Position numbers and translations under genes: made by a program
Notes under the pieces: model-generated
The model's database searches: none
What the model was told of the DNA's origin: nothing
The model's input: only the letters and a program-made list of their open reading frames with translations
Source of the DNA: a virus
Strand: one strand, 5' to 3'
IMG/VR virus record: IMGVR_UViG_3300010885_016029
Coordinates: 1-27,293 of that record
Length of the DNA stretch: 27,293 nucleotides
Shown here: piece by piece, positions 1-27,293 of the stretch
Layout: each line of letters opens with the position of its first letter
Position numbering within the stretch: the first letter of the stretch is position 1

Positions 1-1
1 T

Positions 2-391
2 GAAGAGTTTCCCGATTCTCGCATTCTTTATTTTCATAGTAAAGGCATCTCGCATCCAACTAAAAATCAAGATGATTGGCGTATGATGATGCAACATTTC
101 ATCATTATGAAATGGAGAGAAGCTGTTGCTTTGCTTGACGATCATGACGTGGTGGGGGTAAACTGGAGAACATTTCCAGTGGCACATTCATCTGGTAATT
201 ATTGGTGGGCCAATCCCTCTTATTTGCTAAAACTTGATCCCAATTTCCTGAATGATCATGATCGCATGAGTCAGGAATTTTGGATTGGTTCTGTAGAGGG
301 CAGAGTTGCCAACATGCACGAAACTGATTTGGACCATTACAATCAAGCCTGCCCATCCAGCAGCTACTGTTCTTCCTATTTCAAGCCATGA
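2..391 (+). CDS. Glycosyltransferase-like protein, 3' end only (5' cut by window edge)
   Basis: The frame is open from base 2, so only about the last 129 residues are present and the true start lies outside the window. An in-frame ATG at 83 is unlikely to be the start because conserved-looking sequence (YFHSKGISHP) precedes it. The visible part has the pattern YFHSKG, then a Trp-rich segment, then HSSGNYWWANPSYLLKLD and later EFWIGS. I recognise this as the C-terminal part of a family of poorly characterised glycosyltransferase-like proteins found in bacteria and phages; that assignment is from memory of the motif. The stop overlaps the next start (ATGA at 388-391), so it is probably co-translated with the methyltransferase. 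Likely role: modifying a glycan of the phage or host surface. The function is inferred, not shown. Confidence 0.55.
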   Translation, partial: EEFPDSRILYFHSKGISHPTKNQDDWRMMMQHFIIMKWREAVALLDDHDVVGVNWRTFPVAHSSGNYWWANPSYLLKLDPNFLNDHDRMSQEFWIGSVEGRVANMHETDLDHYNQACPSSSYCSSYFKP

Positions 392-969
392 ATCTCCGCA
401 AAATTATTGCTTATTATGACATCAATGGCCACGAGAAGGATGGTGGCACGGACAAAGACACCTTCCATTCATATATTGAAATGTATGAGCAATTTCTTGC
501 TCCCTTGATTGAGAAGCCTGCGACTATTGCAGAAGTCGGCATTCAATATGGCGGTTCAATGCTGCTGTGGCAAGATTATCTGCCGAAGGCAAACTTTATC
601 TACTTAGACAATGTTGACGCCGTTCATGCCAAGGTTTACGACAATCTTGACTTGAAGCGTTCCAAGATTCTATTTGAAGACGCCTATACGCAAGAGGCAG
701 CGGCAAAAGTGAAGAAGCTAGCGCCGGGAGGCATTGATTTTATCATTGATGATGGTCCTCATACGCTGGAAAGTCAGTGTAAATTTCTTTCTCTGTATCT
801 TCCGTTGCTTGTGGAAGGTGGCATGGCAGTCATTGAAGATGTGCAAAGCACTGACTGGTTTGCCACGCTAGAGCAGCATGTGCCAGAGAAATATGCCTTT
901 GAAACCATTGACTTGCGTGGCATCAAAGGGCGTTATGATGATTTAGTATTTGCAGTGACAAAACAATAG
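388..969 (+). CDS. Class I SAM-dependent methyltransferase
   Basis: 193 residues. A Rossmann-type methyltransferase core is visible. The N-terminal segment DKDTFHSYIEMYEQ is followed by a glycine motif I region (AEVGIQYGGSMLLW, about residues 49-62), an acidic end of strand 2 (YLDNVDAVHA), and FIIDDGPHTLESQ followed by PLLVEGGMAVIEDVQ, the usual strand 4-5 region. The pattern resembles the macrocin-O-methyltransferase/CmcI-like group that acts on sugars or small molecules. The exact substrate cannot be read from the sequence. The start overlaps the stop of the glycosyltransferase-like gene (ATGA), so the two probably act together, for example adding and then methylating a sugar. It is likely an accessory (moron) gene rather than a virion structural gene. 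Confidence 0.8.
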   Translation: MNLRKIIAYYDINGHEKDGGTDKDTFHSYIEMYEQFLAPLIEKPATIAEVGIQYGGSMLLWQDYLPKANFIYLDNVDAVHAKVYDNLDLKRSKILFEDAYTQEAAAKVKKLAPGGIDFIIDDGPHTLESQCKFLSLYLPLLVEGGMAVIEDVQSTDWFATLEQHVPEKYAFETIDLRGIKGRYDDLVFAVTKQ

Positions 970-985
970 TCATTGCCCTGTAACT

Positions 986-1897
986 ATGGAATGCCCTAGC
1001 GCGACTATTGATGGCAAGGTAAACCTTGAAAACCATCTCTACACCATTGAAGTGGCACGGCTTGGCCCTCCCAATCCCAACGATCCCAGCAATGAATTCT
1101 GGGCGGATAAGGCAAAACGATGGGAAGTAGGAGATGCAGAGGCGCGGTCACGCTTGTGCAGTAATTGTGGGCATTACATTTTTACTGACAAAATTAAAGA
1201 GTGCATGGCGCAACATGACAATATTACGCCTGACATGGTTGGTCCTGGATGGGTGGACACAAATGATTCTGGAGGCTGGTGCAATCTTTACAACATCACC
1301 TGCACTGCCCATCGAACTTGCGTAGACTGGGAACCTGGCGGTCCCGTTACAACGGAAACGGAAATGGAAGATCGCGATGATGCAGCAATGCCTAAAACTA
1401 AAAAGGCCAAGCAGGCAAAAATTGCTAAGGTAATGCACGAATTTAAGGCTGGCACTCTTAAGGGCAGCGATAAGAAGCCAATTACCAATAGGAAGCAGGC
1501 AATTGCCATTGCTCTCTCTCAAGCTGGCATGTCAATGCAAGGCAAGAGTGATGAATATTGGGACGGTTATATCAATACAACTCTTGATGAATGGCAATCA
1601 AGTCAAGCAGACCAATCCGCAAAAATGGATGCCATGCAATGGAACGCTGAAAACCGAAAAAAATTAAAAGAAGGAAAAATTGAAGGCGCTTTTGCTGGTC
1701 CGGCAATGTCATTCCCCATCGCTTCAGCAGAAGACGTGGCAAATGCTTGGTCTTCTGTAGGCAGAGCTGCCAATCCCAAATCGATTGAAGCATCAATTAT
1801 TCGCATTGCCAAGAAATTTGGATGGGAAAGTGGTCTTCCAGCAACAGTTCGTGAACGGCTTAAGAGTGGCGAGAGTGGCATGCCCCCAAAGGGCTAA
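986..1897 (+). CDS. Cys-rich multi-domain phage protein (DUF6496-like and DUF6582-like), zero-frame product
   Basis: 303 residues when translation stops at TAA 1895-1897. Three parts are visible. Residues about 55-115 carry six cysteines (C58, C61, C73, C99, C106, C112) with the pattern CSNCGHY ... GWCNLYNITC ... RTCVDWEPGG, suggesting a metal or Fe-S site. Residues about 143-181 (KVMHEFKAGTLKG, TNRKQAIAIALSQAG) match my memory of DUF6496. Residues about 233-290 (SFPIASAEDVANAWSSVG, IIRIAKKFGW) resemble DUF6582, often found near phage head genes. The stop comes two codons after a CCCAAAG heptamer, and the next conserved domain continues in the -1 frame (see 1885-1923 and 1891-2244). No good Shine-Dalgarno precedes ATG 986. 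The role is unknown; location suggests an accessory or minor head protein. Confidence 0.7.
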   Translation: MECPSATIDGKVNLENHLYTIEVARLGPPNPNDPSNEFWADKAKRWEVGDAEARSRLCSNCGHYIFTDKIKECMAQHDNITPDMVGPGWVDTNDSGGWCNLYNITCTAHRTCVDWEPGGPVTTETEMEDRDDAAMPKTKKAKQAKIAKVMHEFKAGTLKGSDKKPITNRKQAIAIALSQAGMSMQGKSDEYWDGYINTTLDEWQSSQADQSAKMDAMQWNAENRKKLKEGKIEGAFAGPAMSFPIASAEDVANAWSSVGRAANPKSIEASIIRIAKKFGWESGLPATVRERLKSGESGMPPKG

Positions 1898-1923
1898 GGG
1901 GAGACGCCGAATCCTTTTCCCCT
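1885..1923 (+). promoter_or_regulatory. Candidate programmed -1 frameshift signal: slippery heptamer plus hairpin
   Basis: In the reading frame of the upstream gene the bases are C CCA AAG at 1885-1891, a perfect X XXY YYZ heptamer. A 5-base spacer (1892-1896) contains most of the zero-frame TAA. A hairpin follows: 1897-1904 pairs with 1916-1923 (eight pairs including one G-U, six of them the perfect AGGGGA/TCCCCT core) with an 11-base loop. Slippage would replace the stop and continue into the conserved domain ending at 2244. Heptamer, short spacer and stem-loop in this order are the established layout of -1 frameshift sites. Confidence 0.7.
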
Positions 1924-2244
1924 CCATCGTCCGTAAGGTCTGCAGCGCGTCGTGGCCTTGAATTGCGTAGGAAGTATCATAAGGGTGGTTTAACCACCCA
2001 AGAGGCCGGTAAACAGGGCATTGGCAGCGGCGTGGCGCGGGCGACGAGCTTAGCCAATGGCGAAAACGTAAGTTTTGAGACAATCAAGCGCATGGCAGCC
2101 TTCTTTTCTCGCCACGCAAAGAACTTTGCCGGGGGAGAGGACGACGCTGGCTTTATTTCAATGCAATTATGGGGAGGCGATGCGGGTAGGACATGGGCAA
2201 ATCGTGTGATTAAGATGGTTGAAAATCGCCAGTCAAAACAGTGA
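1891..2244 (+). CDS. C-terminal domain reached by -1 frameshift from the 986 gene
   Basis: This frame is open through the zero-frame stop and has no ATG or GTG before the conserved domain; the first possible start is TTG at 1963, which would cut the domain. The segment starting PPSSVRSAARRGLELRRKY, then GSGVARATSLANGENVS, RMAAFFSRH and MQLWGGDAGRTWANR follows a domain I know from phage head-region proteins, where it often sits in one chain with Cys-rich or DUF6582-like parts. A frameshifted product would be about 419 residues (302 from the zero frame plus 117). The alternative is a single-base sequencing error or recent mutation in the C5-A3-G3 run. The stop overlaps the GTG start of the next gene (GTGA, 2241-2244). 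Function unknown. Confidence 0.65.
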   Translation, partial: GLRGDAESFSPPSSVRSAARRGLELRRKYHKGGLTTQEAGKQGIGSGVARATSLANGENVSFETIKRMAAFFSRHAKNFAGGEDDAGFISMQLWGGDAGRTWANRVIKMVENRQSKQ

Positions 2245-2552
2245 GCGAATACGTGAGAGTGATCGAAGCTGAAGAGGATGGCATTGGCGTGATGAAAGCG
2301 CTTGCCATTCTTTCATCCAACGAGCATCGTGACACTAGCGAGTGGCACTTGGTGGAGAAGCAATGCTTCAAGAATGGACGACTGGACGAAACGCATATTT
2401 ACTGCGAGAGTCACTATGACAAGCCTGTTCCTTATTTTGAAAAAACCAAGTTTCTCACTTTTGAAGTGGAGGCAATGGCAAAGGCATACATTATGGAAAG
2501 CATAGAAAATCAAATTCGCGACATTCAAGAAGAAGACGACGACGAAGATTGA
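2241..2552 (+). CDS. Small acidic hypothetical protein
   Basis: 103 residues if GTG 2241 is used, which overlaps the preceding TGA and suggests translational coupling. An alternative start is ATG 2292. There is no strong Shine-Dalgarno before the GTG. The protein has no motif I can name. It has a central region with scattered Cys and His (QCFKNGRLDETHIYCESH) and ends in an acidic tail of Glu and Asp after a probable helix. Its last 28 bases overlap, tail to tail, the end of the minus-strand regulator gene. The family is not recognised; a small accessory protein is all that can be said. Confidence 0.55.
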   Translation: MSEYVRVIEAEEDGIGVMKALAILSSNEHRDTSEWHLVEKQCFKNGRLDETHIYCESHYDKPVPYFEKTKFLTFEVEAMAKAYIMESIENQIRDIQEEDDDED

Positions 2553-2851
2553 TCAATGCAGACAAAGTAATTTGGCATTCCCAGAAGCCATAAGATAGAT
2601 ACACCGTGAAGCCCGCTAAGCACGCGAATTTGTGCGCAGTCGGGCATTAGCGCTCCTCGCTCTATCCGGGAATAAGAGCTTTGGCTAATGGTTAAAACTT
2701 TTGCAACGTCGCGCTGGCTCAGTCCAGCTTGAAGTCTTGCAGATTTAATGCGAAAAGCAATTTCCTTTTTTGCCGTAACGTAAGAAGTCTGCGGCACATC
2801 AAACATTGTCAATATCTTGGACATAGGGAGAGCAAGTCTGATTTGACTCAT
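2525..2851 (-). CDS. XRE/Cro-CI family helix-turn-helix regulator
   Basis: 108 residues, the only convincing gene on the minus strand. Residues about 28-95 form a Cro/C1-type DNA-binding domain: RIKSARLQAGLSQRDVAKVL (helices 1-2), ISQSSYSRIERGALMPD (recognition helix and the typical RIERG turn), then LSGLHGVSILWLLG. There is no CI-type C-terminal cleavage domain; the tail is short and ends in seven serines, which is the antisense reading of the neighbour's acidic tail. The start at 2851 lies inside an inverted repeat, so autoregulation is possible. A second Met ten codons in is an alternative start. It splits the structural operon and may control the divergent head-gene promoter. Whether it acts in lysogeny or late timing cannot be told. 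Confidence 0.85.
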   Translation of the reverse strand: MSQIRLALPMSKILTMFDVPQTSYVTAKKEIAFRIKSARLQAGLSQRDVAKVLTISQSSYSRIERGALMPDCAQIRVLSGLHGVSILWLLGMPNYFVCIDQSSSSSSS

Positions 2852-2890
2852 TTGTCAAACTTATATTAACAGACCTGCTATTCTTAATGC
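2842..2890. promoter_or_regulatory. Divergent intergenic region with inverted repeat TTTGAC-N6-GTCAAA
   Basis: The gap between the minus-strand regulator and the protease-scaffold gene begins with a 6-base inverted repeat, TTTGAC (2842-2847) and GTCAAA (2854-2859), around a 6-base spacer that contains the regulator's start codon. This is a reasonable operator for a small XRE protein. An AT-rich stretch (TATATTAA, 2862-2869) follows. A possible + strand promoter is TTGTCA (2852-2857), 18 bases, TGCTAT (2876-2881), but the match is weak and would leave a very short leader before ATG 2891. The operator is an inference from palindrome and position. Confidence 0.4.
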
Positions 2891-4084
2891 ATGAGCACCA
2901 CATGCTTTCGCTACGATGTAGCGCCAATTGAAAAATACGAAACCACACCTGAAGGTTACTTGAGGTGCTGGTCTACTATTGCTCGGACTGGTGTACAAAA
3001 TTACACTAATTCGGACGGTTCAATTCGGCGTGAATATCGTCCCGTGAGCGAAGTGGCGTCTCCAGAAAGCTTGGCCTCGTTTGCGGGCAAAGCAATCACT
3101 CTTGAGCATCCTCCCGTATTGCTTGATAGCGCCAACACTAAAGACTATCAAATTGGCTTTAGTGGCACCGAGATAGTTTATGACGACGGCTTTGTTCGTG
3201 CAGTTATGACTATCACTGATGCAAAGGCAATTGAGCAAATCATGCGTGGTGATGCAAAAGAAGTCAGTGCTGGCTATAGGGTTTCCTATGATCCCACGCC
3301 TGGCATTACTGAAGGCGGTGAAAATTACGATGGTGTCCAAACAGGCATCAGTGGTAATCACATCGCTGTAGTGCGTAGGGGCCGTGCTGGCCCGCAAGTG
3401 AAGCTTCATCTAGATCATCTAGATGCCGCTGATCCATCTCTAATGAATACTGAGGAACCATCTATGACTGCTAAGGTCGTGTTTGATGGCGCCGAGTTCG
3501 AGGTGACCGAGAGCGTAGCTCTGGCAATCACTAAAGAACGTGAAGACGCCAAAATGTCCTTTCAGGACATGAAGAAAAAATACGATGGCATGATGTCCGA
3601 AGCTTCCCAAATGAAGGAAGAAATGGACGCCATGAAGAAAGCAATGAGTGGTAAGTGCGATTCCGCTGAGGGTCGTGCTGATGCACTTGCTGAGGAAGTT
3701 GAAGCCCTTAAAACGGACCTTTCCGCTGCTCAGGAAGTGAACGTTGATAGTCTCGTCGAAGAGCGCATTGCGCTAATCGACAAAGCTCGCACATCACTTG
3801 ATTCCGCCTTTGATTTTGCTGGCAAGTCTGCCCGTGAAATTATGGAAGCTTCCATCAAAACCGTCCGTGGTGATGAATGTGATCTGTCGGATCGTTCCGA
3901 TGATTATGTGACTGCCATGTTCGACACCCTGGCCGAAGCTGGCACTCGTGCTGATTCTGCCAACACCGATGAGCTGCGTAAAGCTGTTGCTTCCATCGCC
4001 TCTCCTCTTTCTGCTCCTGATGCCTACATGGATAAGTTGCAGAACGCTTGGAAATCCCCTCTCTCCGTCTCTAAGGAGCGCTGA
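2891..4084 (+). CDS. DUF2213-type prohead protease with C-terminal scaffold region
   Basis: 397 residues. The N-terminal half (about 1-185) matches the DUF2213 phage family: YDVAPIEKYETTPEGYLRC, GKAITLEHPPVLL, GFVRAVMTITD, AKEVSAGYRVSYDP and HIAVVRRGRAG. H73 and S126 sit in contexts (LEHPP, EVSAGY) that fit the His and Ser of a herpes/HK97-like assembly protease; this is by analogy. The C-terminal half (about 192-397) is charged and helical, with a Met- and Lys-rich coiled coil around residues 215-280, as expected of a scaffold that fills the prohead and is then degraded. ATG 2891 has no clear Shine-Dalgarno, whereas an internal ATG at 3464 has a good one. The gene directly precedes the cement and capsid genes. 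Confidence 0.8.
   Translation: MSTTCFRYDVAPIEKYETTPEGYLRCWSTIARTGVQNYTNSDGSIRREYRPVSEVASPESLASFAGKAITLEHPPVLLDSANTKDYQIGFSGTEIVYDDGFVRAVMTITDAKAIEQIMRGDAKEVSAGYRVSYDPTPGITEGGENYDGVQTGISGNHIAVVRRGRAGPQVKLHLDHLDAADPSLMNTEEPSMTAKVVFDGAEFEVTESVALAITKEREDAKMSFQDMKKKYDGMMSEASQMKEEMDAMKKAMSGKCDSAEGRADALAEEVEALKTDLSAAQEVNVDSLVEERIALIDKARTSLDSAFDFAGKSAREIMEASIKTVRGDECDLSDRSDDYVTAMFDTLAEAGTRADSANTDELRKAVASIASPLSAPDAYMDKLQNAWKSPLSVSKER
3464..4084 (+). CDS. Possible separate scaffold protein from an internal start
   Basis: An in-frame ATG at 3464 is preceded by GAGGA (3452-3456), about 8 bases upstream. This is a better ribosome binding site than that of the full gene. Translation from it would give a 206-residue protein made of the scaffold half alone (beginning MTAKVVFDGAEF), without the protease. 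Lambda Nu3, made from within gene C, is the known precedent. A second in-frame ATG at 3443 lacks this site. The call rests only on the ribosome binding site, the domain boundary and the precedent. Confidence 0.4.
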   Translation: MTAKVVFDGAEFEVTESVALAITKEREDAKMSFQDMKKKYDGMMSEASQMKEEMDAMKKAMSGKCDSAEGRADALAEEVEALKTDLSAAQEVNVDSLVEERIALIDKARTSLDSAFDFAGKSAREIMEASIKTVRGDECDLSDRSDDYVTAMFDTLAEAGTRADSANTDELRKAVASIASPLSAPDAYMDKLQNAWKSPLSVSKER

Positions 4085-4087
4085 TCC

Positions 4088-4642
4088 ATGGCCGTAACTT
4101 TCTCTGCCTCGGGGACTGCTTCCGCTGGTGGCGTGCAACAGAGCTACGCTCTGACTCACACCGCTCTGCTGGAAGGCCAACTCTCCGACGCCCGCAATAA
4201 TACTATTGGCACCTACGTCAACGAAACTGGCGCCGTCCTGCCTTTTGGTAATGGCGCTGCCTATAACAGTGGCGGTACTGTTGCCAACTCTGTAAAAACT
4301 CTTGCAGCTAGCGGCGACACCTTCATTGGCGTGAACATCCTCACCTATGTGGACGAAACCGCCCGCGATGCAAACAGCCGTCCTGGCGTCAAGGCTGCTC
4401 AAGTGGCCAACGTCATCAACCAAGGTGCTGTTGCCGTGTATGTTCACGGTTCTGTCACCCCCGCAACTGTTGTTCGTGTGATTCACACTGCAACTGGCGT
4501 TAAGTATGCCGGTCAGTTCACTGCTACTTCCATTAGTGGCAAGTCTGCTGTACTGACTAACGCCCGTTACCTCAACTCTGTCGCCTCTGGGCTGGCAATT
4601 CTTGAGCTGAACGGTCCGTCCTTCAACCTCACTGGCGATTGA
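4088..4642 (+). CDS. Head decoration / structural cement protein
   Basis: 184 residues, starting at ATG 4088 with AAGGAG (4073-4078) 9 bases upstream inside the end of the protease-scaffold gene. It is rich in Ala, Thr, Gly and Val, with short beta-strand-like stretches and no catalytic motif. The segment LLEGQLSDARNNTIGTYVNE resembles cement or decoration proteins that stabilise HK97-fold shells, and the slot between scaffold and major capsid protein is the usual place for them. Codons are strongly biased toward C-ending forms, as in the capsid gene next to it, suggesting high expression. The family is inferred from context and composition. Confidence 0.65.
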   Translation: MAVTFSASGTASAGGVQQSYALTHTALLEGQLSDARNNTIGTYVNETGAVLPFGNGAAYNSGGTVANSVKTLAASGDTFIGVNILTYVDETARDANSRPGVKAAQVANVINQGAVAVYVHGSVTPATVVRVIHTATGVKYAGQFTATSISGKSAVLTNARYLNSVASGLAILELNGPSFNLTGD

Positions 4643-4656
4643 TAGGAGACTTACCA

Positions 4657-5571
4657 ATGAACGATTTTCGCATGGATGATGCGGGTCTGTTTCTCCAGCG
4701 TCAGCTTGAGTACATCCGCCCCCAAGTATTTGAAACTGTCTATGCAGACATCAAATACCCCACTCTATTGCCTGTAACCAGCGAAGCTGGTCCTGGCGCA
4801 CAAACCTTCACCTATCGGATCATGGATTCGACTGGTGAATTCCGCCTTCTGGCTGATAGTGCCGACGATCTGCCCCGTGCTGACGTTAGCCAAGTCGAGA
4901 AGAGCATCAACATCCGCTCCTTCGGTGGTTCTTTCGGTTATTCCGTGCAGGAACTGCGTGCCGCACAAATGGCTAATGTTGCTCTTGAGCAGCGTCGTGC
5001 CATGGCCGTACGTCGTGCTTACGAAGAGAAAGTGGAAAGCGTTGCCATGTTTGGCGAAGCTTCTGTTTCCCTCACGGGTTTCTTCAACAATGCCACTGTT
5101 GACATTGTTGCTGCTGACAAGTGGTTTACCACTGCTTCTGTCACTGCCCAAGAAATGCTTGACCTGTTGAACTATGGCGTTAGCGCCGTGATCAACAACT
5201 CGCAAATGAAGGAGCAGCCTGACACGATCCTCATGCCTTATGAGGATTACAGCAAGATCTCCACACAGCGCAACTCTGATTCTTCGGACGTGACGGTGCT
5301 TGAGTATTTCCTCCGCACCAACCCTTATATCAACAACATTGAGCCCATCAACCAACTTACCAAAGGTAAGAACGGCGGCAAGCTCAACACCAACCGTATG
5401 GTGATCTATAAGCGCGATCCTGAGAAAGTGCAACTGCACATCCCTCAACCCCTTGAGCTGTTCCCCGCTCAGCAACGTGGTCTTGAGTTCATCGTCCCTG
5501 CTCACGCTCGCGTGGGTGGTGTGGCTCTGTACTATCCCAAGAGCATGATCTACGTTCAAGCTTCTTCTTGA
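4657..5571 (+). CDS. Major capsid protein, DUF2184 family (HK97 fold)
   Basis: 304 residues. ATG 4657 is chosen over the upstream TTG 4639 because AGGAGA (4644-4649) lies 7 bases before it. The sequence follows the DUF2184 phage family: LFLQRQLEYIRPQVFETVYA near the start, TYRIMDSTGEFRLLADSADD, SFGGSFGYSVQELRAAQMAN, an RRAYEEKVESVAMFGEA helix, MPYEDYSKISTQRN, and a C-terminal VPAHARVGGVALYYPKSMIY. It assembles the icosahedral shell. No separate propeptide is evident; scaffolding is probably supplied by the upstream gene. Codon use is the most biased in the window together with the cement and tube genes, as expected for the most abundant virion protein. Confidence 0.85.
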   Translation: MNDFRMDDAGLFLQRQLEYIRPQVFETVYADIKYPTLLPVTSEAGPGAQTFTYRIMDSTGEFRLLADSADDLPRADVSQVEKSINIRSFGGSFGYSVQELRAAQMANVALEQRRAMAVRRAYEEKVESVAMFGEASVSLTGFFNNATVDIVAADKWFTTASVTAQEMLDLLNYGVSAVINNSQMKEQPDTILMPYEDYSKISTQRNSDSSDVTVLEYFLRTNPYINNIEPINQLTKGKNGGKLNTNRMVIYKRDPEKVQLHIPQPLELFPAQQRGLEFIVPAHARVGGVALYYPKSMIYVQASS

Positions 5572-5606
5572 GCCTAGACAAGTGAAGGGCGCTAAGCTAA
5601 CCATCA

Positions 5607-5618
5607 GTTCTTAAGAAC
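5607..5618. repeat. Perfect 12-bp palindrome GTTCTTAAGAAC
   Basis: A perfect 12-base palindrome sits in the 53-base gap between the capsid gene and the next gene, 6 bases before its ATG 5625. It has no loop or T-run, so it is not a terminator. It could bind a dimeric regulator or be chance. It does not match the arms of the repeat at 2842-2859. Confidence 0.45.
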
Positions 5619-5624
5619 ATTCAA

Positions 5625-6011
5625 ATGTTGATTGCTTATCGCCCCGAACTTGAAAATCCACCTCGTGAAGGCGGATTTGGCATTATCACCGAATCAGGCA
5701 TGATTCAACTTGCTCCTGGCCTTAACCAGGAAATTCCAGAGCAACAATGGGCAAAAGCGCGTGAAAACGCTTCCATCAAACGTCTCATGACAATTGGTGC
5801 CATTGAAGAAGTGAAGGAGCAACTGACTGTAGAAGAAATTCCGCATGATGTGCAAACTCTTTCCAACATGCCTCTCATTGAAGCCATTCGTACCATTGAA
5901 ATCATCCATGACCTCGACCAACTGGCCGAGTGGAAGAAGATTGAAGGGCGCGTCAGGGTTCGTAATGCCATCGCCAAACGTCAGGAAGCTATCAAAATTG
6001 GCAGGGCATAA
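5625..6011 (+). CDS. Head-tail region hypothetical protein
   Basis: 128 residues. The start at ATG 5625 has no clear ribosome binding site and follows a 12-base palindrome. The N-terminal part (about 1-65) is Pro-, Gly- and Glu-rich. The C-terminal part (about 80-128) is helical with NMPLIEAIRTIEIIHDLDQL, then WKKIEGRVRVRNAIAKRQEA. I recall this pattern (acidic-hydrophobic helix, then W..iE.R..VR.AI..R) from small phage proteins encoded between capsid and connector genes, but no function is established that I can name. Position after the capsid gene and before the DUF4054 connector suggests a role at the portal vertex or in connector assembly. Confidence 0.6.
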   Translation: MLIAYRPELENPPREGGFGIITESGMIQLAPGLNQEIPEQQWAKARENASIKRLMTIGAIEEVKEQLTVEEIPHDVQTLSNMPLIEAIRTIEIIHDLDQLAEWKKIEGRVRVRNAIAKRQEAIKIGRA

Positions 6012-6013
6012 CA

Positions 6014-6328
6014 ATGGCTGTCACCTATTCCAACTTCCTTGATCGTTTTCCTGAATTTACGCCCCATCCATCGGGAATCGTAAATGGAGCCATTACTGAG
6101 GCCACTGCTGATGCATCTGCCGATGTGTTTGGAGATCAAACAGATCGCGCAGTGAAGCATTTAGCAGCTCACATTATTGCCATTCAACTTGCACAAATGG
6201 GCGTTCAAATTGGCGCCACCGATGGCAAGGTATATGGCAAAGGGCTGGAGGCCACTCAATATGGCCAAGAGTTCAAACGAATGCTTGAAACCGTCGCTGG
6301 TTCTTTCACCATTGGTTTTGTCGCATGA
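6014..6328 (+). CDS. DUF4054 head-tail connector protein
   Basis: 104 residues. The N-terminus YSNFLDRFPEFT, a variable helix, then AVKHLAAHIIAIQLAQMG is the layout of DUF4054, a mostly helical adaptor that attaches below the portal ring. The glycine-containing turn and EFKRMLETV helix at the end also fit. It starts two bases after the previous stop and its own stop overlaps the next start (ATGA, 6325-6328), so it is translated as part of a coupled set with the next joining protein. Confidence 0.75.
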   Translation: MAVTYSNFLDRFPEFTPHPSGIVNGAITEATADASADVFGDQTDRAVKHLAAHIIAIQLAQMGVQIGATDGKVYGKGLEATQYGQEFKRMLETVAGSFTIGFVA

Positions 6329-6714
6329 TCAACGGACTGTCACCATTAGCAAACGCTACGCTCACGTGGAGCGTTGCTTCTGGTTACACAGTTGATTCTG
6401 ACACTGGCAATTACATTCCCATGTCAAGTGGCGTTGTGTATTATGCTAGCCTCAAGCAGAAAGCCAATCCACGGTACGATTATTTGCTAGGTGCTGATAA
6501 TACGGCTGTGTACATGGAAGGACGCTTGACAGGGCCTCTAGCCCTCTCTGGTATCACTCCTGGCAGCAATGCTTCTGCAACTATCAATGGAAGGGAGGGA
6601 CGGTTCGAGCTTCTGCCTAATGAGCAAATTGCTGAACATTATTGGCAATTTCTTGGCACGCCAATCAGAGGAATTTTTAGACTGGTTGGCAAAGGAAGCG
6701 TCTTGAACGCTTAA
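6325..6714 (+). CDS. Probable head closure / head-tail joining protein
   Basis: 129 residues, starting at the ATGA overlap with the DUF4054 gene. It appears to be mostly beta: WSVASGYTVDSDTGNYI, VVYYASLKQKANPRYDYL, YMEGRLTGPLALSGI and a C-terminal YWQFLGTPIRGIFRLVGKG. No named motif is seen. Small beta-barrel stopper proteins usually follow the connector adaptor, and that position is the main reason for the call. A 27-base gap with GAGGA follows before the tube gene. Confidence 0.5.
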   Translation: MINGLSPLANATLTWSVASGYTVDSDTGNYIPMSSGVVYYASLKQKANPRYDYLLGADNTAVYMEGRLTGPLALSGITPGSNASATINGREGRFELLPNEQIAEHYWQFLGTPIRGIFRLVGKGSVLNA

Positions 6715-6741
6715 TCGTTCCTTCTTTCCCATTGAGGATAA

Positions 6742-7320
6742 ATGACTCTCTACCATCCGACTGAATTGGTTAAGAGCCAAGACGTTATCGTTCGTGTTGG
6801 CTCTATCTCCGGTACTGCTCGCCCTGTCATCACTCAGAGCGGCGCTACCTTCACCGTGAGTGGTGCTCCCACCCTCTACACCCTGCAAGCCGCTACAACG
6901 GCTTCTATCGCCTTTAACGACAACAATACTGAGTTCTACCTGCTTGGCGGCGGTGGTTTCTCTGATAGCGTTATCACCAGCTCTGCTGCAACTGCTGCCA
7001 TCACCTCCTACTTCCAGAAGGATGTTGACGGCACCGTCTTTCTGCCTGACAGTTTTGACGAAGCCTTCCAGGTTATCGCCACTGCTCGTTATGACAAGAA
7101 CGCTGAAGTGTACGTTGAAATCAACAAGCAACTTGGCGTTAGCGGCACCACTTACTACTACGACCGCGTGGCTTTTGTTAGCCGAGTGATGAACTATAAC
7201 GAGAGCTATCCTGCTGATAACCTCGTGGAATGCACCTTCGACTTGATGAGCCGTGGTCGCATCGGCATTCACCAGAATGCTCAGAACACTGGTTCTATCA
7301 TTCCGACTGCTCCTAACTGA
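6742..7320 (+). CDS. Major tail tube protein
   Basis: 192 residues. GAGGA (6734-6738) lies just upstream of ATG 6742. The protein has an N-terminal beta domain (DVIVRVGSISGTARPVITQ, TLQAATTASIAFNDNN) and a C-terminal part with DGTVFLPDSFDEAFQVIATA, YVEINKQLG, YYDRVAFVSRVMNYNES and LVECTFDLMSRGRI. This looks like a tail tube subunit that stacks in rings around the tape measure. Strongly biased codons like those of the capsid gene, a private terminator directly downstream, and position before the chaperone genes all support a highly expressed major tail protein. The exact Pfam family is not assigned. Confidence 0.75.
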   Translation: MTLYHPTELVKSQDVIVRVGSISGTARPVITQSGATFTVSGAPTLYTLQAATTASIAFNDNNTEFYLLGGGGFSDSVITSSAATAAITSYFQKDVDGTVFLPDSFDEAFQVIATARYDKNAEVYVEINKQLGVSGTTYYYDRVAFVSRVMNYNESYPADNLVECTFDLMSRGRIGIHQNAQNTGSIIPTAPN

Positions 7321-7343
7321 GCATTTCTTCCATAGTTTTGCTA

Positions 7344-7370
7344 GCCTTCCCTTACGGGGAGGCCTTTTTA
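7344..7370 (+). terminator. Rho-independent terminator after the tail tube gene
   Basis: GCCTTCCC (7344-7351) pairs with GGGGAGGC (7356-7363) in eight pairs, one a G-U, around the loop TTAC, followed by C and a T5 run (7365-7369). It lies 24 bases after the tube stop codon. The 3' arm contains GGGGAGG, which is also the only good ribosome binding site for the next gene (GTG 7373). Expected effect: reduced transcription past the abundant capsid/tube genes. Confidence 0.8.
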
Positions 7371-7372
7371 TT

Positions 7373-7783
7373 GTGAATATCACTCAATTACGCGACACTA
7401 TTAACAGTCTTCTGGGAGCATCTCCTAATCTCCTTGGAACATACACGTTGCCAAATAATACCACAACGCCAGCCATTTATACAGTAGGACGCCAAAGCGT
7501 GCCCACGTCCTGGAAGGTGACGGGTCTTGAGGCAACAATTAACGAGTTTCCAGACGTGTCGCCAAAACCAATGGTGGGTACTCTTCGCAATCGTCAAACA
7601 TGGACGGTTATGCTCGTTGATTATGATCCTGCTTCTAATAAATTGCAAACTGCAGCACAGCGAATAGCACGAGTATTTCCAGATGCCGTGTTTTCATTTT
7701 CTCCTGAATCCGACATTGCCTACGGTCAATATCGTATTAGGATTCCAGACGTGCAATTGCTTACTCTCTATCCACCATCATGA
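7373..7783 (+). CDS. Minor tail protein, possibly tail terminator/completion
   Basis: 136 residues from GTG 7373 (NITQLRDTINSLLG). The frame is open further upstream through the terminator, but that extension reads through the end of the tube gene and the hairpin and is not credible. GTG has GGGGAGG 10 bases upstream, within the terminator arm. The sequence SWKVTGLEATINEFPDVSPK, RQTWTVMLVDYDP and AQRIARVFPDAVFSFSPE gives an alpha-beta pattern with a size near lambda U (tail terminator). No diagnostic motif is visible, and this gene lies after the tube gene rather than before it as in lambda. The stop overlaps the next start (ATGA, 7780-7783). Confidence 0.55.
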   Translation: MNITQLRDTINSLLGASPNLLGTYTLPNNTTTPAIYTVGRQSVPTSWKVTGLEATINEFPDVSPKPMVGTLRNRQTWTVMLVDYDPASNKLQTAAQRIARVFPDAVFSFSPESDIAYGQYRIRIPDVQLLTLYPPS

Positions 7784-8016
7784 AATTGCTGAAAAGCACA
7801 TGTGAGAAGGCGTGGTTCTTTGATGCTCGCAAAAGCAATGACACATTAGCAGTTGGATTTTGCTGCTTTCTTCCTGAATGCCCACCAGAAGTAGAAATAA
7901 CTTTTAGAGGAAAACAAATGATGGTAATGGTTCCAAGAGGAGCCGTCTATTCCGCTGTGCCAACTCGGACAATGAACGTTAAACTATCTTTGTTTTCAAT
8001 AAGGACCGATGAGTAA
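7780..8016 (+). CDS. Small hypothetical tail-region protein
   Basis: 78 residues, starting in the ATGA overlap with the preceding gene and ending 8 bases inside the chaperone gene. It looks beta-rich (LAVGFCCFLPECPPEVEITF, KQMMVMVPRGAVYSAVPT) with three or four cysteines in the first half. No known family is recognised. Tight overlap on both sides indicates it is a real, coupled gene rather than a chance frame. Confidence 0.6.
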   Translation: MKLLKSTCEKAWFFDARKSNDTLAVGFCCFLPECPPEVEITFRGKQMMVMVPRGAVYSAVPTRTMNVKLSLFSIRTDE

Positions 8017-8545
8017 ATACTCAGAAATTTTTCTAGTGGGGAATGCCGAGTACGAAGAGCTTGGCTCGCGCTTGCGTATCAGGCGATATGGTAGTTGGCT
8101 GGCGGAAGAGTCATGGGTGAAAGAAGACCAGGCACGTAATCGTGCTCAATTCACTCTTAAGGCCATTCAGCTAGCTCGTCGCATCGCAAAAGAAAAAGAC
8201 ATTTCAGAAGAAGAGGCATTTCAACTTCTTCAAGGTGGAGAAAATAAGAATGCTGCACTCCTAAATGATTTTGCAGAGGAAACTGCAGATCTTATGGCAT
8301 GCATGCCTTCCTACCGCGAACAATTTGAACAACTTGCAACAGTGTTCCTGCGTAATCGTGGTGAAGTATTGAGTGGTAAGAAATGGATTGCAACTGAAGA
8401 TTGGGAGACGGCAGACACTGCAAAGTTGACCAAAGACATGATGCAAAATCTTGAATTCTTTATGGCCAAGGAAGACAACAGTCAAGTTGAAGGTGAAGAT
8501 GCCGAGGATCAAGGAGAGGAGGAAGAAGCCAGCCCAAAAGCTTAG
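8009..8545 (+). CDS. Tail assembly chaperone, lambda G-like (short product)
   Basis: 178 residues, overlapping the previous gene by 8 bases, with AAGGA (8001-8005) close upstream. It is charged and helical: EEFGSRLR-type start followed by EDQARNRAQFTLKAIQLARR, a second helical region (LNDFAEETADLMACMPSYRE), and an acidic Glu/Asp-rich tail before the stop. This composition and the position between tube and tape measure genes match the lambda G chaperone, which coats the tape measure before tube assembly and is absent from the virion. The stop TAG 8543-8545 comes one codon after a slippery CCCAAAA heptamer, allowing a longer GT form. Confidence 0.75.
   Translation: MSKYSEIFLVGNAEYEELGSRLRIRRYGSWLAEESWVKEDQARNRAQFTLKAIQLARRIAKEKDISEEEAFQLLQGGENKNAALLNDFAEETADLMACMPSYREQFEQLATVFLRNRGEVLSGKKWIATEDWETADTAKLTKDMMQNLEFFMAKEDNSQVEGEDAEDQGEEEEASPKA
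8533..8539 (+). promoter_or_regulatory. Programmed -1 frameshift heptamer CCCAAAA of the tail chaperone pair
   Basis: In the G-like frame the bases read C CCA AAA GCT TAG, a perfect X XXY YYZ site one codon before the stop. Shifting back one base joins a 137-residue open frame with no ATG or GTG of its own. -1 slippage at the G/GT position is a well established and conserved feature of siphovirus tail modules. No strong hairpin is obvious downstream. Confidence 0.85.
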
Positions 8546-8952
8546 TTGAGCGTCTTGAGGCAAATGCAACCATAATAATTAACCAGTCCACAGATTGGAC
8601 AGATATTTATTGTCGCATTGCTTCCCTTGGACTCTCTGACCCATTGTTCCACGCCTCCAGTTTCAAGCGAGTGCCAATTCGCTTAATTGTTGCCTTGCTT
8701 AATTTTCAGGCCAAAGAGAAGAAGCAGACAATTAATGCTCAAAGTATTAGCACTGCCAAGTTGGGCATGATTGTCATTGCAGCACTTGCCGGAAAGAAGG
8801 CAAATGCTTCGCTTGCTGACTTCCTGCCTTTCGAGAGTGAAGCAGATCCAACTGGTCTTCAAGAATCAACAATTGAAGCTTTGAAGTGGGCTTTAAAAAA
8901 TCAAAAACTTCCTCCAGTTATAGTGGGCCTAATCGGTGTTGCACTTGGGTAG
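8539..8952 (+). CDS. Tail assembly chaperone T extension (GT product by -1 frameshift)
   Basis: This -1 frame begins as KSLVERLEANATIIIN and runs to TAG 8950-8952 with no ATG or GTG; the first start-like codon is TTG 8644, which would leave out about 35 coding residues. The fused GT protein would be about 314 residues. The T part contains SSFKRVPIRLIVALLNFQAK, a Lys/Ala-rich helix region (AKLGMIVIAALAGKKANASL), FLPFESE and a hydrophobic C-terminus. In lambda the T domain binds the tube subunit while G binds the tape measure. The frame arrangement and position match, and the sequence itself is diverged. Confidence 0.8.
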   Translation, partial: SLVERLEANATIIINQSTDWTDIYCRIASLGLSDPLFHASSFKRVPIRLIVALLNFQAKEKKQTINAQSISTAKLGMIVIAALAGKKANASLADFLPFESEADPTGLQESTIEALKWALKNQKLPPVIVGLIGVALG

Positions 8953-8993
8953 AATGCTAGATTATGGCTAACTGTTAAACAGACGTTGCTCCA

Positions 8994-9512
8994 ATGGCAT
9001 ATACACTGCGATTTGAAAGCAATGCAATGCAGCAAGATAATAGAATTCGACAATTTTTAGAACAACTGGCAATTTTTGGCCGCAATGTTAGACGAGTGGC
9101 ACGTGCTGAAGTGCAAGAAGCTCGCATTAACGAGCTTCGCCAATTTTACGGAATATCCCAGAGAACATTTGGTCGAGCAATGGACTGGGCCGATAATGAT
9201 TTTGATCAGCAAATTACTTCGGATCAATGGGACTGGAAGGGGCCAACTGGAAGGACTAAAAGGAGAAACGGCCAAGTAGTTACTGAGCCACGTGACATTG
9301 TTGATAGTGGGACTCTACTAAGAAGCAAACAGCGCAATAATATCAATGGCTCCACTACTGAATTTACTTGGACAGCAAACCATGCCGAAGGTGTTCATGA
9401 TGGCTATGTAGCCAGGGGAGGAGAACTTAATCCTGCTCGCCCATGGACAGAGCCGACACTACAGGAAATTGATGAAGTGATCAATGAAATCGTTGCTCGG
9501 AGGGCTCAATAA
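8994..9512 (+). CDS. HK97 gp10-like tail component
   Basis: 172 residues. The N-terminal half is helical (NRIRQFLEQLAIFGRNVRR, VARAEVQEARINELRQF). The C-terminal half has DIVDSGTLLRSKQ, then FTWTANHAEGVHDGYVARGG and NPARPWTEPTLQEIDEV. A short beta segment, A..VHdGY, then PARPWxEP and a final helix is the usual pattern of the HK97 gp10-like tail-completion family. It ends directly before the tape measure start. Its place between the chaperone and tape measure is less common than a position before the tube gene. There is no clear ribosome binding site before ATG 8994. Confidence 0.6.
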   Translation: MAYTLRFESNAMQQDNRIRQFLEQLAIFGRNVRRVARAEVQEARINELRQFYGISQRTFGRAMDWADNDFDQQITSDQWDWKGPTGRTKRRNGQVVTEPRDIVDSGTLLRSKQRNNINGSTTEFTWTANHAEGVHDGYVARGGELNPARPWTEPTLQEIDEVINEIVARRAQ

Positions 9513-12500
9513 ATGACTTATTCAATTAATTTCTCTACTAATGCTGCCCAAGCTATTCGCGACATCCAGCGGATCAATCAGAGCATTGGAGATCTTGGAA
9601 GACTTGGCCAAAACATTCAAATCAATGTCAATACTGCACGATTAAGCGGAAACATTAGGGAGACATTTAGGCAACTCAATACTGAGATCGGCCGGATGGA
9701 GACAAGGCTGTCCAGATTGCAAATTGGCAGCAAAGCCTTTACGCAGATGAATGCAGCCATTGGCTACCGCCAGGGCCGCGTAGAGCGGGGTCAAATGATT
9801 GGCGAGCCATTGCGATTACGTGGACAGGCTCAGGCCTTTGGCGAGGGAACCTCTGTTCGTCTTAGCAAAGAATTGCAAGCCGCACAAGTTGAAGCCTCAC
9901 AACTTGCTCCCAATACTGCACCATGGATTGAACTTCAGCAGCAAATTGGACGCATCAATACACAACTTCAACAAAGCAAAAAGTTAGCAGAAACTATTCA
10001 GATGAGGGAAAGCTTAGGAGCTTTCTCTCCCGGCAGTCTTGCGAGTTTGGAAACTAGATTAACAATCCTAAAAAATTCAGCAAGAAATATTTCTCCCGAT
10101 ACAGACCAGTGGAGAAAATTCAACGATCAAATACAACGTACGGAAAGATCCATTCAGAGAATCAATAGGAAGCCCTTGAGCGCTGGTCAGCGTCTAGGTG
10201 CGGCTGGCGGTGCATTTCTATATGGTGGCGGAATGGGAGGCGGTGCTGGCAGTGCTCTCGGTGGCATTGCTGGTGGTCTGATGGGAGGCGTACCTGGAGC
10301 TTTCACTGGAGCTGCTGTTGGTCAATTTGTTGACAATATGGGGCAGCAAACTGCTGCAATTGCAACCTTAGTTGCTGAGATTAATAAATCTAAAATTGCA
10401 CTGGCAGGAGTTTCAACCAATGTTGATGACTACAATAAGTCAATTGCCTCTGCCACTGCAATTAGTAGCAAATTTCTTCTGCCAATTTCCGATGGCATCA
10501 AACAATTTACAAAGCTAAAAGCAAGTGTAGTTGGAGCAGGTTATAGCACCGAGGTAACTACAAAAGTCTTCAATGGTATTGCTGCAGCAATTATTGGAAC
10601 AGGAGGATCAACTGAAGACTTAAATGGTGCATTGCTGGCCACTTCACAAGTATTTAGCAAGGGAAAAGTTAGTGCTGAAGAATTAAGAGGTCAAATTGGA
10701 GAAAGACTGCCTGGTGCATTTACTTTATTTGCAAAATCCATCGGAAAAACCCCCCAAGATCTTGATAAACTTCTTCAAGATGGAAAAGTTGGTCTGAAAG
10801 ATTTTATTAAATTTACAGATGAATTGAATGTAAAATTTGGAAAAACTGCTGAAACTCTTGCGGCTGCCCCTGAAAATGCTGGGCCACGTTTGAAGGTTGC
10901 ATTGCAAGCTGCCGCTGTATCTTATGGTGGTTTGTTTCAAGTTATCGGTGCTGGATTCCAGAATTCAGTAAGTGATGTTATTAAATTTGCGCTTGTCAAC
11001 GAAAGTTCAATCAAAAGAGTGGTTACAGTTTTTGCCATTGGTTTTAATACACTTGGCAAATTAGTTGTTGGTTTTGGAAAATTTTTAGTAGGTACATTTA
11101 ATCTTGTCTTCACTCAGTTACTTGGTAGTCTTGACACAGTTCTTTCCAGAATTGAAAATGCGATTAATCGTGCCAAAGCAGTCGAAAGTTTAACTCCAGA
11201 AAAAATTACATCAATACAAAATCAAGCGAGAATTATTGCAGATAAGAGGTATCCAGGATTGCTTGCATCTGGAGAAAAAAGCACTTTTTACAATACCACC
11301 TTTAATAAATTAATTGATGAAGCGACTGGTGCCTCGAAAGAAGTTAAATATACTGATAAAATCAAAAATATTCTTTTTCCTGAATTCGATCCAACTCAAT
11401 TTGGTGGCGGTACTCAGGGCAATGGAATGCCTGGTGGTGCTGCAAATACAAAAGGAGTGGAAGCGTTTGAAAAATTAAAAGATGATCTTGCCAAGGCTTA
11501 TAACGAAGCTGAAATTGAACGTATTAAGAAACGTTTTGAACTGCAAAAACAATTGCAGCAAGATCAGTTTGATATGCAAGAGCTTGGCGCTAATCGCCTG
11601 CAAAAACAAAACTTAGCACTAATAAGAGCATTGATGGCGGCTGAGATAAGCAGGGCTGAAACTGTTCGCAATGCACGGCTAGAAGTGCAAAAACAGTCTG
11701 GAAAAGTTGCCGGTGGAGCCGGAGGCATTGCACAATATTACACTGGAGATCCGTCAAGCGCTAGTTATGACAGGAGCCATGGCACAACAGGCAATTATCA
11801 TGACCACCTGGCTTTTACTACTAGAGAAGCGGCAGTGGCGGCTTATGAAGCGCTAAAACTTGCTGGCATTAAAGTTACAGAATTTCAGGGGTATGGACAA
11901 GGCGTTACTGGTGCCCATAGCGGCTCGGGCTCCCTCCACCACCAAGGATTGGCATTTGATGTGCCTGGTTATCAATGGGGAGGCAGTGGTGCTATTGGAG
12001 CAAGGGAATATGCTGGCTCAGCCCGTGTAAGACAGGCTGTTGGCATAAGCGGACCAGTTGGAGCAGGGCAGTTCCGCAAGGTGGGGGGAAATGAAAAGCG
12101 TGACATAATGGCGGAAGCCAATACGGGTATTGCTGCTCAAAATGCGCAACAGGCTGCATTTGATGCAAATATTCTTAAGTCCTCGGAAGTAATGAAGGCA
12201 TTTGCACAGTATGCAAGTGAAGCATACAATGTTCCAGACTTGAAACTTTCAAATGACTTACTCAAGCTCCGCAATGATTTAACTTCTCAAGGAATGGGTC
12301 CTGAGCAAATTGACTATCAAGTTCGTTTGCATGAAATTGAACAACAAAGACAGGATTTACTATCTCGCCTTCCCGCAGCAGAGGACAAGGCAAAACTATC
12401 TATTGCGTTACGGCAGGCTGGACTTGCAGCTTTAACTAAGGTAACTAAAGAAGCCACTGCTGAGGAAAAACGCAAAAATGATGAAACATTAAAAGGATTG

Positions 12501-13304
12501 CTTATTGCAGCACAAACACAACAAGCTGATCGTCTTGCAATGGCACAAGCTATTTCTCCTGATGCTGAAATGCGCTTGCGTCTTGAACAGACATATCCAG
12601 GACAAAGTAAGGCAAGTATTGATAATCTTTTCGCCACTGAAAAAGCAATTGCTAAAGCCGAAGAATTGAAGACTGCCTTCCAGGGTGTTGCATCAGCTAT
12701 TGGTGATTCCTTTGGTCAAGCTTTTAAGGGAGTGGTATCAGGCTCCATGACAGCGCAGGAAGCATTGTCTCAAATGTTCCAAAGTATTGCCAGTTCTTTC
12801 ATGGATATGGTTGCACAAATGATTGCTTCATGGATAAAAGCACAAGCCATCAAAGGAATAGCAAGTTTGATTGGAATGATAATTCCAGGATTTGGAACTA
12901 CAGCCTCGCCAGGCGGATTGGAAGGTGTAAATATGGGAGCAGTAAATCAATATTCAGCACCGCTAGGTTATGCAAATGGTGGTGTTATCTCCGGTGGCTT
13001 TCGTGCCTTTGCCTCTGGAGGCGTTGTCTCAGGCCCCACGCTTGGCCTTGTAGGCGAAGGGCGTTACAATGAGGCAGTTATTCCTCTACCAGACGGCAAG
13101 AGTGTCCCGGTGGACCTCGGCGGCATGGGCGGCGGGGGTCAAATCACTAGTAACATTGTTGTCAACGTTAATTCCGATGGTCAAAGTCAAAGTCAACAAT
13201 CGGGCAATGGTTCTGCAGAACTTGGCAAGAAAATTGAAGGCGCTGTCAAGCAAGTTATCGTTGGCGAACTCCGTCCTGGTGGCCTCCTAGCAGGTAGACG
13301 ATAA
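9513..13304 (+). CDS. Tail tape measure protein with embedded peptidase-like domain
   Basis: 1263 residues, with GGAGG 9 bases before ATG 9513. The N-terminus is coiled-coil (ETRLSRLQIGSKAF, then a repeated helix RTERSIQRIN). A Gly/Ala-rich hydrophobic stretch is at about 225-275. A tape-measure N-terminal-type domain follows at about 290-440 (GAGYSTEVTTKVFNGIAAAI, AEELRGQIGERLPGAF). At about 740-850 there is an inserted domain with YHDHLAF and SLHHQGLAFDVPG (S807, H809, G812, D816), resembling the SxHxxGxAxD motif of M15 peptidases. The C-terminus has a hydrophobic stretch (about 1090-1130) and the common ending GPTLGLVGEGRYNEAVIPLP. It sets tail length; at about 0.15 nm per residue the tail would be near 190 nm. 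The stop overlaps the next start (TAATG). Confidence 0.9.
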   Translation: MTYSINFSTNAAQAIRDIQRINQSIGDLGRLGQNIQINVNTARLSGNIRETFRQLNTEIGRMETRLSRLQIGSKAFTQMNAAIGYRQGRVERGQMIGEPLRLRGQAQAFGEGTSVRLSKELQAAQVEASQLAPNTAPWIELQQQIGRINTQLQQSKKLAETIQMRESLGAFSPGSLASLETRLTILKNSARNISPDTDQWRKFNDQIQRTERSIQRINRKPLSAGQRLGAAGGAFLYGGGMGGGAGSALGGIAGGLMGGVPGAFTGAAVGQFVDNMGQQTAAIATLVAEINKSKIALAGVSTNVDDYNKSIASATAISSKFLLPISDGIKQFTKLKASVVGAGYSTEVTTKVFNGIAAAIIGTGGSTEDLNGALLATSQVFSKGKVSAEELRGQIGERLPGAFTLFAKSIGKTPQDLDKLLQDGKVGLKDFIKFTDELNVKFGKTAETLAAAPENAGPRLKVALQAAAVSYGGLFQVIGAGFQNSVSDVIKFALVNESSIKRVVTVFAIGFNTLGKLVVGFGKFLVGTFNLVFTQLLGSLDTVLSRIENAINRAKAVESLTPEKITSIQNQARIIADKRYPGLLASGEKSTFYNTTFNKLIDEATGASKEVKYTDKIKNILFPEFDPTQFGGGTQGNGMPGGAANTKGVEAFEKLKDDLAKAYNEAEIERIKKRFELQKQLQQDQFDMQELGANRLQKQNLALIRALMAAEISRAETVRNARLEVQKQSGKVAGGAGGIAQYYTGDPSSASYDRSHGTTGNYHDHLAFTTREAAVAAYEALKLAGIKVTEFQGYGQGVTGAHSGSGSLHHQGLAFDVPGYQWGGSGAIGAREYAGSARVRQAVGISGPVGAGQFRKVGGNEKRDIMAEANTGIAAQNAQQAAFDANILKSSEVMKAFAQYASEAYNVPDLKLSNDLLKLRNDLTSQGMGPEQIDYQVRLHEIEQQRQDLLSRLPAAEDKAKLSIALRQAGLAALTKVTKEATAEEKRKNDETLKGLLIAAQTQQADRLAMAQAISPDAEMRLRLEQTYPGQSKASIDNLFATEKAIAKAEELKTAFQGVASAIGDSFGQAFKGVVSGSMTAQEALSQMFQSIASSFMDMVAQMIASWIKAQAIKGIASLIGMIIPGFGTTASPGGLEGVNMGAVNQYSAPLGYANGGVISGGFRAFASGGVVSGPTLGLVGEGRYNEAVIPLPDGKSVPVDLGGMGGGGQITSNIVVNVNSDGQSQSQQSGNGSAELGKKIEGAVKQVIVGELRPGGLLAGRR

Positions 13305-13657
13305 TGGCGCAACCAACTTTTGCACTGCCCTGTGAATATGGACTAACTGTCCAACGCGGCAATCGCACGCTCAAAAATAGTTTTGGCGATGGATATGAGC
13401 AAGTGAGTCCAGATGGCATTAACACTGATGTTAGGAAGTACCAAATTGACACTGCCCCCATTGCTGACTCCACTGCCATTGCGCTAGATAAACAACTCTC
13501 TGCTCTTGCTGGAGACTTCTTCTATTCACAATTCTTCATGGACGATCAAATGTATAAATATCGTCTCGATCCAAATCAATGGCAATGGAAAATCATGGGG
13601 CCAGATAATAATACTTTTTCGTTTGCCGTGAGGAGGATTTATGACACTAGAAGCTGA
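13304..13657 (+). CDS. M: Minor tail protein M (lambda gpM-like)
   Basis: 117 residues, starting within the TAATG overlap with the tape measure stop. The pattern NSFGDGYEQVSPDGIN near residue 26, followed by WQWKIMGPDNNTFSFAVRRIYD at the end, matches lambda M, a tail-tip component that joins the growing tip to the tape measure. Its length is close to that of lambda M. It overlaps the L gene by 17 bases. Confidence 0.85.
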   Translation: MAQPTFALPCEYGLTVQRGNRTLKNSFGDGYEQVSPDGINTDVRKYQIDTAPIADSTAIALDKQLSALAGDFFYSQFFMDDQMYKYRLDPNQWQWKIMGPDNNTFSFAVRRIYDTRS

Positions 13658-14807
13658 CGTACAGAAAGGCTGGCACAGTGCCATTGTCGAGATGTTTGAT
13701 ATTGACCTTACTGCCATCACTGGCGACGCGCAGGATATTTTCTACTTCACCAATCAACTCAAGCCCGACGAAACTAAAATTCAATGGAAGGGCAACATTT
13801 ACGAGCCTCTCCCATTGCTCTCTAGTGGTTACGAAACAAATACCACTGGACAAATTGCGCAGCCAACATTGACTGTTGCCAATATTCTTGGCACCTTCAC
13901 TGACGTGGTGGAGAACTTAGAGGACTTGGTTGGTGGCAAAGTTACGAGGCGACGCACGTTTGCAAAGTATTTAGATGGCGAGCCCGAGGCTGACACTCTG
14001 CAGGAATTTCCCATTGATATTTATTACATTGAGCGCAAAACTGAAGAAACAGTTATAAGTATCACGTGGCAGCTTGGAAGCGTAATGGACCTCGAAGGCT
14101 TGCAACTTCCTCGTCGAGTGATCACGCAAAATCATTGCCTGTGGAAATATAGAGGCAGTGAATGTGGCTATGTGGGAGCACCAGTATTTAATGTGAATGA
14201 TGAAGTGATTTCCACTGCTGGACTATCTGCTCAAGCTGTTACAGTAATTAATGCTTGGACGCTGAATGAACAACGCAAGTCTGAATATAACAATGCCGTA
14301 TCAATAAGAAATAAAGCATTTGAAACGCAGCAAAATGAATGTGATTCCAACGTAAAAATTGAAACTAAATACAGCGGAACAGCACCGGAATCGTATGTGG
14401 TAAGCAGCAGCAGTTTGTATTCCTTTGCCAATGCCTTCTGGGATGGCGCAGAAGTATCGCTGGGTCAGTTTTACAGGCAGGGAATACTGCGAGAGAGTCC
14501 AACGGGCGATGGCGATAGGTTTGATCTTGGCATTGAATATTATGAAATAGAACGATGGGGCGGAGATCCAGCACGTTGTAGCGCCGCAAACACTGCCCTG
14601 TCCAATGCCAACGCAGCACTTGCCACTGCCACTAGCAACTACAACGCTTCCCAGGCGGCACTCACAGCGGCTCTAGCAGCTCTTCCGGCTCTTGACCCAT
14701 TATGGAATATTGACGTGTGTGGCAAGCGCGTGAGGAGCTGTCAGTTGCACTTTCCAGGCGAATCCATTCCTTTCGGCGGCTTTCCAGGGGCCAATTTGTC
14801 ACGATGA
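13641..14807 (+). CDS. L: Minor tail protein L (lambda gpL-like) with a large internal insertion
   Basis: 388 residues, with AGGAGG (13631-13636) just upstream. The N-terminal half follows lambda L (FYFTNQLKPDETKIQWKGN, GKVTRRRTFAKYLDGE, FPIDIYYIERKTEETVISIT, LEGLQLPRRVI). Four cysteines match the [4Fe-4S] ligands described for lambda L: C166 and C175 (NHCLWKYRGSECGY), and C360 and C367 (DVCGKRVRSCQLHF), followed by IPFGGFPG. The spacings of 9 and 7 equal what I recall for lambda (173/182 and 205/212), but the middle gap is 185 instead of 23. The extra part (about 180-355) contains two predicted helices (about 205-235 and 313-345) flanking a beta segment, and cysteines C234 and C313. It should sit in the tail tip below M. 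Confidence 0.85.
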   Translation: MTLEADVQKGWHSAIVEMFDIDLTAITGDAQDIFYFTNQLKPDETKIQWKGNIYEPLPLLSSGYETNTTGQIAQPTLTVANILGTFTDVVENLEDLVGGKVTRRRTFAKYLDGEPEADTLQEFPIDIYYIERKTEETVISITWQLGSVMDLEGLQLPRRVITQNHCLWKYRGSECGYVGAPVFNVNDEVISTAGLSAQAVTVINAWTLNEQRKSEYNNAVSIRNKAFETQQNECDSNVKIETKYSGTAPESYVVSSSSLYSFANAFWDGAEVSLGQFYRQGILRESPTGDGDRFDLGIEYYEIERWGGDPARCSAANTALSNANAALATATSNYNASQAALTAALAALPALDPLWNIDVCGKRVRSCQLHFPGESIPFGGFPGANLSR

Positions 14808-15517
14808 ATTTTTCCTTTAGTCACCTACATGCAGAGATGAAAATCTATGCACTCAAGCAGTTTCCAGAGGAGGCATGCGGATTGATTGTTAATGACAAAT
14901 TTATCCCATGCAAAAATGTTCACTTTGAGCCGCTCACTAATTTTGCCATTGATGCGAAAGCCTATGCAAAGGCGGAAAAGAAGGGCACTATTCAAGCAGT
15001 CTTTCATTCTCATCCCGGCAAGCTAAATACTTTCAGCATGCACGATATTCAATCCTGCAAAGAAAGTAATTTGCCATGGGTGATGTATTGCACGGTCACT
15101 GGAGAATGGTTTGAAATTGATCCCTTCGGCAATGCACCGTACATTGGAAGGCGATGGCAGTATGGCATTTACGATTGCTACTCTTTGTTTAGAGATTTTT
15201 ATCGTCGTGAATTTAACATTGCTCTCGATGATTTTAGTCGAGGGGAAGAAGGAGAATGGACGAGGCCTGAATGGCGCATGTTTGAGAAGAACGTAGAACG
15301 GCAAGGTTTTGTTGATATTGAAGGGCCATTACGCAGAGGCGACATGCTGCTCATGCAAATGCAATCATCTTTCATCAACCACGCTGGTTTCATTGCCATT
15401 CCAGAGCGCAATGTTTTCTACCAGCACTTAACCGACAGACTCTCAGAAGAAAGTATCTATGGGGGATATTGGGCTAAAGTAACGAATAGGATCATGCGAC
15501 ACAAGGAGCTGCTGTGA
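14804..15517 (+). CDS. K: Tail tip protein K (lambda gpK-like), JAB/MPN plus NlpC/P60 domains
   Basis: 237 residues from ATG 14804, which overlaps the L stop (ATGA). A longer frame upstream reads through the L gene and lacks support. Residues about 1-115 form a JAB1/MPN domain: E22-E23 in PEEACGLI, and H68-x-H70-(7)-S78-(2)-D81 in FHSHPGKLNTFSMHD, a complete JAMM zinc site. Residues about 115-237 form an NlpC/P60 domain with catalytic C125 (YGIYDCYSLFRDFY) and H193 (INHAGFIAI). In lambda, K acts at tip assembly, and the NlpC domain is thought to cut peptidoglycan during entry. Both active sites look intact. AAGGAG near the end serves the next gene. Confidence 0.9.
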   Translation: MNFSFSHLHAEMKIYALKQFPEEACGLIVNDKFIPCKNVHFEPLTNFAIDAKAYAKAEKKGTIQAVFHSHPGKLNTFSMHDIQSCKESNLPWVMYCTVTGEWFEIDPFGNAPYIGRRWQYGIYDCYSLFRDFYRREFNIALDDFSRGEEGEWTRPEWRMFEKNVERQGFVDIEGPLRRGDMLLMQMQSSFINHAGFIAIPERNVFYQHLTDRLSEESIYGGYWAKVTNRIMRHKELL

Positions 15518-16146
15518 TGCAACTAGTAGAAGTCAGCCTTCTTGGCGAATTAGGGCGTAAATTTGGTCGTAAGTACTCTTTTATGGCGACTTCGCCCAAG
15601 GATATTTTTTCGGCATTGTGCAATCAATTAGAGGGCTTCAAGGAATACATGAGCAATGCGCATGAAAATGGCATTGGTTTTCGTCTTGTTGACGGTGACC
15701 CGGAAGGCATGGACTATGCCAATCTGCTCATGGGATGCAGAAAGCTTATCATCGCCCCCATTGTTTCTGGCGGTGGAACTATTGGCCGTATTTTGATTGG
15801 CGTGGCGCTAGTTGCCCTGGCATTTATTCCCATTGCTGGACAGGCGGCATTTGCCGGATATGTTGCAGCAAATGCTGCTGCGGGAACGGCTGCTGGTTTT
15901 GCGGTTGGCAGCAGTATTTTATTCTCATTGGGAACAAGTTTAGTGCTTAGCGGTGTTGCCAGTCTGCTTACTCCACCAGTCAGCAATCCCAAAAGCGACA
16001 CTGACAAAAAAGATAGTTTCTTGTTTGACCGAGCAGCAGAACTTACCACGCAAGGCAATCCAGTGCCAATTCTTTATGGACGTTTCCTGGCTGGCAGTCC
16101 CTTGGTTATTAGCTCTGCAATTACCACTCAACAAGTGCCCGTTTGA
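15517..16146 (+). CDS. I: Tail assembly protein I (lambda gpI-like)
   Basis: 209 residues from ATG 15517, which lies in a TGATG overlap with the K stop and has AAGGAG (15503-15508) 8 bases upstream. GTG 15514 is a less likely start. Residues about 1-85 form a ubiquitin-like beta-grasp region (VEVSLLGELGRKFG, FRLVDGD). Residues about 85-150 are Gly/Ala-rich and hydrophobic, with two or three possible membrane helices (ILIGVALVALAFIPIAGQAA, SILFSLGTSLVLSGVASLL). The end GNPVPILYGRFLAGSPLVIS is typical of this family. Lambda I is needed to build the tip complex with J, K and L. The hydrophobic part may help membrane passage of DNA. Confidence 0.85.
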   Translation: MQLVEVSLLGELGRKFGRKYSFMATSPKDIFSALCNQLEGFKEYMSNAHENGIGFRLVDGDPEGMDYANLLMGCRKLIIAPIVSGGGTIGRILIGVALVALAFIPIAGQAAFAGYVAANAAAGTAAGFAVGSSILFSLGTSLVLSGVASLLTPPVSNPKSDTDKKDSFLFDRAAELTTQGNPVPILYGRFLAGSPLVISSAITTQQVPV

Positions 16147-18257
16147 TGGAGAATTCAAGCTTACAAAAGAAGAACGGTGGTTGGACAACTGTCATCACTG
16201 GAGGGGGAAAAGGCGGCGGCAAGAAACCTACTGAAGACGCCGAGTCCCTAAGAAGCAGGTCAGAAGCCGTCTTTGTAGCAATACTGTCCGAGGGCGAAGT
16301 ACGGGGTTTCGAGGATGGCGTGGATCCGCTCACTCGCATCTACTTGGATGACGTGCCAATCAAAAATAAAGATGGAAGCTATAACTATACGATTAATGGT
16401 TTCTTCACTGGCTCTCCGGCATCTGCGCTTGGCAAGGGAAGTTTAATTCCGGCCATTTCCACTTCTATTCCATTGTTACAACGAACTAACGCAACTGGCG
16501 CAGTCGATTCAATTGTTGTTGACTACCGAGTGGGCACTCAAAATCAAGATCCCATGCCGGGCTTTGATGACATCAAGGCAGAGCAGGGCGTAAATATTAA
16601 ATTGTCAAGCGTCACTGGACCAATCACTAGAGTTACGACTAGCAATATTTTTACAAGACTTCGCGTGAGGATGGGTGTCGGTAGTTTGTTCAAAATTAAC
16701 AAAGACAGTGGAGACGTAAAAGGAAGTGACGTAACTTTCAACATCAGAATTAGACCAGAGGGGGGATCAGATATTTTCAATGAAAACAAAACTATCAGTG
16801 GCAAATCACGCGGTCCTGTTGATTTTGAATATGAATATGCGCTAACTGGTAATGGTCCCTGGTTAGTGACGGTGCAACGCATTACGCCAGATCCCGCCAC
16901 TACTGCCACGAGCGACGACCTTTATTTCAAGGCTATTGTCGGCATTGTTGATCAATCTTTCCGCTATCCCAATACAGCACTATTTGGCTTGAAAATTGGC
17001 GCCGAGAATTTCTCTTCCGTGCCCAAAGTTGCTATTGACATGTTGGGAACAAAAGTAAAAATTCCTGGCAATTACGACCCCATTGCTCGTTCATATAGTG
17101 GCATTTGGAATGGAGTGTTTAAAACTGAATACAGCAACAATCCTGCATGGATTTTTTATGATTTGCTTACTAATAGTCGCTATGGATGTGGGCAATTTAT
17201 TGACGAAAGTCAAGTGGATAGATATAGTCTTTATTCCATCGCTCAATATTGCGACGAACTAGTGCCCGATGGCAAGGGAGGAATGGAACCGCGCTTAACA
17301 TTTAATGCTTATGTGACGGACAGAGGGGAGGCTTACGACGTGCTGAACAGTCTTGCTGCTGCATTTCGTGGCATGTTGTATTTTGCCGAAGGCAGCGTTG
17401 TTGCCATCCAAGACAGGCCCAAGGCAATCAGTAAGATTTTCTCTCCAGCCAATGTCATTCAAGAAACGGATGACAATGGCAATGTAAGTACGCCACCATT
17501 TAACTACGAAGGCACGGCCCGCAAAGCACGCAAGACTGTTGCTCTAGTGAGCTGGAATGACCCAGACGATTCCTACAAGAGCAAGATTGAATATGTGGAG
17601 GACGCGCCCGGCATTGACCGCTACGGCTACCACGAGACGGAGGTGAGGGCGTTTGGCACCACTTCTCAGGGGCAGGCGCAACGTGTTGGACGGTGGATCC
17701 TAACCACAAACCAACTGGAAACTGAAACTGTCACCTTCAAGACTGGCACCGAAGGATTCTTTGTCCTTCCTGGTGAAATCATTGGCGTGGCAGATCCAGC
17801 AAAGGGAGGAAAGCGCTATGGGGGAAGAGTGGTGAGTGCCACGACTTCCGAAATCATTCTCGATCAGGAATTTACCATTACAGGCGGCAAGTCTTATTCG
17901 CTGTCAACAATGCTGCCCAATGGCACGCTCGAAACTCGTGCTGTCATTAATTCTCCAGGAGATTTTGCCGCAATTGCCGTGAGCCCTGCTTTCTCCATCG
18001 CTCCCGAATCCAGCGCTCCGTGGGTGATGCAAGAAGACGCCGAAGGCATTCGTACTTTCAGGGTGATTTCCTTGACGGAGAACGATGGGAAAATAACAGT
18101 GCTGGCATCTCTTTATGACGAGAGTAAATTTAGCACCACTGACAATGCCACTGTCCTTAGCAAGCCTCGCATATCTCTTGCCACCACTCAAATTGTGCCG
18201 CAAGTAATAAATGGTAGCATTATCTTAGGCGTACCTTCTGACACGGCTCCCGCATAA
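16146..18257 (+). CDS. J: Tail tip / host specificity protein J (lambda gpJ-like core)
   Basis: 703 residues from ATG 16146, in a TGATG overlap with the I stop. The N-terminus (EAVFVAILSEGEVRGFEDG, TRIYLDDVPI, DYRVGTQNQDPMPGF) and middle (GIWNGVFKTEYSNNPAWIFY, DLLTNSRYGCG, GMLYFAEGSVVAIQDRP, VALVSWNDPDDSYKSK, RVGRWILTTNQLETETVTF) follow lambda J and related baseplate hub proteins. J trimers form the tip hub at the end of the tube. This protein ends shortly after the hub domains. Lambda J is longer (over 1100 residues) and continues with fibronectin and receptor-binding parts that here seem to be separate genes. The stop overlaps the next start (TAATG). Confidence 0.9.
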   Translation: MENSSLQKKNGGWTTVITGGGKGGGKKPTEDAESLRSRSEAVFVAILSEGEVRGFEDGVDPLTRIYLDDVPIKNKDGSYNYTINGFFTGSPASALGKGSLIPAISTSIPLLQRTNATGAVDSIVVDYRVGTQNQDPMPGFDDIKAEQGVNIKLSSVTGPITRVTTSNIFTRLRVRMGVGSLFKINKDSGDVKGSDVTFNIRIRPEGGSDIFNENKTISGKSRGPVDFEYEYALTGNGPWLVTVQRITPDPATTATSDDLYFKAIVGIVDQSFRYPNTALFGLKIGAENFSSVPKVAIDMLGTKVKIPGNYDPIARSYSGIWNGVFKTEYSNNPAWIFYDLLTNSRYGCGQFIDESQVDRYSLYSIAQYCDELVPDGKGGMEPRLTFNAYVTDRGEAYDVLNSLAAAFRGMLYFAEGSVVAIQDRPKAISKIFSPANVIQETDDNGNVSTPPFNYEGTARKARKTVALVSWNDPDDSYKSKIEYVEDAPGIDRYGYHETEVRAFGTTSQGQAQRVGRWILTTNQLETETVTFKTGTEGFFVLPGEIIGVADPAKGGKRYGGRVVSATTSEIILDQEFTITGGKSYSLSTMLPNGTLETRAVINSPGDFAAIAVSPAFSIAPESSAPWVMQEDAEGIRTFRVISLTENDGKITVLASLYDESKFSTTDNATVLSKPRISLATTQIVPQVINGSIILGVPSDTAPA

Positions 18258-18655
18258 TGGCTCAAAATGAAGTGTCGTGGAAGTTTCCACAGTATTCCGG
18301 CTATTCCATTCTCAATGCGGCCATTCACCCATTGATCTGCTGGAATCCAGTACAGAACAATCCATTGATTGCTGCTTTTGAAGTGGCATATTTGGACATT
18401 GAAAACAATTTATGGATTGACCTGGGCCGCACATCAACAAATTACATTCGTTTCCCATCGGACGATTACAATGCGGAAGCCGTTTATCAGATTAGAGTTG
18501 CTACAATTGGCGTTAATGGCACTCGTTCCCCCTATTCATATAGTACGGTTACGCTGTCCAGCCCGTTGTGCTTTAACTTTACGGCTAGTCAGACAGTAGT
18601 ATTGGCTAATGGCACGCAAGTGCAAAATCAGCGCTATCTCTTCCTCGTTCTTTAA
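18257..18655 (+). CDS. Fibronectin type III-like tail tip protein
   Basis: 132 residues, starting in a TAATG overlap with the J stop. The sequence ICWNPVQ, AAFEVAYLDIENNLWIDLGR, NYIRFPSDDYNAEAVYQIRV and TIGVNGTRSPYSYSTVTLS gives the strand order of a fibronectin type III domain, about residues 20-105, followed by a short beta tail. In lambda-like J proteins such domains follow the hub in the same chain. A separate coupled gene suggests a split J, with this product attached to the hub as an accessory domain. Confidence 0.6.
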   Translation: MAQNEVSWKFPQYSGYSILNAAIHPLICWNPVQNNPLIAAFEVAYLDIENNLWIDLGRTSTNYIRFPSDDYNAEAVYQIRVATIGVNGTRSPYSYSTVTLSSPLCFNFTASQTVVLANGTQVQNQRYLFLVL

Positions 18656-18657
18656 GC

Positions 18658-19065
18658 ATGGCTAATCTTTACGGACTTGACGCTGGCGGCAACGCAGCTT
18701 ATGTAAAGGCTACTGGCGCTGGTTCCAATGGCGATCCGTTCCTCGTGCAGAACGATGCGTTTACCACACAACTGAAGAGTGCCTTCATTTCAGCTTCTGG
18801 TAATGCTGATGTTGTCGCATTGGTTAGTAGCACGAAGCTTCGCGTGATGTCGATGGCAGTAACCTCGCTGTCTGGCTGCACGGTGAAGATTCAGAGTGGA
18901 GGTTCCACTGACAAGACTCCTCCGTTTCACATTGCGGCCAATGGCAATCTGACGCTCTCAAACAGTCTTGGCATTTTTGAAAGCAACATTGGTGAAAAGC
19001 TTAATGCTGTGGTAAGTGGCACCACCATTTATACGGTGATGCTCTCCTATCGCGAAGTGGTATGA
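18658..19065 (+). CDS. Small beta-rich tail tip or fibre-associated protein
   Basis: 135 residues beginning two bases after the previous stop. No enzyme motif is present. It looks all-beta: FLVQNDAFTTQLKSAFISAS, TKLRVMSMAVTSLSGCTVKI, FHIAANGNLTLSNSLGIFES and LNAVVSGTTIYTVMLSYREV. This layout is like small trimeric or decoration proteins near phage fibre genes. The stop overlaps the next start (ATGA, 19062-19065). The function is not known; a structural role is inferred from composition and neighbours. Confidence 0.6.
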   Translation: MANLYGLDAGGNAAYVKATGAGSNGDPFLVQNDAFTTQLKSAFISASGNADVVALVSSTKLRVMSMAVTSLSGCTVKIQSGGSTDKTPPFHIAANGNLTLSNSLGIFESNIGEKLNAVVSGTTIYTVMLSYREVV

Positions 19066-19772
19066 GTTACGTTGTTGCTAGCAAGAATATTCCGAAGATT
19101 GATCTCGCTTTGTTTGAGCGCGATTTCTTCGATGGGGCACAGTTCCTTCTGCAGGACAGCACTGGCGCCCCATGGAATCTTAATAATGTAACAATTTGTG
19201 CTTCCATTTATAAGAAAGTTGGCACTGCTTACACGCTAGTAACAAGCTTCAACACTGAAAAGCTAGAGCCGCTGACAAAAGGACAAGTGAGGATTTGGCT
19301 ATCCAGCGCTCAGACTGCCACCGTCGAGGCCGCCTACGACGCGGGACAGCAGAGTGCAGGCGCAAGTGCCTTCTTCCCCACTGCTTACGCTTCACAGGCC
19401 GATAGTTCAGCTACCTACGAAAACAGCAATCTTTACTGGGACTTGCGCATTGAAACCCAAGAAAGGCTGGCCGATTTGGTTTCCATTGCTACTGGCACAT
19501 TCATCACGCAGACAGATCATGGTCTTGGCTCAACTGAGCGCGTAGTGTTTAGCGGAACAACTACTAGTTCCATCAACTATGATGGGACAAGCGCAAAAAT
19601 TTATTCAAGCTTGTCAAACATTTCTTATTTAGCGCCCTATGGTTTTACTGTGCCAGCATTGTCTGGTATTACTAATGCCGCAGTTGGTGGAAGTGTTTCT
19701 AGACTAAAGCAAGATACAGTGGTGGTTGGCAATGTGATTGTCAACTCTACAGTTTCCAACTGTTTTTCGTAA
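19062..19772 (+). CDS. Tail fibre/baseplate protein with BppU-like N-terminal domain
   Basis: 236 residues. The N-terminal part (about 1-140) has DLALFERDFFDGAQFLLQDS, TGAPWNLNNVTICASIYKK, PLTKGQVRIWLSSAQTA and YWDLRIET, similar to the beta-sandwich that links fibres to the baseplate in BppU-like proteins. The C-terminal part (about 145-236) has TGTFITQTDHGLGSTERVVF, a beta module often seen in fibre proteins. It is probably an adaptor that attaches fibres to the tip complex. The family match is from memory and moderate. Confidence 0.55.
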   Translation: MSYVVASKNIPKIDLALFERDFFDGAQFLLQDSTGAPWNLNNVTICASIYKKVGTAYTLVTSFNTEKLEPLTKGQVRIWLSSAQTATVEAAYDAGQQSAGASAFFPTAYASQADSSATYENSNLYWDLRIETQERLADLVSIATGTFITQTDHGLGSTERVVFSGTTTSSINYDGTSAKIYSSLSNISYLAPYGFTVPALSGITNAAVGGSVSRLKQDTVVVGNVIVNSTVSNCFS

Positions 19773-19778
19773 GCAATC

Positions 19779-21527
19779 ATGGCTGATCTTCAAGAGGGTG
19801 TAAGTGTCGTAACGGTTGGACGTACTGCGCCCATCCCTCCTGGCCCTCAGTTAGCCGCTGATAGTCTTCCAGTGGTCATTGCTTCTGATCAAGATGCAGT
19901 GCCTGTAGAGGTGCAGAACCAGCAGATTAGTGAAGTTAGCCTGAGCTTGCTTGGCATTCCTCGCGCGGAAGTGGCGCTTGGCATTTTTGCTGACGTTACC
20001 ACATACGACATCAACTCCAACGAATGGCAAAGTGAAGGCACTGGCACCACCACTCACGTGCCCACGGAAAGTGCTGCAAAGGTGAGTCTCGGCACTGGCG
20101 TGACCAATGCATATCTAACTTTAAGCAGCAAGCGTTTCTTCCGTTATCAGCCCGGTCGTGTTAGTGCTGCCACGTTTGGTGTGAGGGTTAATACCACCAC
20201 TGACATCACTGACGTTAAGAAGTTTGGCGCATTTGACAAGAAGGATGGATACTACATTGAAGTGCAAGGTGGTGGACAAACTGCTATTTCTGATAAGGAA
20301 ACCAACTTCTATTGCGTGAGACGCACCAGCGCTTTAGAAAGCAACGAAACTGGCATTCGCACCCCTAATACTGTCGATGGGGATCGCGGCACTGCTGGCA
20401 CTGACTTGGTGATTGTACGTGCTGGCCTTACTTACATTCACGCTGCATTGTTTGATCGTAGCCTTAGGGGAAGTGGCAATAATATTGGCGGCAACGCATC
20501 ATCTTCTGGAGCCGTTACTGTCAGCGCTTCATTTCTGACAGTGCCAAATGATTATCGCTACACCTATGAATATCGCGTACCGCGTAAATATTTCAGCCAT
20601 GATCGTTTGGATGGTCAAACTCGCACTCAATATTATTCTGATCGCACGCCTGGCCGCTCCAGCTTCACGCTAAGCATTGCTGGCACTGCTGATTCCCCAT
20701 TGGTTTCCTACACCAACGGCACTGCCGTAACGGACGACTTAAATAATATCACTACAAAGGCATCAGTTTGGTCGATTGACTTCTCTAAGGTGACCATGTA
20801 TAAAGTGGAATATAGCTGGTATGGTGCTGTTGGCGGCCATTTCCTTGCTTATGTTCCAGATGCTACCACTGCTGGAGAAGCACGATGGGTGAGGATTCAT
20901 CATCTTCGCGCCTCTAATCAACTGACGAGCCCTAGCCTTAGCAATCCAACGCTGCCGATTTCGTACCTTGCTCAAAAGGCCACCAGTGGTAATGAGAATT
21001 CCATTTACAAATATGGTGCTTCTTACTACATTGATGGTGGCGACAAAGGAACAATTGTTGCACGGTCACAAAGCAATACTGCTGACAGGAGCGTCACCAC
21101 AAGCACTTCCATGCTGATGGCTCTACGCACTAGGAGCGCCATTGGAAGCAGCTCCATTCGCAATCGCATGCAAGTATATCCCACTCGCTTGGGAGTTGGC
21201 ACCGATGCCAGAACTATTATTAGGCTCATCAAGAATCCCACGTCCACCACTGGCACTCCCTCATGGACCACGGCTGATACACTTAGCCCCATTGAATATA
21301 GTCTTAGCACTAGCATCACGGCTCCCGTTGGCGGCATTACCGTGGCAACTTTTTTTGTTGGCGCTGGTGGTGTTGATATTGATTTGTCACCATACTTTGG
21401 CTACAACAAAGACTACCTTTCCTATCCATTGACAGCCACTTCTGGAGACACTCTCTATGTATTTGCACAAGCAGTTAGCGGCACTGTCAGCACAAGCGCA
21501 TCACTTACTTGGGAAGAGCAAGTGTGA
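19779..21527 (+). CDS. Tail fibre / receptor-binding protein, paralogue A
   Basis: 582 residues. The N-terminal segment has SLPVVIASDQDAVPVEV and EVSLSLLGIPRAEVALGIF, which may anchor the fibre. The main module has FFRYQPGRVSAATFGVRV, then MYKVEYSWYGAVGGHFLAYV, ARWVRIHHLRASNQL and YYIDGGDKGT; I know this module from cyanophage structural proteins. The C-terminus is VATFFVGAGGVDIDLSPYFG and ends SASLTWEEQV. Every one of these blocks recurs in the next gene, so the two arose by duplication. Probably a host-recognition protein; the target molecule is unknown. Confidence 0.7.
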   Translation: MADLQEGVSVVTVGRTAPIPPGPQLAADSLPVVIASDQDAVPVEVQNQQISEVSLSLLGIPRAEVALGIFADVTTYDINSNEWQSEGTGTTTHVPTESAAKVSLGTGVTNAYLTLSSKRFFRYQPGRVSAATFGVRVNTTTDITDVKKFGAFDKKDGYYIEVQGGGQTAISDKETNFYCVRRTSALESNETGIRTPNTVDGDRGTAGTDLVIVRAGLTYIHAALFDRSLRGSGNNIGGNASSSGAVTVSASFLTVPNDYRYTYEYRVPRKYFSHDRLDGQTRTQYYSDRTPGRSSFTLSIAGTADSPLVSYTNGTAVTDDLNNITTKASVWSIDFSKVTMYKVEYSWYGAVGGHFLAYVPDATTAGEARWVRIHHLRASNQLTSPSLSNPTLPISYLAQKATSGNENSIYKYGASYYIDGGDKGTIVARSQSNTADRSVTTSTSMLMALRTRSAIGSSSIRNRMQVYPTRLGVGTDARTIIRLIKNPTSTTGTPSWTTADTLSPIEYSLSTSITAPVGGITVATFFVGAGGVDIDLSPYFGYNKDYLSYPLTATSGDTLYVFAQAVSGTVSTSASLTWEEQV

Positions 21528-21540
21528 GCGGAACTAGACA

Positions 21541-23892
21541 ATGAAAGACCTGTCTAGTTACTACCAACTTCCAGAAGATGTTGCTCCTGCAGGAGAAATT
21601 TCTGTTGAGAGTGACTTGCTTGATTACGAAACTGGCGTATTGTTAGTTGACGGCAACACGCAAAGCGGCCTTACTGGTGAAACATTCGAAACAGTAGTTT
21701 CGGCCAGTGGAGTGGTATATCCAACGCTGATTACAAATGAAGCAAGCAGTCCAGTAATTGTAAATGTTATCAATCAAAGCCAGAGTGAAGTTGACACTTC
21801 ATTGCTTGGCATTCCACGCTCGGAAGTAGCACTTGGATTGTTTGATGCTATTAATGTTTATGGCGTTAATTCCAAGGAATGGACTGGATATAGCGCCTAT
21901 TCGTACTATTACGACCCATCGTCTTGGACCTTTAGAGATAATTATGGCAATTATGTAAGACATGTGCCAGCAGAGTGTGCAGTACAGGCATATTGCTTTC
22001 CGCCTCCGGCCTCTTTCGCTTATCCAGTGGATGACAATACTGGAGTGTATCCGGGAGGCTACAAAAATGGCTCCATGATTTCCTATTGGGAAACCAAGCG
22101 TTCATTCCGCTACCAGCCAGGACGCATCAATGGCATGACATTTGGCATTCGCATGTCAACGGGTAGCAATTGGGATGGGGAGGTAATTCAATGGGGATGC
22201 CGTAATTCCTACGGAGATGGTTATTATTTCCAGCTTGAAAAAGGCACAAATTTATATATCATTTATACGAGTCCCAATGGCACGTTTAAGATTCCAAGGA
22301 TTGAATGGAATGGCGATTTAGTTTCAATTGACAGAAGCGCCACTGGATGGGTATTGGATCTTTCTCATGTGACTATGTTCAAAGTAGAATATAGTTGGTA
22401 TGGTGCCATTGGAGCCAGATTCCTAGCGTATGTGCCTGTGGGTCATGATGAGGCACGATGGGTGGTGCTACACACTGTGCTTGCTTCCAATACGTTTGAA
22501 CTGCCAAGCCTGCGTAGTCCATTCTTTAAAGTCTTCACCCAAGTGGTTACTACGGCTGGATGTCCTCAAGCTGCATTTATTAATTTGTACGGTAGTAGTG
22601 TTTACATTGACGGTGGTGATAAGGGCACTGTCACCCTTGGCAATGCCGTATTAAATTCTGAAAAAAATATTGACAGCACAAGTCGCACCATTCTGGGCTT
22701 GCAAGTTAAGGGGCAAATCAATGGAGTGGATAATCAAAAAACAGTTTATCCAGTGAGCTTGGCAGCATATGCATCAGTCAATACACGCTTTGATTTAATG
22801 TTTCAGAGCAATGGTATTTATAACGGCGAGCATTATCAATATGGCAATGGCACAGTTTTATCTCGTGGTGCTAGTTCTACCATTGCAGTGACAAGTGTTG
22901 GTGGTAATCCTTATATATGGCAAGGAACATTTCCGAATGTTGCCAATGAAGTGTCCGGTTTAACTAATTATTTTTCTGGTCGTCGGGCACGAGTGACTGG
23001 TGCTGGCATCTATAACACGCATATTACGGCTGTCAATAGTGGCCTCACGCAAATTACAACTGATCGTCCACTCCCATTGTCCACCACTTCCATTCGCTTG
23101 TCGAGGATGGATGCATCAGCAGTGGGCACTGTAGCCATTCCCAGCGGCACCACTCAAGGCACCATCTTTGTCACCGATGGGGCCGGTCAATGGCGAATGG
23201 GAGCGTGGCCACAATCAAGCGGCCTCACCTACACCACTTCTGGCAATGTTCTTTGGTTCCAAAGTCGTTATACAGGATTAGCTTTTAATAATGCTGGCAG
23301 CATTGTCGGAGAAAATACAGCTCCATATGGCCCCATTTCCCCAGTTGGTTTTACTGTAGCTGTGTCAAGTGGCACTAACACCAGCACGTTGAATTTTAAT
23401 GGGCAAGTATTGACTGTTTCCGGTACCAATCCTTGGCCTATTTCTATTGTTGCTGAAGTGATGGACAGTTCACAACTAAGCGATGTCGTATTGGCTTACG
23501 GCACTTCTTCTGGGCTTACAGTGCAGGGTAGCGGCTCTACAACGGCTATCACCACGTGGACAGTTAGTGGCGTCACGCAAAGCGCTACAACGGCTGGAGG
23601 CACTTCCTACGTGGCCAATAAGTTTGAGAACGATCCTAATAATCCGCTATCGGCTGTTCTCATAGACAAACAAGGCTATCGCACGTTGTATTCTCCGCAG
23701 CCAGTTGCTACGTTCTTTATTGGAAGTGGTGAAACGAAGCAGTTTGATCTCAGCAATGTGTTTGGGCCTGATAAGATGTTTATAACGGGAGCGCCAGGGA
23801 CTGTGTACAATTCAGGCGCACTATTCTTGGTTGCAACTGCTCGCACTGGTAGTGGCATTGCTTCCGCTACGCTTAATTGGGAGGAACAATAA
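21541..23892 (+). CDS. Tail fibre / receptor-binding protein, paralogue B with extra domain
   Basis: 783 residues, 13 bases after paralogue A. Shared blocks: SLLGIPRSEVALGLFDAINV, SFRYQPGRINGMTFGIRM, MFKVEYSWYGAIGARFLAYV, VYIDGGDKGTV, VATFFIGSGETKQFDLSNVFG and the final SATLNWEEQ. Differences: the region after SKEWTG has a Tyr-rich addition, and about residues 430-700 hold extra sequence absent from A (WQGTFPNVANEVSGLTNYFS, VTDGAGQWRMGAWPQSSG, TSTLNFNGQVLTVSG). That part is Ser/Thr/Gly-rich and probably beta. The arrangement suggests module gain in a receptor-binding protein after duplication. The stop overlaps the next start (TAATG). Confidence 0.7.
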   Translation: MKDLSSYYQLPEDVAPAGEISVESDLLDYETGVLLVDGNTQSGLTGETFETVVSASGVVYPTLITNEASSPVIVNVINQSQSEVDTSLLGIPRSEVALGLFDAINVYGVNSKEWTGYSAYSYYYDPSSWTFRDNYGNYVRHVPAECAVQAYCFPPPASFAYPVDDNTGVYPGGYKNGSMISYWETKRSFRYQPGRINGMTFGIRMSTGSNWDGEVIQWGCRNSYGDGYYFQLEKGTNLYIIYTSPNGTFKIPRIEWNGDLVSIDRSATGWVLDLSHVTMFKVEYSWYGAIGARFLAYVPVGHDEARWVVLHTVLASNTFELPSLRSPFFKVFTQVVTTAGCPQAAFINLYGSSVYIDGGDKGTVTLGNAVLNSEKNIDSTSRTILGLQVKGQINGVDNQKTVYPVSLAAYASVNTRFDLMFQSNGIYNGEHYQYGNGTVLSRGASSTIAVTSVGGNPYIWQGTFPNVANEVSGLTNYFSGRRARVTGAGIYNTHITAVNSGLTQITTDRPLPLSTTSIRLSRMDASAVGTVAIPSGTTQGTIFVTDGAGQWRMGAWPQSSGLTYTTSGNVLWFQSRYTGLAFNNAGSIVGENTAPYGPISPVGFTVAVSSGTNTSTLNFNGQVLTVSGTNPWPISIVAEVMDSSQLSDVVLAYGTSSGLTVQGSGSTTAITTWTVSGVTQSATTAGGTSYVANKFENDPNNPLSAVLIDKQGYRTLYSPQPVATFFIGSGETKQFDLSNVFGPDKMFITGAPGTVYNSGALFLVATARTGSGIASATLNWEEQ

Positions 23893-25646
23893 TGGCTCTC
23901 ACTGGACTTGTTGCGGCAAACAATTTAAGCGATGTTGTTGACATTGAACGCACTTGGGACAATATTGGCAATAACATTTCCGCAACTGTATTTGTCCCGG
24001 CAGCTACGCTTGATTTAAACTTTGCAGGCAACAAAAGTCTTGTTGACAATATTAGCGGAAGTGGTTTAGTTACTTTTACAAGGGCATCTAGCGGCACCTT
24101 TGTTGGCAGCAATGGCCTCATTCAAACTGCTGCTAGTGGTGTGCCACGGTTTGATCACAACCCGACAACGGGGGAGAGCCTTGGGCTGTTGGTGGAGGAG
24201 GACAGGACGAACAGTTTCATTTATTCCAATACATTTACTGACGCTAGCTGGGGTCAGATATATGGCACTACTATTACACGCACTGCCAGCGCCGCTGTCT
24301 CCCCAGATGGCACATCTAATGCCACTCAAATAACTGCAACTGATGCTAATTTTGTTCGCCAGCAGGCAGTAGGCGACACCACAACAATTCGCACACTATC
24401 TTTTTTTGCAAAAGCTGGAACTGCTTCCACTATTTCTGTAAGATTTTTTAGCGGCACAGCGCCTACTTCACCTACTGCGACCTTTAACCTTTCAACTGGC
24501 GCGGCTACAGTTAGTGATGCTTCAGTGATGACTGCAAGCATTGTGCAATTTTCGAACGGATGGTATCGCTGCATTTGCTGTCGTACTGATGCTGCAAGCA
24601 AAGCCCCACCAGACTTTAATTTTGGCGTCGGCACGACTTTTATTTACGGCGCCCAACTCGAAGCAGGCGCCTTCCCCACCTCCTACATCCCCACCACCAC
24701 CATTCCCCTGCTTCGTTCCGCTGACGTGGTAAGCATTACGGGAAGCAATTTTTCGAGGTGGTATAACGAAAGCCAGGGAACGTTTTTTGTATCAGCGAGA
24801 CAGTCAAGTTATAGTTATGGTCAGGCTCTGGTTGGTCTTGGCACGGGGACTGGAGCCCTTGGACTGGATTACGCTGGCACTACAACTACAAAGGGCGGAA
24901 GCTGGTGGAATGGCGGTACAGCAATTGGAACTTCTAATTATGCGGACTGGGGAAATGGAGCAAAACTTATAGGCTCATATACATCTAGTAATCGTTATTT
25001 ATGTTTAAATGGTGGTGCTATAGCTTCTAATGCCAGCACTTTGATTAATGGTGGCTTAATGCGTATTGGGCAGAGTTACAACACTAATGGATTAAATTCC
25101 AATGGCACTATTGCCCGTCTTGCTTACTATCCCATCCAGCTATCTAACACCGCTCTTCAGGTATTAACCACATCCGGCCCAGTATCAAGCTTTCCATATT
25201 CTTTCTCCATCAAAGGCCGCGACATTCTTGCGCTAAAGGAAGTAAACAAAACGTCCACTCGCGATTTTGTTTTTATTAAGGGACTCCTTTCTCGGGTCCA
25301 ACCACGCATTAACACTGCTTCTCAATACACTGCTTCTGGCGTGGCATTGCGTAATGCAGCAATGCTAAAAGTGGCACCAACCACTATTGGCAATTATTTC
25401 TTTTCTTCTGGCCTCACACTTAGTGGCACCACTGTTCAAATCAATGGCACCAACGCTCGTTCCATTGCCACCTCCCCTTTCAGCGGCTCCACAGCCCTCT
25501 ATCCCCTGCTCTTTGGTGGCCTACGCCCTCAAGCTAACTGGCGCATCACGGAGCCCATGACAAGTGGCACTGTCACATCCCCTGAAAGCGCTATTCCCAT
25601 TGAGACTAGTGATTTCCTATTATTTATTAAGGCGGGGCAAAGCTAA
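23892..25646 (+). CDS. Tail fibre protein with carbohydrate-binding-like and concanavalin-like domains
   Basis: 584 residues from ATG 23892 with GGGAGGAA just upstream, in a TAATG overlap; an earlier in-frame GTG/TTG-type extension is not needed. Residues about 1-35 contain AANNLSDVVDIERTWDNIG, an adaptor motif. About 50-110 has TFTRASSGTFVGSNGLIQTA, FDHNPTTGESLGLLVEEDRT, a block often seen in phage and cyanophage structural proteins. About 115-270 resembles a carbohydrate-binding jelly roll (SNTFTDASWGQ, LSFFAKAGTAS, FSNGWYRCICC, GAQLEAGAFPTSYIPT). About 280-430 looks like a concanavalin/LamG-type sandwich (GTFFVSARQ, RYLCLNGGAIASN). A C-terminal region follows. Likely binds surface glycans. 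Confidence 0.65.
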   Translation: MALTGLVAANNLSDVVDIERTWDNIGNNISATVFVPAATLDLNFAGNKSLVDNISGSGLVTFTRASSGTFVGSNGLIQTAASGVPRFDHNPTTGESLGLLVEEDRTNSFIYSNTFTDASWGQIYGTTITRTASAAVSPDGTSNATQITATDANFVRQQAVGDTTTIRTLSFFAKAGTASTISVRFFSGTAPTSPTATFNLSTGAATVSDASVMTASIVQFSNGWYRCICCRTDAASKAPPDFNFGVGTTFIYGAQLEAGAFPTSYIPTTTIPLLRSADVVSITGSNFSRWYNESQGTFFVSARQSSYSYGQALVGLGTGTGALGLDYAGTTTTKGGSWWNGGTAIGTSNYADWGNGAKLIGSYTSSNRYLCLNGGAIASNASTLINGGLMRIGQSYNTNGLNSNGTIARLAYYPIQLSNTALQVLTTSGPVSSFPYSFSIKGRDILALKEVNKTSTRDFVFIKGLLSRVQPRINTASQYTASGVALRNAAMLKVAPTTIGNYFFSSGLTLSGTTVQINGTNARSIATSPFSGSTALYPLLFGGLRPQANWRITEPMTSGTVTSPESAIPIETSDFLLFIKAGQS

Positions 25647-26950
25647 TGAGTCAGCAATATGGTTTTAGGGCATCTAACAATCTTTCTGAAACTGAAAACC
25701 ACAATTTATGCCTTGATAATTTAGGCATCAATAGGAATGATTTGCCTTTGTTGGAAGGCACTAGTGCGTCTGGCGTTACGGAAGCAGACTATCAAGCCAT
25801 CATTGGACTGAGGAGCGCTCTGGAAGGGCAAGTGACGGCCCTCTCGGCATTCTCGCTATCTGGTTTCACAGCGGTGGCATCAAAAGCCACTGCCACTGGT
25901 GATACTTTTACTGGTAATATTATTGTTGACAGGGTTAATAATGATCGTCCATATACGCCTTTAAATGGCACTATCATTGGACCATCAACTGTTTCTTATT
26001 TCTCTCCAACGGCTAGTGGCGTATTCTCCACTGGCGGAGAATATAAGCTTGGCCCTATCACTGCTGGCACCGTTACCACTAGCGGCGTTAATTACACTGG
26101 CACCGTGCAGGAATGGAACCCACGCTTTGAACGCTACAAAAATTATCTCAGGGTGCAGGAGCAGCCTTCGTGGACTGTTCGTTACTCCCCATTGTATCTC
26201 CCCCCTCCCACTGTTATTAGTGGTTGTCAATTATGGCTTGATGCGGAATACAGCACGTTTGAACTCGACGGTAGTAGCAACGTAGTTGTTTGGAGGAGCC
26301 TTGTTGGCGGTACTATTGCTTCGCAGGCTACTCTTGCAAATCGTCCTGTTTTTACCACCAATGTAATGAATGGCAAACCCGCTGTTCGTTTCGATGGGTC
26401 CAATGATTTCTTGAGTCTGAGCAATATTGGTGCATCATTTACCACTGCAGCAACGATGGTAAGCATTGTGCGCGTGTTAGATGGCGATTACAACGTTCTT
26501 AGCTCCTTGAACAATAGTAGCTGTCGATGGAATAATGGAAGTGGCGCTGGCACGTGGGGACTGTTTACTACTGCCCTACAGAGCAGCTTTCCTGCTGGCA
26601 TGCCCTTTAATGGCACGTGGGTGGTGTCAATGCGCATAAATGCTGCCTACGGCCTGGAGATAAGGCTCAATGGGACAAGGCTTGATTACAAGAGCACTGG
26701 CTTCACTTTCACTGGTGGCGACACCTTCAACATTGGTGCCACTGCTGGGCCTGCTGGATATTTAAACGGCGACATTCATTCCATTGCTCTCTTCAATAGA
26801 GTGTTAACGGACAAAGAACTTAGAACCATTGAAGAATGCTTTGCATGGCGCTATGATGGCATTTACGATCCTGATCGCTCTTCACAAGTACTACAACTGG
26901 AAGACTTTGCTACGATTGAACTGGAAGATGGTTCCGTGCTAAACCCTTGA
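25646..26950 (+). CDS. Tail fibre protein with LamG/concanavalin-like domain
   Basis: 434 residues in a TAATG overlap with the previous gene. The start has FRASNNLSETENHNLCLDNL, the same kind of adaptor motif as the previous protein. A middle linker (about 55-185) is Ser/Thr/Gly-rich. Residues about 192-400 form a concanavalin-like sandwich: SGCQLWLDAEYSTFELDGS, NVVVWRSLVGG, NGKPAVRFDGSNDFLSLSN, GLEIRLNGTRLDYKSTGF, NGDIHSIALFNRVLTDKELR. It ends in an acidic segment (LQLEDFATIELEDGS). LamG-like domains in fibres usually bind sugars, so a glycan receptor is likely. Confidence 0.65.
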   Translation: MSQQYGFRASNNLSETENHNLCLDNLGINRNDLPLLEGTSASGVTEADYQAIIGLRSALEGQVTALSAFSLSGFTAVASKATATGDTFTGNIIVDRVNNDRPYTPLNGTIIGPSTVSYFSPTASGVFSTGGEYKLGPITAGTVTTSGVNYTGTVQEWNPRFERYKNYLRVQEQPSWTVRYSPLYLPPPTVISGCQLWLDAEYSTFELDGSSNVVVWRSLVGGTIASQATLANRPVFTTNVMNGKPAVRFDGSNDFLSLSNIGASFTTAATMVSIVRVLDGDYNVLSSLNNSSCRWNNGSGAGTWGLFTTALQSSFPAGMPFNGTWVVSMRINAAYGLEIRLNGTRLDYKSTGFTFTGGDTFNIGATAGPAGYLNGDIHSIALFNRVLTDKELRTIEECFAWRYDGIYDPDRSSQVLQLEDFATIELEDGSVLNP

Positions 26951-26957
26951 GCGCACA

Positions 26958-27293
26958 ATGACAAAAATTTCTCAGCTTACAAGTATTGGTACGGGATTAG
27001 CTGCGGATGATGAATTTATCATTCGTGACGTTAGTGATGCTTCCACGCCTAATAAGAAAGTAACAGCTAGTGGATTTTTTGCCATTGCCAATACGCTAGG
27101 CATCACTGGATTTGACAATATTTTGGCTGGCTTGCCTAATACTGGCACGCAAGTGCGAGTTATTAGTTCTGGCATTGCTGCTGGCATTTCTGGCTATGCC
27201 TATACGACTATCAGTGGCATTCAAGTGGCTCGTACCACTATTTCTGGCTACTACGAAAATGCTGCTGGTACTGCCAGTGGTGTTCTTTTCCCA
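26958..27293 (+). CDS. Tail fibre protein, 5' end only (cut by window edge)
   Basis: The frame from ATG 26958 is open to the last base (112 codons, no stop). It begins MTKISQLTSIGTGLAADDEF, then IIRDVSDASTPNKKVTASGF, a common N-terminal attachment block of phage fibre proteins. It continues with Ser/Gly/Thr-rich repeats around ISGYAYTTISGIQVARTTIS. The start follows the previous stop by 7 bases. It appears to be another member of the fibre cluster; its receptor-binding end lies outside the window. Confidence 0.65.
   Translation, partial: MTKISQLTSIGTGLAADDEFIIRDVSDASTPNKKVTASGFFAIANTLGITGFDNILAGLPNTGTQVRVISSGIAAGISGYAYTTISGIQVARTTISGYYENAAGTASGVLFP

Follow-up and report, generated by a model that had tools for sequence, protein, structure and literature searches.

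A programmed -1 ribosomal frameshift at the heptamer C_CCA_AAG very probably adds a phage head-module domain to a DUF6496 protein; from comparative sequence analysis, we put the probability at roughly 93%. The site is in the window, by which we mean the whole stretch of viral DNA that we analysed (IMG/VR record IMGVR_UViG_3300010885_016029, 27,293 nucleotides). About a hundred relatives share the signal, which almost certainly makes some ribosomes slip and so gives a short and a long protein in each. The mechanism is standard, but the gene family is apparently undescribed for frameshifting: we found no description of a frameshift in a DUF6496 gene in the open-licence papers that we searched, none of which mentions DUF6496.

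The junction in the window

The features that we will refer to are:

986..1897, + strand: zero-frame ORF, short product of 303 aa (from the ORF list; Pfam PF20106, E = 8e-7)
1885..1891, + strand: slippery heptamer C_CCA_AAG (XXXAAAG at the same place in 98/98 unique relatives with a -1 junction)
1892..1896, + strand: 5-nt spacer GGCTA (from the sequence)
1895..1897, + strand: zero-frame stop TAA (codon 1 or 2 past the heptamer in 87/88 non-redundant relatives)
1897..1904, + strand: putative stimulatory stem, 5' arm (97.9% of cells paired in relatives)
1916..1923, + strand: putative stimulatory stem, 3' arm (97.9% of cells paired in relatives)
1891..2244, + strand: -1-frame extension, helical domain related to phrog_2859 (dN/dS 0.07)
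2891..4084, + strand: DUF2213 head maturation protease (neighbouring gene)
4088..4642, + strand: capsid cement protein (PF22758)
4639..5571, + strand: major capsid protein (neighbouring gene)

The ORF at 986-1897 ends in ATG CCC CCA AAG GGC TAA. The heptamer C_CCA_AAG (1885-1891) is in phase with the ATG at 986, and is followed by GGC (1892-1894) and then, as the second codon, by TAA (1895-1897). A putative stem of 7-8 bp, AGGGGAGA (1897-1904) with TTTCCCCT (1916-1923), begins 5 nt 3' of the heptamer; it encloses an 11-nt loop and includes one G-U pair, and its first base is also the final base of the TAA. At 8 bp and with a 5-nt spacer, this stem-loop is within the range of 5-9 nt downstream of a heptamer. 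The -1 frame is open up to the TGA at 2242-2244. The computed products are a short protein of 303 aa and a long protein of 419 aa, which joins the 302 residues read before the shift to 117 aa from the -1 frame. The original prediction had described the same arrangement of heptamer, spacer, hairpin and stop at 1885-1923, and our recomputed product sizes agree with it.

Among the 8,043 codon positions of the main window ORFs that we checked, the sole in-frame X_XXA_AAG is the heptamer at 1885-1891. The hairpin is less distinctive: folding it as a single sequence does not set it apart from shuffles (z about -0.5 to -1). Thus the layout of heptamer and stop is all that stands out when the window is taken alone, and we relied on comparison with relatives, in which conservation gives the decisive evidence. 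The stem is only moderately stable, and Rfam has no family for the cassette RNA.

We propose that ribosomes at C_CCA_AAG would pause at the stem. In a fraction of them, both tRNAs would re-pair one base back, with CCC and AAA. The slipped ribosomes would bypass the TAA and read on through the 117-residue helical domain, while the other ribosomes would stop and release the short DUF6496 protein. This would be tandem slippage of tRNA-Pro (tRNA-Gly or tRNA-Lys in relatives) and tRNA-Lys, aided by the stem and occurring in a minority of passages, so that both proteins would be made at a low long-to-short ratio, which may or may not be fixed as the original prediction suggested.

The junction in relatives

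We fetched loci whose proteins resemble the -1-frame domain (the C-domain), without using the RNA signal. Removing identical junctions left 132 unique ones. In 98 of these, a -1 shift is needed to join DUF6496 to the C-domain; 21 have both in one frame, 2 have a +1 relation, and in 11 DUF6496 was not recognised. Nine of those 11 have the same cassette, with upstream sequence that is truncated or missing or has diverged; the other two are a fused gene (L378) and a distant relative (L405).

All 98 of the -1 junctions have a heptamer (AAAAAAG in 59, GGGAAAG in 31, and CCCAAAG in 8), and in all 98 it lies exactly 60 nt ahead of the same domain codon. These are the three X_XXA_AAG heptamers that are reported to be highly shift-prone in E. 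coli (Atkins et al. review, PMC5009743). Collapsing the 98 junctions at 95% identity gave 88 non-redundant sequences, in which the zero-frame stop is the first codon after the heptamer (4 sequences), the second (83) or the sixth (1). On a tree of the C-domain, the slippery triplet swaps between AAA, GGG and CCC about 17 times, with no intermediates seen; this number is rough because the tree is weakly resolved. We also scanned viral contigs with the cassette pattern and found at least 119 matching stretches. The C-domain was recognised in 115 of these, and the other 4 are at contig ends, with C-domain coding beginning there. An alignment-based scan of viral sequences returned mostly the same contigs again, and genome contigs yielded just three weak loci.

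Aligning relatives was a check proposed along with the original prediction, and its outcome strongly supports a -1 frameshift. The heptamer, the stop and the hairpin are conserved, the cassette is at one position in 98 unique junctions with compensatory changes in its stem, and there are relatives with a single frame that do not have the cassette.

A6G is the heptamer that occurs most often, and some members (a few) carry an A8 run, as might be expected if transcriptional slippage at the A-run yielded the second frame. But 39 of the 98 junctions use GGGAAAG or CCCAAAG, which contain no long homopolymer. Furthermore, transcriptional slippage requires neither an in-frame 3+3 heptamer, nor a nearby zero-frame stop, nor a compensating RNA stem. 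We consider this explanation extremely improbable.

One relative is an isolate. The sole match in our phage collection to the window's head-module DNA (2889-7300) is Synechococcus phage S-CBS4, at 71% identity across 78% of the stretch. The S-CBS4 junction is A_AAA_AAG GGC TAA, with a slippery triplet unlike the window's, and its stem, AGGGGCGA...TCGCCCCT, has a C-G in place of an A-U pair. In the S-CBS4 record, gp018 is the short form and gp019 is annotated as a separate gene that starts from an internal GTG, which omits the conserved residues LRGDAEGFAPP. (For gp019, at L002:4322-4630 or HQ698895.1 13217-13525, the conserved coding sequence lies in the -1 frame of gp018 and begins about 14 codons ahead of the annotated start.) By title or abstract, we found nothing in the open-licence literature on S-CBS4 together with a frameshift on the gp018/gp019 gene.

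The annotation of gp019 raises another explanation: the two frames, which overlap at a stop codon, might encode two separate proteins. The C-domain would then arise by internal initiation or by reinitiation past the zero-frame stop, and the heptamer would be incidental. But across the 88 sequences, the open -1 frame never has an ATG ahead of the domain. In 63 of the 88, there is no ATG, GTG or TTG at or before RGDAE, and in 43 there is none before ARRGL. These counts make internal initiation unlikely. The original prediction noticed the lack of an ATG or GTG ahead of the window's -1 domain, and this is correct: the first ATG, GTG or TTG in that frame is the TTG at 1963, within the conserved domain. 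Furthermore, RGDAESF is conserved in relatives whose genes are fused in one frame as well, so it must be translated. And two separate proteins would leave both the stem and the 98/98 heptamers unexplained. We therefore view this explanation as very improbable. Instead, the -1 frame is open, under selection at the protein level, and without a start of its own, which is what a frameshift would require.

Is the stem itself conserved? We tested this with the 88 non-redundant sequences (79 distinct). Across them, 97.9% of stem cells are paired, versus 92.1% for shuffled alignments, and 0 of 500 shuffles were as high. Stem cells changed on both sides number 33, versus 12.6 when shuffled, and the covariation score is 0.211, versus 0.114 when shuffled and at most 0.092 in slid controls. 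Pair 6 covaries among C-G, A-U and U-G, although 5 of the 88 sequences have a C-U mismatch there. On the 5' side this pair uses the free third position of a Gly codon, and on the 3' side the first position of the Ser or Ala codon that follows six codons later. Pair 5 changes from G-C to A-U in 4 sequences (including L107, L326 and L331). The sequences are related, and on strongly supported branches there are only 5 independent pairs for covariation, of which about 3.7 agree and 0 disagree.

Even if the frameshift is real, the hairpin might just mirror the protein sequence RGDAESF(S/A)PP and not be a stimulator. These conserved residues fix much of the stem, and the single-sequence stem is, as described above, no better than shuffled. 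Also, we found a weak enrichment of Shine-Dalgarno-like sequence about 10-14 nt upstream of the heptamer, which could be the main stimulator. But the synonymous third base of the Gly codon tracks the Ser/Ala codon, and the switch at pair 5 preserves pairing. AGG is used for the Arg in 87 of 88 frameshifted genes, as compared to 6 of 17 fused genes. And the fused genes, which encode the same residues, hold just 75.8% of the pairs (n = 16, with L132 left out), which is near one of the slid controls (73.4%). So we think that a hairpin without a stimulatory role is quite unlikely. In the frameshifted genes, excess codon uniformity peaks over the junction codons and drops along the domain.

The two proteins and their fused relatives

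The original prediction described the zero-frame product as a Cys-rich protein. This holds for the N-terminus of the window's protein but not for the family: the Cys motif is found in 4 of 88 frameshifted members and in 0 of 17 fused members. As judged from its sequence, the conserved zero-frame partner is a small DUF6496 protein instead. With a gathering score of 24 bits for DUF6496 (PF20106), the window's protein scores 29.8 and that of S-CBS4 scores 34.2. In the window, the Cys-rich N-terminus is followed by DUF6496 at residues 140-180 and by an extra C-terminal stretch that is peculiar to this phage. The zero-frame proteins of relatives are mostly 65-134 aa, and longer forms with a Cys-containing N-terminus occur only in the window and a few relatives. 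(Zero-frame DNA at about 1587-1872, encoding KEGKIEGAFAGPAMSF...VRERLKSG, finds no nucleotide match in the near relative L004, although the surrounding DNA is 84-96% identical.)

The -1-frame domain belongs to the phage head module. Its AlphaFold2 model is nearly all helical (pLDDT 87.6). A search of PDB folds with the C-domain gave no significant match; the N-terminal domain of lambda cI came up with E of about 1.8 and was not used, and a Pfam match to a glucanase family (PF16483) was below the cut-off and was ignored. Among predicted viral proteins, the fold is found within proteins that carry the names prohead protease, XkdF, portal (Halorubrum tailed virus 4), TUDOR and ParB. A protease-capsid polyprotein of Roseobacter phage CRP-406 begins with it, and Limnohabitans phage DC31 has it ahead of a Peptidase_S78_2 domain.

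Where relatives of the C-domain are distant (identity of about 58% or less), a single frame encodes them together with other partners; the one exception is a short and weak fragment (L236). So the frameshift seems to be confined to the DUF6496 clade. Because distant C-domains are encoded in-frame within long proteins, the C-domain appears to be a mobile module of tailed phages; it has no Pfam model. (L414, L415, L417 and L405-L412 have distant C-domains in one frame inside long proteins that are either head-module proteins or of unknown function.)

We also identified 17 non-redundant relatives with DUF6496 and the C-domain in one frame. In 16 of these fused genes, the heptamer is absent and the stem has decayed. 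The fused proteins have 182-216 aa, or about the size expected of the common long form. A predicted model of a fused protein has two folded parts, with a low-confidence hinge (residues 68-72) at the junction.

In principle, the existence of fused genes could mean that the true gene is a single intact frame, and that the frameshifted versions reflect assembly or sequencing indels or a decaying gene. Three singletons (L111, L132 and L136) do have 1-nt indels near the run. But the isolate S-CBS4 has the same junction, as do about 98 distinct sequences. Purifying selection on the -1-frame domain is strong, with a median dN/dS of 0.07 across 465 pairs of frameshifted genes, as compared to 0.22 for the DUF6496 core. 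And the junctions of the fused genes have diverged, rather than being the frameshift sequence with one base altered; the exception is L132, which is fused through one extra A. A sequencing indel, which was a worry from the outset, is excluded by the conservation across 98 unique junctions; at the level of the family, indels or decay are already refuted, and we give this explanation practically no weight. In L111 and L136, single-base indels break the cassette arrangement. The 1-nt differences at or beside the heptamer in L111, L132 and L136, which change the frame relation, are either contig errors or recent natural switches.

Genome context and known frameshifts

After the frameshift gene come a gene for an unknown protein, an antisense HTH gene, and the genes for the DUF2213 protease, the cement protein and the capsid. 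The HTH_3 gene (2525-2851, - strand) sits after the frameshift gene and before that of the head protease, and gp021 of S-CBS4, annotated as a transcriptional regulator, has the same position and orientation. The C-domain is found elsewhere in prohead proteases, portals and a protease-capsid polyprotein, and the gene is just before those for protease, cement and capsid. So it is possible, if tentative, that the long form serves to recruit its DUF6496 part to the head during assembly. This role, which we infer from the company of the domain and from gene order, is a weaker part of our proposal.

The nearest functional parallels are G/G-T of phage lambda and the Ig-like extensions, which are both frameshifted and fused. 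The heptamer of lambda G/G-T is GGGAAAG. Our gene resembles G/G-T in the type of heptamer, in the expected minority long product with a second domain from the -1 frame, and in the small zero-frame protein that terminates early. But G/G-T precedes the tape measure gene in the tail module, while protease, cement and capsid genes come after ours (986-2244), which joins DUF6496 to a head-module domain.

Phage head or tail proteins (T3, A2, Listeria phages) can have Ig-like extensions, some added by a frameshift and others fused in frame (PMC5009743). As in our family, a mobile domain is joined to a structural-module protein by frameshift or in frame, across relatives. However, the C-domain is predicted to be nearly all-helical, not an Ig-like beta-sandwich, and the zero-frame protein is not a major capsid or tail protein. 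The major head protein of phage A2 also has a -1 shift in the head module that gives a C-terminally extended product, but A2 extends the major head protein itself. In the window, the extended protein is a DUF6496 protein encoded upstream of the protease, and the capsid is a separate ORF (4639-5571). Finally, dnaX of E. coli has A_AAA_AAG, the commonest class of heptamer here, with a downstream stem-loop. The dnaX shift yields the shorter product, while the shift here yields the longer one, and an upstream Shine-Dalgarno-like element is only weakly suggested here.

Few well-supported conserved phage frameshifts are known beyond those of tail chaperones, Ig-like coat or tail proteins, and transposases. 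About a hundred contigs related to a cultured cyanophage conserve this one, yet it was overlooked in the annotation of S-CBS4, where gp019 is cut short. S-CBS4 also permits a direct test of the frameshift, and close relatives with frameshifted or fused versions of one gene are a natural experiment. Furthermore, our results point to a head-module domain that is widespread and unnamed, and the number of its copies may be important. We speculate, though we doubt it more than we credit it, that a cyanophage lineage employs frameshifting to control dosage in head assembly: the helical domain would be a general docking domain for the head module of tailed phages, the slip would fix how much DUF6496 is tethered per procapsid, much as G/G-T does for tails, and lineages would switch repeatedly between frameshifted and fused forms.

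The window also has a chaperone-like site (8533-8539) that is separate from the one described here. At 8533-8545, C_CCA_AAA is followed by GCT TAG, which ends the ORF at 8009-8545, and the -1 frame is open afterwards. With the tape measure gene (9513-13304, PF20155) downstream, this is the usual layout of a tail chaperone frameshift.
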